Under the pieces are notes generated by a model. It was not told where the DNA came from and made no database searches. It saw only the letters and a program-made list of their open reading frames with translations. From Alteromonadales bacterium alter-6D02 (GTDB lineage: Bacteria > Pseudomonadota > Gammaproteobacteria > Enterobacterales > Psychrobiaceae), in contig PIZK01000006.1 of assembly GCA_002835545.1 (NCBI GenBank), positions 62,001-126,000 of the forward strand: 64,000 nucleotides of DNA. The letters are read 5' to 3'. A program made the translations under genes and the position numbers. How positions within the stretch are numbered: position 1 is the stretch's first letter; every line of letters starts with the position of its first letter. Shown here one piece after another: positions 1-64,000 of the stretch.

Positions 1-1194
1 AACTTCTTTGATGATTACTTCTGGACGAGAGATTGCTAACTCGAAACCTTCACGACGCATTGTTTCAATTAAAACACCTAGATGAAGCTCACCACGACCC
101 GATACACGGAACTTATCAGGATCATCACCCTCTTCAACACGTAAAGCTACGTTATGTACTAACTCTTGCTCTAAACGCTCGTGGATATTACGTGAAGTAA
201 CAAACTTACCTTCTTTACCAGCAAATGGAGAATTGTTTACTTGGAAAGTCATGGTTACTGTTGGTTCATCAACGCTTAGTGCTGGTAATGGCTCTACATT
301 GTCTACCGCACAAATTGTGTCAGAGATTTTTAATTCGCCTAAACCGGTGATTGCAACGATGTTACCCGCATGCGCCTCATCAACTTCATCACGATCTAAA
401 CCTAAGTAACCTAGCACCGTACCGACTTTACCTTTACGCACAGAACCGTCAGCCATAGAGATAGATACTTGTTGGTTTGGCTTAACCACACCGCGTTTGA
501 TACGACCAACACCGATTACACCAACGTATGAGTTATAATCTAGCTGTGAGATTTGCATCTGGAAATCGCCATCTGAGTTAGCATCAGGAGATGATACATT
601 CTCTAAGATAGCTTCAAATAATGGTTCCATGTTATCTGTTTGAACGTCAGCATCCATAGAAGCCCAACCGTTTAAAGCTGAAGCATAAACAACAGTAAAG
701 TCTAACTGCTCATCTGTTGCACCAAGATTGTCAAATAAATCGAAGATTTGATCCATAACCCAATCAGGACGAGCGCCAGGGCGATCAATCTTATTAATTA
801 CAACGATTGGCTTAAGGCCTTGAGCAAATGCTTTTTGTGTTACGAAGCGTGTTTGAGGCATTGGACCATCAACAGCATCTACTAGTAATAGTACCGAATC
901 AACCATCGACATAATACGTTCTACTTCACCACCGAAATCGGCGTGTCCAGGAGTATCTACGATGTTAATACGGTGGCCATCCCAGTTAATGGCAGTTGGT
1001 TTTGCCAAAATGGTAATGCCGCGCTCTTTTTCAAGATCGTTTGAATCCATTACACGCTCTTCAGCTTCGCCGCGTGATTCAACCGTACCAGATTGTGCTA
1101 GCAATTTGTCAACCAGAGTTGTTTTACCATGGTCAACGTGAGCAATGATTGCAACGTTACGCAACTTGCTGATATCAGTAATATTATTTGACAT
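1..1194 (-). CDS. typA: Ribosome-associated GTPase TypA/BipA (3' end cut by window edge)
   Basis: Translation GTPase of the EF-G family that binds the ribosome and acts in stress and cold adaptation and in 50S assembly. The visible 398 codons hold the G domain: the P-loop [10 protein letters not shown] is near residue 18, followed by the switch II stretch [14 protein letters not shown] and the NKID guanine motif. Domain II and the start of domain III follow; roughly the last third (family length about 600 residues) lies outside the window. The start is the ATG at 1194-1192, giving [20 protein letters not shown]. It is divergent from glnA across about 530 bp. A hairpin lies just upstream of its ribosome binding site. 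Confidence 0.96.
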
Positions 1195-1539
1195 ACTTTT
1201 CGCCTAAACGGGAATAACCAGCAACACGCTGTTATTCTAGGGTGAACACCAACAGCATTAAGCCCAATTAACTATCTAAATATTGATCAAAAATAACCTC
1301 TAAGTAATCACTACACATCATACTGAGCAATATGTGACCACAAGATTAAATACACCCTATTAAAATTGCTAATTATACCCTTTTGCTATTGGTACAAAAA
1401 TTAGGCGGCAAATTCTACAGACTTGTAGCAGTAAAAGCTATCTATTTAGTCTTAGCGGATCGATGATTGTAGAAAAAATTAGCAATAGTTAGAGCCAAAG
1501 CACACAAGATTTACATCTTGGGGCATGAAATGATTCAAA
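1195..1539. other. typA-glnA intergenic region, typA-proximal part
   Basis: AT-rich stretch with no convincing ORF. It must carry the typA promoter. The only structure I see is an imperfect hairpin at 1212-1237 in the typA leader (arms GAATAACCAGC and GCTGTTATTC, loop AACAC, one bulged base). It sits directly before the presumed Shine-Dalgarno and has no U-run, so it is not a terminator. The other half of the intergenic region holds the glnA control elements and is listed separately. Confidence 0.6.
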
Positions 1540-1595
1540 TGCACCAATTAGAGATACGCACCAAACTGGTGCGACACTAGGATCTATTTGGTGCA
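1540..1595 (+). promoter_or_regulatory. NtrC (NRI) enhancer cluster upstream of glnA
   Basis: A perfect NtrC palindrome GCACCAAACTGGTGC lies at 1558-1572, matching the enterobacterial pattern GCACCA-N3-TGGTGC. Half-matching sites flank it on both sides: TGCACCA at 1540-1546 and TTGGTGCA at 1588-1595. The cluster lies about 60-120 bp upstream of the sigma-54 promoter, the normal place for an activator enhancer. Phosphorylated NtrC is expected to bind cooperatively here under nitrogen limitation and activate glnA. Confidence 0.88.
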
Positions 1596-1657
1596 TTGCA
1601 TCGATTTAAAAAATAAACAGATTAAACATTAGCCATAGAATCAAACCCTTACATTAA

Positions 1658-1673
1658 TGGCATGGTTCTGGCT
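1658..1673 (+). promoter_or_regulatory. Sigma-54 (RpoN) promoter of glnA
   Basis: TGGCATGGTTCTGGCT matches the -24/-12 consensus TGGCACG-N4-TTGCW at all but two positions, with the invariant GG and GC dinucleotides correctly spaced. Transcription should start near 1684. That is only 10 nt before the in-frame upstream start candidate at 1694, so the glnA start at 1724 is preferred. Confidence 0.88.
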
Positions 1674-1723
1674 TTACGTTAAACAATTAAAGTTTGTATT
1701 ACCTAAATTTGAAGGAAACAAAG

Positions 1724-3133
1724 ATGTCTATAGAGAATGTTCTAGAGTTAATTAAAGAGAATGACGTAAAGTTTGTTGATTTACGTTTTACTGACACTAA
1801 AGGTAAAGAGCAGCACATTAGTATCCCATCTCACCAAATCGACGAAGACTTCTTCGAAGATGGTAAAATGTTTGATGGTTCTTCAATCGCTGGTTGGAAA
1901 TCAATCAACGATTCAGACATGGTAATGATGCCTGATCCTGCGACTGCTGTTTTATGTCCATTCACTGACATCCCTACTCTAAACATCCGTTGTGACATCT
2001 TAGAACCAGATACATTACAAGGTTACGACCGTGACCCACGTTCTGTTGCTAAGCGTGCTGAAGAGTACATGCGTAGCGCTGGTTTTGCTGATAACGTATT
2101 ATTTGGTCCTGAGCCTGAGTTCTTCTTATTTGATAGCGTACGCTACAAAAATGAAATGAGCGGTGCATCTTACGAAATTGATGATAAAGAAGCATGTTGG
2201 AACTCAAACACTGAATATGAAGAAGGCAACACAGGTCACCGCCCAAGCGTAAAAGGTGGTTACTTCCCTGTATCTCCAGTAGATTCGGCTCAAGACATCC
2301 GTAGTGCAATGTGTCTACTAATGGATCAAATGGGCTTAGTTGTTGAAGCACATCACCATGAAGTGGCAACAGCAGGTCAAAATGAAATCGCATGTCGCTT
2401 CAACACAATCGTTGAAAAAGCTGATGAAATTCAAGTATACAAATATGTTGTACACAATGTTGCACACGAATTTGGTAAAACAGCAACCTTTATGCCTAAG
2501 CCATTAGTTGGTGATAACGGTTCTGGTATGCACTGTCACATGTCTTTAGCTAAAGACGGCGAAAACTTATTTGCTGGTGATAAGTACGGCGGCCTTTCTG
2601 AGATGGCTCTTTACTACATCGGCGGTATCATCAAGCATGCTCGTGCATTAAATGCATTCACTAATGCTTCAACGAACTCTTATAAGCGTCTTGTACCTGG
2701 ATTCGAAGCTCCTGTAATGCTTGCTTACTCAGCTCGTAACCGCTCTGCTTCTATCCGTATTCCAGTGGTACCATCACCGAAAGCACGTCGTATCGAAGTT
2801 CGTTTCCCTGATCCAACGGCTAATCCATACCTAGCATTCTCTGCGTTATTAATGGCTGGCCTTGACGGTATCAAAAACAAGATCCACCCTGGCGATGCAA
2901 TGGATAAAGATTTATACGATCTTCCAGCAGAAGAAGCAGCAGCAATCCCAACGGTTGCTGAGTCATTTGACCAAGCATTAACTGCACTAGAAAGTGATTA
3001 CGAGTTCTTAACCGTTGGTGGTGTTTTCTCTAAAGAAGCTATCGAAGCTTACATCGATCTTAAGCGTGCTGAAGTTGACCGTGTAAACGCGGCAGTTCAC
3101 CCACTTGAATTCGAAATGTACTACAGCGTTTAA
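1724..3133 (+). CDS. glnA: Glutamine synthetase type I
   Basis: ATP-dependent ligation of ammonia to glutamate in the cytoplasm, the main nitrogen-assimilation step at low ammonia. From the ATG at 1724 (preceded by GAAGGA) the protein has 469 residues, the same length as E. coli GlnA. An in-frame codon at 1694 would add ten residues but lies too close to the predicted transcript start. The beta-grasp motif DGSSIAGW, the metal-ligand region [10 protein letters not shown] and the adenylylation site LYDLP (Tyr398 counting Met, the E. coli Tyr397 equivalent) are intact, so control by GlnE is expected. Transcription is from the sigma-54/NtrC promoter and a strong terminator follows. Confidence 0.98.
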
Positions 3134-3151
3134 TTCATTGTAATATATACA

Positions 3152-3179
3152 AAAGCTCGCTTCGGCGGGCTTTTTTTTT
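3152..3179 (+). terminator. Rho-independent terminator after glnA
   Basis: The stem AGCTCGC / GCGGGCT (one G-T pair) closes a TTCG tetraloop and is followed by nine T. It ends the glnA transcript and separates it from the DUF4124 gene and glnLG. Confidence 0.93.
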
Positions 3180-3267
3180 GCTCTCACTTTTTATCTAAAA
3201 ATCTTGGCGCTACTATTAGCTTTGTTATATTCTAATAAGATTGCATGGATGGAAGACAGGTAAACTT

Positions 3268-3807
3268 ATGCTTAGATTATTAATCATATTGATGATAGCG
3301 ATCACTTACGGCTCTCAAGCGGGGGTAGTGTATAAGAAGGTCATGCCCGACGGTTCTGTGAAATATTCCGATAAACCATTCCTTGGTTCTAAGCCAGTGT
3401 TAATCAAAGACAGAAGTACTCGTAATAATAAAAAACAAACCGTTTCACGATCGCTTTCAACGTCTAAAAGCTTAATCGATGATAAAGAGAAAACTAAATC
3501 CAAAGTTCGTCCTGCGATCACAATTAACTCACCAGCTCATGGTGATACCATACGTGACAACAACGGAAACTTCACCATTGTGGTGCAACCAACGATTGAT
3601 AAAAAAGCCCAATATAAAATACAATTATTTTTAAATAATAAACCTCATGGAAAACCATCGCAATCTACTGTTTATAATATAAAAAATCATGATAGAGGCG
3701 AAGTAAAAATTAAAGCACAGCTCCAATCAAGTTCTGGCCAAATTCTTGCAACATCAAAAGAAGCTATCATTTATTTGCATCGTGTTTCGGTGATTAAGGC
3801 AAAATAA
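3268..3807 (+). CDS. DUF4124-domain exported protein
   Basis: 179 residues from the ATG at 3268 (AGG 8 nt upstream; an upstream TTG frame extension lacks a ribosome site). Residues 1-18 form a signal peptide ending near SQA. The segment VVYKKVMPDGSVKYSDKP that follows is the characteristic start of DUF4124, a small periplasmic or surface domain of unknown function. A lysine- and serine-rich linker leads to a C-terminal beta-rich part (about 92-175: TINSPAHGDTIRDNNGNFTI). It sits between glnA and glnL, an arrangement I recall from other Alteromonadales. No function is established. A link to nitrogen control rests only on position. Confidence 0.85.
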   Translation: MLRLLIILMIAITYGSQAGVVYKKVMPDGSVKYSDKPFLGSKPVLIKDRSTRNNKKQTVSRSLSTSKSLIDDKEKTKSKVRPAITINSPAHGDTIRDNNGNFTIVVQPTIDKKAQYKIQLFLNNKPHGKPSQSTVYNIKNHDRGEVKIKAQLQSSSGQILATSKEAIIYLHRVSVIKAK

Positions 3808-3878
3808 CGCACTTTTCACTACCTCACTAAGCTATTGTTACGATAATAAGCTGAAGCAGTAAATAACGCTTTTTACTC

Positions 3879-3905
3879 GCACCACTTTGGTGCAAATGCT
3901 ATTAT
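3879..3905 (+). promoter_or_regulatory. glnLG promoter with overlapping NtrC site
   Basis: A second perfect NtrC palindrome, GCACCACTTTGGTGC, occupies 3879-3893. It abuts an extended -10 element TGCTATTAT (3897-3905); no good -35 is seen. In enterobacteria the glnL promoter is a weak sigma-70 promoter repressed by NtrC bound over it. The layout here predicts the same negative autoregulation. Transcription would start near 3912, with the GGAG of glnL at 3921. Confidence 0.75.
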
Positions 3906-3931
3906 GGACTTTTCCAGAACGGAGCAAATGA

Positions 3932-4987
3932 ATGTCGACACTGCATAATGTGAGTATTTTAGAGAATATGGTCACTAGTATTATCATCGTCGACCAACAA
4001 CTTAACATTTGCTATAACAACCCTGCCGCCGAACAGTTATTAAAGTTAAGTACTAAACGCATGGTCGGTAGCCACCTCACCAGTGTCTATCATCATTTAA
4101 GCTCCAGTAAACAACTCTTCGAGCAATCATTTAAAACGGAACAAGGCTTTACCGATAACCTTGCCACCTTAATCTGTTTAGATCTACGTAGCGTTACCGT
4201 TGATTTATGCGTCAGCCCGCTGTTGCAAGAGCAACCTTTTTTATTACTTGAAATACGTCAGGTCGATCAACAACAACGTATTTCCGCAGAAATGCAACAA
4301 ATGACTCAACAGCAGTTAGCTAAAGATCTGGTCAAAGGCTTAGCTCACGAAATAAAAAACCCTTTAGGCGGTTTACGTGGCGCAGCACAACTACTTCATC
4401 GCCAGCTTAGCGATGACTCCAAAGAATATACCCAAATGATTATGGAGCAAGCCGATCGCCTTAATAATCTCGTTGAGCGTTTACTGGGCCCAAATAAGCA
4501 CCATCAGCACAGTAAACACAACATTCATCAAGTATTAGAGAAAATAGTTCAGCTCGTTTCTTTTGAATTACCCGCAGGAATTCATATCGAGCGTGATTAC
4601 GACCCAAGTATCCCCGATATTTCAATCGACCCAGAACAAATTCAACAAGCATTATTAAATATCATTCAAAATGCCATTCAAGCCTTGGCAAAACAAGGTG
4701 AAATAAAGATTATCACACGAGTTGCCAATCAATTAACCATCAATGGTAAACGCCACCGTTTAGCTATCGAAATAAAAATTCTTGATAATGGCCCTGGGAT
4801 TCCCGACGAATTACGCCAGACTCTGTTTTATCCTATGGTTACAGGGCGAGCAGAAGGTACAGGTCTAGGGTTATCAATCGCACAAACGCTCATCCAGCAG
4901 CACCAAGGTCGTGTCGATTTCATATCTCGTCCAGGCTACACCGAATTCAATGTAACCATACCCGTTAACCATGAGAAGGAAATGTAA
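3932..4987 (+). CDS. glnL: Nitrogen sensor histidine kinase/phosphatase NtrB (NRII)
   Basis: Cytoplasmic kinase that phosphorylates NtrC when nitrogen is scarce and dephosphorylates it when PII (GlnB) signals sufficiency. 351 residues: an N-terminal PAS domain (about 5-110), then the HisKA box KGLAHEIKNPLGG with phosphoacceptor His139, the same number as in E. coli. The ATPase domain has the N box NIIQNAIQA, G1 DNGPGIP and G2 GTGLGLSIA. No membrane segment is seen. The start ATG 3932 follows GGAG by 7 nt. Its stop overlaps the glnG start by one base (TAATG), indicating translational coupling. Confidence 0.97.
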   Translation: MSTLHNVSILENMVTSIIIVDQQLNICYNNPAAEQLLKLSTKRMVGSHLTSVYHHLSSSKQLFEQSFKTEQGFTDNLATLICLDLRSVTVDLCVSPLLQEQPFLLLEIRQVDQQQRISAEMQQMTQQQLAKDLVKGLAHEIKNPLGGLRGAAQLLHRQLSDDSKEYTQMIMEQADRLNNLVERLLGPNKHHQHSKHNIHQVLEKIVQLVSFELPAGIHIERDYDPSIPDISIDPEQIQQALLNIIQNAIQALAKQGEIKIITRVANQLTINGKRHRLAIEIKILDNGPGIPDELRQTLFYPMVTGRAEGTGLGLSIAQTLIQQHQGRVDFISRPGYTEFNVTIPVNHEKEM

Positions 4988-6387
4988 TGGCAGAGCAAGT
5001 TTGGGTTTTAGATGACGATAGTTCAATTCGCTGGGTACTTGAAAAAGCACTCAGTAGTGCCAACATTACTGCCACTAGCTTTGCTGCAGCAGAAAGTTTA
5101 TGGCAAGCATTATCACATGAACAACCAAGTGTTATCGTTTCTGACGTACGCATGCCTGAAACTGATGGTATGGAATTACTTCAACGGGTTCAGCAGCATT
5201 ACCCTGACATTCCGGTCATCATTATTACCGCACACTCTGACTTAGATAGTGCAGTTAGCGCCTATCAAAGCGGTGCATTTGAGTACTTACCCAAGCCTTT
5301 TGATATCGATGATGCCATTAGTTTGATACAGCGTGCGATTGAGCATAGTAACGAGCAAAATAAACGCCGTAAAAAGTCTACTGTCACCACCTCTTCGGCA
5401 CCTGAAATCATCGGTGAAGCACCGGCGATGCAAGAAGTATTTCGTGCTATCGGTCGTCTATCCTCTTCAAGCATCAGTGTGTTAATTAATGGGCAGTCAG
5501 GGACAGGTAAAGAACTTGTTGCCAAGGCATTACATAAACATAGCCCACGAAAAGAGCAGAACTTCATCGCCTTAAATATGGCAGCGATCCCTAAAGACTT
5601 AATCGAATCAGAACTATTCGGTCATGAAAAGGGCGCGTTTACCGGTGCAAATAGTGTACGTGAAGGGCGCTTTGAGCAAGCAAACGGTGGCACACTGTTC
5701 CTCGATGAAATAGGTGATATGCCTCTTGATGTACAAACTCGGTTGCTTCGAGTGCTTGCCGACGGTCAATTCTATCGAGTTGGTGGTCATCAACCTGTTT
5801 CGGTAGATGTTAGAATTATTGCTGCCACACACCAAAATTTAGAACAACTAGTGCAAGAAGGTGAATTTCGTGAAGATCTATTTCATCGTCTAAATGTCAT
5901 TAGAATTCATATTCCTTGTCTAGCTGAACGTCGCGAAGATATCCCAACGCTGGCTAACCACTTTTTGTCGCTAGCGGCTAAAGAACTCAAGGTCGAGGCA
6001 AAAAAGGTGAGCAAAGATGCACAAGCGTACATGACCCAGCTAGATTGGCCAGGGAATGTTAGGCAACTAGAAAACACTTGCCGCTGGTTAACTGTGATGG
6101 CTTCAGGCCAAGAGATATTAATTAACGATTTACCACCAGAGCTTACCCAAGATAAGCCACAATTTAATGAAGTAAGCGATTGGCAGCAAGCATTAAAAAA
6201 TTGGTGTATGGAACAACTCAATAGTGGAAATGAAGCTATACTTGAACAGGCAATGCCGGCCTTTGAACGCACTGTCATCGATTGCGCTTTAACCAATACC
6301 TCTGGCCATAAGCAGTTAGCTGCCAAAAAGTTAGGCTGGGGTAGAAACACACTAACCCGTAAACTTAAGGAGCTAAATATTCAATAA
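4987..6387 (+). CDS. glnG: Nitrogen regulator NtrC (NRI), sigma-54 activator
   Basis: 466-residue enhancer-binding protein. The receiver domain (1-120) carries phosphoacceptor Asp53 in [11 protein letters not shown]. The AAA+ domain (about 140-375) has Walker A GQSGTGKE, the sigma-54 contact loop GAFTGA and Walker [13 protein letters not shown]-terminal Fis-type helix-turn-helix ends the protein ([23 protein letters not shown]). It should bind the palindromes found upstream of glnA and glnL. It is co-transcribed with glnL; no terminator is seen directly downstream. Confidence 0.98.
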
Positions 6388-6438
6388 CCATAAACTATGA
6401 ATATTTAGCACGCTGGCCTTCAGCTAACTAAGGAACTG

Positions 6439-6780
6439 ATGATGACCATTGAAGAATATTTACAAGATTCCTCTGTGATTAGAAAGAACCGCCTTGAGCA
6501 AATTATACACACTATAAAAACACTGTATCCAACGGCAAGGGAGTCTATGCGTCATAAAATGCCTACATTTGAATCAAGTGAAGGCTGGGTCGCTGTCGCC
6601 AACCAAAAACACTATATCTCGGTTTATACCTGCTCTGCACAACACATTGATGCCTTTAAGTTAAAACACCCAACCATTAAAACAGGCCGTGGTTGTATTA
6701 ACTTTAAAGATAAAGACGAAATCCCTCTTAAAGACTTACAAATTATTATCAAAAGCGCGATGGAATTTCGACACACCTAA
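6439..6780 (+). CDS. DUF1801 (YdhG-like) protein
   Basis: 113-residue cytoplasmic protein. The pattern fits DUF1801: an N-terminal helical part (IEEYLQDSSVIRKNRLEQI), then MRHKMPTFE, a strand GWVAVANQKHYISVYT, and the late motif GRGCINFKDKDEIPLKDLQ. The fold is related to iron-chaperone/frataxin-like YdhG proteins. The biochemical role is unknown. AAGGA lies upstream of the first of two adjacent ATGs. It begins 51 bp after glnG in the same direction, so readthrough from the glnLG operon is possible. Confidence 0.8.
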   Translation: MMTIEEYLQDSSVIRKNRLEQIIHTIKTLYPTARESMRHKMPTFESSEGWVAVANQKHYISVYTCSAQHIDAFKLKHPTIKTGRGCINFKDKDEIPLKDLQIIIKSAMEFRHT

Positions 6781-6827
6781 AAGGAGAGCCCCTTCCATCG
6801 CAGCCTTAATCATAAGCAATCGACCCG

Positions 6828-7640
6828 CTATTTATCACGTTGTTCCATAATCGCTTGATTAAGTAACTCGATCTGTCGCTGTAACGCTTGAACTTGGGCT
6901 GCTGTTGCTGGTTTTTCATCATCTGTTAGCTTGGCTTGATCAAAGGTACTCTGCTCTTTAGTCATCACCTCTAAAACAACACCCACCATCATATTTAAGA
7001 AAATAAATGCAGTTAAGAAAATAAAGCTGAGGTAATAAATCCAGCTAAGCGGGTGTACTTCCATTGTTTCATACATGACATCGGTCCAATCCTCGAATGT
7101 CGCGATACGAAATAAAGTCAACATTGCTATCGAGACATCTCGCCATAAGTCAGGATTGATATTGGCAAAAAGCATACTCCCAGTCGCTGCATAAATGTAA
7201 AAAATCACAAACATTAACAACGCAATATAACCCATCTGTGGCAACGCTTTTAGTAATGCGTTAACCAACATCCGCAACTCAGGGATCATGGAGACTAAAC
7301 GCAGCACTCTAAAGATTCGTAATAATCGTGCAATGAAAACGGTAGAGCCCGCGACAGGAATTAAGCTACCTACGACGATAACGACATCAAAGATATTCCA
7401 GCCTTTAGAGAAGAAATCTTTAAAACCTTTCGACGCAATATATCGAATCACAATTTCAATTAAGAAAAAAACGGTTATACCGTGGTCCAATAAATATAAT
7501 GCACGATCAAACCAAGGAGGGAGCGAATAGGTATGTGCACCAACGCTCAATGCAGAAACCACAATGACAAATATAATAAATGACTGAAATAGTTTATTAT
7601 TATCGATACGTTTGAACAAAATTTGTAGTGAACTAAACAC
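6828..7640 (-). CDS. Single-domain voltage-gated cation channel (NaChBac superfamily)
   Basis: 270-residue inner-membrane protein with six hydrophobic segments. S4 has arginines every third residue (R105, R108, R111, R114). S5, a pore helix and S6 follow, and a C-terminal helical tail (about 240-266) could form the usual four-helix tetramer coiled coil. The selectivity filter reads TFEDWTD (181-187). NaChBac/NavAb-type sodium channels have TLESWSM, and Asp at positions 4 and 7 recalls the engineered calcium channel CavAb (TLDDWSD). The start is GTG, supported by a strong GGAGG five bases upstream. It converges on the DUF1801 gene. Confidence 0.9.
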   Translation of the reverse strand: MFSSLQILFKRIDNNKLFQSFIIFVIVVSALSVGAHTYSLPPWFDRALYLLDHGITVFFLIEIVIRYIASKGFKDFFSKGWNIFDVVIVVGSLIPVAGSTVFIARLLRIFRVLRLVSMIPELRMLVNALLKALPQMGYIALLMFVIFYIYAATGSMLFANINPDLWRDVSIAMLTLFRIATFEDWTDVMYETMEVHPLSWIYYLSFIFLTAFIFLNMMVGVVLEVMTKEQSTFDQAKLTDDEKPATAAQVQALQRQIELLNQAIMEQRDK

Positions 7641-7740
7641 GCCTTCCTCCGCTTAAGAAATGATTGAAAAGCAGAGTTTAGATATTAGACATAATATGTC
7701 AAATACTGAATGTAATTATTTATTACAATAGCCATTAAAA

Positions 7741-7762
7741 AGGAGCCTCTCGGCTCCTAAAT
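7741..7762 (-). terminator. Terminator of the CpxP/Spy-like gene
   Basis: The stem AGGAGCC / GGCTCCT has a four-base loop. Read on the minus strand it runs into T5. It lies just past the stop codon of the minus-strand gene. Confidence 0.85.
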
Positions 7763-7769
7763 AAACACT

Positions 7770-8303
7770 CTAGCCTTCGTTGTGGCCGTGATGTTTGTCA
7801 TGATGTTTCATCATCTTGCGGTTGTGCATTTTATGTTTTGCCATTTTTCGCATTTTTTTCTTCAATAACTTTAAATAATCTGCTCTTTGTACATCATTTA
7901 ATTGCTGATAAATGCTGTGCTGCAGTTTTAACTGTTGCACCTTGCGTTCCGTTTGAGCATTAGCGCGTTGCTCGATTGATTCTTTCACGGTTGATTCATC
8001 GAAATCAGGGTTCTCCATCATCGCTTTAAATTTCTGCTTCATTGATTGGCGTTTAGCCTTCATTGCGTCACGATCACCTCGCGCAGGACGATTAGCTTTA
8101 TGCTCTTTGATTAAATCGGTAATCGATACTTGCTGAGCTGTCGTTAAATCCAGTCGCTTGGTTAAGTGCTCGACTCTATGTTCAACACTGTGCTTTTTAC
8201 CATGTTGCTCACCATGCTTTTCTGACGCAATGACTGATGTTGCCGTTAATGCAATCACTGAGGTTGCTAATACACTTGCAATCAAACTTGTGGTTAATTT
8301 CAT
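7770..8303 (-). CDS. Periplasmic CpxP/Spy family stress chaperone
   Basis: 177 residues from the ATG at 8303. A Sec signal peptide covers residues 1-26 (cleavage near VIASEK). The mature part is very basic and rich in His, Met and Lys, with two LTxxQ-like motifs of the Spy/CpxP family: LDLTTAQQ near residue 50 and LNDVQRADY near 135. The C-terminus is a His/Lys tail (KMMKHHDKHHGHNEG) that could bind metal. Family members shield the periplasm from misfolded protein; CpxP also damps CpxA. It is divergent from cpxR across a region with CpxR boxes, as enterobacterial cpxP is, so CpxP is the likelier role. Confidence 0.85.
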   Translation of the reverse strand: MKLTTSLIASVLATSVIALTATSVIASEKHGEQHGKKHSVEHRVEHLTKRLDLTTAQQVSITDLIKEHKANRPARGDRDAMKAKRQSMKQKFKAMMENPDFDESTVKESIEQRANAQTERKVQQLKLQHSIYQQLNDVQRADYLKLLKKKMRKMAKHKMHNRKMMKHHDKHHGHNEG

Positions 8304-8351
8304 CTTTATTTCCTTTCGTCTTGGTAGTGAATTTATCTTAGCTGTCGTGAT

Positions 8352-8387
8352 GTAAAGCAACGCATAGCTTATGTAAAAAAGTGTAAA
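8352..8387. promoter_or_regulatory. CpxR binding boxes between cpxP-like gene and cpxR
   Basis: GTAAAAAAGTGTAAA at 8373-8387 is a perfect match to the CpxR consensus GTAAA-N5-GTAAA. A further GTAAA lies at 8352-8356, 21 bp upstream, on the same helical face. The boxes sit in the shared intergenic region, so both the chaperone gene and cpxRA are likely induced by phospho-CpxR. Confidence 0.85.
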
Positions 8388-8426
8388 GTAAGTGTGTTTT
8401 TTGATGACACTCGTTAAAATAAAATA

Positions 8427-9110
8427 ATGAATAAAAATAGCTTATTATTGATCGAAGACGACCTTGACCTATGCCAGTTACTTGAGCAATTGCTCGTAAT
8501 GGAAGGCTATAGCGTGACAACAGCTCATGATGGCATCACAGGGTTAGCATTAGCACAACAAGAGCAGCATCAACTAATATTACTCGATGTCATGTTACCG
8601 CAACTCAACGGTTTTGAAGTATTAAAGCGATTACGCCACACCAGCTTAATCCCCGTCTTAATGCTAACAGCTAAAGGTGATGAGATAGACCGTGTCATTG
8701 GACTTGAGTTCGGCGCAGACGACTACCTTCCGAAACCGTTCAATGATAGAGAGCTGCTCGCCCGCATTAAGGCTATTCTAAGGCGAACTCAAGACACTCA
8801 ACCAAAGCCACAGTTAGCGTTAGGCGATATCGTATTGCATCACGGCCGCCAAGAAGCAAAGTGCAAAGATCAAATTATTGATTTAACAGGTACAGAGTAC
8901 TTGCTGCTAGTTGAACTCATCAATAATGTAGGGGAGCTTCTCGACAAGAACGAGCTCAATCAAAAAGTATTGGGAAAACGCCTGCAAGCCTTTGATCGAA
9001 GCTTAGATATGCACATCTCAAACTTACGAAAAAAGTTACCACCTCGCGATGATAGCCTACCTAGAATAAAGACTGTTCGTGGTCATGGTTACATCTGGCT
9101 AGAGGGTTAA
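8427..9110 (+). CDS. cpxR: Envelope-stress response regulator CpxR
   Basis: 227-residue OmpR-family regulator. The receiver domain carries phosphoacceptor Asp54 (ILLDVMLP), switch residue Thr in LMLTAKG and Lys in YLPKPF. The C-terminal winged helix (about 130-225) has the motif TGTEYLLLVELINNVGE and ends RIKTVRGHGYIWLEG. The gene neighbourhood (CpxP-like gene, cpxA) and the CpxR boxes support the assignment over other OmpR-family members. It is followed by cpxA after 3 bp. Confidence 0.95.
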   Translation: MNKNSLLLIEDDLDLCQLLEQLLVMEGYSVTTAHDGITGLALAQQEQHQLILLDVMLPQLNGFEVLKRLRHTSLIPVLMLTAKGDEIDRVIGLEFGADDYLPKPFNDRELLARIKAILRRTQDTQPKPQLALGDIVLHHGRQEAKCKDQIIDLTGTEYLLLVELINNVGELLDKNELNQKVLGKRLQAFDRSLDMHISNLRKKLPPRDDSLPRIKTVRGHGYIWLEG

Positions 9111-9113
9111 TAC

Positions 9114-10499
9114 GTGCCTAAACAATTGTTCCTCAAAATTGTGATTGGCTTTTGGCTAATCACTTTATTGCTCACAGGCATGATTTTATCTCTGCCATCC
9201 CTGTTTGAAGCATCGCGAAACCTAGCGCCAGAACAATTAAAACATCACCATAAATTCGTCCAAATACTGCAATCTTCAGAACAATTAAGTGATGGAATAA
9301 AACAAGTACAACACGCAATAAACTCTCATCGCTCACATTATTACCAATATAAGAAAAAGCGTAGGAGAATGGCCAACGTATTTGTCGTTGATCATGATAA
9401 CTCACCAGTTGCCCGAACAAAGTTGCCAAAAGATATTAGTTTAGCCATCATAAGAAATGAAGAAGATCCTAAAAGTAGCAGCTATCACTTCAAACGCTGG
9501 ACAGTGTTTGGCCCATACCAATTCAAACACAATGATCAAAGCTACCGCCTTTACCTTAGAGACCTCAGCAACAAGCGACATATGAGCTTTCTCGCAACAT
9601 TACGCGATAATCGCTGGCTGACGCTATTTATCGTCATGACAGTGAGCGCATTGTGCTGTGGTTTATTAGCATGGCATATCACGCGCCCAATTAAATCCTT
9701 AGACCGAAGTGCGCAGCAACTAGCACAAGGAAACTTAGCCGTAAGAGCAGAAGGTATAGCCCTTAATCACCATGATGAGATTGGTCAACTCGCCAAATCA
9801 TTTGATGAAATGGCCAGCTCTATCGAACATATGGTTTCAAGCCAACAGCGTTTACTCGGTGATATATCACACGAACTTCGTACCCCACTGACTCGCTTAC
9901 AACTTGCGAATGCTATCCAGCGTAAACAACTGGGAGAAACACCAGAAACACAACGTATTGAGCAAGAAGGACAAGCACTGGATAAGATGTTGCAGCAACT
10001 ACTTCAGCTTTCACGATACAAATTAGTAAATGACCACCCTAACGAACAATGCTTATTCGATGAATTTATCGATGATATCCTAAATAATGCAACATTCGAG
10101 GCTCATGAACACAATACAACCCTACGAGCAGAGATTGAGCCGAATCTAAACGTGAGTATTCAATGGGAGCCTTTAGCAAGCGCCATAGAAAACATCATTC
10201 GCAATGCCATTAAGTATGCCAAAAGTAACGTTTCATTGAGTGTAAAAAAGCAAAATGACGACTTAATCATTAGTATAAGCGACGATGGTATGGGGGTGAG
10301 CAAACAACACCTTGCAGATATTTTTACTCCATTCTACCGTGTTTCGAGCGCACGAGACCGCTCGTCCGGCGGTACAGGTCTTGGCTTAGCCATTGCTTTT
10401 GAAGCAGTTTCTAGACATCAAGGCAGCATCGTGGCAACAAACAATCCGTCGGGAGGTTTAACAATTACCATCACTCTGCCAGTCATCGTTCCAGCCTAG
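9114..10499 (+). CDS. cpxA: Envelope-stress sensor histidine kinase CpxA
   Basis: 461 residues, two membrane segments (about 7-27 and 167-187) enclosing a periplasmic sensor of about 140 residues. A HAMP domain follows, then the HisKA box DISHELRTPLTRL with His253, and the ATPase boxes NAIKYAK, DDGMGV and GTGLGLAIA. The start is GTG at 9114, 3 bp after cpxR, so translation is probably coupled. The periplasmic part is the least conserved region and is where CpxP would act. Confidence 0.94.
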   Translation: MPKQLFLKIVIGFWLITLLLTGMILSLPSLFEASRNLAPEQLKHHHKFVQILQSSEQLSDGIKQVQHAINSHRSHYYQYKKKRRRMANVFVVDHDNSPVARTKLPKDISLAIIRNEEDPKSSSYHFKRWTVFGPYQFKHNDQSYRLYLRDLSNKRHMSFLATLRDNRWLTLFIVMTVSALCCGLLAWHITRPIKSLDRSAQQLAQGNLAVRAEGIALNHHDEIGQLAKSFDEMASSIEHMVSSQQRLLGDISHELRTPLTRLQLANAIQRKQLGETPETQRIEQEGQALDKMLQQLLQLSRYKLVNDHPNEQCLFDEFIDDILNNATFEAHEHNTTLRAEIEPNLNVSIQWEPLASAIENIIRNAIKYAKSNVSLSVKKQNDDLIISISDDGMGVSKQHLADIFTPFYRVSSARDRSSGGTGLGLAIAFEAVSRHQGSIVATNNPSGGLTITITLPVIVPA

Positions 10500-10554
10500 T
10501 AATTAGCCCTGTTGCTAGGTACAATAGACATACTTTCTCGCAATCGAGCACAAC

Positions 10555-11019
10555 ATGTTACACGTTGCCTTATTTGAACCAGAAATCCCACCTAATACTG
10601 GTAATATTATCCGCTTATGTGCCAACACTGGCTTTCATTTACACCTAATTGAGCCGCTTGGTTTTGATATCGATGACAAGAAGTTACGTCGAGCTGGGTT
10701 AGACTATGCCGAAATGACACATGTATCACGCCACGCTAATTATCAAGCGATGCTCGATGCAATCAAGCCACAACGTGTTTTTGCTTGCACGACAAAAGCA
10801 ACACAAAGCCACAGTGACGCAGGTTTTGAAGATGGCGATTTATTGCTTTTTGGCCCAGAAACACGAGGCTTGCCAATGGAGGTAATCGAAAGCTTGCCAC
10901 CTGAGCAACGCATTCGTATTCCAATGTTACCTCAGAGCCGAAGCATGAATTTATCGAATGCTGTCGCAGTAATTGTATATGAAGCATGGCGTCAAGTCGG
11001 CTATAACGGAGCAACGTAA
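10555..11019 (+). CDS. trmL: tRNA (cytidine/uridine-34 2'-O)-methyltransferase TrmL
   Basis: 154-residue SPOUT-fold enzyme that 2'-O-methylates the wobble base of leucine tRNAs. The diagnostic motifs are [18 protein letters not shown] near the N-terminus, [11 protein letters not shown] (about 97-107), and [19 protein letters not shown], the C-terminal knot that binds S-adenosylmethionine. The length equals the E. coli enzyme to within a few residues. Confidence 0.96.
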
Positions 11020-11021
11020 TC

Positions 11022-11177
11022 ATGAACCATACTAGTCGATTTCGGTTTAAAAAACGTATTAAGAAACGCCACCAATCTAGTCGTCGCATGGAGTTTTATG
11101 CAGATGTTCATCACAACGACAAAAAGCCTTTCGCGCGATGTGATGATGAGAACAGAAAGCGCAATGATGACACATAA
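11022..11177 (+). CDS. Small basic protein of 51 residues, unknown
   Basis: A short ORF starts 2 bp after the trmL stop. It encodes a very basic N-terminal half (RFRFKKRIKKRHQSSRR) and an acidic/charged C-terminal half (CDDENRKRNDD) with one Cys. GGAG lies about 10 nt upstream, inside the end of trmL. No family is recognised. It could be a genuine nucleic-acid-binding small protein translated by coupling to trmL, or a chance ORF. Confidence 0.45.
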   Translation: MNHTSRFRFKKRIKKRHQSSRRMEFYADVHHNDKKPFARCDDENRKRNDDT

Positions 11178-11186
11178 GCGCTTATT

Positions 11187-12434
11187 TTAATTGACGACTT
11201 GCGGTAGGGTAAATGAAAATTTTGCCCCACCTAGCGGTGATGCTTCAGCCCAACAATCACCATCATGCCATTCAATAATACGTTGTACTATCGCCAGCCC
11301 TAAACCAAACCCATTCGCTTGATGACCACTATTTTTATCTAATCGTGTAAAGGCATCAAACACCACTGCAAACTGTTCTGGAGCAATGCCAGAACCATCA
11401 TCTTCAACGACAATTGACAAATGCCCCTTTACAATCGACGCTGTGATAATCACTGTCGAGTGAGCATATTTCACTGCATTAGTAACATAATTTTGTACAG
11501 CTCGTTCGATATAATGCCCATCACAATGCCATATTAGTTCATCTGGGCAATGAAGCCCAATGTGCAGTTCTTTATCTCGGGATAACTTGTCATGCAAATT
11601 TGTTAAGAGTTGAGTAATATTAACGTCACATACTGATAGCGTATGCATTTGGCGTTCTAACCTGCCGTAATTGAGCATTTCTTCCACTAAACTTTCCATC
11701 TCTTCAACATCACTACGCATGTCAGACAACTGCGTGACCTCTTTTTCATCTAGCATAGCAAATGAGAATTTCAATCGAGCTAATGGCGTTCTAATTTCAT
11801 GAGAGACAGCATTGGTCAGTAGTTTTTGTTGCTCAAGTAAGCGTGTTAATTGTTGTGACATACTATTAAAGGTGTGAATAATTGGTGCTATTACCGATCG
11901 TCTAGATACCTTTATTTTACTATCTAATTGCCCCTTGCCTAGCGACATACTTCCTCGCTGAAGCTCAGACAAATCTCGCCATAACGGCCACACCCACAGA
12001 GCGATAACTGCGGCTAAAACCAAGTATGATAGGCCTAAAATAAGATACTTTAAGCGATTATCAACACTAGGAACAGCGATAGGGCCTAATTGAATAATAT
12101 ACGGCTGATATTGATGTTGGATAAAAACTAGTTGCTGACCCTCTTGATCAAACGTCAATAAGGGCAAGCCATCATCTAAGACTTGCCGCTGACTAGAAGA
12201 CCAATATATGTCACCAGGCTCCAGTAAGTTTATCTGTGCTGAAACCGCTTCGGCCAACTCACCCTGATTATGGGTAGTGAGCGTATGAGCCACGACCTTC
12301 GCTTGTGCCTCGAGTGGTGACTCAATAATAGCATCATCATTAACCAAGCTTTGCCATATCAGTTCAGAGGACCAGTTGATCAATAATAAGCCAGCCACAA
12401 TCACTACATATAAGCTGGCAAACATTCGAGTCAT
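11187..12434 (-). CDS. Sensor histidine kinase, CarS/VprB or RstB type
   Basis: 415 residues from the ATG at 12434, with GGGA 6 nt upstream; an upstream GTG in frame would add four residues. Two membrane segments (about 6-24 and 129-150) bracket a short periplasmic sensor. A HAMP-like linker follows, then the HisKA box NAVSHEIRTPLARL with His212, and the ATPase boxes NAVKYA, DDGSGI and GFGLGLAIV. It starts 3 bp after the regulator's stop. The order ompV-regulator-kinase resembles, from memory, the Vibrio cholerae carRS/vprAB locus that controls lipid A modification, but the signal here is unknown. Confidence 0.85.
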   Translation of the reverse strand: MTRMFASLYVVIVAGLLLINWSSELIWQSLVNDDAIIESPLEAQAKVVAHTLTTHNQGELAEAVSAQINLLEPGDIYWSSSQRQVLDDGLPLLTFDQEGQQLVFIQHQYQPYIIQLGPIAVPSVDNRLKYLILGLSYLVLAAVIALWVWPLWRDLSELQRGSMSLGKGQLDSKIKVSRRSVIAPIIHTFNSMSQQLTRLLEQQKLLTNAVSHEIRTPLARLKFSFAMLDEKEVTQLSDMRSDVEEMESLVEEMLNYGRLERQMHTLSVCDVNITQLLTNLHDKLSRDKELHIGLHCPDELIWHCDGHYIERAVQNYVTNAVKYAHSTVIITASIVKGHLSIVVEDDGSGIAPEQFAVVFDAFTRLDKNSGHQANGFGLGLAIVQRIIEWHDGDCWAEASPLGGAKFSFTLPQVVN

Positions 12435-12436
12435 TG

Positions 12437-13129
12437 TTAATCCCACGCTGTCGTACTAAGAACATAGCCCTTACCCCACACCGTAATTATTCGGTAAGGG
12501 TTCTTAGTGTCATCTTGCAATTTTTTTCGTAGTCTTGAAACACGAACATCAACACTACGATCAAAGCCATCATATTCACGTCCAATCATTTGTTGATGAA
12601 TATAATCTCTACTTTGGACTTCACCCGCACTACTGGCTAATAACCATAGCAATTCAAATTCGTGGCTAGTTAAATCCACTGCTTTACCATTAAGTTCCGT
12701 TGTTCTAGTATCATGGTCAATTGATAATTGACCAAAAGTCAGCTGCTTAATATGGGCTTGCTTTAGCTGTACTGCCCGACGTAGTACGCTATTAATCCTT
12801 GCTAAAAGTACATGAGGTTCTACAGGCTTAATAATATAATCGTCCGCACCTATCTCTAGGCCCCTAACATGATCAAAGTCGCTATCCTTTGCTGTTAGGA
12901 ATAACACCGGGTTCTGATAAGCAGGTTTAATCGCCTTTAAAATAGAAAAACCATCTAGGTAGGGTAAGGTAATATCAAGAATACATAAATCAGGGTTATT
13001 CTTTCTAATAAAATCAACCGCATGATCACCTCGATCTAATGTCGTCACTTTAAAACTATTTTTTACTAAAAACTGTTTAATTAAGGCTGATAATCTTGCG
13101 TCATCTTCAACTAATAAAATATGCTTCAT
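12437..13129 (-). CDS. OmpR-family response regulator, CarR/VprA or RstA type
   Basis: 230 residues from ATG 13129, whose A is the last base of the upstream gene's TAA (TAATG coupling). The receiver domain has Asp52 (CILDITLPYLDG), Thr in LFLTAKD and Lys in YIIKPVEP. The winged-helix domain (about 130-228) includes LTSHEFELLWLLASSAGEV and RIITVWGKGYVLS. The DRGDHAVDFIRKNNPDL segment resembles RstA. GGAG lies upstream inside the DUF3019 gene. Its probable operator is the TACA repeat array upstream of the ompV-like gene. Confidence 0.88.
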   Translation of the reverse strand: MKHILLVEDDARLSALIKQFLVKNSFKVTTLDRGDHAVDFIRKNNPDLCILDITLPYLDGFSILKAIKPAYQNPVLFLTAKDSDFDHVRGLEIGADDYIIKPVEPHVLLARINSVLRRAVQLKQAHIKQLTFGQLSIDHDTRTTELNGKAVDLTSHEFELLWLLASSAGEVQSRDYIHQQMIGREYDGFDRSVDVRVSRLRKKLQDDTKNPYRIITVWGKGYVLSTTAWD

Positions 13130-13527
13130 TAAAATACACTCCAATCTGGTCTCAAGCGGCGGCGATATTTTTTGTTATTCGCAGCGCTTACTTTTAGTTT
13201 AGTGCTGGCTAAAATCTGCTGCTGGCCATCAACCAAGCTAAACAGGGTTGTTTCCCTTAAACTAACATTAAAATCAAACTTTGCTTGCTTGCGCTGCTTC
13301 CAGCAAAACAATTGCTGTTGTTGCTGCATTAAGCACAGATCGACAGCCATTGACGATTGCCAATCAGCATGCAGTACTAATTGGCAGCTTTCGCCTAATT
13401 TATCAACAATGCATGCTTGCGGCTTAATTTGCAGTTTTATATCTGATTGCTGCGAAAACGCAGTCGGACTAGCACTAATAAGTAAACCCAACAAACTCAA
13501 GATGCGTATTTTTTTGTTAAAAATCAT
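13129..13527 (-). CDS. DUF3019 exported protein
   Basis: 132 residues from the ATG at 13527, which overlaps the last 11 bp of the OmpV-like gene. A signal peptide occupies residues 1-25 (LSLLGLLISASPTAFSQQ). The mature domain has the DUF3019 pattern IKPQACIVDKLGESCQL...DLCLMQQ...FCWKQ with four cysteines, probably two disulfides, and a basic C-terminus (KKYRRRLRPDWSVF). The function is unknown. Consistent placement between an outer-membrane protein and a two-component pair suggests a periplasmic accessory of signalling; that is inference. Confidence 0.85.
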   Translation of the reverse strand: MIFNKKIRILSLLGLLISASPTAFSQQSDIKLQIKPQACIVDKLGESCQLVLHADWQSSMAVDLCLMQQQQQLFCWKQRKQAKFDFNVSLRETTLFSLVDGQQQILASTKLKVSAANNKKYRRRLRPDWSVF

Positions 13528-14365
13528 ACACCAAACCAGCAAAAGCGATAGTCGTGTAATTATCTCTCACTAAAGGACTCTGCGTCACGCCATCATTCAA
13601 ATATTGATACTTCATTGACATGGCCACACGCCATTGTTCATTTATTTTATAGCTTTGCATTACACTAACAAACGGGTTAAATGATGACTCACCAACATAT
13701 ACCTGAGATAGTTCCAAGCGTTTAGACGGTAATCCATAATAATAATTCACCAACTTACGACTAAGCCAATCGCCACCCAAAGAAAGAAAAATTTGCCAAC
13801 GCTTATCATCAGTCACGGCAATCTTTTTATCAACTTTTAGCTGAGCGTTAAAGCCCTTATAGACACCACTGATATCGTGCATAAGTCGGCTTTGAAACGC
13901 CCAGTTATTATTAAAATAATAATTAAGCTGTATGCCACCATCCACTGCAATATTACGTTTCGGCAGCTTCGATATATCAGCTGATAACTTACCAACATCC
14001 CCAGAAAATGATGACATGATATTACCCTGAAGAATATTCGTTGGATGCCAGCGGCGGAAAAATACCGATTGATTATTAATATTCACGATACCACTAACCG
14101 TTAGGTCAGGCAGTTCAATAAAGCTATAGCCAAGAGTACCATCATCAAAGTAAAACTTTTCACCGTAATAACTAATGGAAGGAAGGAGGTAAAGCTCGAT
14201 ATCCTCCTCTCCATAAAGAGGGTTCGATAGCTCACCGTAGCCTGCCGCCACAGACAAGTGCCATTGCCCCACAGTAACGCAACTTTCACTGTCCTCAACA
14301 CATTCAGCAGCAGCAACACTAGAGCAAGCCAAAAAAATTAAGCAGCCAATAATTTGTTTATACAT
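13517..14365 (-). CDS. MipA/OmpV family outer-membrane protein
   Basis: 282 residues from the ATG at 14365; an upstream TTG frame extension has no ribosome site. A signal peptide is cleaved near AAAEC. The mature protein begins with the family motif WHLSVAAGYGELSNPLYGEEDIELYLLPSISYY. It is composed of alternating beta strands and ends with an aromatic residue (GLVYDF), as expected of an outer-membrane barrel. Homologues interact with MltA or respond to osmolarity or envelope-stress systems. It is the first gene of the four-gene operon. Confidence 0.9.
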   Translation of the reverse strand: MYKQIIGCLIFLACSSVAAAECVEDSESCVTVGQWHLSVAAGYGELSNPLYGEEDIELYLLPSISYYGEKFYFDDGTLGYSFIELPDLTVSGIVNINNQSVFFRRWHPTNILQGNIMSSFSGDVGKLSADISKLPKRNIAVDGGIQLNYYFNNNWAFQSRLMHDISGVYKGFNAQLKVDKKIAVTDDKRWQIFLSLGGDWLSRKLVNYYYGLPSKRLELSQVYVGESSFNPFVSVMQSYKINEQWRVAMSMKYQYLNDGVTQSPLVRDNYTTIAFAGLVYDF

Positions 14366-14429
14366 AATTTGTTCTTTTTCGATCAACTAAGGCTAATTTA
14401 GCACTAAATAACACAAATACCATGCGCTA

Positions 14430-14456
14430 TTACACTTGATTACAATTAGCTACAAT
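14430..14456. promoter_or_regulatory. Direct-repeat operator upstream of the OmpV-DUF3019-RR-HK operon
   Basis: Three TACA-starting pentamers (TACAC, TACAA, TACAA) begin at exactly 14431, 14441 and 14451, each with TT or CT before it. A 10-bp period places them on one helix face, typical of OmpR/PhoB-type dimers. The array lies 65-90 bp upstream of the first start codon of the operon that encodes such a regulator. Autoregulation is inferred. Confidence 0.6.
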
Positions 14457-14534
14457 CAGTGACCAGAATAGGAGGGAAGTACAAAATAATGCATCAGCGA
14501 CAACATGCCGAGATGCACTAAAAGAAACGCGGAG

Positions 14535-15545
14535 CTAAGATTCGACTTTTTGCGAGCGTCCAAGCAATGCTTTTGCCGCAGCGACAGGGGCTTTGCCTTG
14601 GTAAAGTACTTGATAGATTTGATCGGTAATTGGCATTTCAACTTTTAATCGTTGGGCTAATAGATAAACCTCTTTGGTATTTCTATAACCTTCAACAACC
14701 TGCCCGATATCTTGCTGTGCTTGTTCAATACCAACACCTTTACCTAAGGCTAAACCAAAACGACGATTACGTGATTGATTATCGGTACAAGTTAACACTA
14801 AGTCACCTAAACCAGCCATCCCCATAAACGTTGCTGGGTCTGCACCAACAGCCTGCCCGACACGACACAGCTCAGCTAAACCTCTAGTGACCAAAGCTGT
14901 ACGGGCATTTGCACCGTAACCTAAGCCATCCGACATTCCAGCACCAATAGCAATAACGTTCTTAACAGCACCGCCTAACTGAATACCGATAAAATCAGTA
15001 TTTCGATAAACTCGGAAGTTTTTCTCATTATGTAACAAGGTCGCTAAATCTTCAGCAAAGTCATCCTCACTCGCTGACAATGAGATTGCCGTTGGTAAGC
15101 CCGCGGCCATTTCTTTCGCAAAAGTAGGTCCAGATAATACAGCTAAGGCGATTTCATCACCTAAGATGTCACGTGCGACATCTTGTAGCAAGCGTCCAGT
15201 ATCAGCTTCAAGCCCTTTTGTGGCCCAAGCTAAACGGTGCTCCTTAGTCAATAACGGTTTCAACTGCTCCAACATTTGCGCAAACGCAAAACTAGGCACT
15301 ACAACTAATATATTTTTCGTCGCAGCCACTACCGATTTAAGGTCACCATTGACCGTTACGGTCGGAGGGAATGTCGCACCAGGGAGGTATTTTTCATTGC
15401 TATTATCTTTTGCTAACTGCGCAACATGTTCTGGGTTATGTGCCCATAACAATGTTTTATGCTCATTACGCGCTAAACATATAGCAAGGGCGGAGCCATA
15501 AGACCCCGCCCCTAGAACAGCAATATCTGCAGATTCAATCGCCAT
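14535..15545 (-). CDS. gpsA: Glycerol-3-phosphate dehydrogenase [NAD(P)+]
   Basis: Reduces dihydroxyacetone phosphate to sn-glycerol 3-phosphate for phospholipid synthesis. 336 residues from the ATG at 15545, one base after the secB stop. The N-terminal Rossmann motif is [10 protein letters not shown] (about 12-21). The catalytic segment [18 protein letters not shown] (about 192-209) with its lysine and the substrate site GLGDLVLTC follow. secB-gpsA adjacency is conserved in E. coli. Confidence 0.97.
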
Positions 15546-15546
15546 A

Positions 15547-16032
15547 TTAAGCGTCTGCGTTTTGGCCTTCGCCTTGACGTGATTGCACGTATTGAGCGAA
15601 TAGCGCGTCAAAGTTAACTGGAGCTAAGTTAAGTTGTGGGAAAGTACCACGACTCACTAAGCTAGCAATTACTTCACGGGCATAAGGGAATAAAATATTT
15701 GGACAGTAAGAACCAATTGAGTGAGCTAATTGATTTTCATCTAAGCCAGCAATAGAGAAGATACCAGCTTGTTGTACTTCAGCTAAGAATGCAACTTCTT
15801 CGCCTAATTGAGCAGTAACCGTTAATGATAAAATAACTTCATAAACATCATCAGCCAACTTGTTGCTACGAGTATCCAGATCTAACTTAACTTCTGGCGT
15901 CCATTCTTTTTGGAAAATCGCTGGAGAGTTAGGCGTTTCAAAAGAGATATCCTTTGTGAAAATACGTTGGATGTTGAATGCTGGAGCTTCTGCTGCGTTG
16001 TTTACTGCTGCGTTTTCATTAACTTCTGACAT
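15547..16032 (-). CDS. secB: Protein-export chaperone SecB
   Basis: Tetrameric cytosolic chaperone that keeps preproteins unfolded and passes them to SecA. 161 residues. Recognisable segments are [32 protein letters not shown] and the conserved [13 protein letters not shown] (about 109-121). An acidic tail follows, used for SecA binding in the family. Operon: yibN-grxC-secB-gpsA. Confidence 0.98.
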
Positions 16033-16090
16033 GAATTGTACCTTTATCTATTATTCTTCGTTAGTGCTATATCAATCGACATAGCTTTTA

Positions 16091-16345
16091 TTATTCTGCT
16101 AATAAGCCGTTTAACTTGTCACTAGTATGCAATGCGAACAAGTCATCACAACCACCAATCGCTTGTTGGTTGATAAAAATTTGAGGAACTGAAGTACGCC
16201 CAGTTAACTGAATCATTTTTTCACGCATTTCAGGTTGCTCTTCAATATCTATTTCATTGAATTCAACACCTTTGCTTTCGAGTAAACCTTTTGCTCGATT
16301 ACAAAAAGAACACCATGAGCGAGTATAAATTGTTACGTCAGCCAT
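16091..16345 (-). CDS. grxC: Glutaredoxin 3
   Basis: 84-residue thioredoxin-fold oxidoreductase that uses glutathione. The active site is CSFC (WCSFCNRA, Cys12 and Cys15) rather than the CPYC of E. coli Grx3. The cis-proline segment TSVPQIFIN and the glutathione-binding GGCDDL are present. AAGGAAAAG precedes the ATG. Co-transcribed with secB downstream and yibN upstream. Confidence 0.95.
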   Translation of the reverse strand: MADVTIYTRSWCSFCNRAKGLLESKGVEFNEIDIEEQPEMREKMIQLTGRTSVPQIFINQQAIGGCDDLFALHTSDKLNGLLAE

Positions 16346-16357
16346 CTTCTTTTCCTT

Positions 16358-16786
16358 TTATTTTTTCGTCAGTGGCAAGTTTGCTGTGCGCCACTCGGTG
16401 ATACCACCTTGTAAGTTATGAATATTAGAAAATCCAGCTTTCTGTAGCATTTGACACGCCTGTGCTGAAGTCATTCCTGTATTACATACAACAATAATGG
16501 GACTATCTTTTTTATTTTCAAGGCTTCCTAGCTCATTATTTTTTAACTTAGATAACGGCATCAAGATTGAATCAATGATTCGGCCTTTCTTAAATTCAGC
16601 TTCACTTCGCACATCTAGCACGATTGCACCTTCACGATTCATCAATAACGTTGCTTGCTGATGAGTAATCTTTTTAACTGTTGATAAACCCGCTTTAACA
16701 CTAGTAAATACTAGCGCAATAAAAATACCAATCCAAGCTAAGGTAAGTACAGGGTTAGCCTGAAGAAATTCAATGTACTGTTGCAT
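16358..16786 (-). CDS. yibN: Membrane-anchored rhodanese-like protein YibN
   Basis: 142 residues: an N-terminal membrane segment (about 12-30) and a cytoplasmic rhodanese domain (about 38-138). It has LDVRSEAEFKKGRI and the active-site loop VCNTGMTSAQA, with the catalytic cysteine present. Single-domain rhodaneses transfer sulfane sulfur; the physiological acceptor of YibN is not settled. It is the first gene of the gpsA operon and divergent from gpmI, the E. coli order. Confidence 0.93.
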   Translation of the reverse strand: MQQYIEFLQANPVLTLAWIGIFIALVFTSVKAGLSTVKKITHQQATLLMNREGAIVLDVRSEAEFKKGRIIDSILMPLSKLKNNELGSLENKKDSPIIVVCNTGMTSAQACQMLQKAGFSNIHNLQGGITEWRTANLPLTKK

Positions 16787-17033
16787 TTTTTGTCCTAATC
16801 ATTTTCTCAGAAACTCTTGCTCCATCAGTGACGGTAGCAAAAATAATAAATCTTGCGCCTAGTATACAGACCAATACCACTTGTTACCAATACCACAATC
16901 GATGACAGCAAACCTCAAATCAACTTTTAATGGAATAATATATAGTCAACAATGTTGTGGTTTAGAGTTTTTTATCGCCAAGCGACAGTGTAATATACAG
17001 GGAAAATATCTTGTAATCGCTTAGGAAAAATCG

Positions 17034-18578
17034 ATGTCGACTCAGAAAAAGCCTTTAGTCTTATTAATTCTTGATGGCTGGGGCTATCGTGAAAACCAAA
17101 CCAATAATGCTATCGCTCTCGCAAAAACCCCTGTGATCGATAAATTATGGCAGGAACAGCCGCACACCCTGATCTCAGGCTCAGGGCAAGACGTTGGTTT
17201 ACCAGATGGACAAATGGGCAATTCTGAAGTTGGCCATGTTAATATCGGTTCTGGCCGAATTGTTTATCAAAACTATACCCGTATCGATAAAGCGATTAGC
17301 GATGGTGAGTTCAATCAAAACCCAGTATTTGTCGACAATATTGATAAAGCCGTAAATGCAGGTAAAGCCGTTCATCTCATGGGCTTACTATCCCCTGGTG
17401 GTGTCCATAGCCACGATGGCCACATTATTGCGTTAATCAAGTTGGCGGCACAGCGTGGCGCTAAAGAAATATATTTACATGCCTTCTTAGACGGTCGTGA
17501 CACCCCACCTCGTAGCGCATTAGCGTCAATCGAAGCTATCCAAGCCTTGTTTAAAGAACTTGGTAAAGGTCAATTCGGTTCATTAATTGGTCGCTATTTC
17601 GCCATGGATCGTGATGAACGCTGGGACCGTGTTGAAGCGGCATTTAACCTAATGACTTTAGGTCAGAGTGAGCATCAGTACTCATGCCCAGTAGAAGCAT
17701 TAAACCAAGCCTATGCTCGTGATGAGAACGATGAATTTGTTGCAGCATCAGCAATCACTGACCAGCAAGGTAACACCATCACGATTAATGACGGTGATGC
17801 CCTATTTTTCATGAACTTTAGAGCCGACCGCGCTCGAGAGATCTCTCGCGCCTTCGTAGATACAAGCTTCAATGGCTTTACACGTCAGAAAACGCCTCAA
17901 CTTAGTGCCTTTGTTCAATTAACGCAATACGCTGACGATATTCAATCACCAGTTGCTTATGCTCCAGAAAAGCTCGACAACGTATTAGGTGAGTGGTTAC
18001 AAGATCATAACAAAACACAACTTCGTATTTCTGAAACTGAAAAATATGCCCACGTTACATTCTTCTTTAACGGTGGTGTAGAGTCAGTATTTAACGGTGA
18101 AGACCGTATATTAATACCATCGCCAGATGTTGCCACTTATGATTTACAGCCAGAGATGAACTCAACGTTACTAACAGACAAACTTGTTGAAGCTATTGCA
18201 GCGCAAAAACATGACGTGATCATTTGTAATTACCCTAACGGTGACATGGTTGGCCATACAGGTGTACTGGAAGCCGCAGTTAAGGCGTGTGAAGCCGTTG
18301 ACCATTGTATTGGTCGCGTTATCGACGCGCTTGATAACGTCGGCGGTGAATGCTTAATTACCGCTGATCACGGCAATGCAGAGCAAATGGTTAGTCCAGA
18401 ATCAGGTCAAGCACACACTGCACATACCAGCGAACCGGTGCCGTTTATCTATGTGGGGCGAGACGCTATTGCCACTGAAAATGGTAAGTTAAGCGATATC
18501 GCACCAACCATGCTAACGTTATTGGGCATGGAGATCCCTGAAGAAATGACTGGCTCAACACTAATGAAACTGAGCTAG
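17034..18578 (+). CDS. gpmI: Phosphoglycerate mutase, cofactor-independent
   Basis: Interconverts 3- and 2-phosphoglycerate in glycolysis using two Mn(II). 514 residues, alkaline-phosphatase superfamily. The metal site is [10 protein letters not shown] and the phosphoserine intermediate is Ser64 in [17 protein letters not shown] and the late metal ligands in [12 protein letters not shown] and [10 protein letters not shown] are all present. envC follows after 3 bp. Confidence 0.98.
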
Positions 18579-18581
18579 AAT

Positions 18582-19742
18582 TTGCGCGTTTTTTTTGTGA
18601 AGCTAATGTCATTTACTGTGTTTATCGCGCTGCTATTAGGCAGTGTGATAAGCCCACAACTGGCCATCGCTCAAACGCCAAACTCGGATAAACAACTTAC
18701 AGACATCCAAAACAAAATATCCAAGCAAAAGCAGTTACTCCAGCACCAGAAAAAACAACAGCAGCAGCTAACCAACCAGCTAAAGCAAGTTGAACAGCAA
18801 GTTGCGGCTTCAGCAACTGCATTACATAAAACCAAGCAAAAGCAGCAAAGAGCCTTAAAGAAACAATCCCAGCTTGAACAGCAACAACAACAGTTATTAT
18901 CACAGCGTTCTAAACAGCAATTGACTCTCAGTAAGCAAATAAAAAGTGCTTATATGACGGGGGGTAACGATCTAGTTAAGCTCTTGTTAAACCAACAACA
19001 AAGCAACAAGAATGAACGCTTATTGGGATATTACCAATATTTAAATAAAGCGCGGATAAACTCATTAAATGAGCTTAAGCAAACGCAACTCAAGTTAGAG
19101 AAACTCACTACAGCGCTCAATAGCAGTGTATTACAGCTTAATAAACTCGCCACAGTACAGCAACAAGAGCAGAAAACCTTAGAGAAAGATAAAACCAAGC
19201 GCACTCAATCGTTAAAAAAACTAGCGCAAAGTTACAAAACTAGCAGCAAAAAACTAGAGCAATACCAACTATCCGAGTTAGATATCAACCAATTATTGTT
19301 ACAAGCAAAACAACAAAAAGCGGCTAGCCAGCCAAAACCTTTAACAGGCCTAGCTAAGGCTAAAGGTCGATTACCACGCCCAACTAAAGGTAGCTTAGTC
19401 TATAAATTTGGCCAAAAACGTCTCGGTCAATTACGCTGGAAAGGCATTACAATACGCGGTAAAGAAGGTCAGTCAGTTAACGCAATTCACCATGGAAAAG
19501 TGATCTACTCTGATTGGATTAAAGGTTTTGGCTTAGTGCTCGCAATCGATCATGGTAATGGTTACATGAGCTTATATGGTCACAATCAAGCGCTACTAAA
19601 AAATGCTGGTGAGCATGTTAATGCCAATGAGCAAATCGCCTTGCTCGGGCAAAGTGGGGGCCAAAGCCAGCCCAGCTTATATTTTGAAATGCGCTTTAAA
19701 GGAAAAGCGATAAACCCACAGTCATGGTTAAAATCTAGCTAA
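18582..19742 (+). CDS. envC: Murein hydrolase activator EnvC
   Basis: Periplasmic activator of the amidases AmiA/AmiB during septation, working with FtsEX. A signal peptide is followed by a long Gln/Lys-rich coiled coil (about 38-245) and a C-terminal LytM domain (about 285-384). The peptidase zinc ligands are absent: the usual HxH position reads SLYFE. It is therefore a non-catalytic activator, as in the family. The start is uncertain: TTG 18582, GTG 18597 or ATG 18606. The upstream ones give the signal peptide its positive charge, but no start has a clear ribosome site; coupling to gpmI is likely. Confidence 0.93.
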   Translation: MRVFFVKLMSFTVFIALLLGSVISPQLAIAQTPNSDKQLTDIQNKISKQKQLLQHQKKQQQQLTNQLKQVEQQVAASATALHKTKQKQQRALKKQSQLEQQQQQLLSQRSKQQLTLSKQIKSAYMTGGNDLVKLLLNQQQSNKNERLLGYYQYLNKARINSLNELKQTQLKLEKLTTALNSSVLQLNKLATVQQQEQKTLEKDKTKRTQSLKKLAQSYKTSSKKLEQYQLSELDINQLLLQAKQQKAASQPKPLTGLAKAKGRLPRPTKGSLVYKFGQKRLGQLRWKGITIRGKEGQSVNAIHHGKVIYSDWIKGFGLVLAIDHGNGYMSLYGHNQALLKNAGEHVNANEQIALLGQSGGQSQPSLYFEMRFKGKAINPQSWLKSS

Positions 19743-19845
19743 CTATTGATAGTAATAGAAAAATTAAGTTAGCAATTCATAATAAAATCTGTTGAAATGA
19801 GCGCAGATTATAACTTGATTCAACACCAATGGAGATGTGACATCA

Positions 19846-20664
19846 ATGCTTAGCGCCCTGCTATCCAAGCTAACTCAGCTCACTTTAGTCGCAGTTCTCT
19901 TATTTCAGCCACATGCCAATGCAAAGCCTGTTACCACAGTCAATAAAATAGCTATTGTTATCGACGACATTGGCTATCGTCAGACTGATTATCAAGCCCT
20001 AAAACTGACTGGCCAATTTACCTATGCTATCTTACCTTTTGCCCCATTAACCCAACCTTTAGCCAATGCGGTTCATCACAGTAAACGTGAAGTGATCATT
20101 CACATTCCAATGGAAGCAAAGACTAATAACCATCTGCTCGGAACTGGGGCACTAAAAGCCGAGATGGATGAAGCGACCGCACGTCGACATATACGCCAAG
20201 CCATCGCCAATGTTCCTCATGCCAAAGGCGTCAATAATCATATGGGCAGTAAGCTAACAGCACAAGCTCAGCCAATGTCATGGCTCATGGATGAATTATC
20301 TCAACAACATTTTTATATGCTCGACAGTAAAACTACCCCACACTCAGTGATTGTTCCTATTGCCCAACAGTATGGCGTACCTGCTGGCCAACGGCATATA
20401 TTTCTAGATAATCAACTAGATCAAGACTATCTAAATCAACAACTTTCAAAGCTAATTCGCTTAGCAAAACGTAACGAATACGCCATTGCTATCGCACACC
20501 CCCACCCGCAAACCATTGCTTTTCTATCACAAATAGAAACAAAACTGGCGTCCCATAATGTCACACTCGTACCACTCTCAACATTAGTAAAACGTTCATT
20601 ACCACAGAATCTATCCAACCTCACAACAACACCGCTAATCGCTAGTCCTGCAACCTCGCCTTAA
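19846..20664 (+). CDS. Divergent polysaccharide deacetylase family protein (YibQ-like)
   Basis: 272 residues from ATG 19846 (GGAG 11 nt upstream; a GTG at 19837 is too close to that site). The signal peptide ends near HANAKP. The domain starts IAIVIDDIGYR, the family hallmark with the metal-binding aspartates. VIIHIPMEA, GVNNHMGSKLT (His pair) and LDSKTTP follow. It belongs to the PF04748 group, whose substrate is unknown. It follows envC as yibQ does in E. coli, suggesting an envelope role. Confidence 0.9.
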   Translation: MLSALLSKLTQLTLVAVLLFQPHANAKPVTTVNKIAIVIDDIGYRQTDYQALKLTGQFTYAILPFAPLTQPLANAVHHSKREVIIHIPMEAKTNNHLLGTGALKAEMDEATARRHIRQAIANVPHAKGVNNHMGSKLTAQAQPMSWLMDELSQQHFYMLDSKTTPHSVIVPIAQQYGVPAGQRHIFLDNQLDQDYLNQQLSKLIRLAKRNEYAIAIAHPHPQTIAFLSQIETKLASHNVTLVPLSTLVKRSLPQNLSNLTTTPLIASPATSP

Positions 20665-20680
20665 CTCGTCGTGATGCAAT

Positions 20681-20980
20681 TTATTCTATGGTAATAGCTT
20701 CTAACTCAGTTAATACCGCTAATGCGCTTTCATTACTGTTACCACAAATAAAAGGGTCAGCTTTAAACTCAGTACAAACGGCAGGTCGCTCTGGCTGACC
20801 AAATATTTTACATAAGTTATTCGCATCTAATTGAATGCAACGTACGCCAGCAGGTTTACCCTTTGGCATTCCCGGAATGGAAGAAGAAATAGAAGGAGCA
20901 ATACAGCAAGCTCCGCAACCTAAGCGACACTCTATCGCCGAAATTTTTTCATTATAATTCTGGAGGGTCACTACCTTCAT
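20681..20980 (-). CDS. YkgJ family cysteine-cluster protein
   Basis: 99 residues with a CxxxCGACC-type cluster (ECRLGCGACC) plus later cysteines in VRCIQL, NLCKIF, AVCTEF and FICGN. This is the pattern of the small UPF0153/YkgJ family thought to bind zinc or an iron-sulfur centre. No enzyme activity is established. It converges on the deacetylase gene with 16 bp between stops. Confidence 0.85.
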   Translation of the reverse strand: MKVVTLQNYNEKISAIECRLGCGACCIAPSISSSIPGMPKGKPAGVRCIQLDANNLCKIFGQPERPAVCTEFKADPFICGNSNESALAVLTELEAITIE

Positions 20981-21030
20981 GATTGACGATCCTATCTAGA
21001 CCAGTCAACCGATGGCATCACGGAATGGTT

Positions 21031-21055
21031 TTACCAATTAATGAAATTGGTATAA
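21031..21055. repeat. Short inverted repeat, possible remnant of the palindromic element
   Basis: TTACCAATTAATGAAATTGGTATAA contains ACCAATT / AATTGGT separated by five bases. Its sequence resembles the two outer ends of the 162-bp palindrome at 35825-35986 joined together (ATACCAA..TTAAT / ..GGAATTGGTAT). The relationship is inferred. Confidence 0.4.
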
Positions 21056-21060
21056 AAACA

Positions 21061-21088
21061 AAAAAAGCAGCTAAAGGCTGCTTTTTTT
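21061..21088. terminator. Bidirectional terminator after rpoH
   Basis: The stem AAAAAAGCAGC / GCTGCTTTTTT has loop TAAAG. A-runs and T-runs on both sides allow it to act on rpoH (minus strand) and on plus-strand transcripts. Confidence 0.9.
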
Positions 21089-21104
21089 GATGAACAACAA
21101 TCGA

Positions 21105-21965
21105 TTATTCCATTGCTGCTTTAAGTTTTTTCATAGCATTCTTTTCTAACTGTCTAACGCGTTCAGCAGAAACTTGATAATGAGCTGCAAGATCTTGTAG
21201 TGTTGTTTTATCGTCAGCCAACCAACGTGCTTGGACAATGTGCTGACTACGTTCATCTAATGTAGCCATCGCATTTTTTAGCTTGCGATTTGCATGGCTT
21301 TCCCAGTTTTTCTCTTCAACATAGGTCGCTACATTTGAAGACTTATCTTCAAGATATTGTGTGGGTGCAAAATTTGCTGTGCTGCCGCTATCATCATCAT
21401 CGTTGGTCAAATCAAACGAGCTATCAGATAATGTCATCCGCGATTCCATTTCTAGCACATCACTTGATGACACACCGAGCTCTTTCGCAACAACATTAAC
21501 TTCTTCTTGGTTAAACCAGCCTAAACGCTTTTTATTTTTTCTTAAATTAAAAAACAATTTACGTTGTGCCTTAGTTGTCGCAACCTTAACGATACGCCAA
21601 TTTTTTAACACATATTCATGAATTTCAGCTTTAATCCAATGCACAGCGAATGAAACCAAACGCACACCCACTTCAGGGTTAAAGCGCTTAACAGCCTTCA
21701 TCAAACCCACGTTACCTTCCTGAATTAAATCAGCATGTGGTAGACCATAGCCTGAATAGCTTTTTGCAATATGAATAACAAAGCGTAAATGCGACATAAT
21801 AAGCTTTTGTGCCGCTTTAAGATCGCCTTCATGATACAAACGAGAAGCCAATTCATGCTCTTCTTCAGCATTAAGCATAGGTATACGTGCAGCTGATGCT
21901 ACGTAAGACTCAATGCTGCCCGATGATACGGTCATTAATGCGTTAGATTGAATTGTGTCGCTCAT
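21105..21965 (-). CDS. rpoH: Heat-shock sigma factor RpoH (sigma-32)
   Basis: 286 residues. Region 2 carries [44 protein letters not shown]. The RpoH box that separates it from other sigma-70 members, [10 protein letters not shown], follows at about 133-142. Region 4 is a helix-turn-helix ([27 protein letters not shown]). Strong AGGAG precedes the ATG. It lies downstream of ftsYEX as in E. coli. Family members are controlled by mRNA structure and FtsH degradation. Confidence 0.98.
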
Positions 21966-22088
21966 TCGATACTCCTATTTGAAACCTGAACCGAGTCTAC
22001 CATGCAATTTTAACGATCGCTAGAGGATCCCAGCAATCATTGTTACCAACTATTTCTGCTTATTTAGAGCCCATGCGCCGACTAAAGT

Positions 22089-23081
22089 TCACATTTGATT
22101 TTCTGGTTCTATTTCATTGACATGGCGTGTTACAGAGAAGTATGCCCCTAACCAACCTAGCCAAGCACTCAAGACGATCAAGATCAAAAATTCACTAAAA
22201 GCCAGACCATCAAGCATCAAATCAGTGTCCAATTCATTTGCTAAAGCGCTTAATGCTCCCTCTAAAGACCACAACATTAAAGACACACAGACCCAAGCTA
22301 TAACGCCACCAATTAAACCATACCAAAAGCCTGTATAGAGGAAAGGTCGGCGAATGAAGTTATCTGTCGCACCAACCAGCTTTAAGATTTCAATCTCTTC
22401 ACGGCGATTAAGTATTGATAAGCGTATTGTGTTAGCAATAACTAAAGTTACCGCTAATAATAATAAAAAACCTAGCGCAAACACGGCATCTTTAAGTAAA
22501 TCGACAATCGCCGACAACTTTTCAAGCCAAGTGACATCAAGCTTGCCAAAGGCGACTTCATTTTGCTGCTCTAACACTTCAAGCAGTTCCCTTGCGCCCT
22601 CAGGACTGGAGAATTGTGATGTTGGAGTCACTAAGATTACCGCAGGTAAAGGGTTCGAGTCTAAATATGATAATGCCTCACCAAAGCCCGATAGTTGTTT
22701 AAACTCGGTTAACGCTTGTTCTTGAGAAACATAAATGACCTTGCTCACTTGAGGATAGAGTTTAATTCGGTTGACTGCTTTGGCAGCTTGCTCCTTTGAT
22801 ACATGCTCTTTTAAGAATAAACTAACTTCCGCGGCATTATCCCAAGTACTACGCAATTGCTCACCGTTTTTTAATAGCACGTGCAAGGTCGTAGGTAAGG
22901 ATAAACTCACCCCGAGCACAGCCATTGTGAGTAGCGATGAAGCAGGCACACGCCATAACTCTCCCAAGCTAGCTAATGCTTGTTGCAAATGGCGGATAAA
23001 AAACATCACCACACCATGTCCCGCATTTACTCTTTTTGCTCCCGGTGATTTTCGCTGACTAAATAATAGGCTCAAATTCAC
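22089..23081 (-). CDS. ftsX: Cell-division ABC transporter permease FtsX
   Basis: 330 residues: a cytoplasmic N-terminus, then four membrane segments (about 55-75, 200-225, 255-278, 298-320) around a periplasmic loop (80-195) that binds EnvC in the family. The inner part has the FtsX-fold sequence NRREEIEILKLVGATDNFIRRPFLYTG. The start is taken as GTG 23081, overlapping ftsE by 23 bp. The spacing from AGGGAG is tight, so the TTG two codons later is an alternative. Confidence 0.95.
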   Translation of the reverse strand: MNLSLLFSQRKSPGAKRVNAGHGVVMFFIRHLQQALASLGELWRVPASSLLTMAVLGVSLSLPTTLHVLLKNGEQLRSTWDNAAEVSLFLKEHVSKEQAAKAVNRIKLYPQVSKVIYVSQEQALTEFKQLSGFGEALSYLDSNPLPAVILVTPTSQFSSPEGARELLEVLEQQNEVAFGKLDVTWLEKLSAIVDLLKDAVFALGFLLLLAVTLVIANTIRLSILNRREEIEILKLVGATDNFIRRPFLYTGFWYGLIGGVIAWVCVSLMLWSLEGALSALANELDTDLMLDGLAFSEFLILIVLSAWLGWLGAYFSVTRHVNEIEPENQM

Positions 23082-23763
23082 TCTCCCTTAAGTCAGTTGA
23101 TGATAGTCCGTCATGGATGAGTTTGCCCTGACGCAGAGTAAAGGTTTGATATTTCATCCGAGCAATCAACCCCAGGTCATGGGTTGCAATTAACACTGCG
23201 ACACCAACTGAGTTAAGGTCTTCGAATACTTGTAAGATTTCTAGTGAAAGTGATGGGTCTAAATTACCTGTAGGCTCATCAGCCAAGAGTAAAGGAGGCT
23301 TATTGACAATAGCACGTGCAATACCGACACGCTGGAGCTCGCCACCAGATAATGTGTGAGGCATGTTATTAAGTTTACTTAATAAGCCAACTTTATCTAA
23401 CGCGCCTGCAACTCGCCGCTTAATATCAGATAAGTGGAAACCTTCAATAATCAACGGCAAAGCAACATTATTAAAGACACTACGATCCATAAGTAGACGG
23501 TGATTTTGAAAAATCATTCCAATATCGCGTCGCGCAAATGGTACCTGCTTTTTAGTGATTTGATTGAGGTTATGCCCATTAATAAACACTTGACCCGAGG
23601 TTGGTCGTTCCATCAATGCAACCAGCTTTAGTAAAGTACTCTTACCCGCCCCAGAGTGCCCTGTTAAAAAAGCCATTTGCCCTGAGTCTAATTCAAAGCT
23701 GACCCGATTTAATGCCTGTTGACCACCAGGATAAACCTTAGTCACTTCTTCAAATCGAATCAT
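23059..23763 (-). CDS. ftsE: Cell-division ATP-binding protein FtsE
   Basis: 234-residue ABC ATPase that drives FtsX and, through EnvC, septal amidases. Walker A is GHSGAGKST, the signature [15 protein letters not shown], Walker [14 protein letters not shown], and the switch histidine is in ATHD. It is transcribed after ftsY and overlaps ftsX. Confidence 0.98.
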
Positions 23764-23847
23764 ACATCAATATCCCTGCTATAAAATCTCAACCCAGATG
23801 GCATCAGAAGTTCACTTGCTGATGCCAATGCGACTAAAAGAACTCGA

Positions 23848-25608
23848 CTATTCGTCTTTTACAAAAAGTGCCTCGATAAACTCTTTGCTATCAAACTCGC
23901 GTAAGTCATCAATGCCTTCACCAACACCAATATAACGAATTGGAATACCGTATTTATCAGCTAACGCAAAGATAACACCACCTTTCGCAGTACCATCAAG
24001 CTTAGTTAATGTTAAGCCTGTAACACCTACAGCCTCGTGGAACAGCTCTACTTGGCTCATTGCATTTTGGCCTGTGCCAGCATCAAGCGTTAGCATAACT
24101 TCATGTGGCGCCGTATCATCCAGCTTTTTCATAACACGAACGACTTTCTTAAGTTCTTCCATTAAATGGGCTTTATTTTGTAAGCGACCAGCAGTATCAG
24201 CAATTAACACATCAACGTTACGTGCTTTAGCCGCCTGTACCGCATCAAAAATAACTGAAGCGCTATCTGCACCAGTATGCTGAGCGATAACCGGAATATC
24301 ATTACGCTCGCCCCATACTTGTAACTGCTCCACAGCTGCAGCGCGGAACGTATCACCAGCAGCTAATGCAACCTTCTTACCCTGCTGTTGGAATTTTTTA
24401 GCCAGCTTACCAATCGTTGTTGTTTTACCAACACCATTCACACCAACCATCAGAATAACGTAAGGGCCATCTGATTTTTCAATATCTAATGGCTGTGATA
24501 CTGGGTCAACAATCGTTGACAACTCATCTTGTAATAATTGGTATAACGCTTCACCATCATTAAGTTGCTTACGGCTGGCGCTATCAGTTAACGAATCAAT
24601 AATTTTTAATGTCGTATCCACACCAACATCAGCAACCAATAACTGTTCTTCAAGCTCTTCAAAAAGCTCATCATCGATCTTTTTACCTTTAAATAAGCTA
24701 AAAAAGCCGCTGCCAAAGTTTTGCTTGGTGCGTTTTAACCCTTCTTTTAAACGCGCAAAGAAACCTGCTTTTTTAGGCTTCTCAGGTTGTTGCTCTTGCT
24801 CAGCAGCAACACGTTCAGCTTCTGCTTGCTCGGCGGCAACACGCTCGGCTTCTGCTTCCTCAGCAGCAACACGCTCGGCTTCTGCCTCCTCAGCAGCAAC
24901 ACGCTCAGCTTCCGCTTGCTCAGCGGCAACACGTTCAGCTTCTGCTTGCTCGGCGGCAACACGCTCGGCTTCTGCTTGCTCAGCAGCAACACGCTCAGCT
25001 TCTGCTTGCTCAGCAGCAACACGCTCAGCTTCCGCTTGCTCAGCAGCAACACGCTCGGCTTCAGCTTGCTCAGCAGCAACACGCTCGGCTTCTGCTTGCT
25101 CAGCAGCAACACGCTCAGCTTCCGCTTGCTCAGCAGCAACCCGCTCAGCTTCCGCTTGCTCAGCGGCAACGCGCTCGGCTTCTGCTTGCTCAGCGGCAAC
25201 ACGCTCAGCTTCTGCTTGCTCAGCCGCAACACGCTCAGCTTGTGCTTGCTCAGCAGCAACCCGCTCAGCTTCCGCTTGCTCAGCAGCAACGCGCTCGGCT
25301 TCTGCTTGCTCAGCGGCAACGCGCTCGGCTTCTGCTTGCTCAGCCGCAACACGCTCGGCTTGTGCTTGCTCAGCGGCAACACGCTCGGCTTCTGCTTGCT
25401 CAGCGGCAACGCGCTCGGCTTCTGCTTGCTCAGCAGCAACGCGCTCGGCTTCTGCTTGCTCAGCAGCAACGCGCTCGGCTTCTGCTTGCTCAGCAGCAAC
25501 ACGCTCGGCTTCTGCTTGCTCAGCCGCTAGACGCTCTGCTTCTTCTTGCTGGTCTTTTTCCTTATTGCGGCCAAACTTTAACCAGCCAAACATGCCTTTT
25601 TTTGCCAT
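23848..25608 (-). CDS. ftsY: Signal recognition particle receptor FtsY with repeat-expanded N-terminus
   Basis: SRP-receptor GTPase for co-translational membrane targeting. 586 residues. A short basic start (MAKKGMFGWLKFGRNKEK) leads into 25 decapeptides of the type AERVAAEQAE (residues 24-273), then the linker KKAGFFARLKEGLKRTKQNFGSGF and the NG domain (about 290-586). The NG domain has GVNGVGKTTTIGKLA, DTFRAAA, DTAGRLQN and TKLDG, all intact. The N-terminal A domain of FtsY is normally acidic and variable. Here it is a near-perfect repeat with net negative charge and strong helix propensity. Confidence 0.98.
   Translation of the reverse strand: MAKKGMFGWLKFGRNKEKDQQEEAERLAAEQAEAERVAAEQAEAERVAAEQAEAERVAAEQAEAERVAAEQAEAERVAAEQAQAERVAAEQAEAERVAAEQAEAERVAAEQAEAERVAAEQAQAERVAAEQAEAERVAAEQAEAERVAAEQAEAERVAAEQAEAERVAAEQAEAERVAAEQAEAERVAAEQAEAERVAAEQAEAERVAAEQAEAERVAAEQAEAERVAAEQAEAERVAAEEAEAERVAAEEAEAERVAAEQAEAERVAAEQEQQPEKPKKAGFFARLKEGLKRTKQNFGSGFFSLFKGKKIDDELFEELEEQLLVADVGVDTTLKIIDSLTDSASRKQLNDGEALYQLLQDELSTIVDPVSQPLDIEKSDGPYVILMVGVNGVGKTTTIGKLAKKFQQQGKKVALAAGDTFRAAAVEQLQVWGERNDIPVIAQHTGADSASVIFDAVQAAKARNVDVLIADTAGRLQNKAHLMEELKKVVRVMKKLDDTAPHEVMLTLDAGTGQNAMSQVELFHEAVGVTGLTLTKLDGTAKGGVIFALADKYGIPIRYIGVGEGIDDLREFDSKEFIEALFVKDE
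24790..25539 (-). repeat. 30-bp coding minisatellite in ftsY, 25 units
   Basis: Twenty-five contiguous 30-bp units, with no spacers, encode A-E-R-V/L-A-A-E-Q/E-A-E/Q. Units differ mainly at synonymous positions (GCA/GCG/GCC and similar) and by Q/E swaps in two units near the 3' end. In-frame length means gain or loss of units keeps ftsY open. The pattern also leaves long open frames on the opposite strand, which are artefacts. Confidence 0.97.
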
Positions 25609-25721
25609 TTTGATAAAACCTTACTGTTATCTATTACGTTTTAAGCGCACAACTTGCTAAAATAGCGCTTAAGATAAAATTTTGCACCGATGATAGCAAA
25701 AACAAGTGAATAGAGGTAGAG

Positions 25722-26294
25722 ATGGCAGCAGGAAAAGGTCGTTCAGGACAAGTTAGAATCATTGGTGGCCAATGGCGTAGCCGAAAGTTACCTGTTAGTG
25801 ACGTTGAAGGGCTACGCCCAACAACCGATCGCGTCAAAGAAACCGTATTTAATTGGCTAGCACCTTATATAGATGACGCTCATTGCCTAGACTTATTTGC
25901 TGGTAGTGGTGGCCTATCTTTTGAAGCACTATCACGTTACGCACAAAGTGCTTTGCTGATTGAAAAAGATCGCGGTGCAGCACATCAATTAAAGCAAAAT
26001 TTATCAACCTTAAAGTGTAACAATGCCACCGTGCATAACGGTGATAGCCTCAAATACATTTCATCGGCAGCGACGCAACAATATGATGTCGTGTTCATTG
26101 ATCCGCCATTTAGAAAAAACTTGCTCGAGCAGAGTTGTCAATTATTAGAAGACAATCATTGGCTTAGTGAAAACGCCATTATTTATATTGAAATGGAAGC
26201 AGAGTTAAATCAGGTGCAACTGCCGCAAAACTGGCAGTGTCTAAAAGAAAAGAATGCTGGTCAAGTAACATTCTCTTTATGGCAGCGTAGTTAA
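25722..26294 (+). CDS. rsmD: 16S rRNA (guanine-966 N2)-methyltransferase RsmD
   Basis: 190 residues. Early motifs are RIIGGQWRSRKLPV and LRPTTDRVKETVFNWL. The S-adenosylmethionine site is CLDLFAGSGGLSFEAL (about 55-70), and the catalytic motif is DPPF (127-130). It modifies G966 near the P site of the small subunit. It is divergent from ftsY, the same pairing as in E. coli. Confidence 0.96.
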   Translation: MAAGKGRSGQVRIIGGQWRSRKLPVSDVEGLRPTTDRVKETVFNWLAPYIDDAHCLDLFAGSGGLSFEALSRYAQSALLIEKDRGAAHQLKQNLSTLKCNNATVHNGDSLKYISSAATQQYDVVFIDPPFRKNLLEQSCQLLEDNHWLSENAIIYIEMEAELNQVQLPQNWQCLKEKNAGQVTFSLWQRS

Positions 26295-26331
26295 TATCGC
26301 TTTCATTAGTTAAAACAATAACGCTATAAAG

Positions 26332-26362
26332 TAAGAAACACCGCCATGCAGTGTTTCTTATT
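26332..26362. terminator. Stem-loop between converging rsmD and ETF-QO genes
   Basis: Perfect 10-bp arms TAAGAAACAC / GTGTTTCTTA with a nine-base loop. The stem is followed by TTT only, so termination strength is uncertain. Its position between convergent stops favours a bidirectional terminator. Confidence 0.6.
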
Positions 26363-26379
26363 TGCTGAGAATTCAGCCT

Positions 26380-28029
26380 TTACATATTTGGATAGTTTGG
26401 CCCACCACCACCCTCAGGCGTCACCCAAGTAATATTTTGGCTTGGGTCTTTAATATCACAGGTTTTACAATGGACACAGTTTTGGCCATTGATTTGAAAA
26501 CGTTGCTCACCATTCTCTTCAACAACCTCATACACACCTGCAGGACAATAACGTTGCGCCGGCTCCGCCCACTTTTCCATATTCACCGTCAATGGAATCG
26601 ATTGATCGCTTAGCGTTAGATGACAACGTTGATCTTCTTCATGGTATGTATTTGATAAGAAGACTGATGATAACTTATCAAAGCTCAATTTCCCGTCAGG
26701 CTTGGGATACTCAATCTTATTTGCCTCGCTAGCCAGTTCTAGCTGTGCATGATCCAGCGCATTATCCTTCAAGTTAACCGGAAGCTTACCACCAAATAAG
26801 TTTTGATCAATAACGTTAAAAGCACCGCCTAAGGTTGTACCAAACTTATGCATAGCAGGACCAAAATTACGAGAGCAGTACAATTCTTCATAAAGCCATG
26901 ATTGCTTAAATTGCTCAGCAAAGCCTGTTAACTCAGTTGATGCATTGTCGCCTTTAACTAATTCAGCAACGATAGCATCCGCCGCTAGCATCCCTGATTT
27001 CATTGCAGTGTGAGAACCTTTAATTTTAGCAAAGTTTAACGTTCCAGCGTTACAACCAACAAGCACGCCACCAGGGAATGTCATCTTAGATAACGAGTTT
27101 AAGCCACCTTTAGCAATGGCGCGAGCCCCATAAGAAACACGAGTACCACCTTCAAGGTATTTCGAAATTTCAGGGTGATGCTTGTAGCGTTGGAATTCAT
27201 CAAATGGGCTTAGGTATGGATTCGAATAGTTTAGGTCAACAATCAAACCACACACGACTTGGTTGTCTTCAATATGGTAAAGAAAGCCACCACCAGTAGC
27301 ACCGTCAACCAACGGCCAGCCACCAGTATGTACAACTTTACCCTGTTGGTGTTGCTCTTCTGGAATGGTCCATAGCTCTTTAATACCAATACCATAATGT
27401 TGAGGACTACGGCCCTCATTTAAATTAAAGCGTTGTTGTAATTCTTTACCTAGATGACCACGGCAACCTTCTGCAAATACAGTGTATTTAGCATGTAATT
27501 CCATACCCGGCATGTATGAGTCTTTTTGTTCACCTGACTCACTAATGCCCATGTCACCAATTAAGATGCCTTTCACTGAACCATCATCATGGTAAAGTGA
27601 TTCTGCCGCAGCGAAACCTGGAAAAATCTCGACCCCTAATTGCTCAGCTTGCTCCGCTAACCAACGACAAAGATTACCTAAGCTAATAATATAGTTGCCA
27701 TCATTATGCATTGTCTTTGGCACAAGCATATTGGGAATTTTAGTCCCGTTATTTTCATTACCCAGCATGTAAATGTCATCGCCAGTCACTTTAGTGTGTA
27801 ACGGAGCGCCTAATTCTTGCCAATCAGGAAACAGTTCATCCAATGCTTTTGGTTCAAATACCGCGCCAGACAGAATATGGGCACCAACTTCAGAGCCTTT
27901 TTCTACGACACAGACAGTAATTTCCTGCGCTTGCTCTTTAGCAGCTTGCATTAAACGACATGCCGCTGATAACCCTGCTGGGCCAGCTCCAACGATAACG
28001 ACATCAAACTCCATCGATTCGCGTTCCAT
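26380..28029 (-). CDS. Electron-transfer flavoprotein-ubiquinone oxidoreductase
   Basis: 549 residues. Passes electrons from ETF (fatty-acid and amino-acid dehydrogenases) to ubiquinone. The N-terminal FAD site is VVIVGAGPAGLSAACRL. GGWPLVDGATGGGFLYH and the family stretch GGLNSLSKMTFPGGVLVGCNAGTLN lie in the middle. The C-terminal 4Fe-4S ligands are in NCVHCKTCDIKDPSQNI, and the protein ends GGGGPNYPNM. AGGAG precedes the ATG by 7 nt. No etfAB genes are adjacent. It acts at the inner face of the cytoplasmic membrane. Confidence 0.97.
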   Translation of the reverse strand: MERESMEFDVVIVGAGPAGLSAACRLMQAAKEQAQEITVCVVEKGSEVGAHILSGAVFEPKALDELFPDWQELGAPLHTKVTGDDIYMLGNENNGTKIPNMLVPKTMHNDGNYIISLGNLCRWLAEQAEQLGVEIFPGFAAAESLYHDDGSVKGILIGDMGISESGEQKDSYMPGMELHAKYTVFAEGCRGHLGKELQQRFNLNEGRSPQHYGIGIKELWTIPEEQHQQGKVVHTGGWPLVDGATGGGFLYHIEDNQVVCGLIVDLNYSNPYLSPFDEFQRYKHHPEISKYLEGGTRVSYGARAIAKGGLNSLSKMTFPGGVLVGCNAGTLNFAKIKGSHTAMKSGMLAADAIVAELVKGDNASTELTGFAEQFKQSWLYEELYCSRNFGPAMHKFGTTLGGAFNVIDQNLFGGKLPVNLKDNALDHAQLELASEANKIEYPKPDGKLSFDKLSSVFLSNTYHEEDQRCHLTLSDQSIPLTVNMEKWAEPAQRYCPAGVYEVVEENGEQRFQINGQNCVHCKTCDIKDPSQNITWVTPEGGGGPNYPNM

Positions 28030-28314
28030 ATTCTGCTCCTTTGCTTTTATCTATTTGCTCAATTTAATTGTTATTGTAGTTGACCCATTGCCTCCACGGA
28101 AAAAATAAGCGGCAACAGTCATTTTTATTATATGGTTCAAGTCTGCACCAAGCTTACGTTTACGTCAACTTCATTAGGTTTTTATCTCTGATTGAGTGAG
28201 ACTTATAGTAATACTTCTAGATTGGCAACAATTAAACAACCGTTTGAATCATTATGCAAGAAAAATTAAACAGGTGTTTGACTAAAGATGTATACAGAAC
28301 TCAACAGCATTTAG

Positions 28315-30516
28315 TTAATCGTGTTTTGTTGTATCTATTAACACTTGAGCTAGTTGCTTCATTGCCCGCTGTGCTAGTTTTTTACCATTATATTCACATA
28401 ATTTAGTGGTCTCAGACCACGTGCGTTGTTGTAATAGCTTAATCACTAAAAGCTGTTGTTGTGCTGGTGTTAACAAGCTTATTTGACTGGGTTGTTGCCA
28501 AAATAACGCATCAAACGCATAGTTAATCTGTTCAAAAGGGCGTTGACCTTGCCCGTAAACCGTTAAATTGATGTGATCTTGGTGGGAGATAAGGGGGGAT
28601 AACAGGTGGGGCTCAACGATGTTTTGAGATAAAGAGCTGATTAATGTAGGTTCGATGGCGTTAAAGTCGCCACTTAAATTATAGCGTAAGCTACGAACAA
28701 AAAGCCCACGCGCATTTTTCATCAAAAGTTCACTAGCCACAGACAAAGGCTGCAACACCATGACTGAATGCGTGCCACTTGCTTTATCTTTGGTTAGACC
28801 TAGCCTTACGGCCTGATACCCCAGTGCATGCCAATAATCCAATAATGGTGCCGTAGCACCAAAGCTAGCACCGAGATAATCAAAATGTTGCTTTAACGCC
28901 CACTGTTTCACAAACTCATTTAAGCGCTGACCAATTCGTTGACGTTGTAATTGGGGATGAACCGCAATCCGCATTACTCGGGCAAACTTATATTGACCAG
29001 CTTGCTGTAAACCAAGTTGCGCCATCAGTGATTGAGCGAGTAAGTGTCCGCGTAATCGACGCTTTCCTAACCACACTTGCTCAGCTAACTCCTCTTCAAA
29101 CAACCCCTCTTCTAACACTAACGCCGTAGCAACGATGTTCTCTTGATTCTTTACCACAAAAATATGTAGCTGAGGTGCATCTAACAACTGGCGAAAATCA
29201 GTGGGCGAGGTTTGATAATGAGCTAATACGAGTAACCCAAACAGCTGCTCTAACAATTGTGGCTTATCAAGTAACTGCTGCTGCGATATTTTTTCAAATT
29301 CGAGGGTTTCATTTACCCCTTCAATAGATGAATCATAATTCACACTTTTAAAATTAAGAGCTAAGATCCTGTTTGTAAAAGCCTCTACGGGATCATTTTC
29401 ACTCCACCGAATGGGTTGCATTAACTCAACTTGGCGGTAATTTGGAGATAACTTCACTAAGGTATTCATAAAGCGTAACGCAAAGCCACGACCAGTACCT
29501 TCATAGCCATGGATAGTAGTAGCAAATACGATACGTGAAAAAGACTGCGCTATGATAGTCAGCATCGATGTTGGGATCGCCGCAGCCTCATCCACTAGCA
29601 ATAAATCACATTTAGGCTTATCCGTAACAATCACATCCGGCGCAACAAACTCAATCACTTTCCCTTGCCATTTCAAGTCTGTTTTAGAACAAACAGCGCC
29701 AGGTAAAAGCTGCACAGCATGTTTAAACAAGCTAGCAACGGCATCAATTTTGGGCGCAGTAACAATAATATGTGAGACCGCGTGATCTCTGATTAATTGT
29801 GCCGCAGCAAGGCCAAGTACACTGGTCTTGCCGCGCCCTCTATCCGCAGTCATTATTAGTGGTCGTTTACGGTGCCCGGTAATGGTTTTAATAATCTCCA
29901 GTGCACTACGTTGCTGCTGCATATTCGCGAAGGGAGTTAGTGGTTGTAATGAATTTTCTGCTGGCTCTGTGATGGCGAGACCTTGCTCGTCGGGATGTAG
30001 CTCAACAACAGGAAGCGCCTGCTCTTGTCTAACCTTTATCACTGTTTGGTCTTGATTGATTTGATTGATCAGCCGCTGAATAAAGAAATTATTAACGCGG
30101 GTTAATTGATCTGGGCTGGCAATATAACGATTATAATCAGGATCATTATAATCAAGCCACTTGCCCTCTGCTGGGGTGATCAAGAAACATACGCCACCAC
30201 CTTTTAATATGCCAGTGGCTTTACCAAACGCATCTGGATTAAAGCCACTATAACTATCAAAAACAAGTGTACTGGTTTCTGTACCGAGTACACTCTGAGC
30301 TTTATTCATCGCAACAAGCTGAACATCTTCACCTAAACGGTTTTCAAACTCACTCATCCCGTCATCCCCTAACCAAACAGTATGCCCGAGCTGTTCAATC
30401 TGTGTAATCAAATCAATTGCCCACGTCCGCTCACCTTGTAATACGATTAGACGACGCTGCTTATTAAGCATAATACTGTGGCGAATAGAATCAACGAACT
30501 TTGAAAACTCAGTCAT
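28315..30516 (-). CDS. tmcA: tRNA(Met) cytidine-34 acetyltransferase TmcA
   Basis: 733 residues. Acetylates the wobble cytidine of elongator tRNA-Met using acetyl-CoA and ATP. The order is an N-terminal domain, a helicase-like ATPase with TADRGRGKTSVLGLAAA (Walker A) and LLLVDEAAAIPTSML (Walker B), then a GNAT acetyltransferase with ARVMRIAVHPQLQRQRIGQRL, and a C-terminal tail. It is about 60 residues longer than E. coli TmcA. The 285-bp gap before the ETF-QO gene shows no clear feature. Confidence 0.95.
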   Translation of the reverse strand: MTEFSKFVDSIRHSIMLNKQRRLIVLQGERTWAIDLITQIEQLGHTVWLGDDGMSEFENRLGEDVQLVAMNKAQSVLGTETSTLVFDSYSGFNPDAFGKATGILKGGGVCFLITPAEGKWLDYNDPDYNRYIASPDQLTRVNNFFIQRLINQINQDQTVIKVRQEQALPVVELHPDEQGLAITEPAENSLQPLTPFANMQQQRSALEIIKTITGHRKRPLIMTADRGRGKTSVLGLAAAQLIRDHAVSHIIVTAPKIDAVASLFKHAVQLLPGAVCSKTDLKWQGKVIEFVAPDVIVTDKPKCDLLLVDEAAAIPTSMLTIIAQSFSRIVFATTIHGYEGTGRGFALRFMNTLVKLSPNYRQVELMQPIRWSENDPVEAFTNRILALNFKSVNYDSSIEGVNETLEFEKISQQQLLDKPQLLEQLFGLLVLAHYQTSPTDFRQLLDAPQLHIFVVKNQENIVATALVLEEGLFEEELAEQVWLGKRRLRGHLLAQSLMAQLGLQQAGQYKFARVMRIAVHPQLQRQRIGQRLNEFVKQWALKQHFDYLGASFGATAPLLDYWHALGYQAVRLGLTKDKASGTHSVMVLQPLSVASELLMKNARGLFVRSLRYNLSGDFNAIEPTLISSLSQNIVEPHLLSPLISHQDHINLTVYGQGQRPFEQINYAFDALFWQQPSQISLLTPAQQQLLVIKLLQQRTWSETTKLCEYNGKKLAQRAMKQLAQVLIDTTKHD

Positions 30517-30642
30517 ATAGTGTTTTAACTCATGGGGTCATTGGCTAATTTTATGTGAAAGCTCAGTGAACAGGAATACTTTTATCATAATTGGTGCTAG
30601 ATTAACCACAACCAATTCAAACGACCGTTTAGAGGATTAGCT

Positions 30643-31038
30643 ATGTTCAACAATGTCATCACCCCGCGCTTTTTGGAAACTGACGCGCTTGGTCATATTA
30701 ATAACACAGTGTTACCAACGTGGTTTGAAGCCGCACGAGATCCAATTTTTAGATTCTTTACCCCTGATATGGATGTAAAGAACTGGAAGCTGATGTTAGC
30801 CACGTTCACCGTTAATTTCCATGCTGAAACTCACTATGGTGTTGATGTCGAAATTAAAACCTACATCAGTCGTATTGGTAATAGTTCATTCGATGTTTAT
30901 CAGGAGTGTTGGCAATCAGGGCATAAAACCGCGAGCGGTACCACTACAATGGTGCATTATTGCCACAAAGAAAAGAGTAGCCAGCCTCTAACAGAGTCAA
31001 TCTTAGAGCAAATGAAGCAACACTTGTTACAGAGCTAA
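30643..31038 (+). CDS. Hotdog-fold acyl-CoA thioesterase (4HBT/YbgC-like)
   Basis: 131 residues. The N-terminal motif RFLETDALGHINNTVLPTWFEAAR is the 4-hydroxybenzoyl-CoA thioesterase pattern, with the catalytic Asp and the HIN segment. VDVEIKTYISRIGNSSFDVYQECW forms the later hotdog strands. It hydrolyses a CoA thioester in the cytoplasm; the acyl group cannot be read from sequence. Confidence 0.87.
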   Translation: MFNNVITPRFLETDALGHINNTVLPTWFEAARDPIFRFFTPDMDVKNWKLMLATFTVNFHAETHYGVDVEIKTYISRIGNSSFDVYQECWQSGHKTASGTTTMVHYCHKEKSSQPLTESILEQMKQHLLQS

Positions 31039-31049
31039 CAATTCAAGAA

Positions 31050-31098
31050 CGAAGCAACAAAAGCGATAATACCAATATCGCTTTTGTGGCTTCGTTAT
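31050..31098 (+). terminator. Terminator after the thioesterase gene
   Basis: A long stem with CAAAAGCGATA / TATCGCTTTTG (31058-31068 / 31076-31086) is extended outward by CGAAGC / GCTTCG with small mismatches, then TTATTTT. The rest of the gap to 31309 is AT-rich with nothing recognised beyond the next gene's promoter. Confidence 0.82.
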
Positions 31099-31308
31099 TT
31101 TAATCGGCCCGCACAATAGAGGTTTATATAATAACTAAGAATATCTTGATGCTTAAAAAGCATATTTTTTAGTGAAAAAAATCAACCCCGATAAACAACA
31201 AACACAAATAACACTAAATTTCAACAACTTAAAAACATGGCTTAATTGTTGTATTAACCTATCCTGTATCAATAAACAATAACAAACCTAATTATCAAAA
31301 GGTCATTT

Positions 31309-32145
31309 ATGCTTCCAACAACGCCTTCATCCAATGGGCACTTGCAACAGGCTTGGCTAATTTGCCAATTCGAGCTCATTCGCTTATTTTTCACCAAACG
31401 CGGTGCTATTCTATTAATAGCTTTTTCTGTCGTATGGTTTTTAATTCTTAAATACCCTGTCTTTGAATCGGTAAAAATTCTCAGTAATCCAAATTTTGGT
31501 GAAAACATTACGGTTTTTTCCAGTCAATTAAACCTCCAACAAATCGTACAATGGCCATACAGTGAATTGGCTGTCTATTGGTTATTTGCAGTATTTGCTT
31601 TCCCTATCACCTCTGTATTGATGAGCTCCGATCAACTCGCTTCAGACACCAACCGTGGCACGGTGCGTTTTTTACTATTACGCTCGACCCGTAGTCAGCT
31701 ACTTTACGGACGTTTTTTCGGGCAAGTATTAATCATTGCTAGTTTAATCACCATGACAGCTCTCGCGGCATTGATTATGGGTATGGTGCGCGACATTTCA
31801 TTGCTATCATCTTCATTTGATGAATTGGCAAACATAGGTTTAAATCTATTGATTAGCTGCCTACCTTTTATAGCATTAACCAGTTTGCTTAACGTGATCA
31901 GTAAATCATCAAAGCTCTCGGTGGTGTTAATTGTGATTCTGATTCCCGTTTTAACGGGGTTAATTAGTTACTTAACTCAATATATTTCCTTCATCGAATA
32001 CCTTTTATGGATTATCCCAGGATTACAACTGACTGAAACAGTTCAAGGATTAGGATTTAGCGTTAACACTACATTACTCCCTCTCGCACAAACCGCTGTC
32101 TACCTAGCTATTTGCCACCTAACATTAACAAGGAGAGCATTATGA
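31309..32145 (+). CDS. ABC-2 type transporter permease
   Basis: 278 residues with about six membrane segments. The segment DQLASDTNRGTVRFLLLRSTRSQLLYGRFFGQV is the conserved cytoplasmic coupling region of the NosY/ABC2_membrane_2 group. AAAGG precedes the ATG. The stop overlaps the next start (ATGA), so it is coupled to the ATPase. The substrate is unknown; this class includes drug, lipid and bacteriocin exporters. Confidence 0.88.
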   Translation: MLPTTPSSNGHLQQAWLICQFELIRLFFTKRGAILLIAFSVVWFLILKYPVFESVKILSNPNFGENITVFSSQLNLQQIVQWPYSELAVYWLFAVFAFPITSVLMSSDQLASDTNRGTVRFLLLRSTRSQLLYGRFFGQVLIIASLITMTALAALIMGMVRDISLLSSSFDELANIGLNLLISCLPFIALTSLLNVISKSSKLSVVLIVILIPVLTGLISYLTQYISFIEYLLWIIPGLQLTETVQGLGFSVNTTLLPLAQTAVYLAICHLTLTRRAL

Positions 32146-33044
32146 GTTGCTTAATCAGTTGCCACGAGATTAATAAATACTATGGTAGTAAACACGCACT
32201 AAAGAATGTTAATTTCGAACTTGAAAGTGGAACGACTACGGCGCTCGTTGGCCCAAACGGTGCTGGTAAAACAACGCTTTTTAGTCTGCTCTGTAATTAT
32301 CATTTACCCAATACTGGCCGTATTGAAATCATGGGACACCAGCCAGGAAGCCACCAATTATTTGGCCAACTAGGTGCATTACCACAAGATGCCCAACTTG
32401 ACCCAAGGTTTGCGATCAAGCATCAATTAGGGCTTTATGCCAAACTGCAAGGGTTTGATAAAAAGCAGGCTCAGCAAGAGTGTCAGCGGGTATTAGAACT
32501 GGTTGAACTTACTGATATTGCAGGTGAACGCCCTGCAGCGCTCAGTCATGGTATGCGCAAGCGCGTTACTATTGCCCAAGCGCTAATTGGCCAACCTAAA
32601 TTAGTGATGCTGGATGAGCCAACGGCTGGGCTTGATCCAACCAATGCACGTAATATTCGTCAACTGGTCATGAACTTAAGTGGTGAAGTGAGCTTTATCA
32701 TCAGCTCCCATAACCTCGACGAGTTAGAGCGATTGTGTGATAACGTCTTATTATTAGAACAAGGGAACTTAACCCAGCAATCGGTTAGACATCATGACAC
32801 AGAACAACAGCAGAGCATTACTCTTTTACTCGATAATATTCAGCAAGATACCTACAATAAACTACAATCAATGACGGGGGTTATTGCCGCGGAGCAGCTC
32901 AACAAAGCTGAGTTTATTTTACGCTATGATCCTAAAATGACACCGAACTTTGATATTGAGTTAATCCAGCAGTTACGACAGCAGCAACTCAACTACCGAC
33001 AATTAACCAAAGGTTTATCGCTAGAACAGCAACTTTTCTCTTAA
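32142..33044 (+). CDS. ABC transporter ATP-binding protein
   Basis: 300 residues from ATG 32142 (AGGAG upstream, ATGA overlap with the permease). Walker A is GPNGAGKTT, Q-loop GALPQDAQ, signature LSHGMRKRV (a weak LSGGQ), Walker B LVMLDEPTAGLDP, H-loop SSHN. The C-terminal extension (about 215-300) is of the kind seen in ABC-2 exporter ATPases. It forms a two-gene exporter with the upstream permease. Confidence 0.93.
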   Translation: MSCLISCHEINKYYGSKHALKNVNFELESGTTTALVGPNGAGKTTLFSLLCNYHLPNTGRIEIMGHQPGSHQLFGQLGALPQDAQLDPRFAIKHQLGLYAKLQGFDKKQAQQECQRVLELVELTDIAGERPAALSHGMRKRVTIAQALIGQPKLVMLDEPTAGLDPTNARNIRQLVMNLSGEVSFIISSHNLDELERLCDNVLLLEQGNLTQQSVRHHDTEQQQSITLLLDNIQQDTYNKLQSMTGVIAAEQLNKAEFILRYDPKMTPNFDIELIQQLRQQQLNYRQLTKGLSLEQQLFS

Positions 33045-33076
33045 GTTAACGTTCAACAGAAAGTCGTCACAAACAA

Positions 33077-33120
33077 AAAAGGCATAACCCACTTTTCATC
33101 GTGCAGGTTATGCCTTTTTA
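33077..33120. terminator. Bidirectional terminator between ABC ATPase and hutI
   Basis: Fourteen-bp arms AAAAAGGCATAACC / GGTTATGCCTTTTT, extended inward by CAC / GTG. It lies between convergent genes. Confidence 0.93.
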
Positions 33121-33139
33121 TGGTTCTGATAAGCCAGCG

Positions 33140-34369
33140 TTAAACGATATTACCCGCTTTAATCACTTGTTGGCATGGATTAACGCCAAATTGATAAGCG
33201 AGTTGTGCCGGGTGGTTAATATCCCATACCACAAAGTCTGCTTGCTTACCCACTTCAAGCGTACCAACTTCTTCTTCAACACCTAATGCTTTTGCTGCAT
33301 GAATAGTCACACCGGCAAGCGCTTCATAGGGAGTCATACGGAATAATGTACACGCCATATTAAGCATTAATTGAATGGAGCATAGCGGTGAAGAACCAGG
33401 ATTTGCATCGGTAGCGATAGCCATTGGCACTTGGTGCTGACGTAATAACTCAATTGGTGGTTGTTGCGTTTCACGCAAGAAATAAAACGCCCCCGGTAAG
33501 ACCACGGCAACAGTGCCAGCGGCTTTAATTGCTTTAACACCTTGCTCATCAAGATACTCGATATGATCAACCGATAAGCCTTGATAACTCGCAGCCAACT
33601 CACTCCCACCTAAATTCGACATTTGCTCTGCATGCAATTTAACAGGTAGACCGTGCTGTTTAGCCGCATCGAAAACACGACGTGTTTGCTCTAAATTAAA
33701 GCCAACGGACTCACAAAAAGCATCAACCGCATCAGCGAGATCTTCAGCCACAACCGCTTCAAGCATTTCACCACAAACTAAATCGATATAACCATCGGCA
33801 TTATCTTTAAACTCAGGAGGAAGCGCATGAGCACCTAAAAATGTCGTTTTAACATCAACCGGATGATGCTGCCCCAATAATCGAGCAATACGCAACATCT
33901 TCAGTTCATTTTCAACATCTAGGCCATAACCCGACTTTATTTCAACGGTCGTTACGCCCTCTTTCATCAGCGCATTTAAACGATTTTTAGCAGCCACGTA
34001 TAAGGTTTCTTCATCTGCTTCACGCGTTGCTTTTACTGTGGAAACAATACCGCCACCAGCAGCAGCAATATCTTGATAACTTGCCCCTTCAAGACGCATC
34101 TCAAATTCCTTGGCACGATCGCCGCCATAAACAATATGACTGTGACAATCAATCAAACCCGGTGTCACCCAAGCACCACGACCTTGATAAAGCGGTGTAG
34201 CTAATGCATCAAACTCAGGTAAATCTTTTTTAGCGCCTAACCAAGCGATTTTTCCGTCTTTTATCGCTAGCGCAGCGTCTTCAATGATGCCGTAATCTGT
34301 TTCATTGATCGTTGCTAAATTAATATCAACCCACACGCTATCGAATACATTGTTGTTTTTCAAAGACAT
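33140..34369 (-). CDS. hutI: Imidazolonepropionase
   Basis: Third step of histidine degradation: hydrolysis of 4-imidazolone-5-propanoate to formiminoglutamate. 409 residues from ATG 34369; an in-frame extension upstream would run through the hutC operator. The amidohydrolase motif [25 protein letters not shown] gives the first metal ligands. [18 protein letters not shown] and [13 protein letters not shown] supply the later histidine and aspartate. hutH and hutU are not in the window. Confidence 0.96.
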
Positions 34370-34424
34370 AAAATAACCACTTAAATTTATTTGCACATAA
34401 TAGTTAAAATAATACGCCCTAGAA

Positions 34425-34438
34425 CTTGTATATACAAG
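34425..34438. promoter_or_regulatory. HutC operator between hutI and hutC
   Basis: Perfect 14-bp palindrome CTTGTATATACAAG in the hutI-hutC intergenic region. It matches the CTTGTATATACAAG type of site I recall for HutC. Binding would repress hutI, and perhaps hutC, until urocanate is present. Confidence 0.82.
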
Positions 34439-34488
34439 CAACTTATGACAATTTATAGTGAAGCATATCTCTCTCTGGTTTAGGCAAA

Positions 34489-35196
34489 ATGGTCACCGCA
34501 AAGTTTGAACAAATAAAACAATATATCTGTCAACAAGTTGAAAGTGGTCAGTGGCAAGAAAACGCGAAGGTTCCATCTGAAAACTCTCTCTCGGATCAGT
34601 TTGTCTGCAGCCGTATGACTGCACGCCGTGCGATTACCGAATTGTGTGATATTGGATTATTAGTGCGAAGCCAAGGCCGAGGAACCTTTGTTGCAACACT
34701 AAAGTCACAATCATCATTACTTGAAATAAAAAATATTGCCGATGAGATCCGCACTCGAGGCCATCAATACAATGTTGAAGTGCTCGATATAAAATCTATC
34801 GTCGCCAGTGAGGATGTGGCAATTACGTTAGGAATGAATGTCGGGGATACTGTGTTTTATTCTTCATTACTACACCATGAAAATAATCAGCCGATGCAGC
34901 TTGAATTGCGCTATGTAAACCCGGCATTGGTCAGTAACTATTTAGAAAATGATTTTACGCAGCTCACGCCACATGAGTTTCTGAGTATGGCTGCGCCACT
35001 CACCGAAGCAGAACATATTATTGAAGCAATGATGCCTGATAATGAGTTAGTCAAGTTATTACAACTGAGCTTCAACGAGCCCTGTTTAGAGATTAAACGC
35101 CGTACATTTAGTTCTAAAGGCGCGGTGAGCTTTGCTCGTCTTATCCATCCAAGCAGCCGTTTCCGCGTCGGTGGCCGCTTTAGCGTTTCAAACTAG
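34489..35196 (+). CDS. hutC: Histidine utilization repressor HutC (GntR family)
   Basis: 235 residues. The N-terminal winged helix has [25 protein letters not shown] and [11 protein letters not shown]. The C-terminal UTRA ligand domain (about 85-232) includes [13 protein letters not shown] and ends [19 protein letters not shown] in HutC binds urocanate. Divergence from hutI across a matching palindrome supports the name. Confidence 0.93.
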
Positions 35197-35261
35197 CACA
35201 CCAACTCATTACAAATAGCGATGCGGACTATCGCCCTAGCCTAATAAGAGAACGAACAGCT

Positions 35262-35720
35262 TTACTGGGTTCTTTGACTAATATAACTATCGTAATCAGG
35301 AATGCTCTTAGGATATGCCAAGTCAAATAACGGTGAAGTAATCAGCATATCGGCGGTCGCTTGATTACAAGCTACCGGAATATTCCACACCGCCGCTAAA
35401 CGTAATAACGCTTTGACATCAGGGTCATGAGGCTGCGCTTCTAACGGGTCCCAAAAAAACACCATAAAATCAATTTTTTGTTCGGTAATGAGCGCCCCTA
35501 TCTGCTGGTCACCTCCCAGCGGACCACTAATTAGCGTTGTCAGTTTAAGCCCTGTTTCTTGAGCGATCAAAGTTCCCGTCGTTCCTGTAGCAAACAAGTT
35601 ATGCGCGGCAAGCTTCTCACTATAACGCTGGCACCAAGCAATAAGATTAGGTTTCATATTATCGTGCCCAACCAAAGCAATAGACTTTTTTTGGGGTGCC
35701 GTGACTGTTTTATATTGCAT
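35262..35720 (-). CDS. mgsA: Methylglyoxal synthase
   Basis: 152 residues. Converts dihydroxyacetone phosphate to methylglyoxal, a bypass of lower glycolysis under phosphate limitation. Motifs are IALVGHDNMKPNL, FATGTTGTLI (phosphate loop), SGPLGGDQQIGALI and MVFFWDPLEAQPHDPDVKALLR, with the catalytic aspartate. AAGGAAAGG precedes the ATG. Confidence 0.97.
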   Translation of the reverse strand: MQYKTVTAPQKKSIALVGHDNMKPNLIAWCQRYSEKLAAHNLFATGTTGTLIAQETGLKLTTLISGPLGGDQQIGALITEQKIDFMVFFWDPLEAQPHDPDVKALLRLAAVWNIPVACNQATADMLITSPLFDLAYPKSIPDYDSYISQRTQ

Positions 35721-35824
35721 TTCCTTTCCTTGTACGCTTTAACTTAAATATACTTCTATCTTATTGATAAATTTAATCTACTTCGTTTTTATGACAATAG
35801 CATGACAAACGCATTTAGCAACTT

Positions 35825-35986
35825 ATACCAACTTCATTAATTAAATGACCAATTTTGTAATGAGGATAAACGGATTAGAGCAAGGCATTTTTTGGCGTAT
35901 GTAGTGATTCTACATAGACAATAAATAACGCTGCTCTCATTCGTTTAAGCCGTGAAAAATGGTCAGGCTATTGATGGAATTGGTAT
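35825..35986. repeat. 162-bp imperfect palindromic element
   Basis: The outer ends ATACCAACTTCATTAATTAA and the reverse complement of the right end (ATACCAATTCCATCAATAGC) are alike. TGACCA / TGGTCA, AGAGCA / TGCTCT and GTAG / CTAC also pair in order around a TGATT centre at about 35907. The two arms of about 78 nt match at most positions. There is no ORF inside. It resembles a MITE or intergenic palindromic repeat that folds into one long hairpin. It occupies most of the mgsA upstream gap; the rest of 35721-36114 holds only the hairpin at 36005-36025 and AT-rich sequence. Confidence 0.8.
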
Positions 35987-36004
35987 CTACTTGCGCTACA
36001 GCAC

Positions 36005-36025
36005 AAAAAAAACCACTGCGGTTTT
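36005..36025 (-). terminator. Terminator-like hairpin facing away from the thiolase-like gene
   Basis: The stem AAAACC / GGTTTT has a five-base loop. On the minus strand it is followed by eight T. No minus-strand gene lies directly upstream, so it could stop antisense transcription. The GC content of the stem is low. Confidence 0.4.
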
Positions 36026-36114
36026 AACCTCTAAAAATGGTGTTATAGTCGACAACGGCTTAATTTAACAACAATAAAAATAGTTTAGCTAACAAACCAA
36101 TGGGGATCAGTAAT

Positions 36115-37203
36115 ATGAGTGCAAGCAACGTCAAAATTGCAGCAGGCTACAGCCAAGTTAATGAGTTATCCAACGCCGTGTCCAATCAACATCAGGATTA
36201 TTACCACACCATTACTTACCAACTGGAACAACTTGGGATAACACCAACACCACTCACTATCGACCCCTTAGCCACCGACTGGTTTAGTGAACAACAACCG
36301 AATCACTTTCGCAGTGGTTGTGCACCGATTATGGCGCTGGCTAAAGCAAAGCAACTCATTGAACAAGGCCATCAAGCGGTAGTCATTCAAGGCGACGACT
36401 CCCTGTTAAGTGGCTATGAGCGTAATGAGCGTCATCGATTAATGTCAATCTATGGTGAGCAGCTATCTATTCTTGATCTCTATGATAAAGTCGCACAGCA
36501 GTTTATTAGTAAACAACATTATAACGAGCAACAATTTAAACAATACAGCGCCTTACTATTTGAGAATTACGCCCATACCCACCAGCAGCAATACCACAAA
36601 CAGCGCGCTTATTTTGAAGCGCCTGCCTTAAAGTGGTTTCGTCATGTCAGCCCACTATTTCGTGGGGTCGATTGTGCTAACCCATTAGTCGACTTCAAGG
36701 GGCGTTTATTATTATGCAGCGATGCGTTATGCCAGCGACTGAACCTAGCCACAGCGCAAACGGTTACGGTAGCAGGGGTGGGTTTAGGCGAGTTAAACGT
36801 GACGGATGAAACACAAGCAATCAATCAAATTGCAGATTACGCTCATTTAACGCATGCCTATCAGCAGGCGTCATCGCAAGCAAATTTTAACTTCAGTAAA
36901 CAGTTTATGACTGGTAATGGTCTCATGGAAGCCTATACCTGTTACCCCGTAGTTCCGATGGCATTACTACAAGCGACAGGCCTCATTAGAAACCTAAATC
37001 AGCTACCTGGTTTTTTATCAGAACACTCAGTGACCATCACGGGCGGGATGAATTTAGCACGAGCGCCGTGGAATAACCCTGCACTGAATGGCTTAATTGA
37101 AATGTATCAGCAGTTAACAGACAGTCAATGTGAATATGGTTTGGTCCATGGTAATGGCGGATTAGGGTATCGCCAAGGAATCGCGCTACTGACAACAACG
37201 TAA
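36115..37203 (+). CDS. Divergent thiolase-superfamily protein
   Basis: 362 residues from ATG 36115 (GGGGA about 9 nt upstream; the ATG at 36100 has no ribosome site). FRSGCAPIMALAKAKQLIEQGHQAVVIQGDDSLLSG resembles the thiolase nucleophile region (candidate Cys69). TITGGMNLARAPWNNPALNGLIEM and LVHGNGGLGYRQGIALL resemble the C-terminal half of acetyl-CoA acetyltransferase-like proteins. The standard GHPxGxTG catalytic histidine motif is replaced. No beta-oxidation partner is adjacent. An altered condensing or acyl-CoA-binding activity is possible; function unassigned. Confidence 0.7.
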   Translation: MSASNVKIAAGYSQVNELSNAVSNQHQDYYHTITYQLEQLGITPTPLTIDPLATDWFSEQQPNHFRSGCAPIMALAKAKQLIEQGHQAVVIQGDDSLLSGYERNERHRLMSIYGEQLSILDLYDKVAQQFISKQHYNEQQFKQYSALLFENYAHTHQQQYHKQRAYFEAPALKWFRHVSPLFRGVDCANPLVDFKGRLLLCSDALCQRLNLATAQTVTVAGVGLGELNVTDETQAINQIADYAHLTHAYQQASSQANFNFSKQFMTGNGLMEAYTCYPVVPMALLQATGLIRNLNQLPGFLSEHSVTITGGMNLARAPWNNPALNGLIEMYQQLTDSQCEYGLVHGNGGLGYRQGIALLTTT

Positions 37204-37222
37204 CGCGATAACTAAAGAGTTC

Positions 37223-37483
37223 TTATTGTAATAACTCATGTGTCTCAGGGAGCTGCGAAATAATCCATAAAACGAGACGGTGTTTTAAATTAGGGCCGTC
37301 TTCTTTATCTTCAGGCAATGGTTTGATCAGACCATCATTAACCAATAGTCGATAAATCACTTCCACCTTATCCTTATTCGATTCGGCACGATCCAAACCG
37401 CCATAGCCACGTTTTGTTGCATATGCTTTGCCTAATTGCATGGCGAGCTTTAATAGCTTGTCTTCATTTTTATGCTTTTTCAC
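37223..37483 (-). CDS. Small conserved protein, probably DUF5062 family
   Basis: 86 residues, charged and soluble, starting MKKHKNEDKLLKLAMQLGKAYATKRGY and ending WIISQLPETHELLQ. It appears all-helical. The start is GTG with AAGGA 8 nt upstream. I recall similar small proteins in Vibrio and Shewanella as DUF5062; no function is known. It is co-directional with ilvY and converges on the thiolase-like gene. Confidence 0.7.
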   Translation of the reverse strand: MKKHKNEDKLLKLAMQLGKAYATKRGYGGLDRAESNKDKVEVIYRLLVNDGLIKPLPEDKEDGPNLKHRLVLWIISQLPETHELLQ

Positions 37484-37537
37484 TGGCTAAATCCTTATTT
37501 TAATAACCTTTACACCATTTAAGGTAAAGCAATTAAT

Positions 37538-38428
37538 TTAATTATCAATCCCTTCTTTTGCCGCAGTCCATAATGAATTAATCAATGGATTTTTAAGCCG
37601 CTTTTTCAAACAGCAAATCACCACCTCAAATGGCTTAAGCTGTGGTGTTGCTTCCACAATCTGAATCGAGTCTTTTAGTGGACTATTATCCAAAACAATC
37701 TTTGGCACCAAGCCCACGCCAAAACCTAAGCTCACCATACTAACAATGGCTTCATTACCTGCAACCTCCGAATAAATACGCGGACGGATATTCTTACGCT
37801 TAAACCATTGATCGAGACGCTTTCTGGCTAATCCTTGCTCTGGCACAATAAGTGGTAATTCATTCCAATTGTATTGCCCACTGTCAATTAGCGCTTGCAC
37901 TTCACAGCGTTCAACAGGAGCGATAAAGACGAGCGGCGAGATGCCCAACGTTTGAAATGCCATGTTCGGCGGTAGTTGATCTGGCTTAGCAGCGATCGAC
38001 ATGTCTTCACATTCGTTATGAATACGTGGGATTGATTGCTCGACATCACCGGTGCGAATTTTAATTTCAACCTTGGGGTATTGCTGACGATAGCGTGCCA
38101 AAATTTGGTGAAGGAAGCTGTGGCTAGCGGTCACTGAGCAATAAATACTGAGTTCCCCCTGTAGCTCATGACTGTCTGTTTCCAGCGAGCTTTTAAATAC
38201 GTCCCACTGTGCCAGCGTTGCCTTAGCGTATTGAACAAAGAGTTCACCTTGGCGAGTTAAGTTAACCGTGCGGTTATCGCGCTCAAATAGAGTAACATCA
38301 AGCTGCTGCTCTAATTGCTGAATATTACGACTCAGTGTTGAAGGACTGACATGACACTGCGCACTTGCCTGAGCAAAGTGTAATGAATCGGCCAAGGCCA
38401 AAAACATTTTGAGCTGACGATTATCCAC
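37538..38428 (-). CDS. ilvY: LysR-family regulator IlvY
   Basis: 296 residues from GTG 38428 (AAGGG 8-9 nt upstream), matching the E. coli length of 297; an in-frame extension to 38479 would cross the operator. The helix-turn-helix is ADSLHFAQASAQCHVSPSTLSRNIQQLEQQL, followed by LFERDNRTVNLT, close to E. coli IlvY. The C-terminal effector domain is expected to bind acetolactate or acetohydroxybutyrate. Divergent from ilvC, its sole classical target. Confidence 0.93.
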   Translation of the reverse strand: MDNRQLKMFLALADSLHFAQASAQCHVSPSTLSRNIQQLEQQLDVTLFERDNRTVNLTRQGELFVQYAKATLAQWDVFKSSLETDSHELQGELSIYCSVTASHSFLHQILARYRQQYPKVEIKIRTGDVEQSIPRIHNECEDMSIAAKPDQLPPNMAFQTLGISPLVFIAPVERCEVQALIDSGQYNWNELPLIVPEQGLARKRLDQWFKRKNIRPRIYSEVAGNEAIVSMVSLGFGVGLVPKIVLDNSPLKDSIQIVEATPQLKPFEVVICCLKKRLKNPLINSLWTAAKEGIDN

Positions 38429-38450
38429 TAACAATACCCTTTTATTTAAT

Positions 38451-38467
38451 GTTGCACATTTTGCAAC
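38451..38467. promoter_or_regulatory. Probable IlvY operator
   Basis: GTTGCACATTTTGCAAC: arms GTTGCA / TGCAAC around five bases, in the ilvY-ilvC gap next to the ilvY start. The LysR-type geometry and location suggest IlvY binding that represses ilvY and activates ilvC. Confidence 0.62.
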
Positions 38468-38566
38468 ACTGTAGCCCATTTATATCATTTTACGCAAGGA
38501 TACGATTACGGTAAGGTATTTTCATCGTCACAAGCAAGTGACCCCATTTATTTTTAGGATGACATC

Positions 38567-40042
38567 ATGGCTCAGAATTATTTCAATACCTTAGCGTTAC
38601 GTGAACAATTAGCTCAGTTAGCTAAATGTGATTTTATGGATATCTCAGAATTTAGCGACGGTGTACAAGCACTTGTTGGTAAAAAGATGGTTATCGTTGG
38701 TTGTGGTGCACAAGGTTTAAATCAAGGCTTAAACTTACGTGACAGTGGTTTAGACATTTCTTACACACTACGTGCTGAAGCCATTGAGCAAAAACGTCAA
38801 TCATGGAAAAACGCCACTGAAAACGGTTTCACTGTAGGCACTTACGAAGAGTTAATCCCTGATGCAGATGTTGTTTTAAACTTAACGCCAGATAAGCAAC
38901 ACACTGCCGTTGTTGAAGCTGTTATGCCGCTAATGAAGCAAGGCGCTTGTTTAACATATTCTCACGGCTTTAACGTTGTTGAAGAGGGGATGCAAATTCG
39001 TGATGACTTAACGGTAATCATGGTAGCTCCTAAGTGTCCAGGCTCTGAAGTACGTGAAGAATACAAACGTGGCTTTGGTGTTCCAACACTGATCGCGGTT
39101 CATGAAGATAACGATCCGCAAGGCCAAGGTCTTGCATTAGCGAAAGCTTACGCAGCAGGAACAGGTGGTCACCGCGCAGGTGTTCTAATGTCTTCATTCA
39201 TCGCTGAAGTAAAATCAGATCTAATGGGTGAGCAAACTATCCTATGCGGTATGTTACAAACGGGTTCAATCTTATGTTTCGATAAAATGGTTGAGCAAGG
39301 TATCGATGCTGGTTACGCGTCTAAATTAATTCAGTACGGTTGGGAAACTATCACTGAAGCACTTAAGTATGGCGGCGTAACGAACATGTTAGACCGTTTA
39401 TCAAACCCAGCTAAAGTTAAGGCGTTTGAGTTAAGTGAAGAGTTAAAACAAATCATGCGTCCACTTTACAACAAGCACATGGATGACATCATGAGCGGTG
39501 CATTCTCATCAGGTATGATGGCTGATTGGGCAGAAGATGATGCGAAGCTATTAAACTGGCGTCAAGAAACGGCGGAAACGGCATTTGAGAAACAACCTGC
39601 TGGCGATCAAGAAATTAGCGAACAAGAGTTCTTCGATAACGGTATTCTAATGGTTGCAATGGTTCGCGCTGGTGTTGAGTTAGCCTTCGAAACAATGGTT
39701 GCGGCGGGCATCAAAGAAGAGTCAGCTTATTACGAGTCGTTACATGAAACGCCATTAATTGCTAACACAATTGCACGTAAGAAGCTTTACGAAATGAACG
39801 CAACAATCTCTGATACAGCAGAGTACGGTTGTTACCTATACAACCACGCTTGTTTACCAATGTTAAAAGACTTTATGACGCGTATCGATACTGACGTGAT
39901 TGGTAAAGGCTTAGACGTTACCGATAACGGTGTTGATAATGCGCAGTTAATCGAGATTAACGACACATTACGTAGCCATCCAGTAGAAACTATTGGTAAT
40001 GTACTTCGTGGTCACATGTCAGCAATGAAGAAAATCGTTTAA
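38567..40042 (+). CDS. ilvC: Ketol-acid reductoisomerase, class II
   Basis: 491 residues, the long enterobacterial form. NADPH-dependent isomerisation and reduction of acetolactate and acetohydroxybutyrate for valine and isoleucine. The N-terminal Rossmann motif is [20 protein letters not shown]. Two knotted helical domains follow, with metal ligands in [13 protein letters not shown] and its C-terminal repeat. TTTAGGATG lies upstream of the ATG. Confidence 0.98.
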
Positions 40043-40076
40043 TCAACAGACTACTTAAAAAGATAAACGAAAAAGA

Positions 40077-40108
40077 AAAGCCTCAGTAATGCATTACTGA
40101 GGCTTTAT
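40077..40108 (+). terminator. Terminator after ilvC
   Basis: Perfect 14-bp arms AAAGCCTCAGTAAT / ATTACTGAGGCTTT with a two-base centre. It also faces the convergent gene ending at 40141. Confidence 0.88.
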
Positions 40109-40140
40109 TAATTAAGGCACAACCTGTTTTCTCAGCTGTT

Positions 40141-41196
40141 TTATTCAGTGGGTAGCTTAGGTAAATCTGTTGCCTTACAAAGCGGACATTCAACAGTACC
40201 AGTTTCCTCAAGGTAACGAGCAAGCCTTCTTAAATGAATGTTATTAAAACGATGATTCAAGTGCTTAATGTATGCAAGCGCTAGCTTATCAACAGTATGC
40301 TTACTACTTAAAAAAGTATCTATCGCCTGTGCTTCTGTGATATTGCCATCCTTATCTACTGGAACTATGATACCAGGCGGAATAACTAAACCAGTCATAT
40401 CGAATTGACCATTTACTTGTGGGGAAAATGTTATATGGTACCCTTCAACGGTCACAAAAAAGACCGGTGCGCCAAACTTCAATACCTCACTTGTCATACC
40501 CTCCTGAAGCGAGCTGCCTTCACCTGTCACTTTAGAATTAGCAAGTAACGCATTAAGCTCAACTTCAAAACCTACCGTTCCATTCGTTTGTAAACGGTTG
40601 AGGTGAGTTGTAGTGTTTTTCGCATTACTCCAATATCCTTTAAGCTGCATTGCACGCCAACAGTTCGCTTTGATATGGTTAGGGTTTCGGTCGTGGGGCT
40701 CGCCATAGTTACAAAACTCTTCATAGCCAAAACCACCTTTGGGTAGCTCCCCTTGATAATTTATTTGATTAGCAAAGTTTTTTACGGCCGTTTTAGGCGA
40801 AACCAATTGCATCACGGCGTCTTTATCATTACCAGCTAATGCTTTGGCAGTCACTAAACGAACCGACGTATAAGGCATGTAGATACCTTCCCCCCTTTCA
40901 CCCTCAATCACCATCGTATCCTGCATAGCTTCATAACGGTAATGCATCGCTTTATCTAAGTTATCAGATTGGATGATTATATTAATAGGGGCAACTAAAC
41001 CGCCGCTGAGCGCTTTCTGAGCAAGTGAACGGGCGACATAACCTGCATAGGTTGCTTGCGCGCCTAAGTCAGTACAAACTTTTTGCGTATTAGCTGTGGC
41101 ACAACCAAATACTTTTGACACGCCGTTGGCATGAGCCGCCATGGCAGTGAGACTTAAACCAACAGCCAATATCCCTGTGCTTAATCCTTTAAGCAT
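40141..41196 (-). CDS. Exported protein of unknown function
   Basis: 351 residues with a clear Sec signal peptide (cleavage near AHANG). The mature part has six cysteines, including C-x8-C near the N-terminus (FGCATANTQKVC), EEFCNYG, ANCWRAM and a C-terminal CPLC pair. There are no membrane segments after the signal. AAAAGGAGAAATAA precedes the ATG. I recognise no family. The CxxC near the end (VECPLCKA) suggests a metal site or disulfide. It is divergent from another exported unknown. Confidence 0.75.
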   Translation of the reverse strand: MLKGLSTGILAVGLSLTAMAAHANGVSKVFGCATANTQKVCTDLGAQATYAGYVARSLAQKALSGGLVAPINIIIQSDNLDKAMHYRYEAMQDTMVIEGERGEGIYMPYTSVRLVTAKALAGNDKDAVMQLVSPKTAVKNFANQINYQGELPKGGFGYEEFCNYGEPHDRNPNHIKANCWRAMQLKGYWSNAKNTTTHLNRLQTNGTVGFEVELNALLANSKVTGEGSSLQEGMTSEVLKFGAPVFFVTVEGYHITFSPQVNGQFDMTGLVIPPGIIVPVDKDGNITEAQAIDTFLSSKHTVDKLALAYIKHLNHRFNNIHLRRLARYLEETGTVECPLCKATDLPKLPTE

Positions 41197-41378
41197 TTAT
41201 TTCTCCTTTTCAAATCAATCAAATAACAAGCACAAAAAATATAACAAAAAAAACAATCAAGCAACTTGCGTTAACAAACGGGAAATTCATAAGCTAATTA
41301 CGAGGTAAATTCTAAAGCATTAACACGCTTTTGGCATATAATAGGATCTTATTTATAACAGTAAGATTGGACAGTCAC

Positions 41379-41990
41379 ATGAAAAAAACAATAATATTAG
41401 CGAGCCTTAGTTTACTCGGTTTCACTCAGGCCCCTGTGGCACAAGCGGTTGTTGCTCCGGCTCCTTTAGTCTCTATTCCAACCCATGATAACTACTTTAA
41501 CTTACTCAAAAAGCATTGTGGCAAAGCCTACCCGGGCCACGTGACTGTCGATAATTCTGACAGCGATGCATTTGCTAATAAGCTGTTAGTCATGCACGTA
41601 CGTAAGTGTAGTGATAACCAACTGCAAATTCCGTTTCATGTGGGTGATGATGCATCAAGAACGTGGATTTTAACCAAGACGGGCTCAGGAATTTCATTAA
41701 AGCACGATCACCGCAAGCCTGACGGTAGCAACGATAAATCAACCATGTACGGTGGCCACACGGTTGATGCGGGCTGGGATAACGTTCAATCTTTTCCTGC
41801 CGATCAATACTCAAAAGAGTTATTTGTAAATAGCGGTATTCCTCAATCAACAGGCAATACATGGCAAATGTTTATTTACCCAAAACAATTTACTTACCGT
41901 CTAATCCGCCAAGGTCGTGAATTTAGAGTCGATTTTGATTTAACCAAACCAATTATGCCTCCTGCGGCACCTTGGGGTTATCAAGACTAA
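41379..41990 (+). CDS. Exported protein of unknown function
   Basis: 203 residues from ATG 41379, with signal peptide MKKTIILASLSLLGFTQAPVAQA. The mature part contains LLKKHCGKAYPGHVTVDN, LVMHVRKCSDNQLQIPFHVGDD, TWILTKTGSGISLKHDHRKPDG and YPKQFTYRLIRQGREFRVDFDL. Two cysteines probably form a disulfide. I cannot name its family. The His-rich HDHRKPDGS stretch could bind a ligand. It shares a 182-bp gap with the divergent exported gene. Confidence 0.75.
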   Translation: MKKTIILASLSLLGFTQAPVAQAVVAPAPLVSIPTHDNYFNLLKKHCGKAYPGHVTVDNSDSDAFANKLLVMHVRKCSDNQLQIPFHVGDDASRTWILTKTGSGISLKHDHRKPDGSNDKSTMYGGHTVDAGWDNVQSFPADQYSKELFVNSGIPQSTGNTWQMFIYPKQFTYRLIRQGREFRVDFDLTKPIMPPAAPWGYQD

Positions 41991-42113
41991 GCGCAAGCTG
42001 CTATGTAAATTTTTGCCACATTTTATTACAACTTTTGGGCGATTGATCTTTTCGCTCAAACTGTAATTAATATATGATCAAAAGTTATTAGAATAAAAAA
42101 CGAAGGAATAGCA

Positions 42114-42587
42114 ATGAACTTAGTAAAGAAAGGTGCAATCGCTTGTGCCATCGCCTTAGTCGCGACATCGTCATTTGCAGCTCAGCCAGCAAAATCAGAA
42201 AAACACGCTGCAAAAGCCACTGAATGGCGCAAAGATGTGTTTCAATTAATTTATAGCAACATGGGTCCAATGGGCGCAATGGCTAAAGGTAAAATTCCTT
42301 TAGATAAAGCTGTCGTTGAAAAGAATGCTATGCGCATCAACCAACTGTCATACATGATTGGTGATTACTTTAAAGTTGATACACGTAAGTTTGATGTCAA
42401 CACAGAAACATTAGATAAAGTATGGGAAAGTCCAGCGCAGTTCGACAAGAAAATAACAGCGCTAACATTAGCGTCTGCCAACCTACAGAAAGTTGTCCAA
42501 ACGGGCAATGAAGGTGCAATCAAGAAAGCGATTGGCGGAATTGGTAAGTCTTGTGGCAGCTGCCATGATGATTTTAAGCAAGACTAA
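42114..42587 (+). CDS. Cytochrome c' (c-prime)
   Basis: 157 residues. Signal peptide ends SSFAAQ. A four-helix-bundle mature domain carries a single C-terminal haem motif CGSCH (KSCGSCHDDFKQD), the position typical of class II cytochromes c. WRKDVFQLIYSNMGPMGAMAKGKIP is the usual first helix. Such proteins bind nitric oxide or shuttle electrons in the periplasm. AAGGAA precedes the ATG. A cytochrome b561-like membrane protein lies nearby. Confidence 0.92.
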   Translation: MNLVKKGAIACAIALVATSSFAAQPAKSEKHAAKATEWRKDVFQLIYSNMGPMGAMAKGKIPLDKAVVEKNAMRINQLSYMIGDYFKVDTRKFDVNTETLDKVWESPAQFDKKITALTLASANLQKVVQTGNEGAIKKAIGGIGKSCGSCHDDFKQD

Positions 42588-42601
42588 TATTTTTCTTAAA
42601 C

Positions 42602-42633
42602 AAAAAAGCGAGCTTTGAAGCTCGCTTTTTTTA
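42602..42633. terminator. Bidirectional terminator after cytochrome c'
   Basis: The stem AAAAAGCGAGCTT / AAGCTCGCTTTTT has a short loop, with A- and T-runs at both sides. It lies between cytochrome c' and the convergent lipoprotein gene. Confidence 0.92.
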
Positions 42634-42649
42634 TGCCCGTTTTTTACAG

Positions 42650-42988
42650 CTAAGTATTACTGTTTGCTTCCTTGTCACTGAGACATTGTCCTTGTTCCTG
42701 CAGCCAAAATACCGTATTACCGACCAATGCAATAGAACCTGAGACAATCGCTGATACAGGAAAGACTACCGCACTCCCTAATATCTCACTAATAAACACA
42801 TCTTTACAGTCTCTACCATCCGAACAGTCCAATGCACCAAAGAACTCAAGTTGCTCAACACTTAACTCAACTTTCTTTTTCACTACATGACAGCGCTCAT
42901 CATAATTATTAACCACGTTCGGCTGAACAACACAGGCGCTGAGAAGTAATGCGCTGGAAAGGCCAATAGCTTTTTTAAGCTTACTCAT
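42650..42988 (-). CDS. Small lipoprotein, unknown
   Basis: 112 residues with a lipobox LLSAC at Cys19. The mature part has further cysteines (RCHVV, LDCSDGRDCKD, GQCLSD) and one hydrophobic stretch (about 70-92, GSAVVFPVSAIVSGSIALVG) that could be a membrane helix. The start ATG is 42988. No family is recognised. It follows the cytochrome b561-like gene on the same strand. Confidence 0.72.
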   Translation of the reverse strand: MSKLKKAIGLSSALLLSACVVQPNVVNNYDERCHVVKKKVELSVEQLEFFGALDCSDGRDCKDVFISEILGSAVVFPVSAIVSGSIALVGNTVFWLQEQGQCLSDKEANSNT

Positions 42989-43045
42989 TTGATTTACAAT
43001 GCATCCTTGCTAACTAGTCAACGAAAAAACCAGCCTAGCATTTTA

Positions 43046-43744
43046 TTAATAAAATAGTTCATCTTCACTAACAGGCACATTAATGACCACTAGCCAATAA
43101 ATAAAAGCACAGCATAATGCTGCTACAATTAAGCCCAAGATAATCCGCGATCCGCTAATCGCATCACTCGCTTTAACCTCACCATCATTTTTCTTTCCGG
43201 TCACCATCGCTTTGACTAAGTTTTGCTTCTTAGCCAGTTTATAGAAAACAATAGCGGCAATGTGAAAGACAATCGCAATGCCGATCACATCAAATGTATT
43301 ATGATGAATAGTACTCATGAGCTTATCAACGGCATCTCCCGCCGCATTGTAGTAAGGGCCTGAACTGAATATTTCATCATCAACAAACAACCCACTCACC
43401 GCCTGCAGCGCAACTAAACCGAGCATCGCTAGTACCATCAAACTGCCCAGTGGGTTATGCCCTGGGGTTATTGGTGCTGTGCCTTGTTTAGTTGCTTTGA
43501 TATAAGCAATCAATTGTGACGGTGTTGGTAAAAACTGCCCAAATCGCGCATGCGTTGGACCGACAAATCCCCAAATTAATCGAAATGTCACTAAGCCTAA
43601 TGCGATATAACCTAATTGCATATGCCAATCGATATAATCACTGCCAAGTTCATGGGTCGCCCAGCAACCAATCACGGTTAGCGCAAAACTCCAATGAAAA
43701 ATCCTTAACGGTAAATCCCAAATAAGGAATTGTTTATGACTCAT
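43046..43744 (-). CDS. Cytochrome b561-like diheme membrane protein
   Basis: 232 residues, four or five membrane helices. Histidines in the first (IFHWSFALTVIGCWATHELG), second (DWHMQLGYIALG) and later helices (HHNTFDVIGIAIVFHIAAIVFYKL) fit b-type haem ligation. This is the PF01292 group (Ni,Fe-hydrogenase type cytochrome b). A plausible role is quinol oxidation feeding a periplasmic c-type cytochrome such as the cytochrome c' 460 bp away; that pairing is inferred. Confidence 0.9.
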   Translation of the reverse strand: MSHKQFLIWDLPLRIFHWSFALTVIGCWATHELGSDYIDWHMQLGYIALGLVTFRLIWGFVGPTHARFGQFLPTPSQLIAYIKATKQGTAPITPGHNPLGSLMVLAMLGLVALQAVSGLFVDDEIFSSGPYYNAAGDAVDKLMSTIHHNTFDVIGIAIVFHIAAIVFYKLAKKQNLVKAMVTGKKNDGEVKASDAISGSRIILGLIVAALCCAFIYWLVVINVPVSEDELFY

Positions 43745-43772
43745 TTTTTATTACTCCTATGACTCACCAAAG

Positions 43773-44207
43773 TTACCCTACATTGTCATTAGTGATCCAT
43801 TTACTCATCACAACATGGGTTTTAATTTTTTTTAACTGCCTATTGGTATCTAGCTCTTCGCGAATTTCGTGAAGTCGTTGCATCGATTCCGTTTCAACAT
43901 AGACTAACAAATCCATTTCTCCAGTAATACCGTGACATGTCTTAACTTCAGGGATTTGGTGAAAGACGTTAATAATATCACGGCAACGCTCGGAGCTATG
44001 TTGAATCTCAAGATAAGCTGAAACCTGTGCTTTGGTCGACTCACTTAGTAACACTTGATAACCCCGAATCACGCCACTTTGTTCAAGCTTCTTAATTCGC
44101 TCTGATACCGAGGGCCGCGATAGGTTTATTTGCTGTGCGATTGCCGATACAGACTGTCGGGCATCACGACGTAAAGCTTCTATTATTTTTTGATCAAACT
44201 TGTCCAT
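43773..44207 (-). CDS. Lrp/AsnC family transcriptional regulator
   Basis: 144 residues from ATG 44207, preceded by a strong GGAGGAAC. An in-frame extension upstream is rejected because it runs through the promoter region. The helix-turn-helix is DARQSVSAIAQQINLSRPSVSERIKKLEQSGVI; the C-terminal RAM domain (about 65-144) binds amino acids. It is divergent from a YjeH-like amino-acid exporter, so it probably senses an amino acid and controls export. Confidence 0.92.
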   Translation of the reverse strand: MDKFDQKIIEALRRDARQSVSAIAQQINLSRPSVSERIKKLEQSGVIRGYQVLLSESTKAQVSAYLEIQHSSERCRDIINVFHQIPEVKTCHGITGEMDLLVYVETESMQRLHEIREELDTNRQLKKIKTHVVMSKWITNDNVG

Positions 44208-44379
44208 CAGTTCCTCCACAAGATAGTCATAACAAAGCATACAAGCTATAGTAACCAAATGAAATCCGCGCCGACGAATTGCAGGCCTATTTCGACAGAT
44301 TGCTATATAACCACGACAAACTGTGCAAGCTAGACCTCGTATACTATAGGCTCCATAGCAAACCAATAAAGGCTAAAAG

Positions 44380-45618
44380 ATGAGCCAATTACAGCAAAGT
44401 ATTACCCGTAGCCAAGGTGCTGGCTTACTCGCAACAACATTATTAGGGACAGGCGTATTTATCTTGCCCCAGCTTACCGTCGAAATCGCTGGGACAAATG
44501 CAATGTACACCTGGTTGGGTTTAACACTATTAATGCTGCCATTAGTTTGGGTCTTTGCCAAACTTGCGAGTCAGCATCCCCACGCAGCAGGGCCAGCCTA
44601 CTTCGTTGAGCAAGCATTCGGAACAATTTGGGGCCGTTTGGTCGGATTACTGTTTGTCTTTGCCGTTCCCGTAGGCGCTTCAGCTGCCTTGATGATGGTG
44701 ATGGAGTTTGTCAGTGTCATCGTTTCCCTCAGCTCACACGGTACATTATTCATTCAACTGGCATTTCTTGGCGGGTTGTGGCTACTCAATATCCGAGGGG
44801 CTCAACTATCTGCCAAATTACAGTTTGCATTAACCGTTTGTATTGCCGCCATTATTACTGCGATGTTACTAGCTTTTGCTGTTGAATCACCCTCTCAACA
44901 AATAAGCACTCCTGAGAGCTTTAGCTTACCGCCTATCATGATCGCCGCAGGTATTGCCTTCTGGAGCTTTTTAGGCATCGATGCTCTCAGTCACTTTTCT
45001 ACGGAGTTTAAGAATCCACAACAAGATTTTGTTCCGGCTATGCTTATTGGCACCGTTGTGGTGGGCCTACTTTATCTCGCTTGCGCATGGTTAGTGCTTG
45101 CACCGATAACAGAAGGGAATTTGACGATGGTCAGTTTATTTAATCAATTATTCGGTGGCGGCGGTCAGTGGGTTATTGGCCTATTAGGAATCACTAGCGG
45201 CTTAGCAACAATTAATATGTATATTGGTGGTGCGGCACGATTGTGTTGGAGTCTAAGCCATGACGGTATTTTGCCTCGCACTTTACAGCCGCTAAATCAA
45301 CAACAAGTACCACAACGGGCAGCCAGCTTCATCATTGGATTGATGTTGATTATAACGGTGATCCAATATGCCTTGAACCTACCATTTGAGCTGTTTGTTA
45401 ACTGGACTAACGGGGTATTTTTAATTATCTACGCTGGCTGTATGTTAGCGGCATTAAAGTTGTTAAGTAAACAGTATCGAGTGGCTGCTTACCTCGGGTT
45501 ATTCAGTTGTATCGCCATTATGGTCGGGCTTGGTTCGCATATGCTTTATGCTTTAGTGCTCAGTAGTTTATTATTACCCTTGCTCCATAAGCAGCAACAA
45601 AAAATACAACCAAACTAA
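44380..45618 (+). CDS. APC-superfamily amino-acid exporter, YjeH-like
   Basis: 412 residues with about twelve membrane segments. The N-terminus GAGLLATTLLGTGVFILPQL and the segment AAGPAYFVEQAFGTIWGRLVGLLFVFAVPVGASAAL follow E. coli YjeH, which exports methionine and branched-chain amino acids. A TATACT -10-like element lies near 44340. The divergent Lrp-type gene is the likely regulator. Confidence 0.88.
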   Translation: MSQLQQSITRSQGAGLLATTLLGTGVFILPQLTVEIAGTNAMYTWLGLTLLMLPLVWVFAKLASQHPHAAGPAYFVEQAFGTIWGRLVGLLFVFAVPVGASAALMMVMEFVSVIVSLSSHGTLFIQLAFLGGLWLLNIRGAQLSAKLQFALTVCIAAIITAMLLAFAVESPSQQISTPESFSLPPIMIAAGIAFWSFLGIDALSHFSTEFKNPQQDFVPAMLIGTVVVGLLYLACAWLVLAPITEGNLTMVSLFNQLFGGGGQWVIGLLGITSGLATINMYIGGAARLCWSLSHDGILPRTLQPLNQQQVPQRAASFIIGLMLIITVIQYALNLPFELFVNWTNGVFLIIYAGCMLAALKLLSKQYRVAAYLGLFSCIAIMVGLGSHMLYALVLSSLLLPLLHKQQQKIQPN

Positions 45619-45641
45619 GTATACAACTGATATTAAAGAAC

Positions 45642-45679
45642 AAAAGATAAGGTGAACATTGGTTCATCTTATCTTTTTA
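45642..45679. terminator. Bidirectional terminator after the YjeH-like gene
   Basis: Sixteen-bp arms AAAAGATAAGGTGAAC / GTTCATCTTATCTTTT with one G-T pair and a four-base loop. It lies between convergent genes. Confidence 0.9.
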
Positions 45680-45684
45680 TCCAC

Positions 45685-46830
45685 TTAATCTTTTAATAAT
45701 AGTATTCGTGCTTCTGCGTAGTCAGGAAAGTTTTTATAATGTTGATGGTAGTCTCGCCAGTTATAGAAATATCCCCCAAGGTAATCAAGTTGATATTGAT
45801 TATTCTCAAACGCCCCACCAGTATCAGCGAGTATCGTTAATCGATGCTCATTATTCATCGTTAACATAATAAGTTTCCCAAGACCCAAGTGCTCGAGGTC
45901 ACCAGCGACTGTTACTAAGGGTTTGATGGGTATTTTATAGTTTGCGTCTTTTCCATAACCCAAAACACTGTCTGTTTGCTTAAAATACCAATAGCGCTCT
46001 TGTTGCTCTTTAGGCACGTTACGTTGATAACCAATACCGTTATTACGATGGACATTATAAAAAGTGTCAGAGCCATCAATCTTGACAGTACCCTGCATTA
46101 GGGTGTCTTCAAGATCGGCTCGCGAAAACCACACTAGCGGTTTAGCCCATTGGTTATGATCGAGTACACCAGTTAATACCTGCTGTTTAGTGAGTTGAAA
46201 CCGGGTTAACTTCTCTCGCTGAGTTTGCGCTTGCTCTAGGGTTAACTCCTGCTCATCAAAAGGAAGCTGATATAGAGCGTGCGGTGTTTCTGCGGTCTTA
46301 ATAGGGCTGCCCTTGGCTTTTTTAATATAATATTTGGTCAACAATATTTGCTCATCAGGCATTCGCTTCAGTAACGTCTTTTGCTGTTCAAATTGCCGTG
46401 ATTGTTGCTTGTTCGGACGCCAGCGAATCATATCAAAATGCTGGTTGATAAAGTTAAGGTCTTGCAACCGTGATTTTCTCCCCACCGCATTATCTTCTTT
46501 AGACACCTGACAAATGAACGCAAGAGTACGTTTAACACGATCTAAGTCAGCAGAAAATTGTTTGACTATTCCTGGCCTTATTGCCATCGGATCATAATCT
46601 TGTCCTTTATTAAGGTAATCTAAAGTACCACCAGCCACTAAGCATAAGTCAGTTGTTGATTGGGCAATAACAGAGCCAGTTATTGGCTGTTGCTGTGTTG
46701 AAAACACGGGTTTGTGAGAGATAACCCCGCTCTCTTTTTCAACCGCTAGACTCGCGCTAGCGTAGCCAAAAGCAATAAAAGCGAGTGCAAACCATACACT
46801 GATTGTTGTTCGGTTAAACGCTTGTCCCAT
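45685..46830 (-). CDS. Exported 3D-domain protein, MltA-like
   Basis: 381 residues with a signal peptide (cleavage near SLAVEK). The C-terminal part (about 250-375) has the double-psi beta-barrel 3D pattern with its three aspartates: AGDLEHLGLG (Asp311), LADTGGAF (Asp336) and LDYLGG (Asp349). It also has the MltA-like STEP region KQTDSVLGYG. No lipobox is present, unlike MltA. A lytic transglycosylase or other glycan-binding role is likely but unproven. The central part (100-240) has no recognised domain. GAGGAAGG precedes the ATG. Confidence 0.78.
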   Translation of the reverse strand: MGQAFNRTTISVWFALAFIAFGYASASLAVEKESGVISHKPVFSTQQQPITGSVIAQSTTDLCLVAGGTLDYLNKGQDYDPMAIRPGIVKQFSADLDRVKRTLAFICQVSKEDNAVGRKSRLQDLNFINQHFDMIRWRPNKQQSRQFEQQKTLLKRMPDEQILLTKYYIKKAKGSPIKTAETPHALYQLPFDEQELTLEQAQTQREKLTRFQLTKQQVLTGVLDHNQWAKPLVWFSRADLEDTLMQGTVKIDGSDTFYNVHRNNGIGYQRNVPKEQQERYWYFKQTDSVLGYGKDANYKIPIKPLVTVAGDLEHLGLGKLIMLTMNNEHRLTILADTGGAFENNQYQLDYLGGYFYNWRDYHQHYKNFPDYAEARILLLKD

Positions 46831-47016
46831 TGGCCTTCCTCAATCCGCGCCGAATAACTCCCTTCAAAAATATAAGCCTAAGCAACTGAAAGGAAATATA
46901 TAAATACTTACCAGCCAACATAAGTGTTCGCTAATATTTATGCTTGTCATCGGTATAATTAAGCCATATGATGACTGAAATAATCGATAATAATACTCAT
47001 TATAAAGGAAAAAAGA

Positions 47017-48087
47017 ATGAAATTGGCTATCCCACTCTCGTTAATCGCCCTTGCTATCTCAGGTTGTGCAACCAAAAAGCAAGTTGATAACACCCCCTTA
47101 CAAGAAACGGCGGTAGTCAAAGCAGAATATAGTGTCACTGGGTTATATTCTCCTGATTTTCACGGTAAGCAGACCGTGTTAACTCGTGACAATCTACGCT
47201 CAATCCGCGAGAAAACCACCTTTGATAGTTGGTTATTGCGTTGGGCTAATTTTGATGAGGCCCGTATTGCCGATATTAAACAAAATAAATCTCTTTATGT
47301 TGATTATGATGACAAGGAGTATTCTGAATGTGGTTTGTCTGGCTGTAACACATCTTTCTTAAAAGAAATCGAAGGCCCGGGTATAGAACAGGACGAAAGT
47401 GAAGACCATCAATCGTATGAAGAAATTGGCTGTAGTGTGTCTTTGGCAAATAACAGCTTTGATGTTGATAAAACTGGCCGAACTCGAACCATTAACGGTT
47501 TTGACACTCAAGAATATAAAGTAAAGTGGAGCACTGAGTTTAAAGACAGCCTAGGTAAAATTGATAAGAATGTCATCACCTTTGATTTTTGGACTACAGA
47601 TCAGAACCAGTCAATGAATCAGGCATTAACTACTCACGGTCAGTTCCAAACGAACTATGCTAATTCACTGGACGATAATCACCCATTAATGCGTTTACTC
47701 GGCGCCAATGGCTATAAGGCTATCGCTGCCTTTACTGGTGATATGGACAATCAAGAGCACCAATTTAACGGTGAGATCGGTCGTAAACTAGCGCAAATTA
47801 AGGGCTACCCGATTTCAATTAAATTAGAATGGAACCAAAAATTAGAAGCCTGTAAAGAGCAACGCTCATCCACATCAGGTCCAATCGACTATACGCAAAA
47901 TATTAGTGATATCGGCTCACAAATGCTCGGTAGCTTAGTTGAAAAAGGGAAAGAAACCTTGATGGAAGCGTGGATGAAAGACCCTGTCATTCGCTATGTA
48001 TACGAGATAAAGTCTGTATCAATTGAGCAAGTACGGGACAGTAAATTCCAAGTACCTGCAGATTATAAAATTGTAAATCGCGGCTAA
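47017..48087 (+). CDS. Lipoprotein of unknown function
   Basis: 356 residues. Lipobox AISGC places the lipidated cysteine at residue 17. The mature part is acidic and soluble, with cysteines in ECGLSGCNTS and EEIGCSV and no repeats. GGAAAAAAG precedes the ATG. I recognise no domain; an internal strand-rich stretch (RTINGFDTQEYKVKWSTEF) looks like a lipoprotein beta-domain. Divergent from the 3D-domain gene. Confidence 0.75.
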   Translation: MKLAIPLSLIALAISGCATKKQVDNTPLQETAVVKAEYSVTGLYSPDFHGKQTVLTRDNLRSIREKTTFDSWLLRWANFDEARIADIKQNKSLYVDYDDKEYSECGLSGCNTSFLKEIEGPGIEQDESEDHQSYEEIGCSVSLANNSFDVDKTGRTRTINGFDTQEYKVKWSTEFKDSLGKIDKNVITFDFWTTDQNQSMNQALTTHGQFQTNYANSLDDNHPLMRLLGANGYKAIAAFTGDMDNQEHQFNGEIGRKLAQIKGYPISIKLEWNQKLEACKEQRSSTSGPIDYTQNISDIGSQMLGSLVEKGKETLMEAWMKDPVIRYVYEIKSVSIEQVRDSKFQVPADYKIVNRG

Positions 48088-48100
48088 AGAATATACTCGG

Positions 48101-48124
48101 CAGGCTCAACGTCTATTGAGCCTG
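48101..48124. terminator. Stem-loop at converging 3' ends, overlapping a stop codon
   Basis: CAGGCTCAA / TTGAGCCTG with a six-base loop. The last codons and stop of the minus-strand hydrolase lie inside the stem. It is followed by TCTATCTTCCTT on the plus strand. Confidence 0.6.
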
Positions 48125-49045
48125 TCTATCTTCCTTAGCAATAAACTCTCTAATCGCTTGCCATGCTTGCTCTCGATACTCTTCGATCTCAAACAGCACC
48201 TCATGCCGTGCATTCTCAATAACTGTTTTTTTAAGCCATTTCGTAAGCATATTTTTTGCAAAGTAATCTTGGGCCTGATTATCAACTATCGTTTCAGCGC
48301 CAGCTTGTAGCAGTAACGTTGGTATTTCAATCATCGATGCCTGACGCACACACTGCCCACTCGCCTTAATCGCTTGAATTAACCAAGCATTGGTTGGAGA
48401 ACCCAATTGAATAGATGGCTGCTGTTGATATAACTGACGGAATTGACTATAGCGAGCTTGTGATTGGGTTAACTCGTTTTCTGCAAATGGCGCATCGTCA
48501 TATCCGCTTCCTCCTAGGACATACTTAGATTCAGCGTTAAACAAGCGACTCAGACCTTCTAGAGTCTGAGTAACACATAAAATGAGCCATTGTGGGGCTG
48601 GTAAGCAAATACCATGCATTGGGCTTGCTAAGATTACTTTATCAATCGAGTGGGGGCGTGTTTGCAGGTAGCGAGTACAAATAGCCCCTCCCATTGAATG
48701 ACCCAAGAGTATCTGCTGTAAGTGTTTGTTAGGCTGGACAATAGTTTCAATAAATGTTGCCAAGTCAGCCACATAATGATCGAACTCTTCCACATGCCCT
48801 TTGTGGGGGTTGCTTAGCATTCGTTGAGAGAGCCCTTGGCCACGGTGATCGAGCATATAAACGCTGTAGCCTAGACTATAAAATTCATTAGCAACTTCAT
48901 GATATTTTAAATAGCTTTCGATACGACCATTAACCAAAATGACTGCTGGAGAAGGCTGTTCTTGTTGCATAAAACCATAGCTAATGTTGACATTTTTAAT
49001 GCCACTGAATTGATTTTGCTGTAAGTTTCCTAACCAAACATCCAT
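48113..49045 (-). CDS. Alpha/beta hydrolase, lysophospholipase PldB/monoacylglycerol lipase type
   Basis: 310 residues from ATG 49045 (AAGG 8 nt upstream; alternatives further up overlap the divergent gene). The motifs are VNGRIESYLKYHEVANEF, MLDHRGQGLSQR and the nucleophile elbow LLGHSMGGAI. The acid ETIVDN and the histidine ARHEVLFE follow late. This is the Hydrolase_4 group that includes PldB. Substrates are probably lysophospholipids or monoacylglycerols. Confidence 0.88.
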   Translation of the reverse strand: MDVWLGNLQQNQFSGIKNVNISYGFMQQEQPSPAVILVNGRIESYLKYHEVANEFYSLGYSVYMLDHRGQGLSQRMLSNPHKGHVEEFDHYVADLATFIETIVQPNKHLQQILLGHSMGGAICTRYLQTRPHSIDKVILASPMHGICLPAPQWLILCVTQTLEGLSRLFNAESKYVLGGSGYDDAPFAENELTQSQARYSQFRQLYQQQPSIQLGSPTNAWLIQAIKASGQCVRQASMIEIPTLLLQAGAETIVDNQAQDYFAKNMLTKWLKKTVIENARHEVLFEIEEYREQAWQAIREFIAKEDRQAQ

Positions 49046-49089
49046 TTTATTAGCCTTAATAACCATAATAATAGGTATGATGCCAGAAT

Positions 49090-49944
49090 ATGCCCGAAAG
49101 TGAAAAGACGACCTTGTGTCAAACAACACAAATTCCCTACGTTCAGTTTAATCAAGGATCGCAACCTTGTTTATTTATTCACGCCAATGGTTATCCAAGT
49201 CCGTGTTATAGCCCCTTATTACAACAACTCAAGGGTTGTAACGTATGGGCCCCCTTATTGCGTCCTTGCTGGGATGATAGCGACCCAAGTGATGCCAATC
49301 AGTGGCCACGATTGGTCAGTGATTTGGTCTCATTTGCGCGCGCTCGATACCAAGAAACACAACAACCTCTAGTGGCCATTAGCCACTCAATGGGCTGTAT
49401 CATCTTATTACGTGCCGCACTGCGAGAGCCACAACTCTTTAGTAAGGTGGTATTTATCGACCCCATTTTTATGCCGAGTCACCTGGTTGAGATATCACGA
49501 ATAATGCCCCAGCGCTTAAAGCGTAAACTTAAATTGGTTAAAAAGACCCTCTCCAGACCTGACCGCTGGTCAAGCTTACAGCAAGCCTTTGATTTTCATA
49601 GACCTAAAAGAGCTTTCACAGCATTATCCGATCCCGCATTATGGCAATACATTATCGGAGGCACACAGCAAGTTGACGGCAAATGGCAGCTAATTTACCC
49701 CAAAGCTTGGGAGGCTTGGTTTTATCAAAATTTACCTCGAGCCTGGCGTCTATTACGACGCTTAGAGTTGCCGACATTAGGCATAAAAGCAGAAAACTCT
49801 GAGTTTTTAACCAACGCAGCATGGCAAAAGTGGCAGAAGATCCAACCCAACGACACCTTTGTCGAGTTCCAAGATCAATATCATTTATTACCACTAGAAG
49901 CGCCTAATGACGTTGCCCATGCGATCTTAGATTTTATCGAATAA
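49090..49944 (+). CDS. Alpha/beta hydrolase
   Basis: 284 residues. The oxyanion region is LFIHANGYPSPCYSPLLQQL, the nucleophile elbow AISHSMGCII and the late histidine YHLLPLEAP. It is a general alpha/beta hydrolase fold protein with no identifiable substrate. It is divergent from another hydrolase with only 44 bp between starts, and its 3' end overlaps the convergent transglutaminase gene by 18 bp. Confidence 0.85.
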   Translation: MPESEKTTLCQTTQIPYVQFNQGSQPCLFIHANGYPSPCYSPLLQQLKGCNVWAPLLRPCWDDSDPSDANQWPRLVSDLVSFARARYQETQQPLVAISHSMGCIILLRAALREPQLFSKVVFIDPIFMPSHLVEISRIMPQRLKRKLKLVKKTLSRPDRWSSLQQAFDFHRPKRAFTALSDPALWQYIIGGTQQVDGKWQLIYPKAWEAWFYQNLPRAWRLLRRLELPTLGIKAENSEFLTNAAWQKWQKIQPNDTFVEFQDQYHLLPLEAPNDVAHAILDFIE

Positions 49945-51915
49945 TTCTTTTGCCGCTTGCTTTAGTTTGAGCCAATCCTGCCGAGTAATCTCAGCGCACT
50001 GTTGATATTGAATTTGATTAAAGCAGCAGCTAAAGAGGGCAATTTCTCGCTTTATATGCGGCCTCTGTTGTGCGACTTGTTGGAGATAACTATATGCTGG
50101 AAGGTGTGTAGGTCTCTTTACTCCGAGCTTCGCGACAACAGTATTAAATAATTCATCACTCTTTTGTTGATAGGTTTTTCGCTGCAACCTAAAACCGCTA
50201 AACCAAGCCAACCATAGCGCAATCACGCACAAGCAAATCAAGATAAGCACCATGATCTTCGTCGCATTGACCTCGCCCAATAAATACTCAAGCAGATCAT
50301 TTTGCGCTTCTTTATCGTAGCCAAGTAACCAGCGGCTCCATAAATACTCAATATTCGCCAAGCTAACTCGCAATTGATTTACCCAAGGGGAATGTTGATA
50401 CCTTGCCAGGCTTAATACGGAACCAGATAAAAAATCTTGTTCGGCACCTAACGTTGATACAAGCCCTTGGGTTACACGTTCTGGAGACACTTGTGCAGTA
50501 GGGTCAACCCGAACCCACCCTTGCCCATCAAGCCATACTTCATTCCATGCATGAGCGTCATATTGATACACATTCAAATAGCCAACCTCATCATTCCACT
50601 CACCGCCCTGATACCCTGCAACCACTCGAGACGGAATACCTGCTGACCTCATCACAAACGAGAAAGCACTAGCATAATGAGCACAGAAGCCTTCACGAGT
50701 ATTAAATAGAAAGTCATCAATACTATCCTGCCCAAGCAGTTTCGGAGTTAAGGTATAGTAAAAAGGCTGCTGCCTAAAGTAAGCAAGTACCGCATTAATC
50801 AATGCCTGAGGATGCTCGTGACGTTGGCGAAGTTCAGCCACCCATTGCTGAGTTTTTAAGTTGGTTTGTTCTGGGAGTGCCAGGTTTCTTAAGCGAGAAC
50901 GGTTATTAATCGGCGCTAACGTCATTAACCCCTGAACACTAGATACTGTGTATTGCATCGGTGTAACCACAGGCTTAGTCGCAAAGAGTGTCCCATCGAA
51001 TGACTGGCGCACACCATTATCATTACTTAATGGCAAGGCCAAACCAAACAGCCATTGTTGGTTGCTCGGCTTAGCTATTATCTGATAGTTAAAAGACTTC
51101 ATTGTCGGGCTAATTTCTGTCAAAGTATTATTAGCTAAGCTACGTTGCCATAATTTTGAAACGGGTGACTGGCTCCAACGGCGGCCATCAAATGATTCCA
51201 TCACTAACGCCCGCCAATAAAGCTCTTGCGGCAACGGCCTCTCCCCATCAAAAGTGACGCTGAAGGCAAGCTCCGAGCTTTGCGTTAAGCTGGCGATATC
51301 ACCCGGACTCATGTTATCAGAAAGCCCAGTCGTAGCCTGTTTAATCGACGGCATTTGCCACAATGGCGATAACTGCGGCATTAATAAAAAGAGCACTGCG
51401 GTTAACGGTAAACTAACCGAAAAAATCTTAGTGGACAGCGTTAGTTGTTGTCGCCACTTCAGTGCTGGTGCACAAATATTGATTAATAAACAGAGAGTTG
51501 CAATAAGCAAAATGAGATTAAAAATCGCATGTTTGATTTCACTGCCAAAAACTAAGGCAACACCCGCAGTAAGAATACTGATTAGAGCTAAAATAAACGC
51601 ATCTCGCTGTTGATACAGCTCAATAAATTTTAATGCAAAACCCACTAACAACAAATTAACCATCGTTAATAGCAAGCCGTGGCTAGGCCCAGTAATGGTT
51701 AATAAAATAATACAGGACAAGACAATTGAAAAATGCCACCAGCGATTCACTTTAAGTACTTGCCCTTTAAAGTATAACCAGCGCCAACTGATGGTGCCAA
51801 TACTGATGATAGCAACCCACCACGCAGCCTCCTGCCAGAGCAATAACAAGCTAAAGCTATGAATAAAAATCATTAAAACAATCGAATATTGATTAGCGAG
51901 CCAACTTTTATTCAT
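49927..51915 (-). CDS. TgpA-like membrane transglutaminase (DUF3488)
   Basis: 662 residues. The N-terminal DUF3488 membrane part has about six helices (10-205). The periplasmic transglutaminase-like domain (about 330-500) carries the triad REGFCAHYASAF (Cys), DAHAWNEVW (His) and VRVDPTA (Asp). One more membrane segment (about 553-575) precedes a C-terminal DUF4129-like tail. It is homologous to Pseudomonas TgpA, an essential membrane protein. It overlaps the DUF58 gene by 8 bp. Confidence 0.92.
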   Translation of the reverse strand: MNKSWLANQYSIVLMIFIHSFSLLLLWQEAAWWVAIISIGTISWRWLYFKGQVLKVNRWWHFSIVLSCIILLTITGPSHGLLLTMVNLLLVGFALKFIELYQQRDAFILALISILTAGVALVFGSEIKHAIFNLILLIATLCLLINICAPALKWRQQLTLSTKIFSVSLPLTAVLFLLMPQLSPLWQMPSIKQATTGLSDNMSPGDIASLTQSSELAFSVTFDGERPLPQELYWRALVMESFDGRRWSQSPVSKLWQRSLANNTLTEISPTMKSFNYQIIAKPSNQQWLFGLALPLSNDNGVRQSFDGTLFATKPVVTPMQYTVSSVQGLMTLAPINNRSRLRNLALPEQTNLKTQQWVAELRQRHEHPQALINAVLAYFRQQPFYYTLTPKLLGQDSIDDFLFNTREGFCAHYASAFSFVMRSAGIPSRVVAGYQGGEWNDEVGYLNVYQYDAHAWNEVWLDGQGWVRVDPTAQVSPERVTQGLVSTLGAEQDFLSGSVLSLARYQHSPWVNQLRVSLANIEYLWSRWLLGYDKEAQNDLLEYLLGEVNATKIMVLILICLCVIALWLAWFSGFRLQRKTYQQKSDELFNTVVAKLGVKRPTHLPAYSYLQQVAQQRPHIKREIALFSCCFNQIQYQQCAEITRQDWLKLKQAAKELFDKI

Positions 51916-52867
51916 GATCCGCCCTTACTAACGCCAACGTGGTTAACACTCGTTGACGCTGCGTTTCCCCTCGATTAACAGCGACACGGCTATGAGGTAG
52001 AACAAGCCCAAACGGCTGGTTTTTTTTAGACAATTCAATTGTTAAGTAACTGAGGTAGGATAGTTTCTCTTCTTTATCCTTAGCAACAATTTGATCGTAA
52101 TCCAGCCAGTTTGGTTCACCAATAGTCTGCTCAAACTGCTTAGTTAACATTCCCTTACCTTGTGCCACTTGTTTCCAGGCAACTCGCTTTAACGACTCAC
52201 CAAGATGGTACGAGTCTAAACCAGAAAAGTGATCACCTGTTTGGGTTAATGCATGGCGCTTTCCTTGCTCATCATTGGCTGCAATCAACGCAACTTGCTT
52301 ATAAGAAAGGGGGTTGGGATAAACAATGACCTGCTGATTTAAATCAATATGAGACCAAGCCCTAAACAACCCCAATGGAAAAACGCTAGCAACCGTTATT
52401 CTGTCTAATTGATACTGTCCACGGGCCTTTGCACCAAGCCGTAAAGCACAGTATTGCTGCCCTGCCACTTGTTGGATTACGGTATGCTCTTCATTTTCAT
52501 AATTTAATTCAATACCATACTTTGGCTTTTCAGCATCGAGTAAACAACTCACCTTCAGCGGTTGTTCGGCAAAAGATTCGCCCTGATTGTTAGCCTGTAA
52601 GCTCAAGCCAGCGAGGTTTTGATAGCACAACAACATCGTACTCGCAAAGATACTGATTAATAACATGCTCAGCAAAATAATCAGATTATTTTGATAATTT
52701 GTTCCAAGCAAAAAGAGTGCGATGGCCCCTAAGCAATAATAAGCGCCAAAGCGACTAGGTAATATAAAAATATTATGCCTATGCAGTTTCACCTTAGCCG
52801 CTGGCGGGATGCGTTTATCAAGCCACTTTGACCACGTTTTCTGTTTGAATCGGGACCAAATATTCAT
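51908..52867 (-). CDS. DUF58 (von Willebrand A-like) protein
   Basis: 319 residues from ATG 52867, with the MoxR stop TGA ending three bases upstream; a TTG one codon before is less likely. Two N-terminal hydrophobic segments (about 35-75) precede the DUF58 core: GDHFSGLDSYHLGESLKRVAWKQVAQGKGMLTKQFE. DUF58 proteins work with MoxR ATPases and transglutaminases in envelope maintenance; the precise role is unknown. Confidence 0.92.
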   Translation of the reverse strand: MNIWSRFKQKTWSKWLDKRIPPAAKVKLHRHNIFILPSRFGAYYCLGAIALFLLGTNYQNNLIILLSMLLISIFASTMLLCYQNLAGLSLQANNQGESFAEQPLKVSCLLDAEKPKYGIELNYENEEHTVIQQVAGQQYCALRLGAKARGQYQLDRITVASVFPLGLFRAWSHIDLNQQVIVYPNPLSYKQVALIAANDEQGKRHALTQTGDHFSGLDSYHLGESLKRVAWKQVAQGKGMLTKQFEQTIGEPNWLDYDQIVAKDKEEKLSYLSYLTIELSKKNQPFGLVLPHSRVAVNRGETQRQRVLTTLALVRADHE

Positions 52868-52870
52868 CAA

Positions 52871-53776
52871 TCACCCAATTGGGTTAATGCTATGAAGCAA
52901 TTGTTCACTATAAGACTGCCCTGTTCGCTGGTTTGTGCCTCGCAAGCGATGTTCCGTAGCCCCAGGTAAAATAGCTTGAATATCTTCGGGTAAGAGATAA
53001 TCGCGTCCCTCGATCATCGCCCAAGCTTTCGCCACGGCTAAGATCGCTTGAGAAGCACGGGGAGATAGCGCATGAGGGTAAAGACTATTAACACGAGTCT
53101 CTTGAACAAGCGCTAATAAGTAATCGAGTACAGGTTCAGAGACTGACACCGCAGCAGCTCTTGTCTGAAACTGCTGAAGACTTTGCTTATCCATGATAGC
53201 TTGAAGCTGTTCCCCCCTTATTTGCTTGCCTTGCAAGATTTTCTTTTCGGCCTCGACGCTTGGATAACCCAAACTAATACACATACTAAAGCGATCTAAT
53301 TGAGAGTCAGGCAGTTCAAAGGTGCCTGAATGCTCTAAAGGGTTCTGTGTTGCAATAACAAAAAATGGATCAGGTAATGGATAGGTCTTTCCGTCGACAC
53401 TCACTTGCCGTTCAGCCATCGCCTCAAGCAGCGCGCTTTGAGTTTTAGGGCTGGTACGATTAATTTCATCAGCCAACAACACTTGATTAAAAACCGGCCC
53501 CTGATGAAAGGTAAACTGTTGTTGTGATGTATCAAAAATTGATACCCCAATCAGATCAGCAGGCAACATATCACTAGTAAATTGCACACGCTGATACGAT
53601 AAACCACAGCTGATAGCTAACGCATGCGCCAACGTTGTTTTACCAACCCCAGGAACATCTTCTAGTAATAAATGACCATTGGCGAAAATACAACCTAGCG
53701 CTTGTTTGATTTGATGTTCTTTACCTAATAACTGCTGATTTATTTGCTCAATAATTGCCGTGATTGTCGCTGTCAT
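52871..53776 (-). CDS. MoxR family AAA+ ATPase
   Basis: 301 residues from ATG 53776. An in-frame extension upstream to 53857 would overlap the divergent gene. Walker A is LLEDVPGVGKTTLAHAL, Walker B LLADEINRTSPKTQSALLEAM, sensor 1 FVIATQNPLEHSGTFELPDSQLDRF, and the lid SPRASQAILAVAKAWA. It is a chaperone-like ATPase acting with the downstream DUF58 and transglutaminase genes. Confidence 0.95.
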   Translation of the reverse strand: MTATITAIIEQINQQLLGKEHQIKQALGCIFANGHLLLEDVPGVGKTTLAHALAISCGLSYQRVQFTSDMLPADLIGVSIFDTSQQQFTFHQGPVFNQVLLADEINRTSPKTQSALLEAMAERQVSVDGKTYPLPDPFFVIATQNPLEHSGTFELPDSQLDRFSMCISLGYPSVEAEKKILQGKQIRGEQLQAIMDKQSLQQFQTRAAAVSVSEPVLDYLLALVQETRVNSLYPHALSPRASQAILAVAKAWAMIEGRDYLLPEDIQAILPGATEHRLRGTNQRTGQSYSEQLLHSINPIG

Positions 53777-53870
53777 GTCAAAGCCAAGAAAAAGTAATTT
53801 AATCCAGTTTATCCTAAAATAATCAGCTATGGGCAGGTATAATAATGAAAAAATCATTCATAGGCTGCTT

Positions 53871-54713
53871 ATGCTCAGTTATCGACATAGTTTTCACGCA
53901 GGCAATTTTGCTGACGTGCTAAAACACCTAGTTCAAACATTAATCATTGATTCTTTGAAACAAAAGCCGAAGCCTTTTGTTTATCATGATACTCACTCAG
54001 CAGCCGGGCGTTATGACTTACGCGATGAAAAAAGTGAAAAGACAGGTGAATATAAAGATGGCATTGCCAAGATTTGGCAACAAGATGATATTCCTGACGT
54101 CCTACACGACTACATTGAAGTGATTAAAGAGCTAAACCCAAATGGCGAGTTGACGTATTACCCGGGTTCACCTCTGGTGGCAAAAATGTTGATGGGAAAT
54201 CATAACCGACTTGAGCTAACCGAACTTCACCCCACTGATATTGAACTACTAAAGCAAGAGTTTCAGGGCGATCGTAAAGTTAGAATCCAGCAAATTGATG
54301 GTTATAAGGGTATCAAAGCGATGTTGCCGCCACCTCAGCGCCGCGCCCTAGTATTAATCGACCCTCCTTACGAGTTAAAAACAGAACATAATGATGCGAT
54401 CAAAGGTATCGTTGAAGCTCATAAGCGTTTTTCGACTGGTATTTATGCTTTATGGTACCCGGTTGTATCTCGCAATCAGGTAAACCGCTTCTGTGAGAAG
54501 TTCTCTCAGCAAGGGATCCGAAAAATATTGCGCATTGAACTTTGTGTAAAGCAAGATACTAACGAGTTTGGTATGACTGGTACAGGAATGATTATAGTCA
54601 ATCCACCATGGAAGCTTGAGCAACAAATGAAAGAAGTATTACCATGGTTAACCAAACACTTAGCACAAGACGATTCGGCTCATTTTAAGGTTGAATGGTT
54701 AGTTGAAGAGTAA
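53871..54713 (+). CDS. rlmJ: 23S rRNA (adenine-2030 N6)-methyltransferase RlmJ
   Basis: 280 residues from ATG 53871, giving MLSYRHSFHAGNFADVLKH, the E. coli start and length; a 14-codon upstream extension is rejected. Further motifs are HDTHSAAGRYDL and the catalytic LIDPPYE. It modifies A2030 of 23S rRNA. Confidence 0.97.
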   Translation: MLSYRHSFHAGNFADVLKHLVQTLIIDSLKQKPKPFVYHDTHSAAGRYDLRDEKSEKTGEYKDGIAKIWQQDDIPDVLHDYIEVIKELNPNGELTYYPGSPLVAKMLMGNHNRLELTELHPTDIELLKQEFQGDRKVRIQQIDGYKGIKAMLPPPQRRALVLIDPPYELKTEHNDAIKGIVEAHKRFSTGIYALWYPVVSRNQVNRFCEKFSQQGIRKILRIELCVKQDTNEFGMTGTGMIIVNPPWKLEQQMKEVLPWLTKHLAQDDSAHFKVEWLVEE

Positions 54714-54767
54714 TCATTTGGCTGGTTATTAAAGACCATGGGTTTAGAAATAAAACCCTAGAGTTGC

Positions 54768-54802
54768 AAACCATAGATTACGAATGTAATCTATGGTTTT
54801 TT
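54768..54802 (+). terminator. Terminator after rlmJ
   Basis: Fourteen-bp arms AAACCATAGATTAC / GTAATCTATGGTTT with loop GAAT, then TTTTATT. A smaller stem GGGTTT / AAACCC lies just before it (54740-54757). Confidence 0.92.
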
Positions 54803-54822
54803 ATTACTCGTTATGGTGTTAT

Positions 54823-55509
54823 ATGAAATTATTGCTTGTTCTATTGGTTTTATTTATCAGTGGCTGTAGCCAACGGGTCCATTTAATCAGCCAAGGCTAT
54901 ACCCCTGAGCAGTTATCTCCCATTGTCACCGCGCTCGAAGAGTTAGATTTAGAAGTAAAGCATTCCGATATCCCATTACCAACAAACTTCAGTGACAACA
55001 CGATTATCAGTCATCCTAGCTTAGCCACCAGCAATCAATTAGCTAATATCCAAGAATTGCTTCACAGCCTTGAATTAAGTCCTGTGCAATTGCTCCATTT
55101 CGCTTCAAATCATAAGCATTATTATACTCAGGGTAATATTGGGCTCTACCTACGCCACCCTGAGCATAAGAGTAGGCCTCAACCACCGCTTTACGTCATG
55201 AGTCAATATTGCTCTTCAGGTAATGCGACATTAGGTATGCAGCCTAATGGTCAGTTCTTACTCGAAGTTGAGGTATATGGTGAGAAAAAGTCAATTCATG
55301 CCAGCTCTGGCCAATGGGTGTTTGACGGAGAGAACCTTGTCTTAACCCATTCTCAGAACCAAGTGGCCCACTTTAAAATGCAGCAAAAGACAGTTTCAAC
55401 TTATTTGGGGCCGCGCAGAAGTAAAGTATTCATCCCACAAGAAAACCACAACCTACCGCCAGCGTTTAACTGTGAATTTATCATTATTGATATGAGCTCA
55501 GCCCCTTAA
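54823..55509 (+). CDS. Lipoprotein of unknown function
   Basis: 228 residues from ATG 54823, with lipobox FISGC (Cys15). An upstream in-frame start lies within the rlmJ terminator. The mature part begins SQRVHLISQGYTPEQLSPIVTALEELDLEV, recalling a helix-strand peptidoglycan- or outer-membrane-associated module. A beta-rich C-terminus contains LLEVEVYGEKKSIHASSGQWVFDGENLVLTH. No family is recognised. Its stop shares four bases with the stop of the convergent EAL gene. Confidence 0.75.
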   Translation: MKLLLVLLVLFISGCSQRVHLISQGYTPEQLSPIVTALEELDLEVKHSDIPLPTNFSDNTIISHPSLATSNQLANIQELLHSLELSPVQLLHFASNHKHYYTQGNIGLYLRHPEHKSRPQPPLYVMSQYCSSGNATLGMQPNGQFLLEVEVYGEKKSIHASSGQWVFDGENLVLTHSQNQVAHFKMQQKTVSTYLGPRRSKVFIPQENHNLPPAFNCEFIIIDMSSAP

Positions 55510-57536
55510 CAGCGCGCTTGTTTGGCTGCACTATCGTAAGCCAAAATCTCTTGTTGGGGTAAGGCTTTCTCATATAGCCACCCTTGCGCAACATCGATAC
55601 CTAACTCTTTAACCAATGATAACTCCTCTGCCGTTTCGACACCTTCAGCCACAACGTGATACCGCATGCGACCAAAAATTTTGGCAATCTCCTGATACAG
55701 CAATTTACCTTCAGGTTGTTGTGTTTGCGCTAAAAACTGACGATCGAGTTTAACATGACTCACTGGTAGATTAGCCAACATAAACAAACTCGAATACCCT
55801 GTACCAAAGTCATCAATAACCGTTGTGATCCCGTGTTCTTTCAGCTTTTTAATATGCGTAGAGACTTGTTCTTGTTGATCTAAGTAGCTTGACTCAATGA
55901 TTTCCACCTTAACCTGCTCATTAAAGCCTGCAAATGTTTTACATAAGTGTTCTACCAGATGTGCCTTTGTTAAAACGTCAGGGTTTAAGTTAATACTAAT
56001 TTCGGGAGAAAAGCCCTGCTGATGCCAACACATAAGGTCTTTACTTGCTTGTTCAATCACCCATAAATCAATCAACTCGGTTTGCTTATGTTTAATTAGC
56101 TCGTCTAAAAAATACGGCCCTTTAATCACTCCCTGTGGGTCTTTGATTCTAAGCAGTGCTTCATAGCCACAAACATTACCTGAGGCCAGACATATTTGTG
56201 GCTGATAATATAAAAGTAATTCACCATCACTAATAGCTTGCAGGGCATGCTGTAACGCTTGAGTTGAACGCTTAGATTGCCATTGCTGCTGGATAAACCG
56301 GTGCTCACTACGCGCCATATACTGCTGAGATATATTGAGCTTTTGAGCAAGGGATGAAATAGCCGTCCCAGAGTTTGTTTGATTTGCACTCCAGCGTAGA
56401 AATGGAAAGTAAAGCGCTGCGTTCATAAGAATTAAAGCGCCTTGTAATAGCATCGCATTTGCATCACTCCCTACAAAGTAGCCGTCAATAATTGCAGGAA
56501 CCATCCAACTCATTTCAATCTGTTCATAACCAACCCAACCCCATGAGATCACAGCATAGGAGATTAAAAAATTAAGCGCGGGTGCCAATATGAAAGGGAT
56601 GAATAATATAGGATTCAAGAAAACGGGTAAGGCAAATAAAATAATTTCACAAAAATTAAAGATACTAAACGGGATAGAAAATTTAGCGACGGAGCGCTCA
56701 TGACTATCCTTATTTAGAAAAAGAGCAGCGATAATTAAACCAACAAAACATCCCGTTCCACCGACAATAACAAACGTATCGTAAAATAATTTTGCGCTAA
56801 GCCCGGCAAATATCTCCTGTCCGAGGTAACCACTGTCAAATAATAAATCGAACATGTTATCGCCATGGATACCAACAAACCAAAACAAGTGTACAGTAAG
56901 CATTCGTTCAAAAGTTAATTGAGCCACAGACGAGTTTGCATAATCAGGGCTAAGTGCTTGAGTTAACCAAGCGCCAATCTCATTAATCATTGGCATAATT
57001 AAGAACAAACCAAAGAAAACAAACAAAAATGGAAAGATCAGGGTAAATTTACTTTTTAGAAATTCACTGACACCAGCTACATTATGAATCGCACGCGGTA
57101 CCAACTTTAAAAACCAATTCAACCCAACGCTCGTTAATAGAGGAATAATCACCGCATAAGCGCTCGATCCCGTACTATTAAGTTGGAAGCTACCGCTCTC
57201 AAGTTGCAAATAATGACCATGAACACAAAAACTTAGCGCTGCGAGCATGGCACCAACAGCACCATCATGCATCAAGTTTTTTGAATAATGAAAACCAACA
57301 GAAATCGCGACCATCACTGGAAATAGTAATTGAACGGCAGTGACGCTCTCAATAGCGAGGGTGGCAAGGTAATCATCCGGGCTAAGCACATTAAAGTAGA
57401 GTGCACCGTTGATTAGAATGTTGGCGATACCCAAACTAATAAAATACGGAATAAGCGCAATGAACGCTTCTCTTATCGATAATAAGAGACAAGAGTGGAT
57501 AACTTGTTCAAATAGGCTTTTAAGCTTGTCTATCAA
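55506..57536 (-). CDS. Cellobiose-type PTS EIIC domain fused to an EAL (c-di-GMP phosphodiesterase) domain
   Basis: 676 residues. Residues about 10-375 form a multi-helix membrane domain of the EIIC (lactose/cellobiose) family. It retains the GIHG loop (VGIHGDNMFD) and the conserved glutamate before the pore motif (FNFCEIILFALPVFLNPIL). A linker leads to an EAL domain (about 420-670). EALLR (Glu459), ISINLNP, VEIIESS, VIDDFGTGYSS, VKLDRQF and AEGVETAEE indicate an active phosphodiesterase. EIIB and EIIA are absent. It probably senses, rather than transports, a sugar. The start is TTG 57536; no better start exists nearby. Confidence 0.92.
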   Translation of the reverse strand: MIDKLKSLFEQVIHSCLLLSIREAFIALIPYFISLGIANILINGALYFNVLSPDDYLATLAIESVTAVQLLFPVMVAISVGFHYSKNLMHDGAVGAMLAALSFCVHGHYLQLESGSFQLNSTGSSAYAVIIPLLTSVGLNWFLKLVPRAIHNVAGVSEFLKSKFTLIFPFLFVFFGLFLIMPMINEIGAWLTQALSPDYANSSVAQLTFERMLTVHLFWFVGIHGDNMFDLLFDSGYLGQEIFAGLSAKLFYDTFVIVGGTGCFVGLIIAALFLNKDSHERSVAKFSIPFSIFNFCEIILFALPVFLNPILFIPFILAPALNFLISYAVISWGWVGYEQIEMSWMVPAIIDGYFVGSDANAMLLQGALILMNAALYFPFLRWSANQTNSGTAISSLAQKLNISQQYMARSEHRFIQQQWQSKRSTQALQHALQAISDGELLLYYQPQICLASGNVCGYEALLRIKDPQGVIKGPYFLDELIKHKQTELIDLWVIEQASKDLMCWHQQGFSPEISINLNPDVLTKAHLVEHLCKTFAGFNEQVKVEIIESSYLDQQEQVSTHIKKLKEHGITTVIDDFGTGYSSLFMLANLPVSHVKLDRQFLAQTQQPEGKLLYQEIAKIFGRMRYHVVAEGVETAEELSLVKELGIDVAQGWLYEKALPQQEILAYDSAAKQARC

Positions 57537-57730
57537 AATATCTCAACTACATTAACGAAAGTCAAAGAGCGAAAGCGAGCAAGTCCTAGCAATCCATGTT
57601 ACAACTTCTTAACATTCACCATAAGGGATGAATAGATTAATACCAAAGATGGAGATTTTTTACAACGGAATAGTTGATTTAGATTGGCTTATAGCGTTGA
57701 GTGAACGCATTTTACACATTAGCTTTTTAT

Positions 57731-57777
57731 AAAATGACCAGCTAGATCAAAAATTTAACAAGTCTGGTCATTTTCGA
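57731..57777 (-). terminator. Inverted repeat downstream of the small lipoprotein gene
   Basis: AAAATGACCAG / CTGGTCATTTT arms of 11 bp with an AT-rich loop of about 22 nt, just past the minus-strand stop at 57782. It may act as a terminator despite the long loop. A second small hairpin GCGTT / AACGC lies near 57693-57707. The rest of the 57537-57781 gap shows nothing else. Confidence 0.5.
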
Positions 57778-57781
57778 AAGA

Positions 57782-58036
57782 CTAAATACCTTTTTTTGAA
57801 TATAAAGTCACTTTGTCTGCGACAAACTTAATGTTGATGTTTTTATCAGCATCGCCCCAAGTGCATTGTTTTAAACCAATGGTTTCATCGCACTTGCTTG
57901 CTGTGCCTAATAAGGTCTCAACTTCAGAAAAGTCCATTCCGACTTCAAGTGTATTGTAGTTTTCAGTGGTAATTTTGCTACAACCACTTAAAAGTAAGCT
58001 GGCACTTAATGCTGCTAATAACGTTAATCTTTTCAT
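57782..58036 (-). CDS. Small lipoprotein, DUF3862/BamE-like fold
   Basis: 84 residues, lipobox LLSGC at Cys19. The mature sequence ITTENYNTLEVGMDFSEVETLLGTASKCDE has the helix-turn pattern of SmpA/BamE-like and DUF3862 small lipoproteins, followed by strands (TWGDADKNINIKFV). Two internal cysteines are probably bonded. The role is unknown. It starts 13 bp downstream of hemF, so is likely co-transcribed. Confidence 0.83.
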   Translation of the reverse strand: MKRLTLLAALSASLLLSGCSKITTENYNTLEVGMDFSEVETLLGTASKCDETIGLKQCTWGDADKNINIKFVADKVTLYSKKGI

Positions 58037-58049
58037 CTTTTTTCCTAAA

Positions 58050-59509
<1,460 letters not shown>

Positions 59510-59604
59510 ATTGGCGACTCATATATAGTTAAGATTGGTAAATTTTATCAATATAATGCAACACCAACTAGTGCATTTTAACAAATTATCCCGAGTAACA
59601 TAGA

Positions 59605-59633
59605 TTCCGTATTGCTTAAAATAAAGGTATAAT
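59605..59633 (+). promoter_or_regulatory. Sigma-70 promoter of purEK
   Basis: -35 TTCCGT (59605-59610), 17-bp spacer, -10 TATAAT (59628-59633). This leaves a leader of about 60 nt before purE, with AAGG upstream of its ATG. Confidence 0.65.
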
Positions 59634-59702
59634 CGCTCATTAATTTTACCTGCTCTTGATGACTGGTAACACAAAGCTCACCTAAATTATAAGGCGTATA
59701 TA

Positions 59703-60185
59703 ATGACTGTCGGTATTATCATGGGGTCAAAATCTGATTGGCCAACAATGAAACATGCAGCAGAAATGCTTGATCTTTTTAATGTTCCTTACGAAACCAA
59801 AGTAGTTTCAGCCCATAGAACACCTCATTTATTAGCGGAATATGCTGAGTCAGCAAAAGAGCGTGGAATCAAAGTCATTATTGCCGGTGCAGGCGGTGCA
59901 GCACACCTCCCAGGCATGGCAGCAGCCTTTACTAGCTTACCTGTCTTAGGTGTTCCAGTTCAGTCAAAAGCCCTCAGCGGTCAAGACTCACTACTATCAA
60001 TTGTACAGATGCCAAAAGGAATTGCAGTTGGTACGTTAGCCATTGGTAATCCAGGCGCAGCAAACTCTGGCTTGCTAGCGGCACAAATTATCGGTACATA
60101 CGATGAGAAAGTTCAAGCGGCAGTTGAGGCTTTCCGTAAGGAACAAACAGATACAATCCTGAACAACCCTAATCCTGCAGAATAA
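59703..60185 (+). CDS. purE: N5-carboxyaminoimidazole ribonucleotide mutase
   Basis: 160 residues, class I PurE. Motifs are [20 protein letters not shown] (catalytic His), [14 protein letters not shown] and [42 protein letters not shown]. Converts N5-CAIR to CAIR in purine synthesis, taking the product of purK encoded 10 bp downstream. Confidence 0.98.
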
Positions 60186-60195
60186 GGGTAACGTG

Positions 60196-61338
60196 ATGAA
60201 TGTATTAATGTTAGGTGCGGGTCAACTAGCTCGCATGATGGCACTAGCGGCCAAGCCGCTAAATATTGAAGTACGTGCTTATGATGTTGGCTCTGAACAA
60301 GTTATCAACCCATTAGCCAATGAACAGGTGTATGGCGACCTTGCTTCAGGCATTGCTCATGCTGATGCAATTACTGCCGAGTTTGAACATATTGACCATG
60401 ATGTCCTAGCATTATGTGAAGCGTCGGGGAAATTAAAACCATCAAGCCAAGCGATTAAGATTGGTGGTGACCGCCGCTTAGAAAAAGCATTACTAGCCCA
60501 ATCCCAAGCTGATAATGCCGAACACGTGATTGTTGAAGACGAGCAAGGCTTTCAGCAAGCCCTTGAACATTTAAGTCTACCAATCATTTTAAAAAGTGCC
60601 CTTGCTGGCTATGATGGTAAAGGCCAATGGCGTTTAAAATCAAACGAGCAGGCAGCACAAGTTTGGACGGAAGTTGATGAGTTCTTCGCTGGTAGCAAAA
60701 GTTTAGTTAAGCAAGGTATTGTTGCTGAGCAGATGGTACCCTTTGATCGTGAAGTTTCTCTAGTTGGAGTACGTGGCGTTAATGGTGATGTCAAAGTTTA
60801 CCCACTAACAGAGAATCATCACACTGATGGTGTGCTATCGGTTTCATTAGCCTTAACTGGTGAAGAAGAACTACAAAAACAAGCACAGCAAGTGTTTACT
60901 AACTTAACTAACGCAATGGACTATGTTGGTATCTTAGCTATTGAGTTCTTCCAAGTTGGTAATAAGTTATTGGTGAATGAAATTGCACCTCGCGTTCACA
61001 ACTCTGGTCACTGGACTCAACAAGGTTCTGACACTTGTCAATTTGAAAACCATATCCGAGCGGTATGCGGGTTGCCATTAGGTGGTACTGAACTACTGCG
61101 TCCCACGGCGATGATAAACATTTTAGGCGAAGATCAGGTGTCTAATGAAGTCTTAGCCATTCAGGGTGTCTCTGTGCATTGGTACGGTAAAACGAAACGT
61201 GCTGGCCGTAAAATGGGACATATCAATGTATCTGGCGAAAGTCACGCTCAGCTACAACAGCGCTTACAAGCTGTTGCTGACTTATTACCTGAGTCAGCAT
61301 TTTCTGATATTAAAGCGTATATCGGTAACTTAACCTAA
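60196..61338 (+). CDS. purK: N5-carboxyaminoimidazole ribonucleotide synthase
   Basis: 380-residue ATP-grasp enzyme from ATG 60196 (AAGGG 7 nt upstream; the GTG one codon before is less likely). MLGAGQLARMMALAAKPL, LKSALAGYDGKGQWRL and LLVNEIAPRVHNSGHWTQQGSDTCQFENH are diagnostic. Carboxylates AIR with bicarbonate and ATP. Confidence 0.98.
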   Translation: MNVLMLGAGQLARMMALAAKPLNIEVRAYDVGSEQVINPLANEQVYGDLASGIAHADAITAEFEHIDHDVLALCEASGKLKPSSQAIKIGGDRRLEKALLAQSQADNAEHVIVEDEQGFQQALEHLSLPIILKSALAGYDGKGQWRLKSNEQAAQVWTEVDEFFAGSKSLVKQGIVAEQMVPFDREVSLVGVRGVNGDVKVYPLTENHHTDGVLSVSLALTGEEELQKQAQQVFTNLTNAMDYVGILAIEFFQVGNKLLVNEIAPRVHNSGHWTQQGSDTCQFENHIRAVCGLPLGGTELLRPTAMINILGEDQVSNEVLAIQGVSVHWYGKTKRAGRKMGHINVSGESHAQLQQRLQAVADLLPESAFSDIKAYIGNLT

Positions 61339-61357
61339 TCCTGTTGCTATTCCAATG

Positions 61358-61389
61358 AAAAAGGATACCTTGGTGGTATCCTTTTTTTT
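61358..61389 (+). terminator. Terminator after purK
   Basis: The stem AAAAAGGATACC / GGTATCCTTTTT has a short TTGGT loop, and the T-run continues to eight. Confidence 0.93.
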
Positions 61390-61542
61390 GGCTATGTCGC
61401 AGTTAACTGTTGCGATTTGTTAATGGCAGCGGATCTTTGATGTGCTAAGGCGAGTTGCTGACTAATGTGAGGCTTGCTCGAGCACAACAGCTAACTAAGA
61501 CATAGCCTTTTTTACCCGCTTCTAGTTAATGAAACAACTGGG

Positions 61543-62100
61543 CTATTGGCCTTGTTTATGACTACATTTCTTATCCGCACAAATTAGCGTCATTCCACCA
61601 GCCATTTTTTTCTGGATCAATAACTCAAAGCCGCAAGCTTCACACTGCCCTGTAACAGGCTGATAATTGATTACAAATTTACATTTAGGGTAAGCGTCAC
61701 ATGCGTAGAATGTTTTTCCATAACGCGACACTCTTTGTGCAAGGTGACCTTGGTGGCACTGTGGACAGGTCGCCATTTCTTGCTCTTCGTTTTGGTGCTC
61801 AATATGATGGCATTCTGGATAATTTGAACACCCAATAAAAATACCATAGCGCCCCTTTTTAATCGCTAGCTCATTACCACATTCAGGACACTCTGAACCT
61901 GCAATAATTTGTTCATCCATTGCTTCTTGTGACACTAGGGGGCGAGTATAGCTACAAGTGGGGTAATTATTACAGCCAAGAAAAGGGCCATGTTTAGAAT
62001 TTTTTATTTGTAATTCACAGCCACATTCAGGGCAAAGTTCATATTCTTTTTCTAACGCATGTTCATGTTGCGAAAACAACTCGGGTTGTTGTTTTTTCAT
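61543..62100 (-). CDS. Topoisomerase-type C4 zinc-ribbon protein (YrdD-like)
   Basis: 185 residues from ATG 62100. Four Cys4 zinc ribbons: CPECGCEL..GCNNYPTC, CPECGNEL..GCSNYPEC, CPQCHQGHL..ACDAYPKC and CEACGFEL..CADKKC. These are the zf-C4_Topoisom fingers found at the end of topoisomerase I, here as a stand-alone protein without a catalytic domain. Single-stranded DNA binding is likely; the role is unknown. Confidence 0.9.
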   Translation of the reverse strand: MKKQQPELFSQHEHALEKEYELCPECGCELQIKNSKHGPFLGCNNYPTCSYTRPLVSQEAMDEQIIAGSECPECGNELAIKKGRYGIFIGCSNYPECHHIEHQNEEQEMATCPQCHQGHLAQRVSRYGKTFYACDAYPKCKFVINYQPVTGQCEACGFELLIQKKMAGGMTLICADKKCSHKQGQ

Positions 62101-62361
62101 AGCATTACCCACTGACGATTAATCATACCTATTATACCCAGTAGGCAAATAAATGTGAAATCATGACCTTAGTTTAACTCGGTGATAACCGTTAACAGCT
62201 AGCCTTTTCTTCTCTTGGAAAGGCCACTTTGCTACTGAATATTTTCAACCTAAAGAACCTAGCCTTTAGTCTAGCTAAAATTTTACATAAGTTGTAAATC
62301 CCCGTAGGATACAGGGGTATTTAAGCATATTTTTATAATGATAATTTTAGGATTTTCTCAC

Positions 62362-64000
62362 ATGAAAAAGTTTTCTCTAGCGCCGATTGCGTTAGCTCTA
62401 GCCCTTACTGGCTGTACAGGTTCAGAAAAAGCACCTGAAACAAAAGTACAAACAACACAAGCGGTCAATGCTGTACAACTTGAAGCAAGCAACCCGTTCT
62501 CTCAGCCTTGGACGACACCACACGGTATTCCAGACTTTCCCAAGATTAATACTGAACATTACCTACCAGCCTTTAAAGCGGCCATGGCCCAACAGAAGCA
62601 AGAGATTGCAGCTATCGTAGCCAACACAGAAGCTCCGACATTTGCTAATACTATCGAAGCCTATGAGTTCACTGGTAACTTAATGGATCGCGTAGCTAAC
62701 GTTTTCTATAACCTAACATCTGCTGAAACAAGTGATGAATTAAAAGCCATCGCTAAAGAAGTATCACCTTTACTTTCAGCACACTGGGATGATTTATCGT
62801 TAAACGCAGATTTATTTAAACGCGTTGAAGCGGTATACCAACAAAAAGACCAGTTAAACCTGTCGACTTCACAAGCCAAGTTATTAGAAGATAGCTACAT
62901 CGGTTTCGTTCGTGCAGGCGCAAAACTAAACGCATCAGAAAAAGCCAAAATTCGTGAGTTAAATGCAGAAATTGCAAAATTAACTCTTCAGTTTGGTGAC
63001 AATTTACTCGCTGAAACCAATGCCTTTGAGGTCGTAGTATCAGATAAGAGCAAGCTTTCTGGTTTATCTCAATCAATCATTGATGCAGCAGCAGCGACAG
63101 CTAAATCTCGAGGCCACGAAGGTAAGTGGGTATTTACTACTCACCGTCCATCAATTACACCTTTTATCACCTACGCAGATGATCGTGAACTCCGTAAAGA
63201 GCTATACCTAGGTTATATTAATCGTGCTAATAACGATAACGAGTTTGATAACAAGAAAACCTTAGCAAAAGTAGCTTCATTACGCGCAACAAAAGCGAAA
63301 TTAATGGGTTATCAGTCTCACGCTCATTACGTATTAGAAGATCGTGTAGCGAAAACACCTGCTGCTGTTTATGAGTTACTAAACCAGATTTGGCCAACTG
63401 CACTAGCAAAAGCTAAAGTTGAAGTCGCAGACATGCAAAAGCTGGTTGACGCAGAAGGCGGCAAGTTCAAGATTGAAGCATGGGATTACGCTTACTATGC
63501 AGAAAAAATTCGCAAGGCACGTTATGATATCGATGAAGAGCAAACACGCCCATACTTCGCGTTAGAATCAACACTACAAGGTGTGTTCCATACCGCAGAA
63601 AAACTTTTTGGTATTACGGTTAAAGAGCGCACAGACTTACCAACTTATCACGATGATGTGCGTACTTTTGAAGTTTATGAAGCAGACGGAACCTACATTG
63701 GCTTATTCCTAGCTGACCACTATGTTCGCCCTGGTAAACGTGGCGGCGCTTGGATGAACTCGTATCGCAAGCAATACAACATGAATGGCGTTGATTCAAC
63801 ACCTATCATCGTGAACGTTCTAAACTACCCACGCCCAACAGGCGATGAGCCAGCATTGTTAACGTTCGATCAGGCAAGTACACTATTCCACGAATTTGGC
63901 CATGCGTTACACGGTTTATTGTCTGACGGTACTTACCGCTCTCAAACAGGCACATCGGTTCCACGTGATTTCGTAGAGTTCCCATCACAAGTAATGGAAA
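62362..64000 (+). CDS. M3-family peptidase (Dcp/oligopeptidase) lipoprotein, 3' end cut
   Basis: The visible 546 codons start with a lipobox signal (LALALTGCTG, Cys17) and continue NPFSQPWTTPHGIPDFPKI, the usual start of periplasmic dipeptidyl carboxypeptidase-like M3 enzymes. The zinc site HEFGHALH lies near codon 510. It cleaves oligopeptides, presumably in the periplasm while anchored to a membrane. The C-terminal part is outside the window. AGGA lies about 11 nt upstream. Confidence 0.93.
   Translation, partial: MKKFSLAPIALALALTGCTGSEKAPETKVQTTQAVNAVQLEASNPFSQPWTTPHGIPDFPKINTEHYLPAFKAAMAQQKQEIAAIVANTEAPTFANTIEAYEFTGNLMDRVANVFYNLTSAETSDELKAIAKEVSPLLSAHWDDLSLNADLFKRVEAVYQQKDQLNLSTSQAKLLEDSYIGFVRAGAKLNASEKAKIRELNAEIAKLTLQFGDNLLAETNAFEVVVSDKSKLSGLSQSIIDAAAATAKSRGHEGKWVFTTHRPSITPFITYADDRELRKELYLGYINRANNDNEFDNKKTLAKVASLRATKAKLMGYQSHAHYVLEDRVAKTPAAVYELLNQIWPTALAKAKVEVADMQKLVDAEGGKFKIEAWDYAYYAEKIRKARYDIDEEQTRPYFALESTLQGVFHTAEKLFGITVKERTDLPTYHDDVRTFEVYEADGTYIGLFLADHYVRPGKRGGAWMNSYRKQYNMNGVDSTPIIVNVLNYPRPTGDEPALLTFDQASTLFHEFGHALHGLLSDGTYRSQTGTSVPRDFVEFPSQVME

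Follow-up and report, generated by a model that had tools for sequence, protein, structure and literature searches.

Many c-di-GMP phosphodiesterases respond to inputs that have yet to be identified. A 2022 review counts PTS_EIIC among the rare input domains of c-di-GMP proteins, found in one protein with GGDEF, EAL or HD-GYP, and the part of the review available to us calls it a phosphoreceiver (PMC8846402). PTS phosphorylation is also the only published interpretation that we found for PTS_EIIC in such proteins. In V. cholerae, a PTS part controls the EAL phosphodiesterase PdeS (VC1710) in response to sugars, as the accessible sections of that work describe (PMC6877527). For the transporters themselves, the accessible text on IICGlc reports that the N-terminal scaffold domain dimerises, that the transport domain acts as an elevator moving the site by about 13 Å, and that E334 and H250 are the only IICChb contacts to be conserved (PMC11393339).

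Here we analyze a gene joining an EIIC domain to an EAL domain, located in a stretch of 64,000 nucleotides (the window) of a marine bacterium. We think it fairly probable that its product is a PTS-independent membrane receptor derived from a PTS permease, in which a small ligand, probably a sugar, drives c-di-GMP breakdown. The domain pair as such is already known, from databases and from the accessible part of PMC8846402; new is that a fusion with sugar contacts persists where a PTS is undetected. Our literature search found no experiment on the EIIC-EAL architecture: the review, as far as available, names the domain only, and the accessible parts of PMC9392796, PMC2453333, and PMC10513181 have no bearing on it.

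The window gene encodes an EIIC domain joined to an EAL domain

The gene lies at 55506..57536 on the minus strand and encodes 676 aa from a TTG start. The ORF is real and intact, and the start is well bounded because the open frame comprises 678 codons. Pfam places PTS_EIIC (PF02378) at residues 22-319 (57.8 bits, cut-off 30.7) and EAL (PF00563) at residues 432-657 (188.1 bits, cut-off 31.3), both within a single protein, as is also the case in related genomes. A Pfam scan of the 676 aa gave no IIA or IIB domain, in agreement with an earlier note on this DNA, which had described a cellobiose-type EIIC domain lacking EIIA and EIIB and joined to an EAL domain. The cellobiose label needs qualification. 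The EIIC domain (minus strand, residues about 11-386) is of the lactose/cellobiose type in that the TIGR00410 model for lactose/cellobiose IICs aligns with residues 18-386 and ChbC is matched (see below), but its 102 bits fall short of the curated cut-offs of TIGR00410 (236) and TIGR00359 (434.45). By these scores the window EIIC is a diverged relative of cellobiose IICs, and no standard cellobiose permease.

At its end the gene overlaps by 4 nt with the end of a convergent ORF (54793-55509), and upstream, across a gap of 245 bases, lies a small ORF on the same strand (57782-58036); neither ORF has a Pfam match. A further upstream ORF on the same strand resembles hemF by eye.

Sugar contacts and fold of the EIIC domain

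A profile of nine fusion EIICs matched ChbC (3qnq) as the sole solved structure in the PDB found by sequence (E 9.9e-61). Counted along the 3qnq alignment, ChbC H250 corresponds to H224 of the window protein (GIHG; codon at 56865..56867, minus strand) and ChbC E334 to E297 (FNFCE; codon at 56646..56648, minus strand), which bears out the earlier statement that EIIC keeps its sugar-binding residues. The second motif had been misjudged: it reads NFCE in the window protein and not the usual NINE, and the same C occurs in 14 of the 67 other fusions. At the H224 site, 45 of these 67 fusions have H and the other 22 have N; among 16 stand-alone EIICs, 11 have H and 5 have N, hence both groups share the same two residue choices. 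The E297 site is E throughout (67/67 other fusions, 16/16 stand-alone EIICs), remaining invariant while EIIC identity to the window protein drops to 21% among the fusions, and all 13 proteins from the window's genus and Pseudoalteromonas have both the contact H and the contact E. Other positions, among them G124, P157, N243, P298, and P343, are fixed in 16/16 stand-alone EIICs and variable in fusions; the fusion pocket may therefore bind something else, and ligand or gating may differ from those of the transporters.

The best matches of a predicted EIIC-only model (pLDDT 89.6, 43 sequences) were solved or modelled PTS IIC chains. ChbC was matched with Z 23.5 over 349 aligned residues but with an rmsd of 10.3. 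The MalT structure 5iws, which we take to be the outward state, gave Z 17.2 (325 aligned, rmsd 4.0), as compared with Z 9.1 (320 aligned, rmsd 7.4) for inward MalT, 6bvg. We thus read the predicted state of the model as outward-like.

The transport half is better conserved than the scaffold half

By analogy with IICGlc, as far as described in the accessible part of PMC11393339, and from the structure models, we placed the boundary between a scaffold (dimerisation) half (residues about 11-199; 56940..57506, minus strand), which is diverged in the fusions, and a transport or ligand-binding half (residues about 200-386; 56379..56939, minus strand). Mean pairwise identity per site was 0.195 in fusions versus 0.297 in stand-alone EIICs for the scaffold half, and 0.345 versus 0.376 for the transport half. 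Sites at which at least 80% of transporters agree were retained across fusions at a mean of 74% in the transport half (32 sites) and 28% in the scaffold half (18 sites), and 16/32 versus 1/18 of such transporter-conserved sites were kept in at least 90% of fusions. Retention was 65% versus 32% when restricted to the 13 proteins that come from the window's genus or Pseudoalteromonas. Compared over sites by Mann-Whitney, the halves differ with p 1.2e-5 in all fusions and 0.008 in the 13 proteins, sites and sequences not being independent. This higher retention in the transport half indicates that selection acts more strongly on the ligand-binding half than on the dimer interface. The conserved sites of the transport half include structural glycines and prolines besides the contacts.

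Values of dN/dS, calculated with approximate domain limits and for pairs that share sequences, cover genes of Pseudoalteromonas and Shewanella other than the window's own. In Pseudoalteromonas they were 0.031-0.062 for the transport half (four of seven pairs, the others being saturated), 0.022-0.137 for the scaffold half (seven pairs), and 0.033-0.042 for the EAL domain (four pairs). The Pseudoalteromonas EIIC is under strong purifying selection, and the computation shows selection in Shewanella as well.

The EAL domain and its connection to EIIC

The EAL phosphodiesterase domain (residues 432-657; 55566..56243, minus strand) was delimited by Pfam and residue comparison. E459, N516, E548, D575, D576, K596, E631, E634, and Q651, which we take to be the catalytic residues for metal and substrate, and the DDFG loop are identical in 68/68 fusions, counting the window's own and leaving out one split copy. 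The earlier note was right in ascribing all catalytic motifs to this domain. Its best fold match and closest solved relative is the EAL domain of BifA (8arv; Z 30.3, 249 aligned, rmsd 2.3). Since the nine residues are kept in every fusion, they argue for a probably active phosphodiesterase and against a degenerate receptor.

The EAL domain occupies the position that IIB has in IICB proteins. A full-length model of the monomer (pLDDT 86.5, pTM 0.60) contains one predicted helix, residues 359-437, that runs from the last membrane helix into EAL and includes the linker (residues 387-432; 56241..56378, minus strand), where confidence is low (mean pLDDT 49 in 391-400 and 58 in 401-410). The span from F379 to Q445 measures 60-74 residues in all 69 rows of the alignment, which count the window gene twice, and exactly 67 in 33 of them. 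The heptad signal in the linker is weak, and we claim no coiled coil. On the model, movement of the transport half may be passed on through this helix to the EAL pair.

Enzyme I, HPr, and IIB are not detected in the window's genus

The genus-wide search for components of the phosphate supply covered Enzyme I, HPr, and IIB. In none of the nine genomes of the window's genus, six of which are at least 90% complete, did it find Enzyme I (PF05524), HPr (PF00381), or IIB (PF02302). The same searches found Enzyme I, HPr, and IIB in 7, 7, and 6, respectively, of 14 known genomes including E. coli. Enzyme I was present in 42 of the 58 relatives overall; besides the genus, it is also absent from seven of the 49 relatives outside it. 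PF02378 matches a single protein, the fusion, in each of G000 (the window's genome), G005, and G007. PTS phosphotransfer is unlikely in the window's species given these 0/9 counts, and so, in the genus, are transport with phosphorylation and a phospho-relay; the receptor reading is to this extent better supported than the earlier note, made from the window alone, could know.

Eleven of 11 Pseudoalteromonas genomes with the fusion gene (split in one) have a lone Enzyme I frame of 758-788 aa, presumably the size of nitrogen-type PtsP, and none of the 11 has an Enzyme I frame of about 575 aa, which we take to be the size of sugar-type PtsI. Both sizes are present in four Shewanella genomes. To our knowledge, Pseudoalteromonas lacks a PTS; a literature search, mostly limited to papers outside subscription, found none on this point. 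The 11 Pseudoalteromonas genomes gave 18 PF02378 matches, of which 16 are fusion-sized frames (674-700 aa), one is a 488-aa frame with a TAG, and one is a 159-aa fragment; ten of the 16 were read and all are EIIC-EAL. All 34 further fusion genomes carry some Enzyme I, two of them (G608 and G666) only a 765-766-aa form, which means that most relatives with a fusion do have a PTS. A phosphate-free mode of action would rest on the absence of PTS parts in the window's genus and, more weakly, on Pseudoalteromonas.

Distribution and origin of the fusions

The EIIC profile matched in 141 of 394 sampled genomes of the order, many frames having the size of ordinary permeases (430-470 aa), and both domains were read in the DNA of at least 42/394, a lower bound since four candidates per genome were scored. 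We gathered 69 non-identical fusions, one of them a split copy; G434 has a frame interrupted by one TAG, whilst G563 and G616 carry four and three copies, respectively. In a sample of the phylum, 17/398 genomes had a full-length match of more than 400 bits, six of them outside the order, these being matches by score with frames unread, and in a sample of the class there was one other fusion genome in 369; both counts are lower bounds, with few candidates scored per genome. Named holders are Pseudoalteromonas, Shewanella, one marine gammaproteobacterial MAG, and plasmids of the alphaproteobacterium Tritonibacter mobilis, whose gene is annotated merely as 'EAL domain-containing protein'. The fusion gene of locus L143, from another genome, had no match in E. 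coli. No EIIC joined to GGDEF was seen with a profile built from EAL fusions, which makes this no test of such proteins.

Within the window's genus the gene is present in three of nine genomes, three of the six genomes without it being less than 90% complete, and two Pseudoalteromonas carry broken copies. Its absence from these six genomes and the broken copies indicate that the gene is dispensable.

In the EIIC tree, the 16 stand-alone EIICs, a small set picked by score, form one clade (support 0.949) without any fusion inside. In the EAL tree, built from 68 EALs of fusions and 27 others, the smallest clade to include every fusion (support 0.783) also takes in four of the others, each encoded near a fusion gene. 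Both trees would fit one main origin of the fusions. The window protein is sister to eight of the ten Pseudoalteromonas proteins in the EIIC tree, and the other two proteins of its genus, L003 and L004, fall in neither the Shewanella nor the Pseudoalteromonas group. Because the window copy sits among Pseudoalteromonas copies, apart from its own genus, it may have arrived by transfer, and we make no claim of its retention through PTS loss.

Neighbouring genes point to no particular sugar

Of 135 neighbours, 109 were scanned together (with the first 25 of 130 families listed), a further ten and two were added, and 14 remained unscanned. The scanned genes are mixed, comprising housekeeping genes, regulators, chemoreceptors, TonB receptors, phosphatases, and other c-di-GMP genes. 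Sulfatase (two proteins), alkaline phosphatase, and TonB-receptor domains each occur in two of the 109, and there is no glycoside hydrolase or PTS gene among the neighbour families listed. The neighbours point to no particular sugar, and the setting of a marine polysaccharide degrader that had been suggested for the window gene finds no backing in them. In locus L111, genes resembling a TonB receptor, PhoD, and a sulfatase follow the fusion; sulfatase, phosphatase, and TonB-receptor genes can belong to polysaccharide or phosphate loci.

Genes of c-di-GMP metabolism recur near the fusions. In L107-L109 the fusion is followed by a GGDEF gene and in L142 by an EAL gene, and in L124 it lies between GGDEF and EAL genes. 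L143 has a GGDEF-EAL gene close by, L145 has MHYT-GGDEF and MASE1-EAL genes, and L155 a GAF-GGDEF-EAL gene.

A chitin or GlcNAc context, considered for a NagA-like amidohydrolase beside Shewanella fusions, was rejected, as this gene scores over the TIGR01975 cut-off as an isoaspartyl peptidase and adjoins YfcC. The sole neighbour common to the window and other loci is a RlmJ/RsmJ-type gene, nearby but non-adjacent in L116 (Shewanella aestuarii), which we take as chance. Neighbours of the Pseudoalteromonas fusions vary between species groups. In 36 wider loci no stand-alone EIIC lies beside a fusion, save in L154, where the fusion itself was called short.

Discussion

The earlier note proposed a membrane receptor that converts a chitobiose- or cellobiose-like signal into c-di-GMP breakdown. 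The domains fit a receptor, but the neighbours lend no support to this choice of ligand, and chitobiose is a guess. In the mechanism that we favour, EIIC would dimerise via its scaffold half, while its transport half would bind a small ligand that is most likely a sugar or resembles one. In PTS transporters the transport half travels up and down in an elevator movement; in the fusion the last membrane helix would continue as a helix into the EAL domain. The bound ligand would alter the position of the transport half and with it the way in which the two EAL domains of the pair are arranged, and c-di-GMP hydrolysis would be switched by this change. PTS phosphate would play no part in the window's genus, in which our searches gave no Enzyme I, HPr, or IIB. 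More tentatively, and with slightly less than even confidence, we suggest that EIIC-EAL proteins form a family of PTS-independent sugar receptors in which elevator motion switches the phosphodiesterase, persisting by retention or transfer in at least two lineages without a detected sugar PTS.

Were EIIC a mere membrane anchor or dimeriser, with the EAL domain otherwise controlled or always active, one would expect the scaffold to be kept and the pocket lost. The opposite is observed, down to an E297 that stays invariant at 21% EIIC identity, and we consider this explanation unlikely, even though the scanned neighbours give no specific sugar context and the gene is dispensable within the genus. 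It is marginally less likely still that EIIC also moves unphosphorylated sugar across the membrane, combining transport with signalling: most motifs of the transport half are kept and the fold resembles transporters, but the scaffold half has diverged.

LapD and FimX are EAL proteins that act as receptors, not enzymes, and have lost catalytic residues. The existence of such proteins lends a little plausibility to the reverse direction, in which EAL would sense c-di-GMP and gate the permease; we give this very little credence, as the nine catalytic residues kept in 68/68 fusions fit an enzyme. The residues phosphorylated in the PTS lie in EI, HPr, IIA, and IIB and not in IIC, which counts against a phosphate signal reaching EIIC-EAL and setting its activity, as do the 0/9 counts in the genus and the lack of a sugar-type-sized Enzyme I in the 11 Pseudoalteromonas genomes. 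This last scheme, assumed for PTS_EIIC in the available part of the review (PMC8846402), would accord with the sugar-type Enzyme I in most relatives' genomes and with the PTS control of a phosphodiesterase by EIIAGlc-PdeS in V. cholerae, of which the accessible sections give an account (PMC6877527), and we hold it to be just as improbable as the reverse direction.

Were the reading as a family of PTS-independent receptors to hold, the fold of a PTS IIC could be maintained purely for sensing. A clean system would be offered by species in which no PTS was detected, since an effect of EIIC there could not stem from PTS phosphorylation.

Among known systems, ChbC (3qnq), the IIC of N,N'-diacetylchitobiose, resembles the fusion in fold, in the equivalents of H250 and E334, and in the GG.G and LP..NP...PF motifs. 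The fusion differs in scoring below the TIGR00410 cut-off, in its diverged scaffold, and in having EAL in place of IIB, with no IIB, HPr, or EI found. MASE1-EAL and other membrane-sensor EAL proteins share the order of a membrane N-terminal sensor followed by EAL; the MASE1-EAL gene of L145 lies near an EIIC-EAL gene, and its EAL domain groups with the fusion EALs. We know of no ligand pocket in MASE1, whereas the EIIC family has a solved one. PdeS, according to the accessible text, is a PAS-EAL protein on which EIIAGlc phosphorylation acts in trans (PMC6877527), whereas the fusion has its PTS-derived domain in cis and no phosphate source was found. The review, in its available part, speaks of a phosphoreceiver and describes no experiment (PMC8846402), whereas the fusion occurs here with its contacts kept in a genus without detected EI, HPr, and IIB. 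Ligand and coupling are directly testable in the EIIC-EAL protein, since the domain that serves as its input derives from transporters whose family has solved structures and for which two sugar contacts are known.

Genomic context of the EIIC-EAL fusion genes

In the tree of EIIC parts, which includes those of fusions and stand-alone EIICs, the window copy of the fusion gene clusters with Pseudoalteromonas copies and apart from L003 and L004, the other copies from its own genus. This grouping suggests that the fusion gene was acquired separately within the genus.

Some copies lie beside ribosomal genes. One MAG from the window's genus, whose fusion protein is identical to that of G007, a genome of the same genus, has the fusion gene flanked by the genes for ribosomal proteins L14 and L16 (L106:5270-9676), on the strand opposite to both, and thus within the S10/spc ribosomal gene cluster. 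Judged from ORF sizes only, G005 and locus L123 have the same arrangement. In Shewanella sp. Isolate11 (L120:4262-8016), rpoA and the L17 gene are followed directly by the fusion gene, which is placed at the end of another ribosomal cluster.

Elsewhere, Tritonibacter mobilis, an alphaproteobacterium, carries an EIIC-EAL gene (L158:5965-7971) on a 147-kb plasmid, adjoining a Fic-family gene and with glycosyltransferases nearby. Locus L155 (7237-14893), from a 2.5-Mb genome, holds three consecutive EIIC-EAL genes on the same strand, followed by a GAF-GGDEF-EAL gene. Broken copies of the fusion also occur. The one in Pseudoalteromonas prydzensis DSM 14232 (L121:5914-7502) is split over two distinct frames. 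In P. haloplanktis ATCC 14393 (G763, contig 55), one in-frame stop interrupts a second EIIC match. Relatives carry intact copies.

Neither Enzyme I nor HPr was found in any of the nine genomes of the window's genus searched (G000-G008), and the nitrogen-type PTS therefore also seems to be absent. Enzyme I was likewise not found in 7 of the 49 other relatives searched.

In the window itself, a gene group at 49930-53857 (-) comprises a TgpA-type transglutaminase membrane protein adjoining ORFs that by eye are DUF58-like and MoxR-type-ATPase-like, and stops close to a divergent RsmJ/RlmJ gene.
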